Part shown: positions 1-64,000 of the stretch, piece by piece
Position numbering within the stretch: position 1 is the first letter of the stretch
Layout of the letters: each line of letters starts with the position of its first letter
NCBI RefSeq assembly: GCF_004359215.1
Contig: NC_090621.1
Location: 1,662,582-1,726,581, forward strand
Direction of reading: 5' to 3'
DNA length: 64,000 nucleotides
Source: Bremia lactucae
Taxonomy: Eukaryota > Oomycota > Peronosporomycetes > Peronosporales > Peronosporaceae
Notes under the pieces: model-generated
The model's input: only the letters and a program-made list of their open reading frames with translations
Databases searched by the model: none
What the model was told of the DNA's origin: nothing
Made by a program: the position numbers and the translations under genes

Positions 1-1511
1 AACGCGGCACCCACGCTTCCGGTTCCATCAATAATTCCTGTCACAGTAGCAAGAGCTTCTGCATTTCCTTGAATACTCTCGTGAGTGCCTAGATCAGCTG
101 AAATAGCCGTGCTTATTAAATTGGCTGGCCCACCTAGCATAAATCCCGATAGTAGCAATAATATTGCCGTCATATTGTATGAGGCGCCGTCCATTGAGTA
201 CAATGCAATACTGCAGTGCAAAACCACGTTAGTCAAGCAGCCATAAGAAAATTAAAACGAATACAATAGTTTTACCACGAAAGAAGCAGCATCGTCACGA
301 CAACAGGAGATCGCACACCCATGCGATCAGACGCAATCCCACCAATAAATCCACCGACAATTTGACCTGCGTCGTAGAGCATCTACAATATATGGCAATC
401 CATCAATTTATTTTTAAATACAACGTGTTAAAAAAAAAGGGTTGAAAAACGTACCGAAAAAGAACCGGCGTGGGAATTGTCCAAATGGAGCGAGACCGTT
501 AAATAAAATGGCAACCAAAAAAAGAGTGCGTAATTTACGGATTTTAGACACGCATAGGCCATAGCATACGGAAACACCTGTATACAAGTATACACATTGG
601 CATAGGACACCTTTCAAGAGGCAAAAAAAGGGGTTATACACAATACCCCTGGAATGGCCCAGGCATGAAAAAACCCAATGCCTTTTGCATTTTCATCTTT
701 TTTAGTGTTCGCGTTGCGATTGAAGTCATCTTGATGAATGGCTACATCTGGTTGAGCTTTCTCAATTGTTTGGTGGCGATACGATACATCTCGTGGATCC
801 GGGTACAAAAAGACGTAAATGAGCAAGCCATGGAACGCTACGAGGGTACCAGCTAGAATCAGCGCAATTTTCCATGCAATAGTCTTGTCAAAATATGCAA
901 ATAATACTGCCACAAGAGCAGTGCCAACAATGTTGCCAAGACAGGCATTTCCACTCCAAATGCCAAGGACAGCGCCCCGTTCTGATTGGTCAAACCATTT
1001 GCCCATAACGGCAACATTTGCTGGCCAGCCACTTGATTGCACAAGGCCATTAAGTCCCCATAGCACTGCATAGAAGCTAAATGCGTGAATATTTATAAAT
1101 GCTCCGATTCCAAAGAGCAAGACAAGCGCTGCTGTGGCCCACATGCCACCTGCAATCATGTGCCGTAAGTTGTAATTATCCCCTAGCATGCCACTATATA
1201 AAAAACACTTTTAGCACAAAAAAAGGATTCATTTGTTGCATATGAAGTAGAATGATTGTCAACCTAATGTAGAGTCCGAGAGCATAAAACCCCATAAAAA
1301 GAGTATCCATGAGTCCATACATTTCCACTTGTTGGTCCCGGGAGTAAATGTCCGAGTGTATCCATTGTTCGTCGCCCATTTCGCCTTTAATGGCCGAAAA
1401 GCTCTTGCGACTTGCGTGGATCAGAACGTAGCTATAGAATGTTAATAGAAAAACGCCACGCTTGTTGGCCGCGACCTCCTTCCATCCGCGTGATACCGCT
1501 GAAGCTTCCAT
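1..1511 (-). CDS. SLC37-type sugar-phosphate/glycerol-3-phosphate MFS transporter, 3' end outside window
   Basis: Major facilitator transporter of the SLC37 / GlpT-like family, which exchanges organic phosphate esters for phosphate across a membrane. I assembled five exons by joining GT-AG introns in frame: 1511-1264, 1193-647, 577-455, 382-276 and 210-1 (continuing off the window). Diagnostic stretches are FLLTFYSYVLIHASRKSFS in exon 1, GMLGDNYNLR and SSGWPANVAVMGKWF in exon 2, YALFFWLPFYL in exon 3, and GGPANLISTAISADLG in exon 5. About 410 residues are visible; the last membrane helices are missing. The ATG at 1511 (MEASAVSRGW) is chosen because the family domain begins right after it. The membrane (plasma, ER or organelle) cannot be told. 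The family call rests on conserved motifs, and the intron joins are inferred. Confidence 0.87.
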
Positions 1512-1961
1512 GTTCGTTGTTGGACGAAAGTGACAAAAACTTATGGCTTTTATAATATTTTGTCGCGAGAAAATATTTACTTGAAAATGCAGGAATGTAA
1601 AATCCAAATGAACTTTATAACAGATTAAAGAATTCTCCACCTAAGAATCAAGCTCGTACAATTCAAAAAATCCTTATATAGTGTGGCAACCACAGTCTTA
1701 ATAATGTGAAGTTTAGTCCTACCACTACTAACTTTAGCCTTTTGTATATATGTTATCTAAGGTTATCATTGATTGGATTACAGTCGGCTCAAAGTCAGCA
1801 ATTATAGAACAATTACGTTGGACGTCAATCGTATAAGTTAACGAGGATTATACGTTTCTTAAGGGATCAATTACCAGAGGGAGGACTGAATGGAAGCCAT
1901 TCCACTAAACTAGGAAAGTTGCAAATGGCAACCCTCTAGCACAAAACCGATCTCGTCGCGA
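1512..1961. other. Divergent intergenic region (450 bp)
   Basis: This spacer separates two genes that start outward, the SLC37-like transporter (-) and the PBCV-adaptor-tailed protein (+). It is AT-rich and presumably holds both promoters. I see no ORF or repeat in it and no convincing oomycete initiator match. Confidence 0.5.
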
Positions 1962-3467
1962 ATGGGATCAAAGCACTCTCGCTTGTCGCACTCGTCGCAA
2001 GGCGACAGACGTGCGTCCGTTGACAGTCAAAAGGCAGTGGTTGATGCAATCTCGGCCGAAGCGCGGGCCGAATTCACGGTGGGCGACATCAATCGTCCCG
2101 AAAACACACGCCGCGCTCAAAGTCTCTATTGCAACGACAGGGACCGGTTTTGCAAATACCGCAATTACTTTAAAAACCATCACATGTCACTAGCTCGAGA
2201 AGTAGGGCGTGAAACCCGTAAAAGCAAAATGGAGTTGCTTCAATGGGTTCAAACCGTCGTGGGTCCACTCGAAAATGGTGAGAACTTTACTAAAGATGAG
2301 ATTCTCGAGGTTGCCATGGTCTCTGCCGCCCTAAGCGAATACGGCGAGTCGGTATTGGCTAAAATGTATGATCGAGGTGAGCTCGATGCGTTACCAAATG
2401 TGCCACTTCATACCCATAATTTGCGCATGCCTGGGAAGCAACAGGCCTGTCGTAATGGGTCCGATGCACTTAATAAAGATAAGCTCGAAGCAGCCCATTA
2501 TATTGGATTAGAAGTAATGCTACGACTTAACGAGCGATTGCCAGTCGAGCACCGAATGGGCGAAGAGTTGCGAGTGATTCTGAATCACCCAAGCAATTTG
2601 CGCCTTATGCTGGCCTCGAGTAACCAAATTTTGCACAAAAAAGTCGACGCGTTACTAATTCGTGCGAACGGTCCTATTTCTGAAAACAAAACGCAGGTAG
2701 GGACCAAAAGTTCCAGTCGAGAGTATGCGCGATTGGTCCAAATTGCCAAACACGCCCAAGACTTGGCGTTTCAAGAGGCCATGATTGCAGCCAATGGCCA
2801 CTATTTGTACCAAAGCTTACGCAATCAATTCCAACGTCTTGAAGTCAGTGGCCGAATCAAACTCTGGGAGATTGAAAAAGACAAGCCGGAGCTTCGACAA
2901 ATACCTCGGTCCAGGTACCGCTCACCGTCCCCCGTACCACGGAATTTGAGACTTCCGGGGTCTCCTGAAAAGAAGCCGGAGCCAAAACCTCGAATGGTGC
3001 ACGAAACGACGACCTTAAGTCCATTGCTTGAAAAAGAACATCGAAATCCCTTCTCTCGCTTTGCTGCAAAGATCTTTCGCTCGCGACATCAAAAAAAGAA
3101 TCTGGCTATACCTCGGTCCAGTGCCACTCCAGCGCCCAAGTTGCACGATCGAACAGTGTCGATCAAGCGACGAGGTGGAAAAGGTGCGAATGTTGCCATT
3201 GTTGCCAAGGCAAAGGCAAAATCCCACAAAGCCAACAATGGTGGAAAACCACACAGAAATAAGGATGAAAAAGGAAAAAGGGTTTCTCGCCCAGTAGCAA
3301 ATGAAACAACAACTTTGAGTCACGACTCGAATTCTGACGATCACGACAGCGACTACGTTGATGACGTTTCGGATGATGGCAAAACAAATGAACGCACGCT
3401 TTGTATTGGTCCGCGCGGAGGCAAGTATTATCTCAATGCAGCAGGCAAGAAAGTATACGTCAAATAA
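1962..3467 (+). CDS. Hypothetical protein, putative N-myristoylation site and C-terminal PBCV-type basic adaptor motif
   Basis: Uninterrupted 501-codon ORF with no intron. It begins MGSKHSRLSHSS, a good N-myristoylation context (Gly2, Ser6, Lys4), so membrane attachment is plausible. Residues ~40-300 are a mixed helical region I do not recognise. Residues ~310-440 are basic, Ser/Pro-rich and probably disordered, with repeated Arg-Ser-Arg and Lys-rich patches. An acidic Asp/Ser run lies near residue 460. The protein ends with a short motif containing GPRGGKYY and KKVYVK (residues ~481-501). That pattern is typical of the small basic adaptor domain (PBCV_basic_adap) known from chlorella viruses and other large DNA viruses, where it is usually an appendage to other domains. 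Function unknown. The ATG at 1962 is the first in frame and gives the myristoylation context. Confidence 0.75.
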   Translation: MGSKHSRLSHSSQGDRRASVDSQKAVVDAISAEARAEFTVGDINRPENTRRAQSLYCNDRDRFCKYRNYFKNHHMSLAREVGRETRKSKMELLQWVQTVVGPLENGENFTKDEILEVAMVSAALSEYGESVLAKMYDRGELDALPNVPLHTHNLRMPGKQQACRNGSDALNKDKLEAAHYIGLEVMLRLNERLPVEHRMGEELRVILNHPSNLRLMLASSNQILHKKVDALLIRANGPISENKTQVGTKSSSREYARLVQIAKHAQDLAFQEAMIAANGHYLYQSLRNQFQRLEVSGRIKLWEIEKDKPELRQIPRSRYRSPSPVPRNLRLPGSPEKKPEPKPRMVHETTTLSPLLEKEHRNPFSRFAAKIFRSRHQKKNLAIPRSSATPAPKLHDRTVSIKRRGGKGANVAIVAKAKAKSHKANNGGKPHRNKDEKGKRVSRPVANETTTLSHDSNSDDHDSDYVDDVSDDGKTNERTLCIGPRGGKYYLNAAGKKVYVK

Positions 3468-4128
3468 GAGGTTTTGGAATTCAATAAAATTAAGGCTTTT
3501 TCATGTTTTGCAAATCTATGCCATATTTTTTAAAATGGCATTTCGTGCATTTATTGCCATTGCACGAAACTCTTCACAAATTGACTTCACTTGTGACTTT
3601 AAAGACGCTCTGGTCTCAAGCGCCGTGCTGTCGACTTCTCGTCTTTAAGCTACGCATCTCGTCCACGCGCTCGGTGGTTATCGCCTAAACGACAATGGCG
3701 TGCTTCTGCGAAAACTGTTGCAGATCGTCGCCAAAAGGGTACTTTTATGGGATTCACTACTGATAAAATAGAACTCAATTTTTAAGTTATAAAGCACGGC
3801 AAGAGCCGGTCTTAAAGACATATAATATCAGGGATAAGCGCTGCAAGGCCAAGGAATTAAGTTAGTATCTGAATGTATGCACAAGTGTCTCCTTGAAGAT
3901 ACATATGAGCTTCTTAATTGTCCTACTGTCATGTTTACTGTATACTGACTGCTGAGAAGTCTTAATGCTAAGCTGAAGCAGATCGTATTTATGCGAGGAA
4001 AAAGTGCATATTTAAAAGGACACGGACTTTAAAGAGTATTGACAATAATTTGGTCCGGGACTATTACTTAAAAGTTACTTTGCAATGTATAATTATTCAT
4101 CCAATCAGCAGCGCTTCAGAAGTGCAAG
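3468..4128. other. Intergenic, no feature recognised
   Basis: AT-rich sequence downstream of the PBCV-adaptor protein. The short ORFs here show no conserved motif. No LTR similarity or tandem repeat seen. Confidence 0.5.
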
Positions 4129-4635
4129 CTACACCTCATGCAAAACCGGTAGCGTATGTAAACGACGGTATTGTCGCAACTTTTCCGACTCCCACATTCC
4201 TCGCGTAAATGGCACTCGTTGGCCACCGACAAATTGTTTGCTGCCACGTTGCTCGGCAATTGCCTTGGGAATGGTCACAGGTGGAACAATCATGCGCTTC
4301 ATGACAAAACGGTGGAAACGTTTTCTAAACCTCGAATTGCCGCGATGCAGCTGAGCTTTAAGCATCATTACCTCTGTGATGCAGCAGTCGTAGACCGGCC
4401 GAGCTGGCTTATGTGGCTGGTCGTACCGACAGTGTCCCAATTGTGGCTTCTGCTGACTCACGTGATACAATTCGTCACTGCGCGTCTCGCGGTGGGGTGA
4501 TGAGGCACTATGAACACGCTTTGGAGTCGCTGACTTGTGCCGATGGCACCGGGAGCGGATGCGAGCAAGAACTTTGTGCTTCGGCACTTCAGCATCCATT
4601 ATGACTTTACGACATTGGGTCGGGGCAATCGCCAT
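4129..4635 (-). CDS. Doubtful hypothetical protein, basic and low-complexity
   Basis: A 168-codon ORF (a second Met lies 12 residues in, MDAEVPKHKV) rich in Arg, His and Lys, with no signal peptide, membrane helix or known domain. The opposite strand is also partly open here, and the upstream end runs into a GTGGCAATT-type tandem repeat, so chance openness is a real possibility. It is listed because it is the longest ORF between 3.5 and 6.1 kb. No intron or partner exon could be proposed. Confidence 0.22.
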   Translation of the reverse strand: MAIAPTQCRKVIMDAEVPKHKVLARIRSRCHRHKSATPKRVHSASSPHRETRSDELYHVSQQKPQLGHCRYDQPHKPARPVYDCCITEVMMLKAQLHRGNSRFRKRFHRFVMKRMIVPPVTIPKAIAEQRGSKQFVGGQRVPFTRGMWESEKLRQYRRLHTLPVLHEV

Positions 4636-4684
4636 TGTGGCAATTGTGGCACTTGTGGCAATTGTGGCACGTGTGGCAATTGTT
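4634..4684. repeat. Short tandem repeat, 9/18-bp unit
   Basis: Imperfect repeats of TTGTGGCAA / TTGTGGCAC, about five 9-bp units. In one plus-strand frame they read as alternating CGNCGTCGN cysteine-rich peptide. This repeat explains several short overlapping ORFs here. Confidence 0.75.
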
Positions 4685-5776
4685 GTTTTGATTGCGGATT
4701 GTGCAATAGAGCGCCAAAGACAAAGTGTCTCCCTTTCGAGCTCAATTGTGAAGTATCACTGACTTTTTATAACGCGCGACAGCTTTTTAGTAATGCTAGC
4801 AATGGAGTGATCAGATTTCGGGAACTGATGGGGGATTGTTCATTTAATAAAAGGAAGGGGATGTAGGGAACTTGTTAATAAAAAAAAGAAAATGACGACA
4901 GGTTTGTAGGACTTAACTGCAACAAGACATCTAAGAGATCGCCAGGTGTGGTCCATATGATAAAATGGTCTTTTTTCAATTCGTAAAACTTGTTTATAAA
5001 GGTACGCTCGAGCAAGAGGCGGAAGGGCTTGCACAATATATTCAGATTTTATCATCTCTGAAGGTGTGACCGCAATTTGTTATGAAATGCAACACGATAG
5101 AACGCAAATGACAATCCTGCAGCCGAGATCGACCTCTTATCAGTCAGCTGCCAATCTCGGAATCACTTCCTGACCAATTGTAGTGCAGCTTTTATAAACC
5201 CAGACTCCAGACTCGTTGTGATGACGGCAAAAAACATTCGGTTTCTCATACGAATGTTTCTGCCTTGATTGCAGACACCGAGTACACTTTTTAAAAAAAG
5301 AATTTACAAAACGCATAAAGGCCCAGCTTGCTTACTCACGAGTTAATAACAAGCAAGCGGCAGCATACAAGAGAGACGCTTCCATGACCGTGTGACCCTC
5401 AACGCAATTGTCTCAAATAAAGCAAATCGTGTCCAGTGTGTCGACGAAATAGTTAGGGCTCCAATCTTTACGGTACCGCACTTGTTCTGGCTTTTTGCAA
5501 AAACTCAGCCGCCATTACAACGTCTTGGTAGCTAGTATTAAATTTAGCAAGATAAATTCTGAAAATAGTTGTCACACTGAAACGTATCTTACAAGAAACA
5601 AACGCAAAGCATGTGGCTTCAAGGATAGACTTATGGCTTCAAGCAGAACAGACGCGATTTCTTGCCACTTTCAAAGGCATAATAGAGGTCGAGACACAAA
5701 ACCTACATGTAGAAAGACAATAAAAATTAAGTTGCTTTATCTTCATTTGGTAATGGTGTACGGAGACTGTATGACG
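4685..5776. other. Intergenic, no feature recognised
   Basis: AT-rich non-coding sequence between the tandem repeat and the first LTR fragment. No ORF with family motifs, no tRNA-like structure and no clear LTR similarity seen. Confidence 0.5.
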
Positions 5777-5956
5777 TGCTAAAGTTGCCCTAATGATACA
5801 CAGTCCCCATTTAAAACACTTGGTGTGCTTAGGAGGATGGTCAATTAATTAAAAAAAGTAATTAGACCCACCACACGGGTGTGGTTCGCATTTGTGACCA
5901 ACCCTTGTGTATGTGATGCACATAGGTGCAATCACATTAGAAGGGATGACGCCTAG
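5777..5956 (+). repeat. LTR fragment (family 3, 5' part)
   Basis: It begins with GCTAAAGTTGCCCTAATG and continues through CACAGTCCCC and GGATGACGCC. The same order of sequence occurs at 46952-47031 (plus) and, reverse-complemented, at 62476-62300, so it is the start of the family-3 LTR. It ends abruptly at 5956, where a different LTR begins, so it is truncated or interrupted. Confidence 0.7.
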
Positions 5957-6147
5957 TGTAACGGGGCTCTACTGAATTATACTCTTTCAGTAGAAGTCCA
6001 CTTCGCACTGCCTCAGTGCGAATGGTGCCGCACGTCACTTCACGTGCACTAGTACGTGCAGAGGAAGACTCTCTTCAAAACACTTGCTTTAAAGAGGATT
6101 AATTAAAAACTGTATTTGATATAATTAAGTTTTTCTTCCTATCTATC
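5957..6147 (-). repeat. LTR fragment (family 1), truncated
   Basis: It starts TGTAACGGGGCTCTACTG and shares colinear blocks with the solo LTR at 19471-19907, including CACTTCACGT, ACTAGTACGTGCAGAGGAAG and CTTAAAGAGGAT. By comparison with 38219-38684, where a gag ORF fixes the sense, this copy is in minus orientation. It breaks off at about 6147, directly before a pol fragment. Confidence 0.75.
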
Positions 6148-6164
6148 AGCACCGTCCCTACGCG

Positions 6165-6637
6165 CCTTATTCTTTGACGATGTATTCTTGCATAGGAGGG
6201 CCGAGGATGGGCTGAGCGCAATAGAGTCGCACAAGCGTCATTTAGACGCTGTGCTGCAGACTTTAAAGGACGCCGAACTGTACGTCAACTTACAAAAGTG
6301 CATCATAAAGGTCCCCGAGATACCTGTGCTGGGCTGCATCGTAGGTACACATGGTGGACGAGCAGATCCCACGGCATGTGAAGAATTTGCGCCAATTTCT
6401 AGAGCTCGCTAATTAGTTGCATAAATATAGCAAGAATTATGCTGAGCAAACTAAACCATTATCTGACCTCCTTAAAAAGGACGCAGAATGGGTTTGGTTA
6501 AAAGAACAAGATGATGCGTTCACATCAGTGAAGTTATCTCTTGTAGAGGCACTGGTCTTGGCATTGCCAGACGCGGGTGTCGGCGTTTCGACTGAGGCAT
6601 TAGACGCTTCCGGCGCTGCCAATGGGGCATCTAGCAG
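6165..6637 (+). pseudogene. Ty3/gypsy pol fragment (RT active-site region to start of RNase H)
   Basis: Plus-strand translation gives FDDVF (RT catalytic Asp-Asp) near 6175, then a connection-like segment with NLQKCIIKVPEIPVLGCIVG, and after a stop HKYSKNYAEQTKPLSDLLKK leading into the RNase H domain. At least one stop and one frame change break it, and both ends are truncated. It lies just upstream of the larger element starting at about 6640 but is a separate copy, since that element carries its own RT at 9.4-10.5 kb. Confidence 0.8.
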
Positions 6638-6639
6638 CA

Positions 6640-7130
6640 TTACGGGGTGTAAAGTAACGTAAATATTATTTCCTATAAGAGAATAACTAATATTTTATCC
6701 TATGCGATGAAATAATATTAAGAGATACAAAATTATTATCTTTATTAATTTTACTTAATAGTTTCAATATCACCAAATTTAAAAACATTGACGCAATAAG
6801 ACATTAGTTCTACTGATTGGTTGATTTAAATTTCAATAAACCTCGCCAATCGTCATAAAACACGATTGTGCGGTGCGTGAGTAGGCGCTATAGTTATTCG
6901 TATAAAAAGTCAGTAGTAGTAATAGAAGATCGTTACGTAGGAACTTAATATATTAGTACAGGTTTACTTTTTCCCTATTCTAAAGCCTTAGAATTTACCT
7001 TTAGTAGCTTAGACTCTTAGCTACTTCGAACTTTCCTCTGCACGTCGTATACGTGAAGTAGTCGAGGCACCCGACCTTCACTGCAATCAGTGTAGGTTGA
7101 CTGGACCGGTTATCAGTACTAGCAAAGGGC
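6640..7130 (+). repeat. 5' LTR of element 1
   Basis: Matches 14175-14593 in colinear blocks: GTAACNTAAATATTA, TTAATAGTTNCAATAT, CCAATCGTCA, CCTATTCTAAAGCCTT and CCTCTGCACGTC. The left edge (ACGGGGTG) and right edge (just before TAGTAGCATTTTC, which resembles the sequence after two other LTRs here) are estimates good to about 10 bp. Confidence 0.78.
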
Positions 7131-7195
7131 ACCTAGTAGCATTTTCGTAGTCCTTTTAATGTCCTACGCACGTTAATTCAAAATGGACATGTTGG

Positions 7196-8173
7196 ATGAA
7201 GAATGAGGGAGCTTTCAAGCCCTTCAAGAAGGTTATCACGCCACGCGTGAAGAGTTTGCTCATTTTTGTGACCTTAAATGGAGAGCGATCGAACGATCGT
7301 AGGCGGGCCAGCCGTTGGCGCCATGCTATACACTGGGGAATAGAAGATAAGCATGGTGCCATAGCCGAGTTCATACAGCACAAACTTGACGAAGTTCGAG
7401 AGAAAGTAGCCTTGCTTCGCCAGCAAGGCTCTCAACAGGTGGAAGTGCTGGGAGAATAGCGTTCTCAGCAATTGGAACTGTTGAGACAGCAGCATGTAAA
7501 TGCTGCTTTTAAGCGGACGCTTCCTCGTCGACCCTAAAGCTAAAGATAAAAACCTTTAAGTTTATTGCATTCGAAGGCTACTCTTCTTTGAGATCGTTCG
7601 TCGAACTAGACAATGCCATAGAAGCTCGTCGTATCAGAAATGATGCGGCGAAAGTAAAATTTGGCGTGTCCAAGTTGGCCAAACTTGTTAAATCTTGGGC
7701 CTTGGGGCTAAAACTTCACGACCCATTAGTCTTTGGGTCGTATGACGTCTTTAAGACTTGGCTCAGACAAACATTTGAGCCACCACGTGCCAAATTCAGT
7801 GCTCGAGATGAGCTTCTGGATTTGAAGCAGGGCAAACGTGACATTCACGCTTATGCCCAACATACACGATACCTGGTCAGTTGTATCGTAAGTCATCCAG
7901 TATATGAACAAACACAGGCAACTGTGATAATTAAAGGCCTTGCAGACGGTCTTGCTAACTTGCCTGTTTCGGCTAAAATTAGAGTCGCGAGACCAAGCGA
8001 TCTTTATAGCGGAACAGGAGGACTTCAGTCTTAAACAGGCTGTTGTCCTCTCTGGGGCTCATCGTCCACCGATACGACAACAAAACGGAGATCCAGAATT
8101 AATCGATCTCTCGTATGTAGAGAGCGAGAATCCGTTACAGAAATGTAATCGTTGTCAAAAAATGGGCCTATGA
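7196..8173 (+). pseudogene. gag remnant of element 1
   Basis: Frames at 7196-7459, 7588-8034 and 7940-8173 align end to end with the better preserved gag at 38740-39560. Shared stretches are LDEVREKVALLRQQGSQQ against LDEVKEKVALLNQQGSQQ, WALGLKLHDPLVFGS, DLKQGKRDIHAYAQH and AEQEDFSLKQA. This is the Retrotrans_gag capsid-like region. Several frameshifts separate the pieces, so no functional protein is made. Confidence 0.85.
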
Positions 8174-8462
8174 GTGAATTGCCCACGGCTTGTGCATAAA
8201 AACACTGAGCGAAAAGATCGACCTCTCGCTAGGAATAGCGGATGACGCGGATCCGACGCTGTTACGAAAGCGCATCGGCGAGTCGGATCGTCAAAAGTGG
8301 TCGGGGTCAGTAGATGCGGAGCGCCCTACTGATCCAGAGACGTCAAAAGAATTTGCAGGTCTTTTGGCAAAAGTTGCTCCTCACACACAAATATTGGGAT
8401 AAACTGCGCCAGGTGATGAGGTTAACCTACTCACATTGATACTTAAAGTGGCAAAAATTGTC

Positions 8463-8760
8463 ACTTGAGTCTCTAGTCGGTTGTGGGGCATCGAATACTT
8501 TCATTTGTCGCCAATCGCTAGAAGATCACAGACTCAAATATATTGAGCGCGATATCCCTCTAACGATGATGGCAGTGCTCCTAGCAACAGGCGCATCTAT
8601 AACAGTATGGTAACGTGTAGTTGGTATTCATTACACGTTAAAAGGTAAACAGTATGATGATAATTTCATCGTACCAGATTTGGATGACAAATTTGATGTC
8701 ATCCTTGGATTCCCATGGCTCAGAAACTACGAGCCATGTTTAAATTGACAGCAGTAAGCC
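8463..8760 (+). pseudogene. Retropepsin-like protease remnant of element 1
   Basis: Translation shows VGCGASNTFICRQ in place of the aspartic-protease motif VDSGAS, then FDVILGFPWLRNYEP, the usual C-terminal DVILGMPWL motif of gypsy proteases. The catalytic Asp appears mutated and stops interrupt the frame. Confidence 0.7.
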
Positions 8761-9386
8761 GTGACGATGCCTGTATCTTGTCCATCTGATGGTTAACTGA
8801 TAAACGTCTTGAAGCGTCCACAAGCGTGTAGATGTCCTACGAGTGAGTGCGATGGCCTCACTTGTGGTTCGGTCGTTTGCACGACTGCACAAGACCTCAG
8901 TGTGAGAGCCAATCCCACTGTGGAGTTAGATCCCAACGGCTGTGTACAAGCAGAGGCAGCGCCGAAGATTCACCACTCGAATAAGTTGAGTGGTACGAAT
9001 CAAGGATGCTTGCTTGGAGAGCAACATCCACGAAAATATTTAACGCCCTTCTATAAAAGACAGTGCGAAAAATCCTAGATAGACTGGAGGCTGATTGTAG
9101 AGGTCTCGCTGTGGTTGCGCAACCACAGCTAGAGGTAGTTGGGGAGGATATTTCTCAGATAAAAGTTGAGGGAACAAGCTCCCAAAAATCTGTGGGAATA
9201 AGTCTTCAGAAATGTGTGGTCAAAGGTTCTCAAGCACTTTTGAAGAAAAGTTCCAAAGAGGAACTGAGACATTAAATGCTTTAGTACACAACGGATCACG
9301 TGTAGTCGTGTATACACTTGATCTGATAACGCCTTTATAGTTAACTTCGGAGATAACTCAATTGTCAACTATAGAATTGAAACGGA

Positions 9387-10471
9387 TTGCGTGATCTGCG
9401 TAATAGCAAATTCAAACAGATCTGCATACCTGTCGCAGATGACAAGCATGTGGCCGATATTCTGTCGGCAATAGTTTCTCCTGAGAACGAACGAATTTTA
9501 AGCTACTCATCGAAGGACGAAAGTTACATCGATGAGAAGACTCGGATCCTGGGAGTCTTTGAAGACAAATCCTTTATATAGGGATTTGATCGAATTCAAG
9601 GATGTATTACCTAAATTCGTACCATGAGGAGGAGGCACTCGACCCGTAATCGACCTAATCCCAGGTTCGAAATACTGTGTCACGAAGCAGTGGCCATTGT
9701 CTTGTGAGAAAGTATTCGCGATCGACAAATTCTTTGCTGATCGCTTAGCAGCGGGTCATGTATGTAAGTCAACCTCCCCAAATAGCTCTCCGAACTGATG
9801 TGTGCGTAAACGACAGGAGAGTGTTGGATTTATGCATGCGTTTAATAAATTGAACGCTGCAACGGTATCGGCTCAAACGCCGATACCACAAAAAGACGTA
9901 ATCATTGGTGATAAATCAAAGAGCACTGTCTTTTCGTCAATGAATGTAATGAATGGATTTTATCAGATCCTTATGCAGCAGAATATTTCGTCGTAGCAGG
10001 AATCACCCCACGCGGAATGATATGGGAGTATCTAGTCGTACCACAGGTACTTCGTAATGCCCTGTGACATTTAACAGATGTGAAACGAATCTGTTACGAT
10101 GTGTGCGGGATTTCGCACCGAGCTATCTGATGACGTCTACGTTCATAGCAGAGCCATGAACAGAAGTCAAACGTTGAAGTATATCGTACCCACGTCCAAA
10201 AGGTCCTTACATTTATGCGTAAGCATAAGTCGTAAGCAAATCTCTAGTAGTGTATATTCGCCGCAGGGGAAATGCCACTTCTTAGGTGCATCGTGGGTAA
10301 ACACGGAGCACGCCCTGATCCGGAAATGATCAAGGCGATCACCGACCGGCAGGTGCCAGTTGACGTGAAGGGACTCTGAAAGTTCCTCGGCTTAGCGGCG
10401 TACTTACACAAGTACTCCCGTAATTATGCCGAAATGACAGTACATATTTATTCTTTGTTGAAGAAAATGTA
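9387..10471 (+). pseudogene. Reverse transcriptase remnant of element 1
   Basis: Broken frames read FNKLNAATVSAQTPIPQKDV, then MNGFYQILM, DDVYVHSRAMNR around the active site, and KFLGLAAYLHKYSRNYAEMT in the thumb/connection. The same segments occur in the RT fragment at 40310-41462. Multiple stops and frame changes. Confidence 0.85.
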
Positions 10472-10489
10472 AAGTGGTCATTTAACGCT

Positions 10490-10960
10490 TATTACCGGCG
10501 TTCATTTAAGGGTATCAAGCAAAGCTTGGTGCAATCGCCAGGATTGGCGATTGCGGACCAAGATAGACCAATTCATGTGGTCTGTGACGCCAACGATGTT
10601 TCAATCTGCGCCATCTGTTATCAATCGCGTCAGCTTTAACCAGCCGAACGCAATTATCCAGTTGATGACACGGAACGCCTTGCCATGAAATATGTACTGG
10701 CTAAGTTTAGGGTCTATCCTTTCGGAGATAGACAATTCATTTCATGCGGACCAGCGTCCTTACGCGCGGCTGTAAACAGTCCACAAATCTCTCAAAGAAT
10801 GGCAAGGTGGATGTCGATCTTCGCGTAGTATACCTTCTCCGTAGAGTATAAACCAGGACGACATGATGTCGTCGCTGATGCCCTTTTGCGCCGGGCTGAT
10901 TTTGAGCTGGCTGCACAAATCAACAGTGAGCATAAGAACACTGTTGCAACAATAAGTGTT
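10490..10960 (+). pseudogene. RNase H domain remnant of element 1
   Basis: Reads FKGIKQSLVQSPGLAIADQD, then VVCDAND (first RNase H Asp), TERLAMKYVL (Glu region), a degraded TDH region, and YKPGRHDVVADAL at the end, which is the conserved YKPGxxNVVADALSRR of gypsy RNase H. In-frame stops are present. Confidence 0.82.
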
Positions 10961-11067
10961 CTGTCGTTAACATTACTTGACGACGTTAGAAGAGCTTATC
11001 AAGAAGATAATGCTCTTAAAGGGTTAATCGAGTATCTTAAAATCCATTTCAACACTCCTTAAAGAGA

Positions 11068-12446
11068 TTGTCGAAACTGTATCGATTCTCAACAGATCGA
11101 TACACAACACGCAATGGTTCACTGTATAACACAGCGACACTCCTCGTATCATCATCCCTACTCATAATTATCTGTTTACGCATCATGTATGAGTGTCACG
11201 ATGCACCAATAAGTGGGCATCGTGAACGTGAGAAGACTTACGTCACGATAAGTCGCGGCTTCTACTGGCCGCGGCAGTATGAGTTCGTCCGTAAGTACAT
11301 ACGTGCTTGCAAAGCTTGTCAACGAGTGACGCCCAGTGTTTCATCCCGTGTTCCGTCACAACCTCTACCTGTTCCGGCAGATTGTCAGCAGTCCGTATTA
11401 ATGGACTTCGGCTTCGGATTTCCCGAAGCCTATCGCGAGAATAATCGTATTCTCGTGTATGTTGATCGTTTCACCCAAATTGTCCATCCCGAAGTCGATC
11501 ACAGCCAAAGACTGTGCTCGTGTCTTTGTTGGCACGATATATCGACTCCATGGGTTACCCCGTAAGCTGGTCTGAGATCGAGACCCTAGATTCACGGCGG
11601 AATTTTATTCAACAGTGTTCAAATCACTTGGAACACAGTTAAAATGTCGATTTCTGATTATCCTGAAACAGATGGTCAGACGAAGCGTGCAAACCGTTTT
11701 CTCGAAGAGATAATTCGCGGATGCGTCTACTCTTTAAGAGGTCGAGCGAATTCTTGCCGATGGTAGAATTTGCCATTATCAATTCAGTGCATGCTTCTAC
11801 AAAACATTTTCCATTTTTTGTGAATGGCACACGTCACTCACGTATACCCACCTTGTTTGAGAGTAATTCTTATTCAAGAGGGGAGGGACTAGCTCGAGCA
11901 AATAACAAATTAGCTCTTGCTCATAACGCATTGACAATACATCAATACGAAGGATACTAATGTTGATTTCAATCAACATTGAAGTGGACAAACCCAGTAA
12001 TAGCGATATGCTATTGCTGACTTTGATAAGGAAGCTGAAAGCCTCACCATCATAAGCAACAGTATTAATGAGAACGATAATTTTCTCAATGACGAGAAAA
12101 TTGATATCTCCGCAGTGCGAGCCGTTCACACTAGAAACAAAAATAAACCGTGATTTCCTCTTGGCTAAAGAAGCAGCGGTCCGTTCGTACAGGAATCGCT
12201 GATGCGGTAGACCGACAGAAACGGAACTCTGACAAAAAAGAAAGCGCAAACATACTTTCATTAAATGTTAACGATCTAGCCCTACTGTCTACGGTAAACC
12301 TACTAAAACATGTAGTGACGAATGTGGGCATTACGTTTAATGTCGGGCGTCTCCGCCCGTGCCATCAGTACGAGGCTTTTTTTCGATTTCGGATTACACC
12401 GGAACGGTCTAGGGATCCGCAGAAGCCTGATTGTCCTGAGCTATAG
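11068..12446 (+). pseudogene. Integrase remnant of element 1
   Basis: Includes the H-H-C-C zinc-binding region (HDAPISGH ... CKACQR), catalytic-core pieces (VYVDRFTQIVH), the conserved PETDGQTKRANR stretch, and a C-terminal domain ending FNVGRLRPCHQY. The same modules occur on the minus strand at 43000-44066. It is broken by several frameshifts; no chromodomain could be read after it. Confidence 0.82.
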
Positions 12447-12664
12447 CATGATAGAGTCTGTTTCTCACGAACTAGACGAACCACTACATCCTCCAAGGAT
12501 GAGATCTTTTGACGAGCTGTCATCAGCTCGTTTTAAAAGGACTAATGCGTCCTTTCGCTGCCAGTTAATCAGTCGCAACTTGCGCACAGCTCTTCAACTG
12601 GTCACGGGATACATTTTTGACCGTCACCGATAACTCGCGGCGACAAAATCGCTCGTGATCAATG

Positions 12665-13471
12665 TCATCCTTGAATAATAACGGGTGTGATCCAACGGAA
12701 GATGTTGATTCGGGTTCGTCGAACGAGGCAAGCCCGATTTTTCTCCCCCTCCACATCCATTGACGGATTTAAGTGGTGAAAAGCGTTTATTGAACGCTTC
12801 TTGAACCACCGTGAGGTTAAAGAGGTTCGAACGAGTTTTACGTTCGTTGGCGAGAGTATCCACCCTTGCATGATAGTTGGGAACCTTGTTCCCAACGATG
12901 ATGGACGTTCCGGGTCTCGTTCGACAGTACGACGAGACCCATCCTTCTCGACATATGGTCCATCAGAATACGAGCGCTTTCCGCGCTCGTAAAGATTGGA
13001 GGTTCCTAAATCGTTCACGCATCTGAGCGTCCTCCAATAATGATCTTTAAGGTATCTCTTCTTAAATGGATGACCTGGACCCTTGAAGCAACATGGACTT
13101 GAGTCTCCCAACGAGAGCGAAGGTATCCCTGCCTCGTTTCTCGAACCGCTCACGGAAACGTTTAGCTTGTCAAGCCAGACCTTTCGGCCTATGTTTTGTA
13201 CATTCTGTACAAAGTCTGTCCAAGCTTGGAACAAAATAGTGACATTTTTTGCCCGCTTACAAGTGTACCACCAAAGCCGGACTAAGGCATCGATGAAGAA
13301 TTCTGTTTCGTCCTCACCAGGCTTGTGAAGCCTGGATGAGTCGAACAACGGAATATGGTACCGGTCGTTGGTCATACCAGGCCAACGAGTTAGGTTGCCT
13401 TTAGAGAGCAACCAAGACTTCTTTTCGGGAGCAAACCTTAAAACATTGCGGTCCCTAAACCGTTGGCTCAT
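12665..13471 (-). CDS. Accessory ORF (A-type) antisense to element 1, unknown family
   Basis: A 268-codon open frame on the strand opposite to gag-pol, between the integrase remnant and the 3' LTR. Residues ~14-130 match two other copies in this window. FAPEKKSWLL matches LTPEKKPWLL at ~41935. FFIDALVRLWW matches FYLDDFLKHRW. FQAWTDFVQNVQNIGRKVWL matches the copies near 15290 and 42200 (QVWVALVRNVLSVGRDVWL; IGREAWL). GIPSLSLGDSS matches GLPCLTLGDPS. No known domain recognised; the region looks helical and basic. Sequence upstream (13468-13656, another frame) reads DDDHSGDVSMHNQKR and may be part of the disordered N-terminus, cut off by a frameshift. The frame is open although the element's gag-pol is full of stops. 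Whether it is expressed is unknown. Confidence 0.55.
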   Translation of the reverse strand: MSQRFRDRNVLRFAPEKKSWLLSKGNLTRWPGMTNDRYHIPLFDSSRLHKPGEDETEFFIDALVRLWWYTCKRAKNVTILFQAWTDFVQNVQNIGRKVWLDKLNVSVSGSRNEAGIPSLSLGDSSPCCFKGPGHPFKKRYLKDHYWRTLRCVNDLGTSNLYERGKRSYSDGPYVEKDGSRRTVERDPERPSSLGTRFPTIMQGWILSPTNVKLVRTSLTSRWFKKRSINAFHHLNPSMDVEGEKNRACLVRRTRINIFRWITPVIIQG

Positions 13472-14174
13472 AATAATTTTAACGCTAACATGGCTCTCGG
13501 CGCGATCCTTAGAATCATTCGTTCCTGGTGATGGATACTAGCACCACCAATAGCATTCATATCGACTTGACCTTTACGATTATTTCGTTTCTGGTTATGC
13601 ATACTGACATCACCAGAGTGGTCATCGTCTATGGAATCATCACAAGTTGACTCCACACCAAAGGGTCTGACGAAGCGGCAAAAACTCCGTCATCACCTCT
13701 TTAATTGTCACGTATAAACCCGAAGGTTTCAGGGACGTGGCCCCGGTTGATTCGGAGGCCTTAACAATTTTTACCGAGTCGGTCGACGACGCGACTCGGC
13801 CAGTCACCTATAATGGGAGTAACAGGTGACTTGTCACTACCACCTGCAATCAGAGTAGCAGGTGACATATATTAGTCACCATCAGTTGGAGTATGTTGTG
13901 ATTTCTTCCCCGCAGTCGACGCATGAGCGTCTACTTAAACATTTGCATTACTAACAGCTGCCAGATCCGTGCAGCTGCCAGCTTTACGGCCACAGGGGCG
14001 GCGCGCATGGGTTTAGACACCATGCCCGAAATGATTTAAAACAAAAATCAATAATGCAATATAATTGGAATATAAATAAGAAACCAATAATGCAAAATTA
14101 CCAGGGAAAGAGATAGTAGTATTTCCATGTCTTCCACATCAGTCACTATTGTGACTGTTGGTTATGGGAGGTGA

Positions 14175-14593
14175 TGTAACGGAGTGTCCCGTAACATAAA
14201 TATTAATTCTTATGAGAGGAATAATCTATACTATATCCTATGAGAGTAAATAGAATTTAGAAGTACAAAATTATTAACTTAATAATTTGACTTAATAGTT
14301 CCAATATTATCAAGTTCGGTAATATTGACATAGCAAGATATAAGTTCTACTAATTGATTTAAGTTTTAATAAACCCCACCAATCGTCACAAGACACGATA
14401 GTGTAAGCGCACGAGTTGGCGCCATGCATAGTTTGTAAGTAATATAATAAAGCCAGTATATTAGATACGATCTTTACGTACGAACTTAATAGATTAATAC
14501 AGTTTGATTTTTTTCCTATTCTAAAGCCTTTGAATTTACCTTTAGAAGCTAAGACCTCTTAGCTCCTTCCTCTGCACGTCCTGCACGTGAAGT
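14175..14593 (+). repeat. 3' LTR of element 1
   Basis: Direct copy of the LTR at 6640-7130. The left edge TGTAACGGAGTGTCCCG follows a purine-rich tract at 14165-14174. Homology to the 5' copy fades after CCTGCACGTGAAG, so the last ~40-80 bp are lost or diverged. Confidence 0.78.
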
Positions 14594-14639
14594 CTGTAAG
14601 ACATATCAACTAATTCATCGCGTATTTTTTCAGTCCATG

Positions 14640-15510
14640 GGCTGCGCCTCTAAGGTGCCAAAACTAGCATCTGTACGAGTAAGGCAGCTGCTGACAAAGC
14701 AAACACCAGATGCTCAGGCGTCTGCTGCGGGTGACACCTCATCTGCACCTCCGATTGCAGGTGTGCTTTAGAGTGAGTCGGACATAGCGTCCGACTCAAA
14801 CATTTGTAAAGGCCTCTGGATCACCGGGGCCGAAACAGTCAAACCTGTGGGTTCTGGCTAATCGAATAAGGAGTTATTCGATAAGATGTTCAGTTTGCCC
14901 TACCTATATATAGGGAGTTATTTTGTGATGATTCCGATAATGGTGCCAATGCTGGTGATGCCAGTGTGCATCACTAGAAACGAAGTAATCATATAGATAA
15001 AGGAATGTTAGCTTGATTGCTAACATCAGTCAAAAGGAGTGGGACCGCAATATGTAACGTGTCGCTCGTCGCTCTTCAGAAAATAGTGTTGGCTACTCGC
15101 GAACGGCAACTAAATTTAAATTTGTTGGTCTGGAATGACCAACCACCGATATAAAATTGCGCTGTTCGACACATCAAGGCTTCTTAGCTCTAGTTGAGGA
15201 CTAAGTTGAGCTCTTTATCGATCATTTTTCGACATCGATGGTACTCCGAAATATTTGAGTTCCTTGTTACAAGTTTGGGTTGCTCTTGTACGAAATGTAC
15301 TTAGCGTAGGCCGCGACGTCTGGCTAGACAAACTGGTTACAATACGTGACCGGTTTGGAAAGAATAATTAGTCAATGCAAGCTTTAAGCAGAACCGATTG
15401 TCGAAAGAGACGGAGTTGTCTTACCTTTCGTGAAAAGGCCCATGTCCCTGCGGCCTCAAGGCAACATGTCATGCCTCTAAGGAGGCATACTCTTTAAACG
15501 AATCTTATTA
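14640..15510 (+). pseudogene. Decayed second copy of the A-type accessory gene
   Basis: Broken plus-strand frames resemble the A-type accessory protein. Near 14690 there is a Ser/Ala-rich piece (TPDAQASAAGDTSSAPP), near 14930 an acidic NGANAGDASVHH segment like DHSGDVSMHN of the element 1 copy, and near 15270-15330 LLQVWVALVRNVLSVGRDVW, the conserved block. Further on, SCLTFREKAHVP parallels the PSLSLGDSSP region. Several stops and frame changes. No pol sequence belonging to this copy is recognisable, so its element is otherwise gone. Confidence 0.6.
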
Positions 15511-17339
15511 AACGGTGTGCCCCATATGCGATGCTTGGAGAAAATGAATTATATGCAATACCTTCACGAGCGCGCATAGGGCTCTTTTTTCCGATGGTCG
15601 TTTTGGACTTCATGCACACGTCACCCCGCTACAATATAACCATCTATGGCAATATTGTCAATACTATATAATAAGATAATACTTTATTTTTTCCTTTACT
15701 ATTCCTCTTATAGTTTAGAAATGTATGTAACGGTAACGGAGTAGTACGAGCTAATCTACACTGATAACAATGAAGGCAAAGATTCCTCTGAAATCTCGAC
15801 GTACACGGCGTGCAGAACGGAGCTTTCAAATTACTACAAGTTCTTCGTATCTAAAGGTATCTTTCACTTCCAATTTGCTCAGTTCAGAGCAAATCAATTC
15901 GAGAATTTCCCCTTCTTTTTTTACGTCCGTCTTCCGTTGATGGCGGAAATGGCACCAGTCAGCCACCGGTCTGACGTTCATGACCATGGCGGCGACAACG
16001 CTAGTCACCCTACCAAGGCACATAGTGCGGCGGCGGACACTACTAATTTCTCACCACCACCAGTCTCTGCCGATCAGGAGCGAATGGATGACGCTGCTAC
16101 GGATGAGCTCATGGCATCAGCAGTCGAGACGCCTGCATCAGCAGCCGAGATGCCTGCATCGACCATAAAATTAACCGCCGCCCCGACCTGCGGCGTACGT
16201 GCACGCACTTAACCTCTTCCTTAAGATGGACGTCGAGTGACATCAATCGGCTCAAGGCCACGCTGTCTGGCTACGCGCAGCTCGATAACGCTACTCAACG
16301 ACATGAATAGCAAATGAAACGACCTCTTTACGACGTCAACGACCCTCTTGCCGAGCTGTACGTGTGTGCTGTACGCGAATCACGTCTCGTGCGTGATGGC
16401 TATCTACGCGCAATGACTGCACAGAGCGCCGTACTCTCGAAGAGCGGATGTGTGGCAACATTGTTCTCCAAGCACCACCGCGCTTTATCACCGATACCCA
16501 TGTGCTAGCGGAACGGTTCCCGTTAGTGTCACTGCATCGCTCGCAGCTTTATTATCGGCTGTACGCGCGACTTCTAGTGGGCTTCGAACTCCCCAAAACA
16601 ACACCCTCGTGGCACTTTTGGGCTGAACTTCCAGACAAGGCGGGAACTGATTTCAACTGTCAGCGTGTGTAATCTCTTTGACACATACGAGAGCGTCGAG
16701 TGCACGAACAGCTCGCCTATCGTCACGTTTGTATTTACAAGCAAAGTAACGCCCTTCCATGGAAGGATGCCAATTTTACGTTCGGGCGCCGATCTATCTC
16801 GCAGGTGACTGGCGGATCCCTTTGCGGCGGCAACAGCAGCTTCGGATACGATGAGCATGCTCGTAGCTTACTGTACCAAGTGCATCTTTTCCGCTTGTTT
16901 GGGCTTGGCGCATCTCATGTTCACTCATGGGTGTCGGCAGCCACAAGCTCAAACGTGTTCGATGTCGAGCAAGTCGACGGGAAAGGGGACAATTACCCCG
17001 GCCCACCACGCTGGATTTTTACTTTGACTCTATAGAGTGTCCGCAAGAACTACTACGGATCCACAAGCTGTTTGTGGCTGAATCCGACAGCGTTATGGAA
17101 GTAGCAGTTTACCACCACCCAAGAGTGAGCAAGCCGATCGTGTCTCAGCTTGCGGCATCTACGCAAGGTCTGCAAGGTCAAGGACCCAGCGCTTGCTGCT
17201 GCTCGTTGCACTCTCGAGATCGCGATCGTGGCAGCACCAGGTCTCAACGACAACTCAAGCAAGGACAGGAAGGAAGCATGCTAAGAGCTCAAACGCATGC
17301 GATACAAGTCGGCTCCTGAGGTCCCGTCAAGCACGATCT

Positions 17340-18382
17340 GCCCTCGAACTGTTGATGACGCTAGCATTTCTCGCCTTATTGAGGTGGAAGAGGTTTTATT
17401 TGCGATCAGACGCTGCAAATGTGGCAAAGTTCCCGGCCCAGACGAATTAGGCAACTTTTTCTATTAGAGATCACGCCACCAGAATGGCACCGGTGCTTCC
17501 GATTCTTTTCGCTCGATGATCACATGTGCTGTCGTGCCTAAGTCGTTCGGAGAAGCCATTGTGATGTGCATAAAGAAGTCTGCGGCCGCGGCGAGTCCTC
17601 TTGACTTCCGTCCAATATCGCTTCTAGACAGCGACTACAAAGTGTTCACCAAACTGTACGAGCGCCGGCTGCGGCCGCTTCTTCTCTGCTTCATTGATGA
17701 AGCTCAAGGCGGGTTTGGTCATGGCGTAACATTGCGTCGGCACATTGATCTCTACAAGGCAGTAGAAATCGCCGCAAAAACGAATCGTGAAATCCAAAGG
17801 TCCGTCGCATTGCTCCTCGACTTTGTTAAAGCGAATGACACGCTATTACGCCCGTTTATCGCGGCTTCGTTGCGGTGACATGGCTTTAAAAGCAGCTTCG
17901 TCGTTATCATCGACTCCCTACATCGTCACACAAGCTGCAAATTGGTTTTGAATGGGCATCTATCGCAGCGCGTGAAAGTGACGTGCGGCATTCATCAGGA
18001 CTGCCCTTTGGCACCGCTATTTTTTATCATCGCTCTAAACACTGCCTATGTCGTGATCCGTAACCTCAGTAACCTCACTGGAGTCCATCTTGGCAATGAG
18101 ACGGAATATCCGTCTGTCTATGCGGATGACACATCGATACTCCTACGTAACCCTTCCAACGTTCAAAAAGCGCTGGAGACGCTGGACGCGTTCGGAGAGG
18201 CGTCTGGGCTGCTTTTTAGTCGCTCCAAGTCGCTGACTGCACGACTCGGCATGGACATGGATCCATTTGACACGTGTTTTCTCAAGATCCTCGGAGCTGA
18301 AAAGCATTGCATGTACCTTGGCATCCAGGTTGGATCAAACGATGCTACTTCGGTGAACTGGGGGCTACGCACCCGTTCATGA
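17340..18382 (+). pseudogene. LINE reverse transcriptase remnant
   Basis: Reads EVEEVLFAIRRCKCGKVPGP, the usual linker before LINE RT. Then come SPLDFRPISLLDSDYKVFTK and LYERRLRPLL (fingers), a palm segment with LLLDFVKAND, GIHQDCPLAPLFFI, and the catalytic YADDTSILL near 18120. Stops separate 17461, 17878-17942 and the end, so it is inactive. Confidence 0.88.
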
Positions 18383-18744
18383 TGTCTCGACTCTTAGTAG
18401 CTCGGCAGTAGACGCATTCTGTCCAGCAACGAGCGACGCTTGTCAAGGCAATCGCAATTCCAAAGATCTTGCAACAAAACTGCGCGAGCTGCCGCAATTG
18501 GCGTGGCCGGCTGTTTAAGCTCAGCTGCAATGTGCAAACGTGATTGAGAACGCTCGCTCCAGCTCGTTCTCCGCACGTAACGAAGTCTGGCGCTTCGCTG
18601 TTGCAGCAATGTTTCACTCGTTGTGGTGCGAGCAACTACGCAGAATCGAAGAATCCAACGTCACTGAAGCTACCTATCAAGCACGAGCCTTCGATCCTCC
18701 TTAGTTTCACATCATTCGCATCGAACACCAAGACGACACCATCT

Positions 18745-19185
18745 ACGCCTTCTGCTTTGATGGGGGCAGCAGAGGCAATTCGGGACCCGAAGGTTCCGGC
18801 TCCTTTATCTTATGGATCGCCACCAGCTTTAATCCAACAGAAGTGGTTTGGATCGCAAGCATGGTTTACGGCTCTAAAACGACGACAAACAATATGGCCG
18901 AGTACTGGGGTTTACTACAGGGGGGAGGGGCTACGACACGCAGTCGTTCAATGTATGGCTCCTCTTTATGTGGTTGGCAACAGTGAGAAGATCATCTCAC
19001 AGATGCGCGCATATCGACAGCCGAGAAAGAAGCACTTGGAAGCGATGTGTAATGATGCGCGAAACTTACGGACGAAGCTGGAGTGATGAGTTGGTCACAC
19101 CACTGCCGCGACAATAACAAGATGGCGAATGTTGCAGCTGACGCGGCCATGGACACGTGCACCTCGTCTCAAGTCAACTTGCCTA
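18745..19185 (+). pseudogene. LINE RNase H domain remnant
   Basis: Frame near 18750 reads CFDGGSRGNSGPEGSGSFIL (first catalytic Asp and glycine-rich turn). It continues with TTTNNMAEYWGLLQG (catalytic Glu region). After a frame change, HCRDNNKMANVAADAAMD near 19100 gives the final Asp. This is the RNase HI arrangement found at the C-terminus of some LINE pol proteins. Confidence 0.82.
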
Positions 19186-19470
19186 GCGACAGACATCTTG
19201 CCGAAGATGTCACACTACACATGTCAAACGACGTGAGCCACTGGCTCGTGCCCCCACCACCGGCTCTTAGCAGCCACAGCAATACATGTTTACGCCACCT
19301 GAGGAGAGAGCGAGTACTTGCGGTAGCGAACCACGAGAGGAGGTGTCGAGCAATTGGAAGGAGCTTTGATAGCGCAAGATAGACACGCACAGTATGGCTA
19401 TTGCAGTCGTCATCGTACAGCAATATACCTCACGTTACTAAAATAAACTAAAGGTACCCATAACATAGAG

Positions 19471-19907
19471 TGTAACGGGGCACTACTGACTAGCACTGCT
19501 TCAGTACAAATCCACTTCGCATTGCCTCTGTGCGAGTGGTGCCTCACGTCACTTCACGTACACTAGTACGTGCAGAGGAAGACTCTCCTTAAAACACTTG
19601 CTTAAAGAGGATTTATTACAAACTGTATTTATAAAATTAAGCTCTTCATTTTTATTTACTTAATACTAACGTTATTAAAACTAATACAAAACATCTAATA
19701 AAGTCTTATCTGTCTTTCTCTTTGCGCGCGTCCAGCGCTGACTGGACCGCGGAGAAAGTAGCTATAATGGTCTTTATCTACCAATGGATAAGCTTTTAGA
19801 ATTTTACCATGTAAAGTAATATTCTCCAAATATTATCTACCTTTTAGATAATATACTAAATAACAACCTTTAAGTGTTAATTTGATGTAACGATACACCT
19901 CGTTACG
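19471..19907 (-). mobile_element. Solo LTR (family 1) with 5-bp target-site duplication TAGAG
   Basis: 437 bp, starting TGTAACGGGGCAC and ending CGATACACCTCGTTACG; the terminal inverted repeat TGTAACG/CGTTAC(A) is nearly intact. The flanks are TAGAG at 19466-19470 and again at 19908-19912, a perfect 5-bp duplication. Internal blocks match the LTR at 38219-38684 in reverse orientation. It arose by LTR-LTR recombination, since no internal sequence remains. Confidence 0.9.
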
Positions 19908-19912
19908 TAGAG

Positions 19913-20735
19913 AAAGAGTGAAACGTTATTATTATAACTAATGAACAGAACTGGTACAATATTACCGTGTATAGAATTATAAAAATGGTGACAAAACATG
20001 TACAGAATTTAATATACCTCTTTTACAATAGATGGTTTTGCATAATTTGCAACGAAGACACACGTCAAGGCATCGAACGAACTAACCTTGAAGTTGGGTC
20101 GTATTTTATATCCTTTATTTAAATGAACCCACCGCCTTGAATTCTTACTTAACAGAAAAAGGCACGATACTATTTATGTGAACGCTTAAAGTGTTGATGA
20201 TTTATCCACAGCGGCCGCGAATGGGGCAAAATACAACATGCAAAAGTGCTGCTTGTTGCTAGGGACACCGCGAGCTAATTTGCAGCCTGATGAAGTGTGG
20301 TAATACTTATCCCGAGTTACGCGTAAATGAATTAGCTTAGTTTTCATGCAAGAAACAACCAGTTTGAGGCTCGTCACAAAAAATAGGGTCGACTGAAGCC
20401 CGTTTATAGACTAAAAAAAGGTGGCTTCCGACGGGAAGAATCTCAAGTTGCGACCCACAAAAATTGAGATTACTAATCGAATCTTGTCGAAAGAATCCTT
20501 TCGACTAGCAAAGAATTCTTTCTTCAGGTAAATTCTGAAAAGCTACATTAGGAACCCAACCAGTAATTCGATAGTCCGACCTCCTCCATGTGTTTCTATT
20601 GAACGCAAAAGTATAACCTTTTATGGCTCTCCATTCGCAACCTTAGTTATGGTTTTGTTTCGACATGTCAAAATGCCACGAAAGACTGCATTTTTTCGCG
20701 AACGTACAAATGGAAGGACAGTCGCTTTCCCGGTT
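19913..20735. other. Intergenic, no feature recognised
   Basis: AT-rich sequence between the solo LTR and the hairpin. No ORF with family motifs, no repeat similarity seen. Confidence 0.5.
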
Positions 20736-20780
20736 TTATCGCCCACTTACCCATCTGGGTGATGGGTAAGTGGGCGATAA
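20736..20780. other. Perfect inverted repeat (19-bp stem, 7-nt loop)
   Basis: Left arm 20736-20754 and right arm 20762-20780 are exact reverse complements, with loop CTGGGTG. The right arm overlaps the 3' end of a tRNA-like element on the minus strand, so one arm may be a snap-back duplication of that element's tail. Confidence 0.85.
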
Positions 20781-20845
20781 CCAGGGCCTCGAACCCGTAC
20801 GAGCGCTGCGATTCAGTCGCACGACCACTGGACCGTGGGTTACAA
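20772..20845 (-). pseudogene. tRNA-like sequence with Pol III A and B boxes (tRNA pseudogene or SINE head)
   Basis: On the minus strand a perfect B box GGTTCGAGGCC (20795-20785) lies about 30 nt after an A-box-like GGTCCAGTGG (20834-20825), the normal tRNA spacing. A 4-bp anticodon-like stem (TGCG ... CGCA) encloses ACTGAAT. The acceptor and T stems pair poorly, so an intact tRNA is unlikely. Peronosporales carry tRNA-derived SINEs, and this could be the head of one; no A-rich tail or duplicate copy was seen here. Confidence 0.45.
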
Positions 20846-20902
20846 AATTTAAAAAAAGACGGCGAGAAGAGACAAACGGCATGCAGTGCCTGGACTCGAT
20901 CA

Positions 20903-21301
20903 ATGTCGCGTTTGTGTCCAAGCCCGTCGAGTGCCGCGCACCAAGCGTTTCTTGGGGATTTTCTAGCCTATTGCTCGCCTCTTGCGTCGGATTTACCGCG
21001 TGAGGTGTTTGTTTCTCCTTTACGAGATTCCGACGAAGGGAAGAGCGAGGACGATGCTGATCTTCATGGGTCTAGACATTCGAGTTTAACGCTATTAAAA
21101 GGACATTCTCGAATTGTAAGCGAATTACGACCCGTGGATGGCCCTGAGCGTGTATTTTACGCAGGAAACGGGGAGGAGAGACGTGGTAACGCATTGCAAG
21201 CTATCGACTCGAGTGAAGATACGTGGCATTACATGTACGTTTCGTCCGTCTCGATGTTGCAAAAATGCGATTGCGTAAACTCCCATGTCAATTGGATGTA
21301 G
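20903..21301 (+). CDS. Hypothetical protein, doubtful
   Basis: Open frame of 132 residues from ATG 20903 (MSRLCPSPSS) to TAG after HVNWM. The middle is acidic (SDEGKSEDDADLHG). No known domain, signal peptide or membrane segment. Overlapping frames are also partly open. It lies 115 bp upstream of the next gene in the same direction; I could not find a GT-AG join that would link them. Confidence 0.3.
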   Translation: MSRLCPSPSSAAHQAFLGDFLAYCSPLASDLPREVFVSPLRDSDEGKSEDDADLHGSRHSSLTLLKGHSRIVSELRPVDGPERVFYAGNGEERRGNALQAIDSSEDTWHYMYVSSVSMLQKCDCVNSHVNWM

Positions 21302-21415
21302 ACAACACGTCCATCCCCTCTTTGGTATTTGGGCGGTACATCGGTATATTCCTTCTTCGAGGAGAGGTGGTCGCTGTCTCGTATTGTTAGTTGCATTATG
21401 TACGTTACGTAAATT

Positions 21416-22669
21416 ATGTTAGCAACACGAGTTAATAATGTGTGTTGTTCCATAGTGGTGGTCCTTGTGCTGAGTGGAGTCTTTGCGACTCGACGTTGTT
21501 GCTCGGAAGAAGCACGAAACATCCCACGTACGCTTGTCAATCGTCGCTTGACAGTGCCTACGTCCATTCCTGTGGCACACAAAAGCTCCTTTCAAACGGG
21601 CGTACGAGAGCTTTTCATACCAACATCCCGATCGCTTCAGTCTTTATTCAGTACGACGTCGCTAGATACCTCCCAAGATTCGTCCGCGTTGACTTCATCG
21701 AGTTTAGAGTTTGATCCATTTTTGGAGACTAGTATTGACTCTTCCTTGTTTGAAAGTGCGATTGTACGAGTAACAATCCTTTCACCTCTTAACGATCAAA
21801 TCTACCGACTTTCATCTACGATCACGATTAAGTGGCTCGTGTCGCTTATTTCAGGCCCTGACCCGAAGTTGGATACATTTCGAGTGGATTTTAAAGCCGA
21901 GAACAATTCCTTTATCACGATTGCTCCAAATGAATCAATTCCCTCGGTTTCTAGCGCCACATTTGATGAAAACACGACACTTTACACCTTTCAATGGAAA
22001 TTAGCCAACACGACCGCGTGGTTGTGTACAACTTGTGTACTCCAAGTATGTGCGCTGAATGTAACTTCGGTACCGAATGACACATTGTGTCTCCGATCCG
22101 ATGGGCTCAGTAGCCTCTTTCGATCGTCTCGTGCACCAGAGGGTACATTTCAGATTGTACAAGATGTACCCAGTTGTTCGTGTGGTTTACATCATGAATG
22201 TTTTGTCCTCGCCGCGTTCATGATTGGTGTAGCCATTCCCGTAATCGTGCTGTTTGTAGATTGTTTTGTCCAAATTTACCGCGAACGTCAGGTCTTTGGA
22301 CTCTTGGCTCCTCGAAATGAACCTGAGCATCTAGTTGTTGCAGGATACCCAGCCAAGTCGGCAACTTGCATGGAACGAGTGGTTCTTATTGGAAGCATAC
22401 TGGGGCTTTGTATAGGAACGGGCGTCCTGGCCGCTAGAATTAATTCGAACCACTTTCTGACCGAAATGGGTGCGATTGTCGAGTTGTGGATGGTGACATT
22501 TGCCATTGCCGTGGCGGTCGGACTGTTCTTTTATAGCACATTGATGTGTATTGTGATATTTAGTATTCGGTCGAGGCTAAAATGGCTACATGAACGCCAG
22601 GCAATAGTGGAAACGAATCAATGTTCAAATTCGTCTTGGTCCGATGACAATAACATTGTCGGACCATAA
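21416..22669 (+). CDS. Secretory-pathway membrane protein, unknown family
   Basis: 417-residue intronless ORF. The N-terminus has a hydrophobic stretch (SIVVVLVLSGVFA, residues ~12-24) typical of a signal peptide. Residues ~30-265 are a Ser/Thr-rich lumenal or extracellular region with several N-glycosylation sequons (NNS, NES, NTT, NVT, NDT) and Cys pairs (CTTC, CSCG). Three hydrophobic helices follow at ~270-292, ~325-350 and ~360-390, then a short hydrophilic tail. I do not recognise the family. It is convergent with the asparaginase gene; their stop codons are about 110 bp apart. Confidence 0.75.
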   Translation: MLATRVNNVCCSIVVVLVLSGVFATRRCCSEEARNIPRTLVNRRLTVPTSIPVAHKSSFQTGVRELFIPTSRSLQSLFSTTSLDTSQDSSALTSSSLEFDPFLETSIDSSLFESAIVRVTILSPLNDQIYRLSSTITIKWLVSLISGPDPKLDTFRVDFKAENNSFITIAPNESIPSVSSATFDENTTLYTFQWKLANTTAWLCTTCVLQVCALNVTSVPNDTLCLRSDGLSSLFRSSRAPEGTFQIVQDVPSCSCGLHHECFVLAAFMIGVAIPVIVLFVDCFVQIYRERQVFGLLAPRNEPEHLVVAGYPAKSATCMERVVLIGSILGLCIGTGVLAARINSNHFLTEMGAIVELWMVTFAIAVAVGLFFYSTLMCIVIFSIRSRLKWLHERQAIVETNQCSNSSWSDDNNIVGP

Positions 22670-22779
22670 AAAAGTATTGTATCAATTACTCGAGCAAATA
22701 GAATGCGTCCTAAATTCTTAAGAAATCAAAGGCAAAGTCAAATAGGGTATTATTGTCCATTTTTATTGGACAAAAGCCA

Positions 22780-24156
22780 TTAGTGCGATGCAAAGTTACG
22801 GACGACGGTCTTGCGATACTGTTGCGTGCGACTCACTTCTTCTCCTTTAATTACCGCATCAACAATCGACAATTCACCACGAAGATCCGTCTCCATCATT
22901 TCTTTCAGTTTCGTCCCTGTAAAGCCTTTGCCCATTAAATACGAAAGCTTCACTACACACGCTTCAATCGTCATGTCGAGCGACGTAATCACACCCATTT
23001 CTAGCAACGTCACACCCGTTGCATACGCGTCCAATTGCGTTCGTCCTCGCACGCATTGGGATGTAATGGTAACAGGAATTTCGGCCTCAAGTGCGACTTT
23101 TACAAGACGCAAGAAGCCATCCTTTCGCAACGGAGCATTGCCCGTGCCATAAAGAGCAAAGATCAATGCTTTTTTTCGAAGTGGTCGATCTTTTGACGCC
23201 TTGTGACGTTCAATATATGCTTCAATGCATTCGTCATCAAATCCCGGGACTAAGTGGAAGACACAAATATTGGTCGATAGATTTGTAAAGACTTGAAAAC
23301 GGGAGCGAGGGTATGGTAGAATCAACGGCTGATCCACGATAGCCTCGACTCCCGTGACTGCCAGAGACGGAAAATTTGGCGAATGAAAGGCATCGACCGA
23401 CATATTGGCAACTTTTGTCGTCCGATTGCCTCGCAATAATTTATTGTTGGAATAAATGCAGACTTCTGGAATCGCCAATGATGTGGCACACATGACGGAC
23501 ATGATCAAGTTGCGACGTGCATCACTATGAGGAAAATGCAATGGGATCATCGCTCCTGACACGACGACTGGTTTGCCCAGATACTCGAGCATAAAGCTGA
23601 GGGCCGACGCCGTGTAAGCCATCGTATCCGTGCCTTGCAATACCACGAAGCCATCATAATCCCAATACTTGGCTTCAATTTCTTTAGCAATTTTTGTCCA
23701 ATCATCGGGCGTCATGTCCGATGAATCAATTGGGGTGAGCCACTCGCTAACGGTGACAATTGGCATATTGACAAATAAAAATTCATCCATTTCACGAATT
23801 TTTTTGGCCAAAAACCCACTACTTGGGTGCAATACGCCATTATTGTCTGGTACCATGCCAAAAGTCCCACCCGTGTAGATGACGAGGCAGTGCGAGCGTT
23901 TGGTCTTGAGACCAACGTCATCAGCATCGACAGTCGTGGGTGTAGGAGCGTGCATCGATCCAGAAGACGCACACACGTGAGCTTCTGACGCGCCAAATGG
24001 CGCGATAAAGGGGCTTACACCTTCGTTAGCACCGTCAAAGGAAGCGCTAAAACTGTTGCTCGGGTCGCGAGTCTTGAGCTTGGTTCGTGTCACCATGGGC
24101 TTTGGACAAGAGGGGAACGCCACGTTGAGACTTGACCTTGAATCCACGACCAGCAA
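22780..24156 (-). CDS. L-asparaginase (type I/II family)
   Basis: Hydrolyses L-asparagine to aspartate and ammonia. The 458-residue intronless ORF contains both family signatures. YTGGTFGM (residues 94-101) supplies the nucleophilic Thr at the fourth position of TGGT. VVLQGTDTMAYTAS (171-184) supplies the second catalytic Thr-Asp pair (T176-D177). DSSDM (~144-148) is the substrate-binding loop. Pro-Val-Val-Val-Ser-Gly-Ala-Met-Ile follows at ~196-204. The first ~85 residues are a poorly conserved extension without a clear signal peptide, so a cytosolic enzyme is likely. A second Met at residue 21 (MVTRTKLK) is an alternative start. Confidence 0.93.
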   Translation of the reverse strand: MLVVDSRSSLNVAFPSCPKPMVTRTKLKTRDPSNSFSASFDGANEGVSPFIAPFGASEAHVCASSGSMHAPTPTTVDADDVGLKTKRSHCLVIYTGGTFGMVPDNNGVLHPSSGFLAKKIREMDEFLFVNMPIVTVSEWLTPIDSSDMTPDDWTKIAKEIEAKYWDYDGFVVLQGTDTMAYTASALSFMLEYLGKPVVVSGAMIPLHFPHSDARRNLIMSVMCATSLAIPEVCIYSNNKLLRGNRTTKVANMSVDAFHSPNFPSLAVTGVEAIVDQPLILPYPRSRFQVFTNLSTNICVFHLVPGFDDECIEAYIERHKASKDRPLRKKALIFALYGTGNAPLRKDGFLRLVKVALEAEIPVTITSQCVRGRTQLDAYATGVTLLEMGVITSLDMTIEACVVKLSYLMGKGFTGTKLKEMMETDLRGELSIVDAVIKGEEVSRTQQYRKTVVRNFASH

Positions 24157-27100
24157 TCAATTATTGTAGGCTCGTCTCGACCCCGTCTGTTCGAATAATA
24201 TGATTTAAGGATTTGAAAGTAGCCATGAGAAGATGAGTGTCTTTTGTGTATAACAGACCAAATGATCTATAAAATGGTACACTTACATTGTTTGACTAAT
24301 TTATTGTGAATGCTAGAAAGACGCTTTGTCTATTTAAACGGCCTGAAACTTTATAAATTTACATGACGTAATGTCAGCGATGGCCAAGCGTGGCTAACAA
24401 ATTATAATTACGTGCAAAAGTTGCTGAAATATGAGCTATTCCTTGGCATTCTAGGGCACGAGATCGCATTCATTCTTTCCACATGTGGCAAGGTTACGGG
24501 CACAATAAGCATTCAAATGCGAGTCGGTCATTTCTGTTGTCGCCAGCGTCATCAGTCCCGTGGTATATTTAAAGTGTGCTTTCTTGCCGACCATAGATTG
24601 AAATTTCAGCTTGTTATACCCAGCTTCTGAGTGTACCCATGTTCGCAGCAGCTGCTCGTCTTGAAGAAACAGAACCTTCGCTCTTGTTCAAGTTCAACCA
24701 GTCGTACTTTTGTGAAAAGTAAAAAGGACCAATACATTTTATCCATCATCCAGATTTCATTATGAAAACGAAAATATTGATTCATTGGCAGCTAGATAAT
24801 ATTTTTCCTAACTGGCAACTCAATAATATTTTAATTAACAGCTGAATAACCGCCAGTTTTTGATGTTATTGCGCTGGCATTCTCCATGCTCTACCGATAC
24901 GAACGTGACAGGCGTCAAATCATTGAGGGTATCCCACGACAAAGAAATAAAACCTTCGTGGTTCTGATCGCAAGATTTTTATCATGTTAAATTCGTTGCA
25001 AAAAATATCTTGTAAAAATAGTTTATTGGCAAAGTACAACATTAGTGTATTTACATATTGTTTTAATCGGCTCCGAAACCTTCGAGAGTTAATTGTCCTG
25101 ACACGTACAAACCGACTACGCCCCTTTCGAGCTTATTCATCCAAGAGCAACGATTTTTGTTTTTGTTTTACGTAAGCACATTAAATCGGCAAATTAATCT
25201 GAACGAATTTCTTACTTGAATACTTGCGGTCAGATACTTACTAGTTGGAGACAATGCAAGACTTCCGGTTTCAGTCAGAGTACTTTGTTATTGTGATAAC
25301 GAGCGTTTGCTTGTTGTTGACTGTGAATATTCGTGTAAAGAGTCCGGTGAAGAAATATGTATATTCCTGCGTGAGACAGAAAATGAAGACTGAGAGAGAT
25401 GCTTATCTAGTCAGGGCAGCTTATAACGTCCCACCTAAAATATTTGATGCATGACCGAGAACCGCTACCAGCCTTTTTGCACTGAAAAGATTTTTAGGCG
25501 ACGTTGGCAGGTAGAGGTTAGAAAATCGCAGACTTGGGCGATTCTGAATAAGCCACCATTTGGTGAATTAATAACATTGCAATTCAATAATAATTGTTTG
25601 CAAGAGACACTACCATAGGTCATATCGCAACATGGAGCTGTGACTGAGTACAAGGAAAATGTTTCGTTGGCGTAACGCAACTTGATCTGCAATAATTCTC
25701 TCGACAGCAACGGATATTTTCGATGTGCATCAAGGAATGTGCTCCAAGCAACCAAATCTATGGACCGTAAAAGAAAACCCAAGCTTCCGACAAAACGACA
25801 CACCAGCCGTAGAAAGGGAGAAAGAAGTTTAAAAAGCCATATTTTTCCATGGATTGACCACCTCGAGAATTGGAGTAATGAATGATATTTTCGTTTGAAA
25901 TTTTTAAAAACATCGGTACAGCCTTTATTTTATAGCTGTGCATAAGTACTTATACGATTTGACTGTTTTTTTACTTTTATATTACTTAAAAGCTAGTACG
26001 AAAAAAGCTGTATGACTGGGACGCCCAATAGAAAGCGACGTTTGGTCTAAAAAAACGATTATCCATGCACCCCTTACACTCCAAAGTATAAGTTGACACT
26101 GGTAGGAAAGACTTAAGGAATAAATTGCTTCGTATGGGTCTGAGGCAGCTGGTAATCGTAAAGAAACTCAGCTGAAAACCCGTGAATCTTGCTTGTATTA
26201 CTACGATTTTACGTGGGCTATAGCATTGTCACGATTGGCAACGTACGTGCGCCAACAAGAACGTTTCAACGACGCGATATGACAAGTTGATGCCGATTCA
26301 GACTTAAATTGTGTAATCCGTATTGCTTAAATACTTTTACTTTGAATATATTGTCAAAGTTGTTCATTCAAACAAATTCAGCTTTGAACATTGTTAAGTG
26401 TGTTATTTAACAGCTGTCCGGCAAGCAAATTACCTCGAGAAAACAATAAACATTTTTTTCGGAAAGAACTTTGATCGAGCGATTGATTTACTTTCTCAAT
26501 TACGTTGACCTGATATTATGCTATTATTTCTCACGGAATGATATCTCCAGACGAAAAACAGGCGATTGTCTGCTTGAAATGAAGCGCTAAATCCGACTTT
26601 TAAGGCTTGTTAAACCAGTGAAGCCACGCTTCTTCTAAAATTTGCGACCATGGCTTACAAAGTAGTTGCCGCAAATTTAATATGAAAAGAAATGCGAGAT
26701 GAACCATTGTCAAGATGAATCATCGAGGTAGGTCCATTTCTAATCTCTTAAGAGCAAACTAATTCAACGAAGGTTCTATGTAAGAATATTAGGCAGTTCC
26801 GTATCAGTTTTCCAAGAATAGACATAAAGAGTGCAAAACGACTTTCAAATACCAAGATATCAGCTCTATCCTCGTTTTCTGATTCCTTGCGAAAAAACGC
26901 TCATTTTTTTCCATCTGACGTCCTCCGCCACCCAATTTGCTGCCAAGAGAGGCAGTAGTAACCTTTGTCCTTGGACGTATAGTAAAAAGGAGGTTACACC
27001 CAGAACTCGTTTTTGGCCAGCCCTAACCACGAACGCAGGTGTGCAGCGCTTACGTATCACCTAGGGATACCTAAGTACCTTTACGCTTCTGGCGATATAG

Positions 27101-27477
27101 ACGAACCCTTCCCTCGTTACGAATATTTTTTTGTGTCTTAGATTCCCTTAAACTTACAATACCTCTCCTAAAAAAGAATACATCACGTTTACAAGAGCTG
27201 TCGCAAGCTGTGATTCCAGGACCACGTTCCATCCGTTTGCGTGCGTCAAACTCCCCGCTTGCCTCGCAAAGACGTCCGTTCACAATTAATCGTCACTTCC
27301 ATGCCATCTCGTCATCCAACTCATTCACATATGCCCCGCAATCAACCACACGGCACGAGTCCACCAACTCCTCCTCAATTAGAATGTATCCCTCCACCAC
27401 TCTCTCCCAAGGAATTGTAATCCTTTCGTAACCTTCTCCCCCTACCGTCACTTGCCGTCTCTCACCCTCGTCTTCGT
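24157..27477. other. 3.3-kb intergenic region, no gene recognised
   Basis: AT-rich. The ORFs present are short, show no family motifs, and overlap on both strands. No LTR block, tandem repeat or tRNA-like signal was recognised. The last ~250 bp before 27478 presumably hold the promoter of the START-FYVE-GAF gene. Confidence 0.45.
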
Positions 27478-29937
27478 ATGTCGCTCGAAGCTGTCGAGAA
27501 CGAGCAGCAAGCGCGCTTGTACGGACGAGCACGAGCCAAAGAGATCTTCCAGCCCGTCCCGTGGAATCCTCTCAAACCCGTGCCCGACGACACGACGCAG
27601 CTCTACGAACACATTGACGCGACAGGCTATCGAATACGAGCTATAAAGCCCGTCCAAGCGACTTTGGCCGAAGTCGAAGCCATTCTCACGGCACCAACCT
27701 CACTTGGTGGCAAGGACGATACCATTCCTACACTTCTTGCCCAGCTCTTGCCAGGTTCCTACATCTCCGGTGGCCGTATCGCGCGGTACCCCGTGCTCGA
27801 GCTTTCGACCACCGAACATGAGCATGTCGCCCTTCAATACGCGCGAATCAAGCCGTATGTCACTAAACCACCCACACCTACCCCGCACGAGGCCATTCCA
27901 CTTGTATCATTGGACAAATTTGTGCTGTTGAGCTACACCTTATCCACGCGGTTGCAACGATCGGACAAATCAAGTCTAGGCAACTCGCATCGATCGGCCA
28001 GTTCCGTACCATCACTCTTGCACTTGTACCGGCAAGTGCAAGTACCGAGTTTTGCTTCTCGTCGTCCAAATTTTCACCCTAAACGTCTTGCTAATTACGA
28101 TTGGAGTATTACCTATATCATTCAAGAACGAGCAAGTGGGAATACTGTCGATCGACACGCGTTTGTGACGGTAGAAGTCGTCCTGGAGTGGATGTGGGGT
28201 CACGTGGTAGAGGTACAAACCCTCGATGACGCGTGTCTCCAGCGCCTTCGGTCCGATGCGTTAAGTCTCGTGCGGCTACAGCCTTTAATAGAAGCCTTCC
28301 GGCTGGCTCAACTCGCACTTAATGCGACCAGTACCGGTACGTTAAATTCGGTCAAAGAAAAACGGTTATGTGACATGTGTCAGCGCAAAATCGGTCCATT
28401 TCGACGCAAAAAACAGTGCGAAACGTGTCGCAAATGGCTGTGTATCCATTGTGTTGGATCAAAGAGTTTTTCACGATTACGTCGCCACAAAAGCGTGTCG
28501 TGTGTGCGTTGTGTGGAAGAAGCACAGAATGGTTTAACGATTCAAACGAATGAAAGTGCGACCATGAGTGTGTTTCAATTCCCTGCAGTCGAGTCGGTTG
28601 TGGTTTCGTCACGGGCACGAGACGCGAGTAAACGTAGTTCTTCGAGTCGGCTGTCGAATCGAAAAGAGATTGATTTGGGCTTGGATCCTGCGTTAGGAAT
28701 CGTAGTGGCAACACACGAAAGGAGAGTATCGCAAGACAAGACCGAGTTGCGTTCAAGTGCGTCCATGCGTCACGAGCAACAACTTGAAAACGACATGGCA
28801 AGAACGACGTTGGAGACTTCTATCATTGCGCGAAATCGTGTACCCAAAAAGCTCATGGCTACACATGATTGTACCCATTTGTGTGTGGAACTTGGAACGC
28901 CAAAGATGGATTACCAAGTTGAGTATATGGGTTCATGTGAGTACCCTAAAGCACCAGTCTTTCAATCCGAGACGGAAATGGCTCGGGCAAAGTATGTCGA
29001 AGGGACGGGATTGTATTTTGATGCACGATTATTACGACTGTTGCGTCACGATCCTGTATTAGAAGACTTGGCGTATCAAGTTGTATCGATTTCGTCTCAG
29101 TGGCATGGCTGTAGTATTAATCTCGTTGGAGCGTATGACGTCTATTGCCTCGTGAGTGCTTTTATTGTTCCTGAATTGGACGTAGATGATGCGGATTTCT
29201 TGGAACTTGAAACATCGCCCGTCACATTTGACGATATCGTGCCTCGTGAAGAAAGTGTGAGTGCGTATGCCGTTTATCATCAAAGTACCTTCTTTGTGGC
29301 AGATTTGGCGAAAGACGTGCGCTTTCAAATGCATCCTTTCCACACCGAGTGTGGTGTCGTGTCTTTCTGTAGCTTTCCACTTTATTCGACACGAAATGAC
29401 ACGGAGGATTCGAGTGTGTATTGTGTAGCCACGTTGGATTTATGGAAACGAGATCCGTTGCTCGGATGTAGCCATGTATCAAGCGAGTGGATGGCTACTA
29501 TTGAGACTCTTCGAATTACCATTAGTGCTCGAATTGAAGCCCTTGCGCGCGAATCGTATTCGTTTAAAAAACCTCGCGCTTGTGCGGCGTATTCGTTTGG
29601 ATCGTCCAGTGACTCTATTGGAAGTACTCGACCAGCTGATTCCATGACGGATTTGTATGATATTGATAGTGAATCGGTCGTTGATTGGCCCACGTCGGAA
29701 TCAGGGGATCGATATCGACCACTAAAAACGCGTGGACTGGGTGGAAATGGCTCCTCCTGGAAATACGATAGCGACAATGAAAGCTCGACCTCGAGTACTA
29801 CGAGTTCTTGTAATCAAACGCCGCGGATATCGTCCCAGTGTTATACAGCGGCGGAAATGCATTCGACAATTGAATCGTTGCTACAAAAGGCGTCGAAAAC
29901 GTCGCAGTATCTTAGCCAGACGGGGGTATCCATTTAG
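27478..29937 (+). CDS. START-like / FYVE-related zinc finger / GAF-like protein
   Basis: An 819-residue intronless ORF with the three-part layout common in oomycetes. Residues ~40-285 look like a START/Bet v1-type lipid-binding domain. Residues 294-350 are a FYVE-related zinc finger with four Cys pairs (C298/C301, C314/C317, C322/C325, C342/C345); it keeps RKWLCIHC but lacks the full basic RHHCR motif needed for classic PI3P binding. Residues ~520-690 resemble a GAF domain (CSINLVGAYDVYCLVSAF ... VVSFCSFPLYS). The Ser-rich tail is disordered. A role in endosomal membrane recognition or lipid signalling is inferred from the family. The ATG at 27478 begins the long open frame. Confidence 0.85.
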   Translation: MSLEAVENEQQARLYGRARAKEIFQPVPWNPLKPVPDDTTQLYEHIDATGYRIRAIKPVQATLAEVEAILTAPTSLGGKDDTIPTLLAQLLPGSYISGGRIARYPVLELSTTEHEHVALQYARIKPYVTKPPTPTPHEAIPLVSLDKFVLLSYTLSTRLQRSDKSSLGNSHRSASSVPSLLHLYRQVQVPSFASRRPNFHPKRLANYDWSITYIIQERASGNTVDRHAFVTVEVVLEWMWGHVVEVQTLDDACLQRLRSDALSLVRLQPLIEAFRLAQLALNATSTGTLNSVKEKRLCDMCQRKIGPFRRKKQCETCRKWLCIHCVGSKSFSRLRRHKSVSCVRCVEEAQNGLTIQTNESATMSVFQFPAVESVVVSSRARDASKRSSSSRLSNRKEIDLGLDPALGIVVATHERRVSQDKTELRSSASMRHEQQLENDMARTTLETSIIARNRVPKKLMATHDCTHLCVELGTPKMDYQVEYMGSCEYPKAPVFQSETEMARAKYVEGTGLYFDARLLRLLRHDPVLEDLAYQVVSISSQWHGCSINLVGAYDVYCLVSAFIVPELDVDDADFLELETSPVTFDDIVPREESVSAYAVYHQSTFFVADLAKDVRFQMHPFHTECGVVSFCSFPLYSTRNDTEDSSVYCVATLDLWKRDPLLGCSHVSSEWMATIETLRITISARIEALARESYSFKKPRACAAYSFGSSSDSIGSTRPADSMTDLYDIDSESVVDWPTSESGDRYRPLKTRGLGGNGSSWKYDSDNESSTSSTTSSCNQTPRISSQCYTAAEMHSTIESLLQKASKTSQYLSQTGVSI

Positions 29938-30249
29938 GGGAGCCATATTATTATTGTCGAAATGCTTTCTTGACACTTTTTGTAACGTTATATTTTCTTT
30001 CGAGAAATCAAAGAATCGATATATTAAAAGAAAATAAAAACTCGTTCTTTTTCTGGAACAGAAAGTTAGTAGGATATCCAGTTTTAGAAAAAAACTTTGA
30101 CACACGATTGCACCGTAAGGAATTTAAAATCACTTGAAAATAATTCTTTTCTATGTGGTGTATGCTCACACAGCTTTCGATTATTTTCATGGAAATGGAT
30201 CACATGTAATTATTTCATTCATTTTAAAAGGTTATTTAAAGTTTTGAAA
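29938..30249. other. Intergenic (312 bp), AT-rich
   Basis: Very AT-rich spacer between two plus-strand genes. It must hold the 3' end of the START-FYVE-GAF gene and the promoter of the RING gene. No specific site identified. Confidence 0.5.
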
Positions 30250-32590
30250 ATGGACGTAAGGAAAGAGTGCCACAATGCGGAAGGCGAGGCACCAGCGGAA
30301 AAAGCAAGCTTTTCTGACATTGCCGAGTCAAAGACGCAGCTTGACGAGGTCGTGGATCTTGACGAGGAAAACGATTATGAAGAAAAGAAAGACAAGAAAG
30401 ACGTACACAATACCAATGAGAGTGAAGACGAAATGCAGTTTATCAGCAATGATGACACCAGTATTGATAATCAAGACAACAAGAGCAATATCACAAAAGA
30501 GAATGACGTCATACAAAACAGCGTCTTGACTCGGAATCCATTGATTTCGAGCGGTCAATCAAGCGCCAATACGGACGCGGTAATGGCTGCTAATGGATAC
30601 ATCACCCCAGCCACTCTCGAGGCAGAGCTTCAGTGCATCATATGCCAGTATACAATGTTTAAGGTATGTTCACTACCACGACATTATTCATAAAAATAAG
30701 GCTACATTAAGTCGTGTTTTGTTTTGTAGCCAATATCAGCGATTTGTGGCCACTCGTTCTGGTAATGTAGCCATGACCGTACCAACAAAGGTTATCATTC
30801 TGACACTAATTTTTGCAGCCGTGTGTGTCTTCTAAACTCAATCTTATCGCGTCCAATGGAAGAGATGCAGTGTCCAATCTGTCGGTGTGATATCATGGCG
30901 CAGTTTTCTCCAAATGGATCCGTAACGTCATTTTTTTCGATCAATGTCACGTTATGGAATCTTGTCCAAGTAAGCACCAAATGGTAATTAAAACGAAACT
31001 ACTTTTGTTTACGATCGTGAAATGATTGTAGCTCCTGATTCCCTCCATGGCTGCTCGTATTTCAACACATCAGATAACAGAGGAAGACGCATTTCAACAG
31101 CAAGTCGACCACTTTAAGGCCCAATGGAGTATCGTTGTGCTCGAAAAAAGTGCTGCACAATATCACCGAGACAACGACGACACGACGCGATTGATGCACG
31201 ACGAGTTTCCTGTATTAAAAACCGACGAAACGCAAGATGGCCATTTGCACGTCTCTCGAACTATTGTGCTGGATACGACCGATGAGAACGAAGATGGCTA
31301 CATTCATATGCGTGTTGGACTTGCCATTGTCGATTTTCCAAACGTTTTTAAAGTGTGTACCGAACACCAAATGTGCTCAATAAATGTCCTGAAGATGGAA
31401 GAGGATGAAGAAATGGCCGATGGTATGCCCTTTTTTATGAACGAAGACGGTGATGACGATGTCTTGGTCTGTAGCTCGTACTTTAATGAACTCTGTCTAA
31501 GTGTCTGGGATGAAGCAGTACGTGACTTGTCAAAAAAGCAACCAAGTTCTTGTTTGGTGTCTGACACACCATGGTGTAGGAAACTTGTGTACTCACACGA
31601 ACTCGGGGAGCTCAATGTGGTGTCGTAACCTTTCCAGGCTTGCGTCTCGACGTACCCGAAGGTACGTAACCGTACTTTCGTCCGTTATGAAATGCGCTTT
31701 CTCATTATTGGGGCTCGTTAGGTATCTATACTTTCCGCTTTTGCGACAATCTCTATGGCCTAAAGCTGAGCATCACGACGCAATTGCGTGATCCTTATGA
31801 CGTCACGAGTAACTTTATCCACGATGCAGTACCTTCGCATCGCCACGGGTATCGATCGAGTGACAGTGACGACGACGACGACGACGACAATGCGTCCGAT
31901 GATTCGTTTATAGTGAACGATTTATCGGAATCCGAGCATCCAATTGGTCAATTTTCCGACGACGACAATGCGTCCGATGATTCGATTATAGTGAACGATT
32001 TATCGGAATCCGAGCATCCAATTGGTCAATTTTCCGACGACGAGAATGATGGTCAATGGCACAGTCATTGTGACAACGAGCAGCCACGCCAGCGACAGCT
32101 AGAGCGATCAGAACGCGAGGCACAAACAGTAGACGAGTGTAAGCATTCAAGTGATGAGGAAGGCGCACGAATGCGTGTGGACGATGGATTTGACGAGCGC
32201 GAGGACGTGGAGATCCGACGTCCATGTCGTCGGAATGTGCGCGTTCTGGACGATTCGATGGGGTTTTCGGATCGTGACAGTGAGGAGGATGTTGGCAGTC
32301 GAAAGACAATTCGAGCGATTGAGGATGATTCAAACGACGAAGGTCCTTCGAGTTGGCGAGGAGGGACGACTCGTATTGTCGATAGCGACAACGAAGTGTG
32401 TGAAGAGATTGGAAGGAATGCTATCGAGGGTGTGAATGAAGACGAGATGGAAAAGGCTGTTGGTTCTGAAGAGTCGCAGCTTTGGTGTGAAGAGGATGGA
32501 GCGAGACCACGGAAACGAGTTTGTCCGCCGATGCGGCTTGTTGAAGGCGAGAGTGAAGAAGAGAATGACTCGAGAGGGGGAAGATTATAA
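30250..32590 (+). CDS. RING-finger protein with acidic C-terminal tail (putative E3 ubiquitin ligase), six exons
   Basis: Exons joined in frame at GT-AG introns: 30250-30663, 30730-30761, 30819-30969, 31032-31575, 31638-31661 and 31722-32590 (677 aa). A C3HC4 RING spans the first three exons: C129/C132, C144/H146, C149/C152, C167/C170 (CIIC, CGHSFC, CPIC). The first 125 residues are acidic and disordered. Residues ~210-390 form a folded-looking region I do not recognise (RLDVPEGIYTFRFCDNLYGL crosses the last two splice sites). The final ~260 residues are acidic, with Asp/Ser clusters resembling CK2 sites and an internal 26-residue repeat. A RING of this type normally recruits an E2 for ubiquitin transfer; the substrate is unknown. 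The tiny 24-nt exon 5 is inferred from frame continuity only. Confidence 0.8.
31880..32035 (+). repeat. Two 78-bp coding tandem repeats in the RING gene
   Basis: Units 31880-31957 and 31958-32035 are almost identical. Each encodes DDDNASDDS(F/I)IVNDLS followed by ESEHPIGQFS. A partial third unit (DDEND) follows. The length is a multiple of three, so the frame is kept. The near identity implies a recent duplication. Confidence 0.9.
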
Positions 32591-32839
32591 TTGATGAGAG
32601 TCGTGGTCTTTTTGCATTTTTGATGGCACGGAAAAAGTATTTATTTTGAAAGGGTCGAAAATGATCCAATCAGAGCATTGGAAAAAGAATAGCGACTTGA
32701 CGTTTGTATTCTGTTTTCGTTTTGCATTGTTTTTTTGTTTGTTTGCAATCATATGAGGACACGACGTAATTCCGACAGGCGAAAACTCAGTCGCAGACTT
32801 GCGCTCAAGTGAATGGCCTGCGTTCGCGCGTAGAGCCTC

Positions 32840-33296
32840 GTGACTTGTTTGGACAAAGTGCTTCTCACAGCTAAAGAGATGACAACGAGACAAGATGCTA
32901 CATTTGCCCAAGGCATGTTTGTGACGCTTTGGCCCAAGGTTGAGCGCTGTCACAATTATGTCGCAATTTTACTCGCTGCGCAAGAGAAGCTACAAAGTAC
33001 CGTGGACGGACTTATTGCCTGTAAGAGTGAATGTGTTGTATACTATAATATTTGCAAGTGTGAAGACTTTATTCATTGCAGGTCTCCAAGAGGCGAATCA
33101 AGCCGAGAACAGCTCGCTTGTAAGCTACGCGGATCGACTGCGCTATTTCCCCGATCGGATTGAGCAGCTCCAGAAAAAGTTGGTGCGGATTCATAATCGG
33201 CTCGTGGCTATTAAGGAGTCGCAATCATCTCGCTTGTCGCCCTCGACTAAGTTTACGCGCGATGAAGTGGCGGTCAACGATTCCCCTTTATTTTAA
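32840..33296 (+). CDS. Small coiled-coil protein, two exons
   Basis: Exons 32840-33020 and 33082-33296, joined in phase 1 across a 61-bp GT-AG intron, give 131 residues (118 if the second Met, MTTRQDATFAQ at 32879, is used, which I favour). Residues ~75-115 are a strong amphipathic helix (YADRLRYFPDRIEQLQKKLV and following). The size and helix pattern recall small subunits of BLOC-1/BORC-type lysosome-positioning complexes, but no signature is decisive, so the function is left open. It follows the RING gene in the same direction. Confidence 0.7.
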
Positions 33297-33384
33297 ACCG
33301 ACAGGTTTTTTTTTAACTGCATCGAAATAAAAACGTAATATTTTGGCATTTTTCTACATTCTGAAGTAACAAAGAGGTTTAATG

Positions 33385-33858
33385 TTACTGCATTTTCCTT
33401 GCGTCTGTCTGCTGAGCTTTTTTCTGCAACTTTAGCGTCGTGTCGGAAGTCCACGAGCTAAAACCAATTCAATTATAAAAAAGGTAGACATGTGCTAGGA
33501 TCCCATATTTTGCTTCGTACCTGCGATCTTCCGTTGATATATTTGGTCGACGTAGCTGCGGCGGTGCAAATGGCGCGGTCTGAAGCGTGCGAGCAACTTT
33601 TCCAGACTCAGTCCTGGCGATTTTAGTTGCTGGTCTTGATATGTGATCATACTTACGCTTGGATGTCGGTACCACATGAGACGTCAATAAGCTGCTTGTT
33701 TCGCTTGCAAAGAGCTCTTCTGCTGATGGCAGCAGCTGCTTTGTAGTGGAATCTGCTCCACTGGACGATATGAAATTGTCTGAAGTTGCTATAGACGCAT
33801 ATTCACCCTCTGAAGAGGAGGAGGACGCATATTCGTCGCCGAGTAGAAACGACGCCAT
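33385..33858 (-). CDS. UPF0690/C1orf52-like small protein, two exons
   Basis: Exon 1 33858-33521 and exon 2 33457-33385 join in frame across a 63-bp GT-AG intron, giving 136 residues. Family-like features: Ser/Glu-rich N-terminus (YASSSSSEGEY), LPSAEELFA at ~43-51, a basic nuclear-type stretch (SKRKYDH), and PPQLRRPNISTED near ~98-110. The spliced C-terminus SSWTSDTTLKLQKKAQQ improves this match, which supports the intron. Probably nuclear; function is not established in the family. It lies tail-to-tail with the coiled-coil gene. Confidence 0.65.
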
Positions 33859-34029
33859 TGCCCCGATACGACAACTTCTAAATATTCTTCTTACGGAATT
33901 TACTTATTTTCTTAATTATCCGGTTACGTAACAGCGCTCTGCAGTTATTTTGTTAGCTCAAACGTCAGCTTTAGCAATGCTTTTATGTGGCCCCCATTAC
34001 TAATTTAAATTTTTGTTTCTAAAGTCTCC

Positions 34030-34456
34030 ATGGCAACCCAAGTTCGTCGAAGCAATGTACGTAATCTGCGGCAAGAAACACTCGTTCCCCGCGTCTCAGA
34101 GCTTTTTACGATAGGCTCGGCTTCCTCCAGAGGTAAATCGTGTCCTGTATGTGCGAAATTTGCCGTTCAAAATCTCGTCCGAAGAGTTATATGACATTTT
34201 TGGCAAGTACGGGGCCATTCGACAAATCCGCTTAGGGGTCAACAACGACACTCGTGGCACAGCGTTCGTAGTATATGAAGACATTTACGACGCGAAGAAT
34301 GCGGTGGATCACCTGTCGGGATTTAACGTGTGCGGCCGGTACCTCATCGTTCTCTATTACCAGGCTAACAAGATGCAGCAGCGCAAGACGACTGTGGACA
34401 TTAACAAGCAAAAGCAAGAGCTACAGGATTTAAAAGACAAATATGGCGTCGAGTAA
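34030..34456 (+). CDS. SF3B6: Splicing factor 3B subunit 6 (SF3b14a/p14)
   Basis: A U2 snRNP SF3b component that contacts the branch-point region of pre-mRNA. Exon 1 (34030-34056, encoding MATQVRRSN) joins exon 2 (34115-34456) across a 58-bp GT-AG intron, giving 122 residues, close to the human length. The RRM shows RNP2 LYVRNLPF and RNP1-like [43 protein letters not shown] and LDKYG-like DLKDKYGVE at the end match the family along its length. The N-terminal RLPPEVNR motif, used to bind SF3B1, is restored only by the spliced start, which supports the intron. Confidence 0.94.
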
Positions 34457-35835
34457 CATAATACAAAACCGTTGAAATCCTTTCTTTTATTTCTTTCGTA
34501 TTTTATTTACCGAGGAAACGCGATTGAAGCCAATTTAAACTTATGATTAACTTTGTGATTCGACGGCTCCATAAATCAATCTGTTTTTTTTTAACCAAGT
34601 CGATATGAACGAATCGCTTTATGTTGCATGAGGGAACTCGCAGACGATATGCATTTGGTCGTTGGGCAAGCCATTTGAACATTAAATAGTCCATAGGGAT
34701 ACCGCGTGCAAGGGGACGTGGTCTTAGAGCAAGTTTTTTTTTGTATTTACAATGCCCTTCTCAATTTATTTAAAGTGTCAACTCTTTAAACATCACATTT
34801 GGAAAAGTCGAAAATCTCATTTTTCGAACCAGCCGACAACAGATGCAGATAATGCAATGCGTCCGCAGATCGTATCAAAAAACTGTCGATGGCAAATAAG
34901 ATGTCGTGCTTTAGATTCAACAGTGCTCGTAAGGATACAAGTTCCAAGCATGTGGATACCAGAAGAGCTTTAATTTAATACCTACAAGCTCACATATTCC
35001 ATCGGCGCAGACGATGGAAGCCAACATCGCGGTGGCCCTTCCGTAATCTCTATACCGCTTTGCCAAGCGCAAAATCACATGCTTTAACAGCTCGAGCAGA
35101 ACCCTGATTGTCATATATAAAAATTGACATCAAGATTGTAAATCATCTTTAATAAGTATCAACTGCAGCCCCTGAAATGTGTCCAATGCTCGTTGTCAGC
35201 ATCCGCTGTGGTTGCATAATGAAGATCACTATCAACGCAGTCTTACTTGGAATACTCATCTTGGCAAAGAACATGGAACCTTTGATGCACTCGTTTGAAC
35301 GACTCCGTTCGATGAACGACACGCGCAGCTGACCTTGTTAGCCCAATTGCATCCTTTAATGCACGTCGCCAGAATTTCTCGTAGTTTGTTGCAAGCGGAA
35401 GCTGATTACAGAGATCTAGCATCTTAAATGTGTATATAGTAATGGACATTTATCTGGTCTCATTCCATGAAGTGTCCTTGTTTGATCGATAAAATATACC
35501 CCTCGTTAAATTTGTTTAACATAACAGACGTCGTTAGATGAGGTACGTCGTCGATAAAAAATCTACACCGAAGTCCTACATTGCAATTCTAGAAAACTTC
35601 ATTCGCTTGTTTAAATTGTCTATTTGTTGAAACTCAATTGCTTTTCTAGATTCGCCTGTTTTGATACGAATTCTATATTTTTAGACAATTATCGATTCTG
35701 ATCAGGTCGATGACTCGGTGAATATCCTTAAGAGAAGACTTACAACTAAAGACACGCTCGATGCACTAAATACTCTTCTATATTAAATAGATTAATACGC
35801 TGCCATAAAATTTTATCTATGTTTTGCCATAGCCG
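34457..35835. other. 1.4-kb intergenic region, no gene recognised
   Basis: AT-rich. No ORF with family motifs. The right part (from ~35.6 kb) may include unreadable pol sequence of the retroelement fragment that follows. Confidence 0.45.
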
Positions 35836-36363
35836 TTGCAAGATCTACTTTTAATAAAGTATGGTCTTGTCAAGTTTCGTGTGCACCTATTGGGCACCGA
35901 ACCATTTGTGGTTTATACGGATCACGCATCACTGCGGACCGCAATAAACTCACCGCACCTCTCGCCTAGAATGGCAAGATGGCTCACATTCTTCTCTGGA
36001 TTTAATTTCAAAGTTGAATACAAGCCGGGTAAGTCAAATGTCTTGGCTGACGCTTTATCGCGCAGACCAGACTTCGAGGTTATACACCAGGAAAGTGTGT
36101 CTAGTGCGAAAGCACAATTTCAGCCGGGTCGCCACTACTATCGGGCGCCACCTGCAATGATGGATGCGGGTGGGAATCAACGCTTCCTTGTTGGAAACTG
36201 GCTTGCCCACCGCTCCGTGGGGCGAGGGTATCCGATCCTCGTCCAATGGAAAGGTTATTCGAAGAGTTTTGACTCTTGGGAACCGATCGATACCCTACGT
36301 ATTGATGTGCCCGGCTTGGTGGCTGTCTATGAAAAGGAGCACCAGCTTAAACCACTTCGATAG
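35836..36363 (+). pseudogene. Ty3/gypsy pol fragment: RNase H C-terminus joined in frame to a chromodomain
   Basis: A 175-codon open frame. Residues ~5-80 are the end of RNase H (VYTDHASLRTAI, LSPRMARWLTFFS, VEYKPGKSNVLADALSRRPD). Residues ~105-160 are a chromodomain (GGNQRFLVGNWLAHRS, PILVQWKGYSKSFDSWEP). In an intact element ~1 kb of integrase separates these domains, so a clean in-frame deletion has removed it. The chromodomain matches that at 63867-63547. Its 3' part overlaps an accessory-gene remnant on the minus strand. Confidence 0.85.
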
Positions 36364-36619
36364 TCTCAAATGGACTAGCTGAAGTAGCGTTGTGAGAAGA
36401 AACAGGGGGTACAGTACCACCCATGATTTCTTTCACACGCAAACGAGCGAAATTAATTCGCTGCGACCGCTGTTTCATCGCATCGGAATGCGCATGAATG
36501 CGGCGCAGGAATTTCCGCATCGTATTGGTCCGGCGTTTCATTTGAATGCAACACGGCTGGGATCGGGAAAATACGCCCAAGCGATGTCCCCTGAGCCTTC
36601 CATGATTTAAAAAAGCCAA
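36347..36619 (-). pseudogene. B-type accessory gene fragment, antisense to the pol fragment
   Basis: 90-codon minus-strand frame. Residues ~40-85 (HSDAMKQRSQRINFARLRVK and following EIMGGTVPPVSSHNATSASP) are almost identical to the B-type accessory protein at 62608-64000 (HFDAMKQRSQRINFARLRVK). It lies opposite and downstream of the chromodomain fragment, the same relative arrangement as in the right-edge element. Sequence upstream on its own strand is truncated. Confidence 0.75.
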
Positions 36620-37487
36620 AATAATTATGTGCGTCTACAAGAGCGCGCTCTAGGATTTAGCCCGTTCCAGCGTACATGAATGATAATGATCTATAAGCTA
36701 TGAACGCAATGATGATAGCTTTGTTGAAAATAGTGGTCGCTCTGGCATGATTTTAAGCAAGCCCAAAACATTAAATATATGTCGGATAATATCAAGGCTC
36801 GCACTATTGTCGAAAATCATAACTAACGTGATGTTGAAATATCACATAGTGACATGTTGTAGCGGAGCTACCTCGCACCTAAAGTTAGAGGAAGACTTTT
36901 AGACTCAGAAAGTCTCTTAGTTCTATAGCACTAATGGGTTTAACAACTCACGGAGTCGTGCAAGCTAGACTCAGAAAGTCTCTTAGTTCTATAGCACTAA
37001 TGGGTTTAACAACTCACGGAGTCGTGCAAGCTAACAAAGCTTAATGATTCCTAGCTCAAGGATTTCTTAGAACCAAGTGAAGTCTGTCACATCTTTGTTT
37101 AGCTACTTATCCATTGATCCTACTTCTGAAGTAATGAATTCGACAATGCATCCCTTTGAGCTAAGTGCTATCTTCTGTTTGAAAAGCGTATTTTCAAGAG
37201 CAGTAAAAGCACAATAAGATCAACTGATTCTTCCGAGATCACAACAAAGCAGCAGACGATTGTAATATGCTCCCGCCTGGACCTATTGTAAGAAGAATTA
37301 ACGAGGAAACTTCCTAGTCAGTCTCAGCATTATGAAGTATAGTTGCTATGGGTCTGATTAGAAAAAAAAGATCAAGGTCTCTCTGCCAAGGGATTCGGCA
37401 AAATCGAGGTTGCAACAGTGAATTGTTGAATATATAGGAGTTCAGTCCGGTTGACAAGGAGCATATCACTCTTTCAGGTACCGATAG
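36620..37487. other. Intergenic/repeat-rich, no gene recognised
   Basis: Apart from the tandem duplication at 36901-37032, no coding signal was recognised. A TGTAGCGGAGCTACC sequence near 36856 looks like an LTR start, but no matching end or second copy was found. Confidence 0.45.
36901..37032. repeat. Perfect 66-bp tandem duplication
   Basis: 36901-36966 and 36967-37032 are identical, each starting AGACTCAGAAAGTCTC and ending GTCGTGCAAGCT. A short internal palindrome (GACTCAGAAAGTCTC) starts each unit. Confidence 0.95.
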
Positions 37488-38218
37488 GTCATTCGCGATC
37501 AATTACTTCGCGGTCAGCTTGACAAGTTCAATGCACGAATCGCAAACTTTGCGCGAGCAACAGCAACGGGACCTTCGTCACCAATTATTTGCATAGATCA
37601 CAAGAGAGTCTTACTTTTCCGTTATGTTGACGATTTCGCATAGATCACAAGAGAGTCTTACTTTTCCATTATGTTGACGATTTCGGCGTCCTTTACGGAA
37701 GGTAGAGTTTTTTCTTAAGAGGTTCGGTGGGCACTCATACCAACTCGAATCGAAGGAAAAGCTCGCGCTTCCCAATTTTAAAGGATGGAAGACGCCGGTA
37801 CACACAAGGCGTAACTCTCACTCCGGCGCTAACCAAATCAGTGACGCGTCGTATTATTCTTCATCCGAAATGTTAAAAACACAAGGGCTGTACAATAGTG
37901 AGTCTGAATACGGAAATGACTTGGCAACTGACTCCGACAGTTGTTTAATTGCTTCAATACCTTTGACAAACCACAATGTGCTTGGGAAGCAGCAATCGCA
38001 AGTGTCGAACAACAAATGGCATGTATACGCCTGAATGCGGATCGTGTGCTTGTCAAAAAATGTTGCAGCATGTTTTCCCACTTGAAATTGAAGGGACTTA
38101 AGAACGCTCGGCAATGGAAGTCTCGCTTCGCTATTTAGAGAGCGACTGCTAGCTTCTGCAATACGAAGACGATGACCCCGTGAATGGGGACACTTGTAGA
38201 CTAGCGGCCTTGTAATTT
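37488..38218 (+). pseudogene. Partial duplicate of the adenylyl cyclase gene (3' part), inactivated
   Basis: Nearly colinear with 59790-60484 inside the soluble adenylyl cyclase gene, same strand, about 22 kb away. It shares GATCA(A/G)TTACTTCGCGGTCA, AGGGCTGTACAATAGTGAGT and GAACGCTCGGCAATGGAAGT. Differences include base changes, indels and a local 46-bp duplication (37592-37683, GCATAGATCACAAGAGAGTC), and a stop after CGCTTCGCTATT. It starts abruptly at about 37488 and ends where an LTR begins at 38219. It covers the region before and into the PH domain, with no promoter or catalytic domain. Confidence 0.92.
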
Positions 38219-38684
38219 TGTAACGGGGTGTATCGTTACATGAAATTAATACTTAAAGGTTGTTAATTATTATATTATCTAAAATGTAGATAATATTTGG
38301 AGGATATTACTTTATATAGTAATGTTCGAAAATCTTATCCATAAATAGGTATAGGCCATTATATCTATTTATCCCGCAGCTAAATCAGCTGTAAACGTAA
38401 AGAGAAAGAGACCGATAGGATTTCAATTGCATGTTTAGTATCAGCTCATAATAAAGTTAGTATTAACAGATAGAAGGAAGAGAAACTTAATTATATTGAT
38501 ACAGTTTTCAATTAACCCTCTTTAAGTTAATTGTCTTAAAGAGAAGTCTTCCTCTGCACGTACTAGTGTACGTGAAGTTACGTAAAGCACCACTCGCAAC
38601 GGAAGCAGTGATAAGTGGACTTGTACTGAAGCAGTGCGAAGTGAACTTGTACTGAAAAAGTACAAGTCGTAGTGCCCCGTTACA
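38219..38684 (+). repeat. LTR (family 1), 5' LTR of the element carrying the gag at 38740
   Basis: 466 bp, TGTAACGGGGTGTATCG ... GTAGTGCCCCGTTACA, with matching terminal inverted repeats. Its sense is set by the gag ORF 56 bp downstream. The following CTTGGTAGCACTTTGAAGTC is the putative primer-binding region; nearly the same sequence follows the family-3 LTR (minus strand, below 46212). It is inserted into the partial adenylyl cyclase copy. Confidence 0.9.
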
Positions 38685-38739
38685 CTTGGTAGCACTTTGA
38701 AGTCCGTCCAAGGTCCACATTTCCCACATTTAACATGAC

Positions 38740-39560
38740 ATGTTAGATGATGGCGGGAATACGCATCACGTTTCGCGTGAAAGTTACTCCTTTCTAAGTT
38801 ACACAAAAAGGAGTGCGGTCGAACGAATGAGTTCGACCGTACGAAACGATGCAATCTTGGCCATGCTGTTCGGTTTGGACAGAGATGCCTTCCATTCAAC
38901 CATCGCCAAGTTCATACAACAGGAACTTGACGAGGTGAAGGAAAAGGTAGCCTTGCTGAATCAGCAAGGCTCTCAACAGGCAGAACTGTTGAAGTTACAA
39001 CAGGTACAGACCCCTGTACCTGAGATGACGCATACGCGTCGTCCCGAAACTCTAAAGATTGATATCTCTAAGTATAGGAGAGTCGAAGAAGACTCTCTCT
39101 TGATATGGTTTGTCGAGTTGGACGATGCCATAAGGGCACGTCATATCGTCGACGAGCAAATGCAAGTAGCATTCGCTCAATCAAATCTGGCAGGTCGTGC
39201 CAAAACTTGGGCATTGGGCCTGAAGTTGCGCGACCCATACGTCTTTGGGTCGCTGGAGGCTTTCAAAACCCGGCTCAAACAGACGTTTGAACAACCAAGG
39301 GCTGAGTTCAGAGCTCGTTCAGAGCTTCTGGAACTCAAGCAAGGCAAGCGTGATGTGCACGCATATGCCCAGCACATACGACTCTTAGCGAGTTGTATTA
39401 CAAATAACCCAGTCCACGAACACACGTTGATTACGGTGTTCATGCAAGGTCTTACGGATGGTCCCGTAAAGACCCACCTGTTCCGCTTGGAACTGGATAC
39501 GCTTGAAGAAGCAATATCCGTTGCGGAACAGGAGGACTTTAGCTTGAGACAGGCTCAAGC
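38740..39560 (+). CDS. Ty3/gypsy Gag (partial, runs into assembly gap)
   Basis: Open frame of at least 273 residues from MLDDGGNTHH up to the N run. It contains the capsid-like Retrotrans_gag region: KIDISKYRRVEEDSLLIWFV, GRAKTWALGLKLRDPY, FKTRLKQTFEQPRAEFRAR, LKQGKRDVHAYAQHIRLLAS, FMQGLTDGPVKTHLFR. A zinc knuckle, if present, would lie in the gap. No stop interrupts it, so this is the best preserved gag in the window. It matches the decayed gag at 7196-8173. Gag would form the cytoplasmic virus-like particle. Confidence 0.88.
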
Positions 39561-39781
39561 NNNNNNNNNNNNNNNNNNNNNNNNNNNNNNNNNNNNNNNN
39601 NNNNNNNNNNNNNNNNNNNNNNNNNNNNNNNNNNNNNNNNNNNNNNNNNNNNNNNNNNNNNNNNNNNNNNNNNNNNNNNNNNNNNNNNNNNNNNNNNNNN
39701 NNNNNNNNNNNNNNNNNNNNNNNNNNNNNNNNNNNNNNNNNNNNNNNNNNNNNNNNNNNNNNNNNNNNNNNNNNNNNNNNN
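39561..39781. other. Assembly gap (221 N)
   Basis: Run of N between a plus-strand gag and a minus-strand accessory-gene fragment. A further 9-N gap lies at 40298-40306. Confidence 1.
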
Positions 39782-40297
39782 TAAACGAGGCCATTTAGAT
39801 GGAGGGGGCATCTTTGGAATGCCACCCGTCACATAGCCACGTTCTAAACGACTGGCTTGTGACACCGACTGAGCACGTTCACGTGTCGTCGGTGGAGCTT
39901 TAGGCTCCGAATCCTCTATGTCAGAACCATTATGAATTATGGTCGGAGCATAAGGCGTTGTGGTTATACCCAACAGAGAAGCGGCTGCGCCATTATGGGC
40001 AGCGCTCTCATTACCTGTCGCTGCGCTTTCCAGCGCAGACGATGGGACAGCATTCGTAAATGATGCTGTCTCCATGTTGTGAGCCATGAGAGATGTTTGG
40101 ATGGGCAATAATGCCGCATCATCACTCCTCATGAGCTCGTTGTCCGCATCACTACTATGAGGTGACGGCAACGATGTCGACTCATTGTAGTCGACAATGA
40201 GCGACGGATCAACATCCTCACTGTTAAAGTGGGATGGATCCTTTAGCCCTGTTAACGCGACAGCCGCAGTGGCTGTCTGCGTTCCGACTAAGGCATT
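39782..40297 (-). pseudogene. B-type accessory gene, N-terminal part, truncated by gaps at both ends
   Basis: Minus-strand reading gives the disordered Ser/Ala-rich N-terminal half of the B-type accessory protein: TATAAVALTGLKDPSHFNSE, SPHSSDADNELM, SSALESAATGNESAAH, KAPPTTRERAQSVSQASRLE and IPKMPPPSKWPRL. It is closely similar to 62690-63230 on the plus strand. With a plus-strand gag upstream, its orientation fits an accessory gene antisense to gag-pol at the 3' end of an element whose pol is missing or hidden in the gap. Confidence 0.8.
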
Positions 40298-40309
40298 NNN
40301 NNNNNNTTG

Positions 40310-41462
40310 AAGTAACTAGACTTCAAGATCCCGAGGGATTAATCCCTCGGCAGCCTGTGGATAAATCCCAGGAAGAAACCGATATATTAATTTCTTAATT
40401 ACTATCGGTCCACGAGAAGCGCGTTATACTCCTGATCTGTATGCGCCTCCGAATTTAGCTTCGGAGATAACTCAATTACCAACCCTAGGACCTAAGCGGT
40501 TCTAAGAGATGTGCATGGTGGTAAAATCAAGCAGATCTGCGTACTCGTCACAGAGGACGATTACGTAACCGATATACTGTCCACGGTATTTTTTTGCAGA
40601 GAACGAACGGTTCTCAGCAGCTTATCGATGGACGAAAGTGTCCTCGATGTGAAGACTCGGATGGAAAGAAACAGTACTCAATCTTGGGAGTCACTCAAGG
40701 GAAATCCTCTATGCGAGGATTTAATAGAATTCAGGGTTGTATTCCCTGAAGCAGTTCCATGCGTGTTGCCTAAGGATAAAGGCACTTGACATGAGATCGA
40801 GCTCAAACCGGGCTCGAAGTACTGTGTCATGAAGCAGTGACCACTGCCTCGCGAACAAGTAATTGCGATCGATAAATTCATTACCGATCGATTAAAAGCG
40901 GGCCGTGTAAGGGAGTCAACCTCCCCACATAGCTCTCCGACCTTCTGTGTGCGAAAGGCCACAGGAGGGTGGCGGATAGTGCACACATTCAACAAACTGA
41001 ATGCTGCAACGGTTCCAGCTCAAGCACCAATACCTAGAAAAGACGTAATCATAGATGGTATGTCTGTGAGTACGATCTTTTTGTCTATGAATCTTATAGG
41101 TGGGTTCTATCAAATCCTTATGCGTGAACGGAACATCCTGTACACAGCAGTAAGCACTCCGAGTGGGACGCTCTCGGAATGGCTAGTGATGCTTTAGGGG
41201 CTTAGTAACGTCCCTGCTACATTCAACAGATGCGTAACAAATCTATTGAGACCTGTGCGAGAGTTCACACCAAGTTATTTAATATTACTATTGAATTAAC
41301 CTATGCTAGTACAAAAACTTGAAATGTCTCAAGAAGATTTGATTTTTTTTTTGACGATGTATTCGTCCATAGCCGGGCTATGGACGGGAAGACGGACGTG
41401 GAAGTTCATCAAACTCACGTTCGTCAGGTTCTTACACTTATGCGAAAGCATAAGTTGCTATG
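40310..41462 (+). pseudogene. Ty3/gypsy protease-tail/RT fragment
   Basis: Frames with stops read ELKPGSKYCVMKQ, CVRKATGGWRIVHTFNKLNA, PAQAPIPRKDVIIDGM, LIGGFYQILMRERN and, near 41345, FDDVFVHSRAMDGK (RT active site). It ends within the palm/thumb. The left end abuts a 9-N gap and the right end the A-type accessory gene, so its parent element is unclear. Confidence 0.82.
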
Positions 41463-41480
41463 TGACCACTTAATTTAAAA

Positions 41481-43095
41481 ATGATGTTGATTGGTCAGAA
41501 CCATCATTTTAAATTCCATCGCATGATGAGCAAATTCATGCGGGGTGCTGATAGTGCGGCGCCTTCGGCTGCGGTTCGTGCAGCCGCGACTGACGCACCG
41601 TTATCTCTTGCGGCATACGGAACGTCTGCCGTAGTATCCTCTTCTCGCGCAACACTAGATGTTGCGGGAGCACGTGGTGGTGGTTCACCACGTGAATACG
41701 ACCCCTCTTTGGAGGTCGACTTGGGGAGAATAGAACAGTCGCCTAATAGACGAGTTAATAGTCTATTCGGTTCCGACGATGAGGATGATCCCTCATCGCC
41801 CGTTTTGTATATCGTACGGTCACCTGCACCTGTTTCTGTTTAAGGTGATGACGATGGCGTAAGCCATCGTAATAAAATTTCTTGCGGTACCCCTGCTTCA
41901 GTGGGTACCACTCAGGAGAGTCAAGACAATAAGTGTCTCATCTCACCCCTGAGAAGAAGCCGTGGCTTTTGCCAGAACGGCTAATCAATAGCTTGTCTGA
42001 AGAAACTACTCCTCACAATAAATATCCCTTATTTATTGCGACAAAGCTACATGGCCTTGATTCCAGCGCGAAGAACTTTCGCGCTGAGGAAAAATTTTAT
42101 CTCGATGATTTTCTTAAGCATCGATGGTTTAGTAGCAACAATAAGCGAGATAAGGTCTCGATTATGCAAGCCTGGAGCGCGCCTCATTCGTAATGTCAAA
42201 GACATTGGACGCGAAGCCTGGCTTCAAAACCTTAACGCAAATCACGTTAAATTTGCGAAACGAACCTTAACCGGTGCAAAGTATAAATTGCATCGGTTGT
42301 CACGTGAGGCTGGGCTTCCATGCCTTACGTTGGGTGATCCCTCCCATGTTGTGTTGACAACACGAAGAGAGTAAGAGGGGATGTCTATTCCCTTTCTTCT
42401 CCCTGGGGAAGGGCTCGCATCTCCATCGAGATGCGGGATGCGATTGACGCATTGCAATCGATTTACATGCGCCAGGGCGCGTGTTTTCCGATAAGCCTTC
42501 TTAACCATCGGATGGGTCTCGTCATACTGACGGACAAGGCCCTCAACGTCAGCAACCAGCTAGGAACTGGGCTACCAGCTGTCATGTAAAGGTGGACAAC
42601 CGCGCCAGCGAACAAGATAACTCGTTAGCTGCCCCTTCACATCACGGTGGTTCTGGATACGTTCCACAAGGAAACGTTGACCACCGTGGGAATCCACCAA
42701 TGGTTGTGGTGGAGGAGGATAAATTAGATCTGAACCGTGTGTCGGATCTAAAGTCAACGATCGACGAAATTGATCACTTCATCCATGATTTGGTGGGAGG
42801 ACTTGACCACGAGCGCGGCAAGCGTCGCTCGTTGGAGTAGACGGTGCAGGATCACCATATCGAGGAGTTGGAAGACCGTTCGAAGAGTGCGTACTCCATG
42901 TTGGAGTACGAATTGAAATATCACGCTGTTCGGGATGAGTTGTCGTCAGCTCATCGCGGTATCGAGGATCTTCAGATCCGACAAGAGAATCTCCAGATTC
43001 AGCATGCTATAATCTGGTTCGTGACCACAAGAATCTCTAAGGGATTCTTGCAAAGGGTGGTGGGAGATCCGTTCTCGGAAGAAACCGCGTACTGA
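41481..43095 (+). pseudogene. A-type accessory gene (frameshifted copy), antisense to minus-strand pol
   Basis: Consecutive frames form one broken gene. From ATG 41526 it reads MSKFMRGADSAAPSAAVRAA (Ala/Ser-rich, disordered), an acidic FGSDDEDDPSS patch, then the conserved block: LTPEKKPWLLPE at ~41935, EEKFYLDDFLKHRWF, IGREAWLQNL and AGLPCLTLGDPS at ~42200-42340. A linker (42592-42720) is followed by a coiled coil to 43095 (DLKSTIDEIDHFIH, LEDRSKSAYSMLEYEL). At least four frameshifts or stops. The linker overlaps the minus-strand chromodomain (42757-42572). The order matches the B-type gene at 62608-64000. Confidence 0.65.
42572..42757 (-). pseudogene. Chromodomain of minus-strand pol
   Basis: Reads GGQRFLVERIQNHRDVKGQL, then TSYLVRWRGCPPLHDSWEP-like end, the chromodomain fold with its aromatic-rich VRWRG ... 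SW signature. It lies downstream of the integrase on the same strand, as in chromoviruses, where this domain directs integration to particular chromatin. It overlaps the A-type accessory gene on the other strand. Confidence 0.78.
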
Positions 43096-44066
43096 TGAAA
43101 CGGGCGGAGCCGACCAACGTAAAACGTAGGATGCGTCCGCATCTTACGTGGCAATTCTATTCTGTACTTATTGCCTCTGCGATGCAGTACACGGAAAGGC
43201 CCAATGAACTTGGGTAGTAGTTTACTGCTATCCACATTAGTGACTACACGCTTAGGTAAGTCTGCCGTAGAGAGTAGTACTAGGTCATTCGTTTTAAATG
43301 AAAGAACATTTGCTCTTCCATGTTTGTCTGCGTTCCGTTTCGAATGATCCACAACGTTAGCAATGGCATTCTGAACGAAACCGATTACTGATTCTCGAGT
43401 CAGCAGGAATTCCTCCGCTGACTCATTTGTTTTGTCTTTTTCATTGCGCTTTGTGCGCACTGCCATGAGAGTTTTCTCATCTTCGATGTCGATTGCTTCG
43501 ACTTCGAAATCATTCGCGTCGTTGGTAACTTCGACGCGTGATAAGCATGAGCCAGAAATGCTTTGTTCGTGCGAGTCCACCCCCCCCCCCTTAAACTAGA
43601 GGATCCCTCTAATTGGGTGGGTATGCGAGGATGGCGTAAGCCATTCACAAAGAACGGTGTATGCGTTGTAGACGCATGCACAGAATTATTGATGGCGAAT
43701 TCGACCATAGGTAAAACTCGCTCCAATTCGGATACGATTGGACGTAACCTCGAAGTATCTCTTCGAGGACACGATTTACGCGTTCTGTTTGACCATCCGT
43801 TTCCGGGTGATCAGATGTTGACATAGTCAGCCGTGTTCGGAGAGATCGAAACAAGGATTGCCAGAACTCCGCCGTGAATCTCGGATCTCTATCCGAGACC
43901 TATTTACGGGGTAACCCATGGAGGTTGAATACCGTGTCGATAAAGACACGGGCACATCCCGGAGCCGTAATCGACTCTGGTACTGCAGCAAGATGTACCA
44001 TCTTGCTGAATCTGTCCACAAAAACAATGGAATACTTGTTTTGTGGGTGCGTTGACGGGATGTCAA
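43000..44066 (-). pseudogene. Integrase of a minus-strand Ty3/gypsy element, broken
   Basis: Reads the catalytic core in pieces: VDRFSKMVHLAAV near 44040, [20 protein letters not shown] near 43800, [20 protein letters not shown] near 43700. The C-terminal domain (KTNDLVLLSTADLPKRV, LPKFIGPFRVLHRRGNKYRI, HPTFYVGRLRPF) is at 43580-43200. Frames change between 43850 and 43640. The zinc-binding N-terminus is lost in the inverted repeat region. Confidence 0.85.
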
Positions 44067-44279
44067 ACATCACCAATTTCTACCCAGCTCGTACAGACTG
44101 AGGTATTTCCCAAAGACGATCACAAAAACAATGGAATACTTGTTTTTAGACTGAGGTATTTCCCAAAGACGATCACAAAAACAATGGAATACTTGTTTTT
44201 GTAATCGTCTTTGGGAAATACCTCAGTCTCCACGAGCTGGGTAGAAATTGGTGATGTTTGACATCCCGTCAACGCACCC
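44045..44279. repeat. 76-bp inverted repeat enclosing a 53-bp tandem duplication
   Basis: Arms 44045-44120 and 44204-44279 are reverse complements with about two mismatches. Overlapping the left arm and the loop, 44095-44147 and 44148-44200 are identical direct repeats (AGACTGAGGTATTTCCC ... ACTTGTTTTT). It sits exactly where reverse transcriptase should lie between protease and integrase. Confidence 0.9.
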
Positions 44280-44335
44280 TCAACTGTGTTCGACTCGACA
44301 TCAGTTGCATACGCCTCTCGCAGGAGCACATTCTT

Positions 44336-44752
44336 TCAGGTGTCCTGCGTAGAGTTCGCAACTGTGCGTGTACGCCGGTCTATCCATAATTGGTACTTTG
44401 CCAACCATGGCATGCCTAGGATGAGGTCATACGGAGTCTCCATTCCTAGCACGGTGAAGTTCTCTTTACAAGAGAAGTCACTTAAGCTGAAGGCGAGTTC
44501 TACCTGAACTCCCTTAGACTTAACGAGCGCGCCGTTCGCTAAACGAACGGTCGCCTCTTCTCGCTTGCCATCCTGGCAAAGCGACTCAAACATCGCCGGT
44601 CTCTTTCTTAGAGCCGCGAGTTTCACAAAATTTTGTGATGCACCCGAATCCACTAGGAGGGTCATCACCTGGTCATAGCCTCTTACATGAGCGCTATAGA
44701 CCAGCAGGGTTGAGGTCCGAAATTTCGAGACCTCAGGGACTATGCTACCCAT
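44336..44752 (-). pseudogene. Retropepsin-like protease of the minus-strand element
   Basis: 138-codon open frame with the aspartic protease motif LLVDSGASQNFV (residues ~32-43) and the C-terminal motif TPYDLILGMPWL (~106-117). Typical of Ty3/gypsy pol, following gag on the same strand. The catalytic Asp is intact, but the element lacks RT, so it is a remnant. Confidence 0.88.
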
Positions 44753-44814
44753 TTGTTCGACAACTCTGAACTTAGGGGTAGCTTCAGAGTCCGCGTCAGT
44801 AGGGCATCCCGCCC

Positions 44815-46098
44815 CTACTGCGCTCCTGCATTTCCCGACCCCTCAGTGGTCGAGGCAGAACTCATGCGTCTCGCACGCTGGTTCTTGCCATCGCCCTTTG
44901 GGAAGGGAGTCCTCTTGCTGGGCATTTTTGCCCCAGCAGGGACCCTGGCATAGCAGCGAGCCATCATATGGCCGCGCTTGCCGCATTTAAAACAGACTAC
45001 GTCTGCATTNNNNNNNNNNNNNNNNNNNNNNNNNNNNNNNNNNNNNNNNNNNNNNNNNNNNNNNNNNNNNNNNNNNNNNNNNNNNNNNNNNNNNNNNNNN
45101 NNNNNNNNNNNNGCAGAACTCATGCGTCTCGCACGCTGGTTCTTGCCATCGCCCTTTGGGAAGGGAGTCCTCTTGCTGGGCATTTTTGCCCCAGCAGGGA
45201 CCCTGGCATAGCAGCGAGCCATCATATGGCCGCGCTTGCCGCATTTAAAACAGACCACGTCTGCATTGCCCAACTCCATAGGAGTGGCATCTGTCCTCTC
45301 GGCCGACGGCTTATACCAAGCTGTCGCCGAGGCACTGTTGTAGGATTGCTCCTCAACTAAGGCAATTTGGATTGCCTCTTCCATCGTCGACGGCACCTTT
45401 CTGAAAAGGGCCTGTCGCGATGGGCCATGCCGTAGTCCGTTCATAAACGTGGGCACCTTAATGTGCTCCGGAATCGGACCTACGGTTATGGATGCGGACA
45501 GCGAGCGCATCTCTTGCACATACTCTTGCAGAGATCGCTTCGCCTGTCGCGCCCCAAAGAAGCGCGCCTGAAGCAACACTTCGTTGTTCGGCGGCTGGTA
45601 CATGGCGCGAATCTTATCCTTAAAGATCGCCCATGAGGGGAACGCTTTTCTGTCCGCCATAAGCGCCGAGTAAGCCCACTCTGAGGCCTTACCGCGCAGA
45701 TGCGACATAGCGTACGACACCATCCGGCTGTCGTCCTCGATGAGCTGGGCGACACCACATTGCTCCACGGCTAAAAGCCAGTGGACAATCGTGTGCGCCG
45801 CAGTTCCATCGAACTTGGGCGGGTCCATCCGAATGGGCCTCGGCTGATGCGGCCGGGCAGAGAGCATCTCAACAGTCCTGTTGAGAGCCTCGCTCCGAGC
45901 CTGCTCATGCCTCAGCTAATCCTGAGTCTGAGTGACGAACTCCGCCGCAGCATGGCCCTGTGCCTCGGACACGGCCCTCCGCTGTCCGACCACGAATGCC
46001 TCAAACTGCTCCAACTGAGCAACATGTTGCTTAGGAGGACTACCCAGGAGCCTGGCCAGGGCTTGTTCACCAAGTCCCTGCGCCATTAGCCCTGACAT
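44815..46098 (-). pseudogene. Ty3/gypsy Gag with CCHC zinc knuckle (internal stop, assembly gap)
   Basis: From MSGLMAQGLGEQALARLL (46098) the frame hits one TAG at about 45917-45915, then continues LRHEQARSEALNRTVEMLSA into the capsid-like domain (MDPPKFDGTAAHTIVHWLLA, SHLRGKASEWAYSAL, FFGARQAKRSLQEYVQEMRS). The nucleocapsid knuckle CFKCGKRGHMMARC follows. The knuckle region appears twice, on both sides of the 103-N gap, probably an assembly duplication. A different gag lineage from the one at 38740. Confidence 0.85.
44855..45267. repeat. 155-bp direct repeat flanking an N gap
   Basis: 44855-45009 and 45113-45267 match over 155 bp with a single base difference, and the 103 N between them begin and end exactly at the repeat edges. 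This is typical of two contigs ending in the same sequence being placed in tandem. Confidence 0.85.
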
Positions 46099-46211
46099 CT
46101 CCCGATGATGTTCGGAGAGATGGGGAAAATGAGTTCAATCAATATTGAGGCCCATCCTCACGTACACACGCAGAGATGCGGGTCGTGGGAAGGATTTCAA
46201 GTGCTACCAAG

Positions 46212-46950
46212 TGTAGGTGGGCACGTCGTAATGTGGCCGCGCTCTACTTAGACACACCCTAGCACAGCGAAGAAGCGGTTTAACCTGCTTCTCTTGCTGC
46301 AGTTGTAATGGGGCAACCCATTATATTAAGTAGTCATAGTTTTATTACATAATTACATACATTAAGTGTAGGCAGTATCCGGATAGCGGATACTGCGCGT
46401 CTATTTATTATTGGTTTATTATTGGGGTGCCATACCCAATAATTAGCCAATAATAATTAGTTCTATATTTGAGAGGTTCCCATGAGCTAGGGAACATATT
46501 CGCACTTACTGCGAATTACAAAAACACAAATAAACAGAGTTAAAATTACCTTATAAATCACAGCGTTTCCTCAGCTTAATTATTAGTGTAAGACGGTAAC
46601 GGGCTCTTACCACGTTACAGCAGTAATGTAGTTGTGGTGGGCGCGCAAGCGTCCTCACCCAACACACTAAGAACTGTAAATAAGAGTCGTCCCGGGAGCG
46701 GTAATCCGGCTCCTCATGCGCACTTATCAAGTAGGAAGTAATTTTCAGACTGATTTATATTTAATCGTATTAAATATATATACCTATTTTCACCAAGTAA
46801 AATGTCATCTCTACTGATAACACTTAACATGTATTGCGAGCGTGTCTTTCTAGATACCTCGCGTAACGGATGACGCTAGCCGTCATCACGAATGACGCTG
46901 GGCGTCATCCTTCCTAGAGCGATAGGTCTGTAATTCGTCGCATTATCATC
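46212..46950 (-). repeat. Family-3 LTR, 5' LTR of the minus-strand element, interrupted and truncated
   Basis: The same colinear blocks as the LTR at 61878-62476: TAGCACAGCGA, TTGTGGTGGGCGCGCAAG, GGGAGCGGTAATCCG, ATGACGCTAGCCGTCATCA. The 3' end TACA at 46212 is followed on the minus strand by CTTGGTAGCACTTGAAATCC, the putative primer-binding region, and then by gag. A solo LTR of another family splits it at 46304-46619, and its first ~150 bp (at the right) are missing. Confidence 0.82.
46304..46619. mobile_element. Solo LTR (family 4) inserted in the family-3 LTR, TSD GCAGT
   Basis: 316 bp starting TGTAATGGGGCAACCC and ending CACGTTACA. GCAGT occurs at 46299-46303 and again at 46620-46624. 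The uninterrupted equivalent at about 62020 (GTGCAGTGAGGTAGTTGTGG) carries the site once, which proves the insertion and its boundaries. Confidence 0.92.
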
Positions 46951-46951
46951 G

Positions 46952-47031
46952 TAACGGGCTAAAGTTGCCCTAATGTTACACAGTTCCCGTTAAGTTAACT
47001 TGGTGTGTTGAAGGGGATGGTCAATCTCTCA
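46952..47031 (+). repeat. Family-3 LTR 5' fragment
   Basis: GTAACGGGCTAAAGTTGCCC ... GGGGATGGTCAATC matches the start of the family-3 LTR (compare 5777 onward and the reverse complement of 62476 downward), in the opposite orientation to the neighbouring LTR. Confidence 0.72.
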
Positions 47032-47367
47032 TGTACAAAACATATCCTTATAAGAATGTGAGTCCTGTAAGATGCCGCTTCGGTCCAAAGGCCGACTGGC
47101 ACTGACTCAATGTGTCAGCTACGCGCCATATCCTTGCATAATCACCAGCCAAGCTATCTTGCGTGTCAGCTTAATTACCACTTGGAAGCGAATGCCGATA
47201 AAAATTGAAAAACATTGAACTGAACTTTCTATTATTTATGCAAAGCTGGTCATACCTTTGCTGCTGGACGCGGAGCCGAATCGTTTCAGCCAATTGGGTC
47301 CTCGCACAGGAGCAACGACATCTAGTAAACATAGGAGTACGGTACTTTTACGGTATCCACGCGACCT
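47032..47367. other. Intergenic, no feature recognised
   Basis: Spacer between the retroelement block and the 3' end of the homoserine O-acetyltransferase gene. Nothing recognised. Confidence 0.5.
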
Positions 47368-48648
47368 TTAATTCTCAGTTCGAGCGAGAAATTTCAGAGT
47401 AAGGTCGCTTATGGCTTCTTGCCCAAGAAGGAAGCCATCATGACCGTGAGGTGACGGAAGCACTACAAGCTCCGAATTAGTCAATCGCGTGGCAATCTCT
47501 TGCTGCTCAACGATTGGATACAACACATCCGAATCAATGCCAATAACTAGCGACGGCTGGCACAACGAGTTCAGCGCCTTCTCGACACCGCCCCGGTCCC
47601 GTCCGACGTCATGTGTATCCATCATATGCAAAAGCGTTAAGTACGAATTGACATCAAACCGAGACAAGAATTTGAGGCCCTGGTACGCAAGATACGACTG
47701 CACCACGTAGCGTCCGTACTTGAGCGCGAGCTTGTCGCGCTGATCTAAGTGCGCGTCTTGGCATCGTTGAAACTTTTGTGTATAGACAGCATGCGTTTGA
47801 TAGCTCACCATGGCAATTTGGCGAGCAAGTGCAAGGCCCTCGTGCGGAGGCGCGTCAAGAGTATAGTAGCCATTACAAAAGTTTGGATCCATGTAAATGG
47901 CTTGCCGCTGCAGTTCGCTAATGCCAATCTGCCACGCCGAGTGCTGGGCGCCGCATGCAATAACTATAAAACGTTTAACATACTCTTGTCCTTGGAACGC
48001 CCACTCGAGTGTTTGCATGCCACCTAGCGAGCCTCCAATCACCGCCTGGACCTGGCGCACACCCAATCTGTCCTCAAGCAGTCTTCGCTGTAGCGCAACG
48101 GCGTCACGCAACGTCACGGCGGGAAAATCTGGTCCATAGAATTTTCCTGTGCGTGGGTTCACAGATGTGGGTCCCGTGCTGCCGTAGCACGAGCCCAAGA
48201 CATTGCTGCAAACAATAAAGTACTTGTTTGTCCACTCGGGCGTGACCATGGCGTCCCAGTATTGATGTACGAGCGCGTGGCCCGTGAGGGCATGGCATAG
48301 CACAATGACGTTATCTCGCGCTGCATTGAGCTTGCCATAGGTGGTATAAGCCACGACGGGCGCCTCGAGCTCGGTGCCATTTTCGAGTCGCAATGTCCCA
48401 GGTAGCTGGTACGCACTCGAGACGGCGCTGGGATGCGTAGTATCGTAGTACTCATCCTGAATGAATTGGTCAGTGGACGAATGAGAAGATGCAGAGATTT
48501 CGTGGCTGATGGAGAAACATCGAGAGGGAATAGTTCGCGACGCGGGAGAAAATGTGACGCGCGAGATTGAACGACGCAAGGACCGGTGGAACATACTGCA
48601 CATTGCAAAATGGGCTCTCGCGCTAGGAAATGAGTCTACAAGACCCAA
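47368..48648 (-). CDS. Homoserine O-acetyltransferase (MetX-type alpha/beta hydrolase)
   Basis: Transfers acetyl from acetyl-CoA to L-homoserine, the activating step of the sulfhydrylation route to methionine. Some close relatives use serine instead. The 426-residue intronless ORF has the catalytic triad: S207 in GGSLGGMQ (nucleophile elbow), D374 in DSDVLYP, H403 in HGHDGFL. The conserved LTGHALVHQYW (121-131) forms the active-site tunnel. The first ~55 residues are an Arg/Ser-rich extension (MFHRSLRRSISRV ... RCFSIS) that looks like a mitochondrial presequence. The likely start is Met16 or Met19 (48603 or 48594) rather than the first Met. It is divergent from ETF-beta across about 115-170 bp. 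Confidence 0.92.
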   Translation of the reverse strand: MGLVDSFPSARAHFAMCSMFHRSLRRSISRVTFSPASRTIPSRCFSISHEISASSHSSTDQFIQDEYYDTTHPSAVSSAYQLPGTLRLENGTELEAPVVAYTTYGKLNAARDNVIVLCHALTGHALVHQYWDAMVTPEWTNKYFIVCSNVLGSCYGSTGPTSVNPRTGKFYGPDFPAVTLRDAVALQRRLLEDRLGVRQVQAVIGGSLGGMQTLEWAFQGQEYVKRFIVIACGAQHSAWQIGISELQRQAIYMDPNFCNGYYTLDAPPHEGLALARQIAMVSYQTHAVYTQKFQRCQDAHLDQRDKLALKYGRYVVQSYLAYQGLKFLSRFDVNSYLTLLHMMDTHDVGRDRGGVEKALNSLCQPSLVIGIDSDVLYPIVEQQEIATRLTNSELVVLPSPHGHDGFLLGQEAISDLTLKFLARTEN

Positions 48649-48716
48649 TTATTGGAGCAATTTTGACTTTCATTAAATAGACTATGTTGTTTTAAATACT
48701 ACTTCAAATCGCTTAA

Positions 48717-48730
48717 TCATTTTCATTCAA
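48717..48730 (+). promoter_or_regulatory. Possible oomycete initiator (Inr) for the ETF-beta gene
   Basis: TCATTTTCATTCAA resembles the oomycete core initiator (TCATTYYNCAWTTT-like), missing one spacer base. It lies 33-46 bp before the ATG at 48763, a normal oomycete 5' UTR length. The whole divergent spacer 48649-48762 must serve both genes. Confidence 0.4.
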
Positions 48731-48762
48731 CAACCAAGCGTCGGATCTTCCTACGTGTCGCG

Positions 48763-49518
48763 ATGAAGATTTTAGTTCCCGTAAAGCGTGTAGTGGACTA
48801 CGCTGTCAAGATCCGCGTGGAGCCTAAAGGCGTGGATTTAAAGAATGTTAAGATGAGTATGAATCCCTTTTGCGAGATTGCCGTGGAGGAGGCTATTCGC
48901 TTGAAAGAAAAAAAGGTGGCCACTGAGATCGTTGCCGTGTCGATTGGGCCTAAACAAGCCCAAGAGACGCTGCGTACGGCCCTCGCTATGGGCGCAGATC
49001 GGGGTATTCACATCAATACGGACATGCGCACAGACCAGGAGCTGCAGCCACTGGCTGTAGCCAAGCTACTGAAGGAGATCGTGGCCAAAGAGGATCCACA
49101 AATCGTCATGTGCGGCAAGCAAAGCATCGACGCCGATGCCGCCCAGACTGGGCCCCTTCTCGCAGGCCTTCTAGATTGGAGCCAGGGCACATTTGCATCC
49201 GACATCACGATCGAAGGCGATTGTCTCAACATCACCCGGGAGACTGATTCTGGGATTGAGACGCTTAAACTGTGCTTGCCCGCTGTGGTGACTGCCGACC
49301 TGCGTCTGAATGAGCCACGCTATGCCACGTTGCCAAACATTATGAAGGCCAAGAAGAAGAAAATTGAGACGTTTGAGGCCGACAGCTTTGGTGTGGACCT
49401 TGCCCCGCGCATTGAAGTGGTGGAAGTGAAGAACCCTGCCTCGCGAAAGGCTGGTATCAAGGTGTCGACTGTTGACGAGCTTGTTGATAAGCTAAAGAAC
49501 GAGGTTGGTGTCATTTAA
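48763..49518 (+). CDS. ETFB: Electron transfer flavoprotein subunit beta
   Basis: Mitochondrial matrix flavoprotein subunit that, with ETF-alpha, carries electrons from acyl-CoA and amino-acid dehydrogenases to ETF-ubiquinone oxidoreductase. 251 residues, intronless, close to the human 255. It starts [19 protein letters not shown], contains [18 protein letters not shown] (family N-terminal motif), and LCGKQ-type [16 protein letters not shown] (AMP/FAD interface). The ETF-beta signature [21 protein letters not shown] lies at ~183-203. As in other ETF-betas there is no cleavable presequence. Divergent neighbour of homoserine O-acetyltransferase. Confidence 0.96.
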
Positions 49519-50123
49519 ACGAGGTAATGACTCGACAATTGCTGATATCAGATAAAGCGAGAGGATCTATCTTGCAACCCTAGTACAAACCTTTCATTTA
49601 ATGTCATAATCGAAAGAGCTCAAATGCTCAAATTGAGGTCAATCTGTGTTTTGGAACATGAAAAGGCTGTTACATAAATAAGTATAATTTCAAAAGACAC
49701 ATATCATGAAGGTCACGACGCTTTGTAAAGGAAAACAACCGCTGACCACTTCATAGCAAGATTTCAAGCTGCAAAGCTTCTACATAGCATCTGCGCTATG
49801 CTTACATTGACCAAAAATAACGCATACCAGCCATTTGAATGATAACAAAGAATCTGAGTAAAGCCAAATTTGCGTGAAGCCGTATCGCTGACGGCTTAAT
49901 CAGCAAAAGTTGGTTGTCAATTTTTCTCGTTATTTCTTCATTATTATGACCATGATGGGGTGCACGTGGTATATAGGAAACCGATACACAAATAGTTTGT
50001 ATGTAGCATTTGCCAGAATGTTCCATTAATGGTATAATATAAATGTCTAGTGACATAATCCTCGCGGTTTAGAAATGTTACAGCTATATATAGATTAAAA
50101 AATAGCTATATGGCACCAGCGCC
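49519..50123. other. Convergent 3' intergenic region
   Basis: 605 bp between the stop codons of ETF-beta (+) and the mitochondrial RNA polymerase (-). AT-rich; no ORF or repeat recognised. Confidence 0.5.
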
Positions 50124-53100
50124 TTAGTTGAAAAAATACAAACTGTCCAAAACACTGCGAAGGTCCAAGTCACCCAGCTGTGGAACATCGTCGAACGCCA
50201 TATCAGGGAAACGCAAATGCAACTCTGTCAGCAAATCTTCCAACAGAGGTTGCTCATACAAATTTACAAATTCTTCACGCAATCGGCGGTTCATCGTATC
50301 CACAGAACACGCATGCGTCCAGTAACTATCGTGCACAGCCGCAAACGAAATTTTATCATCTTCGAGGCAACGACGCGCCGTTAGCATCATATGTGTCGAG
50401 TCCAGTGAATGGACAAAATTCGGCGGAAAAGCCGATTTTTGTCGGCCAATGCTTACTGGTTGCCCTTCATTATCCACCATAAGCACATGTTGCACTTTGG
50501 TGCGCACTTGCTTGGTTGCCTTGCTTCGGTATGGCTGGACCACAGGCAGCCCAAGGGGTGTGATCCATGACATTGGCTGCCCGCTTTCCCCAACCTTCGC
50601 AGCACATCTGGCTAGCCACGACATGATACCACGAGCCGAGTTAAATAGATCTCCCATAGACCCAATCGTCAACTCGGCGCAGTAGCAAGACGCATGATAG
50701 ATCGCATCCTCTAATTTGTCATCCATAATATGACCTTTAGTTAAGAATGTTTCATGCAAACGCGCGGAAATTTGTTTCCGCGCCCCAATGTACGTGACAC
50801 CATACACACTCGTCATAACCGTCTGTTTAACCACCTTGCGCGTGATAATGCCTTGTAAGAATTGGGCACACTTTTTACGTTGCGCTCGATCCAAGAGGTG
50901 TCGGAGCTTGGCTCGTTGCGCACAGGATTCCGTCGAGTCGTTTACAGGGATATTGAGAATCATTGCGCGCACTTCGTCGGGGCTTGGCACATCCTGGGCA
51001 GCATCGTGCTCTACCTTGGCCATGACTTGGGTCGCTACCCCCATATAGACGTCACTCGGTCGTCCTGCTGGCACTAAATTCACTTGTGCGCCTCCACAAA
51101 GGTCACGGCCTAAAGCCGCATAATGCTGCAGTCCATTGCATGAACCATCTTGGTGAATAGGAATGTTTGAAAGATACTTGGTCGGATCAGGCGACTCAAT
51201 CGCACGCCTGAGTTCAAAACACACGCCCAGAGCCAAGAACGGGTAGTCTGCACCTTTCCACCAGGCGCAATCGTCTTGACCGAGTGGGTTCTTTGCAGAC
51301 GCCACGACCTTGTCCATGTGCGCATTGGCAAATTCCACACGCTCATCGAACGAGCACTTGTCCACTCCAAAAACGTTTGCCAAGTGAATTTTCATCCATC
51401 GCAGACCATGTTCGCCCAATGGTTTACGATCTTTAAAGATTAATAAGCTACGAGATAGATCTGAGCCGAGGTGGTTTAAATTAGGAGGAATAGGATACAC
51501 ACGACCACGAAAATCCATATTGTAAGGAAAGTAAAGCTCCGGCTCGTCTTTAAACTCTTCCGCGACTTGCAGCTTGTACAGCGTGTCGCAGCGCAGCGAG
51601 TGAAATTCCCGGTTTAATTGTTCAATCTGCATTTCAACAGCAAGGGGTTAGTAGTATTCACAGCGACTGTAGGAATTAGATGTGAGTGACAAAGCTCCAT
51701 TTTGTGGAACCTCTAGAAATGCTCAGTAGGAGAATAAACCCATGAGCCTTCAAGTAGCAACTGCTTCATATAGCAATCAGTTTGAACCCACATGACGTGG
51801 GTGTGTCATCATGTGGGCTTGATTCTGTTGCATGCTATTAGCCATAAATGTAATTTTTTCAAAGCTTACCTTCCGAACATTCTTCTGATATAGCGTCGGG
51901 TCATTGGCAAATTCAGGACTCTCGGGATCTGGAAGCGGGACGTCCTTACGTGTCGGCAAGTCACCAAAATTGCCGCCATTTTCCCAAATCTGAAGAACCA
52001 CATCCAGCACTTCTCGATTAATTACCCACGGCACGTCCGCCATAAGGTTCAACGCCTTTAAAATGCCATCCATGTCACCACGCTGCACACAATCCATTTG
52101 CCACGCTGAATCGCGTTGACGCATGATCTTCGTTCGTAATTTTAAATAACCGCCATTCACAACGTCAACCCACGGGCGAGGAGGCACAAGCATTGGCAAG
52201 TACCGCGCAGTCCATGGCAAAACGTTTGCGTCTGGGTTCGTGGCTAGCACAGTGTCAGCTATTCGCTGGTGGATCTGAATCACGCCCGCCCGACGATTGC
52301 GGTCAAAAACGTAATTATGAAGAAAAGCTGGTTCAGGGGCAGGCAAACCTCTCGCAGCGCATAGTTCGGGAGTGGAGACCTCCCCAAATGCATTCGGTAC
52401 ATAACACGTGCGCTGGATACAATCCACGACGGCTGCCCCAACTTTTAATTGAAGCCGCTTGTCCCAGCCTCCGACTGTGTCAATATAATTTTTCATTCGA
52501 ACTTTTAAACTTTCAAGCTTGATTTTCTGCGACACTTGTAGAAAAAACTTTTCTTCGTCCCCATTGTACCTTTTCGTACTTTCCTCTTTTTTCGAAATAA
52601 TTTCTTCCTGGACCGCTTTCCCCATTGCAAGGGCAAGTTTAATAAACTTCGGACCTTTGGACTCCATAAGGCACATATTCAGCATAATATTCATGCCCGT
52701 TGCAGCGAGCACAGCGTGATCTAAAAGCATTAGAGCCGGTCCGTAGATATTGCTATCGGTGCTGTGTTTCCCATTCTTGATCTTTTGCTGCTCAACCTTC
52801 ACATACTTTTCCGTCTCAGGTATCCATTTCCGAATTAAATCCTTAGCTGCGTTGGTCTCTGTGGTACGTCCAATCTGTCGCACCTTTTCTTGCGAGGCCG
52901 AGTATTTGTCCATGGCCATTTCGTAGACGGAGCATTCAAGACGGAGCTGACGCGCATAGCGACGACGCATTTCTTGGACCTCTTCGCTCGTTGAGCATTT
53001 GGCTAGCTGCTCCGTCGGAATCTCAAAAGTTTCAAGCCACTTCTCCACATCTTCGTCGGACATATAAGAGCGAGAGCTCTTGCATAGCTTCACTGTGTTG

Positions 53101-53432
53101 CCAAGAAGATCATCAAGCCCTAATGTCAATGGTGCTAGCTCGTACGGCTTCTCAACTGTAGAACGAGGAATCATGTTCTTTGCGCGAATGGACCAGTCGG
53201 CCTCAGCCAGGCGACGCGTTTTGACGTATTCAATCCGAGGCTCAAACTCGTCGGTTGAGTCCGAGTTGGCAGTAGTCCATGTCCTGGCCACTTCGTGAGC
53301 CGAGGAGCTTTTACGGCGCATAATCAGACTCAGCACGCTGCGATGCATGTGTACGCAATCGATTTGTCGCTTGTACGGTCGACGGAGTGCCGTGCACGCC
53401 ACGCGCGTCGAAGTCACGATGGATGCCTGCAT
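50124..53432 (-). CDS. Mitochondrial DNA-directed RNA polymerase (single-subunit, T7-like)
   Basis: Transcribes the mitochondrial genome. Exon 1 53432-51870 (521 codons) and exon 2 51626-50124 join in frame across a 243-bp GT-AG intron, giving 1021 residues. Catalytic motifs: motif A DGSCNGLQHYAALGRD with D681; motif B RKVVKQTVMTSVYG with K788 and Y796; motif C VHDSYWTHA with D954. LRCDTLYKLQVA, FPYNMDFRGRVYP and the C-terminal YFFN are family-typical. The N-terminus is basic and Ser/Thr-rich (MQASIVTSTRVACTALRRPY), consistent with mitochondrial import. The intron is much longer than the 58-76-bp introns elsewhere in the window. It shares a 324-bp divergent promoter with the TXNDC9-like gene. 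Confidence 0.95.
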
Positions 53433-53756
53433 TACGAGTTGATCGCGTATCTACTTGACTAAGGAGGATACTACAGTTCCACGAAAAGTTGTCACTCGAC
53501 AAGATCAAGATAGTCGCAGGAACGACACTGCTGAATGCTGGTCGGGACGACGGAAAACGAGCCGATCTCGACGCTTGACCCTTCGAGTGTGAGGCGGTAG
53601 CGATGACTGGGTCAGGGCGATTGAAATCAATATGGCCAATCAGGTTTGGTTTTGCTTCAATGGGTTGTTTTCTATGTAGCTTTTCATATTTTAAAACAAT
53701 TACGTTGGAGATGCCAAAATTAAAAAAAAAAGAATTCGCTATTAAAATAAATAGTG
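53433..53756. other. Divergent promoter region
   Basis: 324 bp between the start codons of the mitochondrial RNA polymerase (-) and the TXNDC9-like gene (+). It contains a poly-A/T tract near 53723. No specific site identified. Confidence 0.5.
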
Positions 53757-54776
53757 ATGGAGACTGTCGCCAAGCATAGCGCGTGCACTCAAACAAATCA
53801 CGCGCACCATCAACTTGACAGCTATGATTTGGATGAGGTTGATATGGCGTTTGACCCAACGCTCGCCTCGTGTTGCGAGCGCGATGAACAGGAGTACAAG
53901 AAAGCCATGAAGGTCAAAGCCGTCTTGACGGCAAATGATCCAACGAGTGGAGCGGTGCGAATGCGTCAACAGTTGTTTACTTTGCCTCCTATAGTCACGC
54001 AACAGCCTTTAGTGCTCGCGCCTCAAGTTTCGCAGCTGAAGCAGGCGCTTATATCTGACTCTGAGTCGGATGTTGATGATTTTGACGAAAGTGATGACGA
54101 CTTGAGTATGGAAGTCATGCTAGCCGCTCGTCGTCAGGAGCTTGAAAAGCAAATTCAAAATGCTAAGCAGAATATTGCTGAAGGCTACGGGGTGGCTCTG
54201 GATGCAGAGTTATCGCAGCTTGTGCAGGAGCTGCGAAATGAACCGGAGGTGCCACGTGTGGCGCTTGTAGTGGATAATAGCGCAGCTAAGACGGCACAAT
54301 ATTTGCGTGCCATGCGCAATAAGATGACAGAAATCGCACAGCGCTTTTTAGGAACAAAATTTTATATAGTGATATCAGCGCGTGATGATGAATCGCTTCG
54401 TGTGCTGCGAATAGGCTCTGCACCTGCCTTGGCAGCATTTAGAAGGGGTGAGTGCGTGAACTCGCTTGCGCTAGATTTAAAGGCAATATTGTCGGATCTG
54501 GACGTTCTGTGGGAAGCGCGGTACTTGCCGTGGCTGATAAAAAGCAACGTGCTGACTAATGAGCGCCAAATTTTGAAAGGCTGTCAGAATAAGGCAAGCA
54601 GGAAGGAGATTATCAAGAAAGATGAATCTGAGCCTAAAGATGAATCTGAGCACGAAGGATTTGATTGTGGTGTGAAGAATTGCCGTTTGCGATTCGGGTA
54701 CGAGCACGAACACGTTGGGTCTTCACAGCTGGTCAAAGATGAAATTGCTTCGTGGCGTCAGACTCTGAATAAATGA
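53757..54776 (+). CDS. TXNDC9 / phosducin-like thioredoxin-fold protein
   Basis: 339 residues from ATG 53757 (METVAKHSAC), intronless. Residues ~90-110 are acidic (SDSESDVDDFDESDDD). A long charged helix (~112-150: MLAARRQELEKQIQNAKQNI) precedes a thioredoxin-like domain (~155-260) in the order seen in TXNDC9 and phosducin-like proteins. That order is a helix, an EGYG turn, VALVV strand, RFLGTKFYIVIS strand, then a GSAPALAAFRRGE strand pair. No CxxC redox motif. Family members assist the CCT chaperonin in folding tubulin or actin. The C-terminal Cys cluster (CGVKNC) is unusual. The family assignment rests on the pattern, not strong identity. Confidence 0.6.
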   Translation: METVAKHSACTQTNHAHHQLDSYDLDEVDMAFDPTLASCCERDEQEYKKAMKVKAVLTANDPTSGAVRMRQQLFTLPPIVTQQPLVLAPQVSQLKQALISDSESDVDDFDESDDDLSMEVMLAARRQELEKQIQNAKQNIAEGYGVALDAELSQLVQELRNEPEVPRVALVVDNSAAKTAQYLRAMRNKMTEIAQRFLGTKFYIVISARDDESLRVLRIGSAPALAAFRRGECVNSLALDLKAILSDLDVLWEARYLPWLIKSNVLTNERQILKGCQNKASRKEIIKKDESEPKDESEHEGFDCGVKNCRLRFGYEHEHVGSSQLVKDEIASWRQTLNK

Positions 54777-55794
54777 AAGGATAGCTAGGAAGAAAACAAT
54801 TGTGCATCCTATTAAACTGTACTTAAAGTTGTGCCGAGCACCATGTGTTTTTAGCATTCCGCGTGAGAAGCTCGTTGAGCGATTCGTTGCACTAAGCTTA
54901 CAATAATAACAATTACTATTCACCATTTTTGCAAGTCAAATTATACATAGAAAGCAATGGGATGTCATGCCGTAGATCTGCTGTTAATCATGCCACTTAT
55001 CGATATACAATCATTTTTCTTGCTGCAGCAATTAATTCCCAAACATATTAACATTTATCATCCAATGTGACAAAAAAATGCAAACGTGAGCGTCGACGAG
55101 ACAGTATTTGGTGAGGCCCAGATACTCATAGTGATTAGTAAGCTTGCTTGCCAAAGTTGCGGTTTGGTGTTCGATTGAAATGAAGTTTTCTAAAAGCTAA
55201 TTTTTTACCTGTAATATCTTCCGTTCAGTTTTTTTTCGACAAACCACATTACTTATATAATCTGCTCCCTTTAAAGGCCACGGTAGAGTATCGGCGATAC
55301 CTCTACACACACTTGTCATAGCCTTGCGAGCTGCGTAGATAGAAAGCAGTCTAATTTTTTTATCGAAAATGGTCAAGAAGCAAGGTTTAAAGAAGCACGT
55401 TTAATCATGTCGCGGCTCCGTTCGTGGTAAATTGACGGTTCCTAAATTAAATGAGACACCAACTGTGGCTTAATTTGTGGCTGAAGTTGCAGCTGAACTT
55501 TAGATGGCCGGTAGATCTTTCCAGTTCGAGCTGCAACTTAAAATGTGTCAAGTGTACACACGTCACAGATCGAGAAAATAAACTCCAGCTTCTATATTGT
55601 TGCACGCAAGTCTAAATGGGGGCAAGTGTATGGCTAAGAGGCCCGCAATGGTCTTAATGTCGTGCAGTTGTCGATTCCTGGTCCGCATGATTGAGCCGTA
55701 TGTCCATTCTAAAGGAGTTAGTGACCCATGGAATGGCCTTTTAAAGCAAAGGATAAGGTCAGAGTGATTGTCACTTCAACCGCAGCGTAACGTC
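54777..55794. other. 1-kb intergenic region, no gene recognised
   Basis: AT-rich, no conserved ORF, no repeat similarity seen. Its right end holds the adenylyl cyclase promoter. Confidence 0.5.
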
Positions 55795-55808
55795 ATTTCT
55801 ATTTGGAG
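55795..55808 (+). promoter_or_regulatory. Possible oomycete initiator for the adenylyl cyclase gene
   Basis: TCATTTCTATTTGG is Inr-like and lies 72-85 bp before the chosen ATG (55880). A second pyrimidine-rich TCACTTCAACC lies at about 55773. Confidence 0.35.
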
Positions 55809-55879
55809 TCCGCGCTGCACAAGCCATCGAAGGCTTCCTTTTGTTGTTAGCTAAACCCATTCAAAGCTCAGTCCTTGCA

Positions 55880-58800
55880 ATGGTGGAGGAGCCAAGAATG
55901 GAGATGAGAAAGGCGTCACGCGAGCGTGCAAGCTCTGGTATGCTTCGGAAGGAGCTTGACATGCGGCTCACCGCATATTTGCCCGCCGTTGTACGACGAC
56001 ATTTGGAAAAACAAGACATGCAATCTCCGTTGCGAATGCCTACGACCCACCGCATGACTGTCGTAAGCATGTTTGCGGACGTGTCTGGATTTACAGCCAT
56101 GACCGAGCTACTAGCTTCTCGAGGACCTGTAGGTGCAGAGGATCTGGGCAAGCATTTAAATTCGTACTTTGAGCAGCTCTTACGTCTCGTGTCTAGTGCT
56201 GGTGGAGACGTGTTTAAGTTTGCAGGAGATGCCATGCTTATCTTTTGGCCAGAAAGCAAGGAGGATACAATGGACAGCTTACTTCGTCGAGCTTTACAGT
56301 GTGCCTTACGCATTCAGTCACATCTTCATGAGGCTGAGTTGGCTCCAGGCGTTATTTTAAGTGTGAAAGTGGGGGTCGGCATCGGTGAAGCCACAATCGC
56401 GCATCTTGGAGGCGAGAGCGATGGAGCCATGACTCGCATTGAGTACATTGCAGTAGGGCCAGCATTGGAGCAAGCATTTAATGCTGAGCATCAGGCTGAA
56501 GCAGGGGAAGTTATTTGTTCAGATGCGTGCTGGAAACGTATTCATGAGTACTTTGACGGTGCACCGGTGTCTAATCTTGATGGTAACAATGATGTCGGGA
56601 TGCATTACTTCCACAAGGTGACTGCAGTGAATAAACCTGTTAAAATTTGCTCCAGGCGACCGTCATACACGCGCCACGACGCGCTTCTTCATACGCGCAT
56701 GAAGCAATATGTATCACGTGCTGTGTGGCCTTATCTTGATGTGCACGATGAGTTCTGGGGATCAGAATTAAGAAACGTGACGGTTTTATTTATTAATCTC
56801 GGCTTCAGGTACATGTTTCTACTAGGCATCGGGGCCATTATGCGACCATGAGACTGACATGTTTTTACTACAGCGAGCAGGATCTAACAAACATGCTCGG
56901 GGCGAAGGATTTGCAGCGACTTCAGGACGCATTTGCTTTTGTCCAGAAGTGTGTGTACGACTATGAAGGCACTATAAACAAATTCCTTATCGACGATAAA
57001 GGCAGCACTGTCGTCGCTGCGTTCGGGCTGCCACCCGTTACCCACGTAAACGACCCGATTCGAGGCATCTTGGCATCTCTTGCTATTTGTGCAGCTTTGG
57101 GAAACAACGGACTCAAGGCATCCGTGGGCATTACAACCGGTACGGCATTGTGTGGCGTTGTTGGGCACCAAGGCAATCGAAGGGAGTATACGGTGCTCGG
57201 CGATATTGTCAACCTGTCAGCCCGACTCATGCAGCGAGCAAAATTGGAAGGTGGGGGTGTTATTACAGACGCTGCGACAAAAATTCACGCGCAAGATGTG
57301 CTTCACTTTGAAAAGCGCCCAGAGATCATGGTCAAGGGGAAGAACGAGAGTATTAAAATTCATCGGCCCTATCCACGAATGTCGATACTAATGGATTTTC
57401 ACTTATCGTCTACGCTTCAGCGACCTACCCGACAAAGCAAAATCAATAGAACCATATCAGGCGAAGAAGTATTAGGGCGGCCATCGCGTGCTAATGCTTT
57501 GTCAGTCGTTAGCCGCGCTGCACCAATTCAGAACTTAATGGACAATATGCATCGCGTTCAGGTGCGTGATGCTCAGCGGCGACTCTCGCTGCGTGCTGAC
57601 CGCCAGTGTCTACCGGCGAGTGAACTTGTCGAAAGCAAGAGTTTCATTGAAGCTCGGGCAGCTCTTCTTGATAAATGTTCCCATTTGAATGCTTTTGCTC
57701 CAGGGGGGGCGTTTATACTCGAAGGTGATATAGGTGTAGGTAAGACGGTTGTCCTACGATCGGCGCTCGCAAGCCCGGAAGCAGAGGATTATCAGGTGTT
57801 GGTGAGTACAGCCAGCCCGTTCTCCACAAAAAAGCCGTATGCTGTTTGGTCTGAGCTTATCACTCGAGGAGCAATGGACACATTACAGAGCGGAGAGCCT
57901 GCTTCTGCGCTTTCACCAGCTTCCGCGACATTAATGGGTTCAACGGTTGCCCAAACTTCGAGCCGACTGGCTGAAACGAAGAGGCGAGAGTGTGTGGCGC
58001 ACTTTGTGAGGCAGAACATTTGCGAAGGTGCCTCTTCCAATACGACGCTTGTCCGATATGCGCATTTACTCAATTCCATTTTAGATACCGACTTTGATGA
58101 TTTTTCGGACATCAAGGGAAATTGTGATAATTCAGCGACCGACACAAGCTTTGTGAAGCATAAATCTTGCAATTTCGAGCCTACTGGCGATGTTCAAGAA
58201 GTACATTACATCTCTAATCAAAGCGAGGAAAATACTGTCGAAGGCCAACCCTATGAGGATGCGATGCGTGCGTGTGGCTATGCATTTGCAGAAGCACCAG
58301 ATAGAAAGCTTAGCGTCAAAGAAAATGAGATCGCGTCGTGGTTTTTGGGTTTGCTTGAGATGGAATTGGCTGAGAAGGAAGATGCTCGACCGTCTCTAAG
58401 TGCTTCAGTTTGTTGTGAAAAAAGCACTAGTAATATTTCACGGAATGTGGATGAAGATACACAAGATTCGGCATGGAAACCCGATGACCTGGATATGAGC
58501 GGCATTCTTATTTTGTGTACGCTTCACGCAATGTCACGCGAACGAGCAACTGTATTTTGCCTTGATAACGCCATGCATATGGACGGAAAATCATGGGTTC
58601 TCGTCATGATCATCGCGAAGTATTTTACCAACTGTATGGTCGCTATCGGGACTAGGTCACCAGGCTTGGCATTAGGTGAGAATACTGCGAGTTGCTCGTT
58701 TCACAAGCAGTTGCGCCTGCTCAAGGGCCTCAAGTCTTCATCATTCAAATACCTCGATACATTTAGCAATAGCGAGACGGAGATGCTGTCACGGCATATT

Positions 58801-60705
58801 CTTCAGGTCCCAGTAATTCCTGATGACCTTCTTGCAATTCTCGTTTCGCGTTGTCAGGGGAACCCGCTCTTTCTCCACGAACTTATTACGGAATTGCAAG
58901 CACAACAAGTTATAAAAGTTTATGAAAAAAAAGGGATTCGCACGTGCGAGTTACATGTACAGAAATCCTGGGGCGAAAAATCAAAGGCGCAATTTTGCTT
59001 TGCGTGCCACATTTGCTTTGGTTGTGCAAAGAAAGAGAAGGAAAAAGACAAGAAAAAAGTTGACATTGAGAAAGAGATGAATGAGAGCGCTGAGACGGAA
59101 GGAATCAAGAAGACTAAGCATCAATGCAAATGTTGTGGCTACTATTTTTGTGCTGAATGTACTCCTAAAGCGTGCCGAGCAAAGATTCCAGGGAAGTATA
59201 GCGAACCTGTTCGTCATTGTCGGACGTGCTACAATTTTTCATCATCACGACGACCTAGTGGTTCATCGCACGCTATTGGGGCTGCAGTAGGAGCGCTAAA
59301 CGAGAAGCGGTCTCGCTCAAAGGGCCGCTTACGCTCCATTTTTCATGCTGGAAGCAGTGGAGATCATTACTCATTGTCTTCGTCGTCATCGAATTCTCTT
59401 TCCGTGTCGAATCTTCAGACACTGACAAATTGCATCGGACTGCGACCGCCGCGGACCGTGAAAAGCGTTATTACTACTATGCTAGACCAGCTGACATGCT
59501 CGCAACGCATGCTCATGAAGACAGCGAGTGCCATAGGATTAGTCTTTGACGAGGAGATGCTTCGAGGTGCATGTCCCATCGAGGCGCATCTATCGCGGCT
59601 ATCTCAAGACCTGGTGGACCTTGAGCAGCTGGCAATGATTCGAAAGATTGACACGTTCATTGGTGGTGTGCCTACCTCATCCAAAGCATCATTAGGAGCA
59701 AGAGGTGCTCGTTTGACCACAAGTCAGACAGCTCCACCTAGTAGCTTCGTTAAAGTCAAGTTCGAGTTTTGTCATGGCTTTATGCGTAGTGTCATTCGTG
59801 ATCAGTTACTTCGCGGTCAGCTTGACAAGCTCAATGCACGAATTGCAGACTTTCGCGAGCAACAGCAACGGGAGCTTCGTCACAATTTTTTTGCAAAGGC
59901 CAACGAGAGTCTTACTCGCCCCGTATTATTGACGATCTCGGCGTCTTTTACTGAAGGTAGAGGGTTTATCCAAGAGGTTCGGCGGGCACTTACACCTACT
60001 GAAAATGGAAAAAAAAGCTCGCGCTCCCCAATTTTGAAGAATGGACGACGCCGGCGTCTACATACAAGGCGCAACTCTCACTCCGGCGCTCACCGAATCA
60101 GTGACGCGTCGTATTATTCGTCTTCGGAAATGTCAAGGACACAAGGGCTGTACAATAGTGAGTCTGAATACGGAAATGACTTGGCGACTGACTCCGACAG
60201 TTGTTTGATTGCTTCAATACCTTTGACCAACAATATCTTTGGGAAGCAGCAATTGCAAGTGGCATGCAAACAAACGGCATGTATACGCCTGAAAGCAGAT
60301 CGTGTGCTTGTCAAAAAGTATTGCAGCATGTTTTCACACTTGAAATTAAAGGGACTTAAGAACGCTCGGCAATGGAAGTCTCGCTACGCTGTTTTGGAGA
60401 GCGACTGCTTGCTACTGCAATACGAAGACGATGACCCCGTGTTTGGGGACACTTGTAGACTAGCGGCTTTGCAATTTGGCACGGTTTTGTTTTTAAAAGA
60501 CGCGAAAGTAAGCGCATGTGATCCGGAGGTGGCAGCAAAGGTCAATTGCTTCCAAATTCAAGTCACAGAATGGACGAAACAAGGCCAAGTGATGAAAAAT
60601 CAACGACGGTCCTTTATCATTGCGGCCGAGAGCGAAGAAGAGGTTGACAATTGGGTTTACATGATTCGCTTTGCGATTGAGTCGCTCGAAAGTTCGACGC
60701 GCTAA
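55880..60705 (+). CDS. Soluble-type adenylyl cyclase with tandem class III domains, P-loop NTPase, FYVE-like zinc finger and PH domain
   Basis: Makes cAMP from ATP; relative of animal ADCY10 and bacterial class III cyclases. Exons 55880-56808 and 56874-60705 (65-bp intron) give 1586 residues. Cyclase 1 (~60-260) has both metal Asp (D67 in FADVSGF, D117 in FAGDAM) and K113. Cyclase 2 (~300-500) lacks the first Asp (FINLGFSEQD) but keeps IDDKGSTVVAAFG and LGDIVNLSARLM, as expected of a C1/C2 heterodimer. A Walker A motif GDIGVGKT (594-601) starts an ATPase region. A FYVE-like finger lies at ~1018-1090 (CFACHICFGC ... CKCCGYYFCAEC ... CRTC), split by a Lys/Glu insert. A C-terminal PH domain (~1450-1580) includes YCSMFSHLKLKGLKNARQWK. 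ATG 55880 is the first in frame. A partial copy lies at 37488-38218. Confidence 0.92.
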
Positions 60706-60843
60706 ATATAATACGGATATACATCGTATCCAGCGCGTTATAAGTATAATACACAAGAATGCGACAAGCTATGTCTGATAATGCCAACATTTTTCTTTTC
60801 TTCTCTTTTGGTTATATTCTAAAGAATCTTCTCTGTCGGGACT

Positions 60844-61540
60844 GTGAAAAACTTAGTGGGGATTTTTCTGAGGAAGAAACGCAACTATTGTGAAAGAACG
60901 CCATGCAAGGCAAGCAAAAACTTTCAAAAAGACGTGTTTACGCAGCTCATCCACGACTTGAGAACAAAAAAGACTTTGTGCCATGTCAAGGACTATCCTT
61001 TAGTCAAGCTGAAGCAGTTGAATTCTTACGTGAAGAAGCACGGTTCACTGGTAAACCCCGTGTTTAACGAACAGCCAGCGTTCTTCATCGACGAGGCCGC
61101 TATATACCATATCGAATGTTCATATACGGCAACGCGTTGGTGGCGTCTGAAATTACAGTGCTCCTTTGTAACTGGTCAATTTAGTCTGGTAGACAAGGCA
61201 GCGCGATAACATCGAAAGGAGCGTTCATTCCCGGCACTGACGTTCGAATGCCTGATATTGCGTACACACCTCGCAACAAGGACGGAGGACAAACGACTAC
61301 GACATCTTGGACGTACCGCGGCGATCCCTATGTCCCGACTTTTGTTGTTGAGATTGATAAACTTTCTGGTCCAGGCTCCCAACGCAGCGCGCTGGATCGA
61401 AAGATGCGAAATGAATAATTTCCAGCACAGCGTTCAATAAGGTTGGTTGATCGACCCACGCCCGGACTTTCAGCTAATGTTTGAGTACCATCGACCTGAA
61501 CAGAAGCGATATTTGTCTAATAATTTGGGATAGAGGATAG
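60844..61540 (+). pseudogene. Uma2/DUF820-like PD-(D/E)XK nuclease pseudogene
   Basis: Three frames make one broken gene. 60844-61209 (121 codons) has no clear motif of its own but ends FSLVDKAAR. The next frame reads GAFIPGTDVRMPDIAYTPRN, then RGDPYVPTFVVEIDKLSGPG and ALDRKMRNE before a stop at about 61415. A third frame reads FQHSVQ, stop, GWLIDPRPDFQLMFEYHRPE. PDIAYTP and FVVEID carry the Asp and Glu-X-Asp of the Uma2 catalytic core, and GWLIDP is the usual family end. The frameshifts and at least two stops inactivate it. Uma2 domains are common in bacteria; the origin here is unknown. Confidence 0.7.
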
Positions 61541-61877
61541 CAATTGAGTTTCAACAAATAGAAATTTAAACAAGCGACCGAAGTTTTTTTGAAGTTCAAA
61601 GTAGGACTTCGGAGTAGACTTTTTATCGACAACGTACCTTTTCGAACGACGTCTGCTTTTATAGTAAGCAAATTTAACAGGCGTGTTTTTACAGGGACAC
61701 TAATTTCAGGGAAAGAGACCAGATAAATGTTCTTAACTACACAAATATATTCAAGATGCTGAATCTGTAATCAGCTTTCGCTTGTAACGAACCACGAACG
61801 AGTGCATCCAAAATTCCATTTCTTAGCCAAACGAGTATTCCAACTAAGACTGCGCTGATAGTGGACTTCATTATACA
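61541..61877. other. Intergenic, no feature recognised
   Basis: Short AT-rich spacer between the nuclease pseudogene and an LTR. Nothing recognised. Confidence 0.5.
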
Positions 61878-62476
61878 TGTAGGCGGGCACGTCGTAATGC
61901 GGCCACGCTCTATCCTAGCACAGCGAGGATTTAGGCAGGCACGTCGTAATGTGGCTACGCTTTACTTAAGCACACACCCTAGCACAGCGAGGAAGCGGTT
62001 AAACCTGTTTCTCTTGCGTGCAGTGAGGTAGTTGTGGTGGGCGCGCAAGCGACCTCACCCAACACACTAAGAACTCTGGTAAAGTGTCGTCACGGGAGCG
62101 GTAATCCGTCTCCTCGTGCGCACTTACCAAGTAGGTAGTAGTTTTCAGACTGATTTATATTTAATAGAACTAAATACAAATACCTATTTTTACCAATTAA
62201 AATGTTATCTCTATAGATATCATTTAATATGTATTGCGAGCGTATCTTTATAGATACATCGCGTAACGGATGACGCTAGCCGTCATCATGGATAAACGCT
62301 AGGCGTCATCCCTCCTAATGTGAAGTGCATCATATACACAAGGATTGGTCACAAATGTGCACCACACCCGAGTGCTGGGTCTGATTACTTCAATTAAGTA
62401 ATTGATCATCCCCATAAGTACACCAAGTGTACTTAACGGGGACTGTGTAATATTAGGACAACTTGAGCCCGTTACA
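61878..62476 (-). repeat. 3' LTR (family 3) of a minus-strand Ty3/gypsy element
   Basis: 599 bp with TGTA/TACA ends: forward TGTAGGCGGGCACGTCG ... TTGAGCCCGTTACA. Sense is minus, because the family-3 LTR at 46212-46950 precedes a minus-strand gag and because a polypurine tract abuts this copy at 62477. Its terminal ~55 bp (GGCACGTCGTAATG ... CACAGCGAGGA) are tandemly duplicated. An inverted repeat ATGACGCTAGCCGTCAT lies near 62270. Confidence 0.85.
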
Positions 62477-62490
62477 CCATCCCCCCTTTA
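62477..62490 (-). promoter_or_regulatory. Polypurine tract next to the 3' LTR
   Basis: On the minus strand TAAAGGGGGGATGG immediately precedes the LTR start TGTAACGGGC. This is the expected plus-strand primer site of an LTR retrotransposon and fixes the element as minus-oriented. Confidence 0.8.
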
Positions 62491-62607
62491 AGAACAAATC
62501 TACATTTTGAAATTCGTCAAAGAGGTGAGAGGAACTGCGAGCAGCTTTACGCGCCGCTACTTCACTCAATCGCTTTAGCGCACGTGTTTCCATACACGGC
62601 GCCAAAG

Positions 62608-64000
62608 ATGCCATTTAAAAGGGGCGATGTTCGTGGGTCGTCTGCGAAGACGCCCACTTAACCTCACACTAAGCGCACGCGCCGCGTTAATTCGCCGACC
62701 GCGGCTAATGCCTTAGTCGGAACGCTGACAGCCACTGCGGCTGTCGCGTTAACAGGGCTGAAGGATCCATCCCACTTTAACAGTGAGGATGCTGATCCGT
62801 CGCTCATTTTCGACTACAATGAGTCGACACCGTTGCCGTCACCTCATAGTAGTGATGTGGACAACGAACTCATGAGAAAGGATGATGGCGCATTATTGCC
62901 CATCCAAACTTCTCTCATGGCTCACAACTTGGAGACAGCAACATTTACGAATGCTGTCTCGTCTTCTGCGCTGGAAAGCGCAGCGACAGGTAATGAGAGC
63001 GCTGCCCATAAAGGCGCAGCTGCTTCTCCGTTGGGTAATACCACAACGCCTTATGCTCAGACCATACTTCATCATCGTTCTTACAAAGAGGATTCGGAGC
63101 CTAAAGCTCCGCCGACGACACGTGAACGTGCTCAGTCGGTGTCACAAGCCAGTCGTTTAGAACGCGGCTATGTGACGAGTGGCATTCCAAAGATGCTCCC
63201 TCCATCTAAATGGCCTCGTTTAGACGGGCCAAGAGCGTCGCTCCTAGAGCGCGCTCTTGTAGACGCAAATAATTTTTATGGCCCAATAAAATCATGGAGA
63301 GCTCAGGGAAAATCGCTTGGGCGTATTTTCCCGATCCTGGTCGTGTTGCGTTCAAATGAATCGCCCGACCAATACGATGCGGAATTCCTGCACCGCATTC
63401 ATCCGCATTTTGATGCAATGAAACAGCGGTCGCAGCGAATTAATTTCGCCCGCTTGCGTGTGAAAGAAATAATGGGCGGTACTATAACCCCTGTTTCTTC
63501 TCACAACGCTACTTCTGCTAGTCCATTTGAGACTAGCGAAGTGGCCTCAGCTGGTGCTCCTTTTCATAGGAAGCAACCAAGCCAGGCAATCAATACGTAG
63601 GGTATCTATCGGTTCCCAAGACTCAAAACTCTTCGGGTAACCTTTCCATTGGACGAGGATATGGTACCCTTGCGTCACGGAGCGGTGGGCAGGCAACCTT
63701 CCAACAAGAAAGCGTTGATTCCCACCCGCATCCATTAGTGCCGGTGGCGCCCGATAGGAGCGGCGATCTCGCCCACCTAATCGTGGCTGCTTTGCCTTCG
63801 TCCGTTCAGTCTCAGGCGTTAAACGCTGCTGAACGACGTATTGCGGATCTCGAGAGTCAAGTCTCACGACTGACCTCGGATCTCGTTGATGTCCGAGCGA
63901 AGGCTCGTCAGGGTTATGAACGCCTGAAGACTCGCTTGGACCTTTTCGAACGGATAATGCTGAGGGATCCGCGTTACTCGCGTGATGTCCCTCGCTCTCC
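62608..64000 (+). pseudogene. B-type accessory gene on the strand opposite to pol (nearly intact, runs off window)
   Basis: From ATG 62608 (MPFKRGDVRGSSAKTP), 132 bp inside the 3' LTR. One TAA at 62659, then an open frame to 63600: Ala/Ser/Thr-rich disordered region (NALVGTLTATAAVALTGLKD, SSALESAATGNESAAH), RERAQSVSQASRLERGY, and a conserved helical block (RASLLERALVDANNFYGPIK, HFDAMKQRSQRINFARLRVK). A shift into another frame near 63570-63598 continues as a linker and then a coiled coil to the window edge (NAAERRIADLESQVSRLTSD). The linker overlaps the minus-strand chromodomain. The copies at 39782-40297 and 36347-36619 are closely similar. No known domain recognised. Confidence 0.7.
63547..63867 (-). 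pseudogene. Chromodomain end of minus-strand Ty3/gypsy pol
   Basis: Open frame reading PALMDAGGNQRFLVGRLPAH, then HILVQWKGYPKSFESWEPID. It is nearly the same as the chromodomain at 36130-36330. It is the C-terminal end of pol; the integrase would lie beyond the right edge. Its coding sequence overlaps the accessory gene on the plus strand. Confidence 0.82.

Follow-up and report, generated by a model that had tools for sequence, protein, structure and literature searches.

Our analysis shows that a chromodomain Ty3/gypsy element of the downy mildew Bremia lactucae carries a conserved protein-coding frame antisense to gag-pol. This frame has been selected in the source lineages of the element and is present in other species. 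We favor, with some reserve, the view that it encodes a conserved accessory protein that acts as a nuclear regulator of the element's own expression or integration. The element was found at the end of a 64,000-nucleotide stretch of contig NC_090621.1 (hereafter the window, whose coordinates are used throughout). A sequence-only reading had proposed that the frame is a standing gene rather than a product of chance, and this proposal is supported by related copies in which the frame is open and by proteins of other species.

The window end carries the 3′ part of the element, with the minus strand as its sense strand. The minus orientation claimed in the sequence-only reading is confirmed by an LTR that runs from TG to CA on the minus strand, by a purine-rich tract, and by a Gag and a chromodomain that are in sense on that strand. 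The features of this region are as follows.

About 61878-62476, minus strand: 3′ LTR, beginning with TG and ending with CA on this strand (ends read by eye).
62477-62489, minus strand: purine-rich tract adjoining the LTR, with one T within it (direct reading).
62477-62607, plus strand: leader of the antisense gene, from the LTR edge to the ATG (direct reading).
62608-64000, plus strand: antisense accessory gene, broken in this copy, with its 3′ end past the window (intact relative, L012:982-2460:-).
62608-63072, plus strand: basic N-terminus and Ser/Ala/Thr/Pro-rich part, codons 1-155 (alignment and composition of five relatives).
63073-63531, plus strand: conserved block, codons 156-308, with no overlapping sense gene (alignment of relatives).
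63547-63999, minus strand: 3′ end of pol, comprising linker and chromodomain, with the antisense gene on the opposite strand (Pfam and reading of frames).
63598-63705, minus strand: chromodomain match, PF00385 (Chromo), residues 99-134, 27.2 bits against a cut-off of 25.1.
63828-63962, plus strand: predicted coiled coil, opposite the pol linker (coiled-coil Pfam matches below the cut-off, heptad scan).

A partner LTR lies past the window in the same orientation, at about L031:5981-6528, with 82% identity over 557 aligned columns. The LTR-to-LTR distance is about 8.65 kb, and much of this stretch is N. The N stretches may be assembly gaps; the 115-Mb assembly is reported to contain 24 Mb of gaps (PMC6570648). 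Because their spacing and order fit, we infer that the two LTRs belong to one insertion. No target-site duplication was recognized by eye at either LTR. Gag adjoins the partner LTR on the sense strand, with matches to Retrotrans_gag (5.8e-16), Ty3_capsid (6.6e-07), and a zinc knuckle (0.00095). In a copy elsewhere (L032), integrase and RNase H are matched on this strand too, in the expected order, and reverse transcriptase is matched weakly. The minus strand carries Gag, RNase H, integrase, and chromodomain, and the plus strand carries the accessory ORF.

We compared the element to Chronos, an oomycete chromodomain Ty3/gypsy element described as having its chromodomain at the 3′ end of pol and a second, archaeal-type RNase H (PMC5348765). 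A chromodomain at the 3′ end of pol is present in our element too (PF00385). We found no Pfam match for a second RNase H between the Ty3 RNase H and the integrase in one copy (L032:1308-1565:-, about 364 nt). Membership in Chronos was rejected on the lack of this match in one readable copy. The terms "antisense", "opposite strand", "additional ORF", and "accessory" are all absent from the main text of PMC5348765. Among the titles and abstract beginnings listed in searches of the open-licence literature, none reports an antisense gene in an oomycete LTR element.

The window contains a second copy of the element, with the same layout in the opposite orientation. Other sequence separates its two pieces.

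36129-36655, minus strand: part of the antisense gene, 92.0% identical to another copy, L002, with the chromodomain on the plus strand (by eye).
39782-40297, minus strand: N-terminal part of the antisense gene, 97.9% identical to L002.

A Gag-like frame of a different retroelement (by eye) lies between these pieces on the plus strand, at 38850-39560. An exact 66-nt tandem duplication (36900-37031) was also seen near the second copy. The plus strand at 55757-60705 holds a host gene region in which some segments resemble a cyclase and others a zinc finger (domains by eye), and parts of its 3′ end recur near the second copy at 37488-38218 with 92-93% identity. An inverted repeat at 44041-44283 has 91-nt arms that are 96% complementary and 61 nt apart.

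The antisense frame opens with an ATG at 62608 on the plus strand, 132 bp past the LTR edge on the internal side. The earlier statement that it starts 132 bp inside the 3′ LTR holds if the internal side of the LTR was meant; the ATG does not lie within the LTR itself. From this ATG the gene runs antisense into the pol chromodomain, as had been described, with the Chromo match on the minus strand. Comparing leaders among copies revealed no outstanding conserved or promoter-like block. In the leader of L002, just internal to the LTR, a 9-bp inverted repeat surrounds CATTTT (L002:1333-1356, by eye). The repeat is imperfect in the window copy and could be a binding site or nothing.

The window copy contains a single in-frame TAA at codon 18 (62659-62661) and is otherwise open to 63600. 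Relative to L002 it has lost one base at offset 981 (about 63588), and another frame, from 63570 to the window end, continues the antisense product as linker and coil. In L002 the frame is open for 429 codons before the sequence turns to N. L012 has an open frame of 493 codons (L012:982-2460:-) that ends in an Arg/Ser-rich tail. The pol stop in L002 lies 925 nt downstream of the antisense ATG, with the antisense frame running on into pol; codons 1-308 therefore overlap no sense gene.

Searching 115.9 Mb of the genome gave at least 128 matches to the antisense frame, two of which are pieces of one place. We sampled 30 copies by protein similarity. The ATG start is kept in 29 of these, and at least one in-frame stop is present in 23. 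Judged on the part seen, which is partial in some copies, seven have no in-frame stop, and five of the 30 also lack a frame-shifting indel. Since protein similarity had guided this choice, we drew a further 30 loci on the basis of their DNA match to the LTR edge and leader. Many of the DNA-selected loci are partial and the long ones are mostly broken, as expected for old copies. Three of them (L037, L055, and L056) are copies already in the first set, giving a pool of 57 (30 + 27); the DNA-selected sample of 30 counts these three under their first ids. Spurious reverse matches (L040_r and L060_r) were dropped from the pool. Many pooled copies are partial, so alignment columns hold fewer than 57. 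We also compared the first 100 of 150 chromodomain places with 174 antisense places among the matches listed, leaving out small pieces and repeat entries. An antisense match lay on the opposite strand at 31 places and on the same strand only at none, and the other 69 had no partner among the matches listed. A search of plasmid DNA gave no match.

Related proteins are found in other downy mildews. Three overlapping protein searches returned 16, 43, and 12 matches, many members of the 43-match set being fragments. The named relatives come from Peronospora effusa, P. farinosa, and P. matthiolae. Four full-length relatives (P0002, P0006, P0007, and P0008) are 480-488 aa long and share the same layout. 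Full-length members align from an MPPKRG-like start to the coil, followed by an Arg/Ser-rich tail. Residues 1-480 of P0007 (P. effusa) are matched in this genome, with up to 54% identity. In the conserved block, L012 is identical to P0007 at 87 of 149 positions and to P0008 at 89 of 152. No Phytophthora protein was recovered among the 8000 candidates sharing most words, nor with one stretch of one protein. Scanning viral contigs with the protein alignment produced 45 pattern stretches and no relative.

The predicted product has the three parts that the sequence-only reading had assigned to it, and a fourth, the Arg/Ser-rich tail, can be added from sequence beyond the window. Among five relatives, the first 30 residues contain 7-9 Lys/Arg, and codons 1-155 are 42-50% Ser/Ala/Thr/Pro. 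In a heptad scan, four of the five have their best coil window at about residues 387-430, with 7-8 of its 10 core positions occupied; that of L012 falls slightly later and extends into the tail. The basic tail has 3-8 Arg-Ser or Ser-Arg dipeptides in the five relatives and, in the window copy, lies past the window. The chromodomain sits opposite the linker between block and coil, again as claimed, and the pol linker sits opposite the coil. Pfam returned nothing above the cut-off for the antisense product (window frames, L012, P0007, P0008, and P0002), and the weak matches were mostly to coiled-coil families. A PDB sequence search gave 0 matches, and NCBIfam gave a single match far below the cut-off (E 0.18).

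These searches bear on the possibility that a host gene was captured and is carried by the element. Transposable elements are known to capture genes (PMC7264820), and in our judgement the coil and Arg/Ser tail resemble cellular nuclear proteins. On the other side, the named matches in the three protein searches are without exception downy mildew proteins labelled "unnamed" or "uncharacterized", the product has neither a Pfam match above the cut-off nor a PDB relative, and a recent capture would not be common to lineages about 50% apart. We regard host capture as very unlikely.

The openness of the frame is hard to reconcile with chance. If stops arose as often as in the five other frames, the probability of finding none in the 308 non-overlapping codons would be 5e-12 to 4e-6. 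Across codons 1-308 of the protein-selected copies, the antisense frame has 28 stops in 9,173 codons, compared to 362-741 per about 9,150 in each of the five other frames. For the same codons, pairwise pN/pS comes to 0.70 when read in the antisense frame. The two remaining plus frames give 0.90 and 0.93. The three minus frames, which carry 362-463 stops each, give 0.94, 0.66, and 0.86, so that one of them (0.66) falls below the antisense frame. The weak pairwise signal is put down to decay after insertion.

We examined variants by the number of copies that share them. Variants found in several copies mostly arose in source lineages and are hence more telling. When the second allele is present in at least 5 of the 57 copies, variants at codon positions 1/2/3 number 9/10/25 (p = 0.004), and for variants in at least 3 copies the numbers are 39/28/57 (p = 0.006). 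The distribution is flat once a second allele in 2 copies is enough to be counted (96/89/106, p = 0.47). It is also flat for all variants (218/218/230, p = 0.81), an evenness that is expected from copies decaying after insertion. The DNA-selected 30 alone gave 9/10/23 in at least 3 copies (p = 0.013) and 28/30/45 in at least 2 (p = 0.08). In the first 30 copies, substitutions in at least 3 copies within the non-overlapping part fall at 14/16/35. The sequence-only reading had named an even spread over codon positions outside the overlap as refuting the gene, and the gene passes this test: shared substitutions there are uneven, and all substitutions taken together are even. One old copy can be compared over about codons 14-311, where its identity is 72%. 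Its nonsynonymous/synonymous ratio is lowest in the antisense frame (0.63), followed by the minus frame with the same third positions (0.76), and lies at 1.02-1.14 in the four remaining frames. The mismatches of this copy number 63/57/84 at codon positions 1/2/3, a borderline result (p = 0.052). Within the chromodomain overlap, shared variants among the copies are too scarce to reveal either frame.

The evidence from shared indels is mixed. Two indels in the antisense frame are common to at least four copies, and both are multiples of three: of the 57 copies, 5 have a 21-nt deletion and 26 have a 9-nt insertion. Three indels in the LTR edge and leader also reach at least four copies, none of them a multiple of three. 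Within the antisense frame, 12 of 14 shared indels are not multiples of three, all of them in two or three copies. With the count restricted to codons 1-308, the same is true of 7 of 8 shared indel events, and each of the seven occurs in two copies. Nearby events of equal size were merged for these counts.

Two readings dispense with the protein as the useful product. The first holds that the antisense frame is a by-product, kept open by pol coding and shared descent, that yields no useful protein. The stops in 23 of the 30 sampled copies and the lack of a codon signal in the pooled variants would fit this reading. However, codons 1-308 lie outside the pol overlap and have far fewer stops than the other frames in the protein-selected sample, shared variants favor third positions in the DNA-selected sample as well, and 480 codons remain open in relatives that are about 48-54% identical. 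We consider a by-product extremely unlikely. A frame open by chance was likewise rejected, on the stop counts in other frames and the third-position bias of shared variants. In the second reading the antisense RNA is the useful product, silencing or timing the sense transcript, and the protein is secondary. LTR elements may have antisense transcripts that function as RNA (PMC7264820), and small RNAs of both orientations have been reported for the two most abundant transposon classes of Phytophthora infestans (PMC3522703). An RNA role, however, predicts neither a codon-position bias nor amino-acid conservation across species, nor does it predict the widely shared in-frame indels of 21 and 9 nt. 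We judge it quite unlikely.

We tested how the two strands share the overlap by asking whether a relative's antisense residues can be encoded while the other strand keeps the L012 chromodomain residue. Five relatives were compared with one common query (L012), so the comparisons are not independent; the same register in codons 1-308 served as background. At differing sites, the chromodomain residue could be kept at 40 of 52 for P0007 compared to 97 of 203 in codons 1-308 (p = 0.0001), and at 28 of 33 compared to 76 of 148 for P0002 (p = 0.0003). The corresponding values were 18/21 and 73/123 for P0001 (p = 0.016), 27/39 and 103/193 for P0006 (p = 0.049), and 34/51 and 103/194 for P0008 (p = 0.056). 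The relatives thus tend toward compatible codons, with two strong comparisons (P0007 and P0002) and three weak ones (P0001, P0006, and P0008). Opposite the pol linker, in the antisense linker and coil, all five relatives are at background level (25/45 for P0007, p = 0.22). From the linker and coil to the segment opposite the chromodomain, antisense identity drops for P0007 (from 57/86 to 28/61, p = 0.011) and P0008 (from 48/86 to 24/61, p = 0.036), and it shows no significant drop for P0001, P0002, and P0006. Earlier shuffles over eight relatives ignored common descent and are not relied on. Because their codons are compatible, we infer that the genes of the relatives, including those of Peronospora, very probably overlap a chromodomain too. 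These comparisons provide statistical support for a sense frame that sets the sequence opposite the chromodomain and not elsewhere, and constraint seems to be divided between the two strands.

We compared the antisense gene to those of other retroelements. Antisense ORFs between pol and the 3′ LTR (aORF-3R) are described in maize Grande (gene23), rice RIRE2, and Silene Retand (PMC11963269, PMC7264820). The Grande protein is reported to be nuclear and its gene to be read from a promoter upstream of gene23, and a regulatory role has been proposed for the Retand antisense proteins (PMC11963269, PMC7264820). Retand, a non-chromovirus, is reported to have a TRP28 domain (PF04195) in the antisense ORFs of nearly all its clusters, and 11 Smc domains are reported in these ORFs (PMC11963269, PMC7264820). 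As far as these accounts describe them, the plant ORFs resemble ours in place, orientation, many copies, and occurrence in more than one species. They differ in that their hosts are plants and that the TRP28 of Retand has no match in the oomycete protein. We rejected membership in the TRP28 family, since PF04195 had no match at E up to 1 in L012, P0007, P0008, P0002, or the window frames, a range in which HMMER filters drop most matches above about 0.1. The oomycete gene also runs into pol opposite the chromodomain, whereas the word "overlap" is absent from the main texts of PMC11963269 and PMC7264820.

HBZ of HTLV-1 and the antisense genes of other deltaretroviruses likewise lie near the 3′ LTR, and the basic N-terminus and coil of the oomycete product invite comparison. 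HBZ has a zipper and a regulatory action. It is a bZIP protein, whereas the oomycete product, known here from sequence alone, has no bZIP match in Pfam in either the window frames or the relatives. HBZ is reported to be nuclear (PMC11963269), and HTLV is described as having an antisense promoter within its 3′ LTR (PMC7264820).

Composition, together with the plant and HTLV cases, points to a nuclear, dimeric regulator of the element as the most likely role, which stays as conjectural as the regulatory role guessed at in the sequence-only reading. In the proposed mechanism, an accessory protein of about 480-493 residues would be encoded on the strand opposite gag-pol, from the 3′ LTR to the end of pol and on into pol. 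The gene would be transcribed from a promoter that lies within the 3′ LTR or beside it. The protein would be brought to the nucleus and to nucleic acid by its basic N-terminus and its Arg/Ser tail, and would dimerize through the coil. The protein may then regulate the element's own expression or integration, like HBZ in HTLV-1 and as proposed for Retand.

The protein could instead associate with Gag or with the pre-integration complex, serving for example in nuclear entry. Its coil and basic tail would suit RNA or integrase binding, and a tie between such proteins and nuclear entry is discussed in PMC7264820. Yet the element already has a Gag with capsid and zinc-knuckle matches, and the antisense gene would need its own transcript, which would be unusual for a particle protein. 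The antisense product also has no Gag or capsid match in Pfam and no similarity to the element's own Gag. We find a partner role unlikely. With Gag present on the sense strand and the two proteins dissimilar, the antisense product is therefore not a missing Gag, and the Gag-like role guessed at in the sequence-only reading was not borne out.

The role of nuclear regulator can be extended to the overlap, in a version that we regard as doubtful. The two genes may form a double-coding unit in which the sense protein holds the chromodomain and the antisense protein holds the coil, and each of these segments corresponds to a flexible linker in the other protein. As nuclear regulator of the element, the antisense protein would work with or against the chromodomain-integrase whose gene overlaps its own. 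If this is true, targeting and control would be locked together in their evolution.

Among LTR elements, antisense accessory genes had already been described in plants and deltaretroviruses. Finding one in an oomycete chromodomain element, with a product that matches neither TRP28 nor bZIP, suggests that retroelements gained the trait on more than one occasion and benefit from it. The two-strand overlap, with its apparently divided constraint, also offers a natural setting in which to study the maintenance of antisense overlapping genes. The high copy number of the element and the relatives in several downy mildews make both questions testable with sequence and RNA data.
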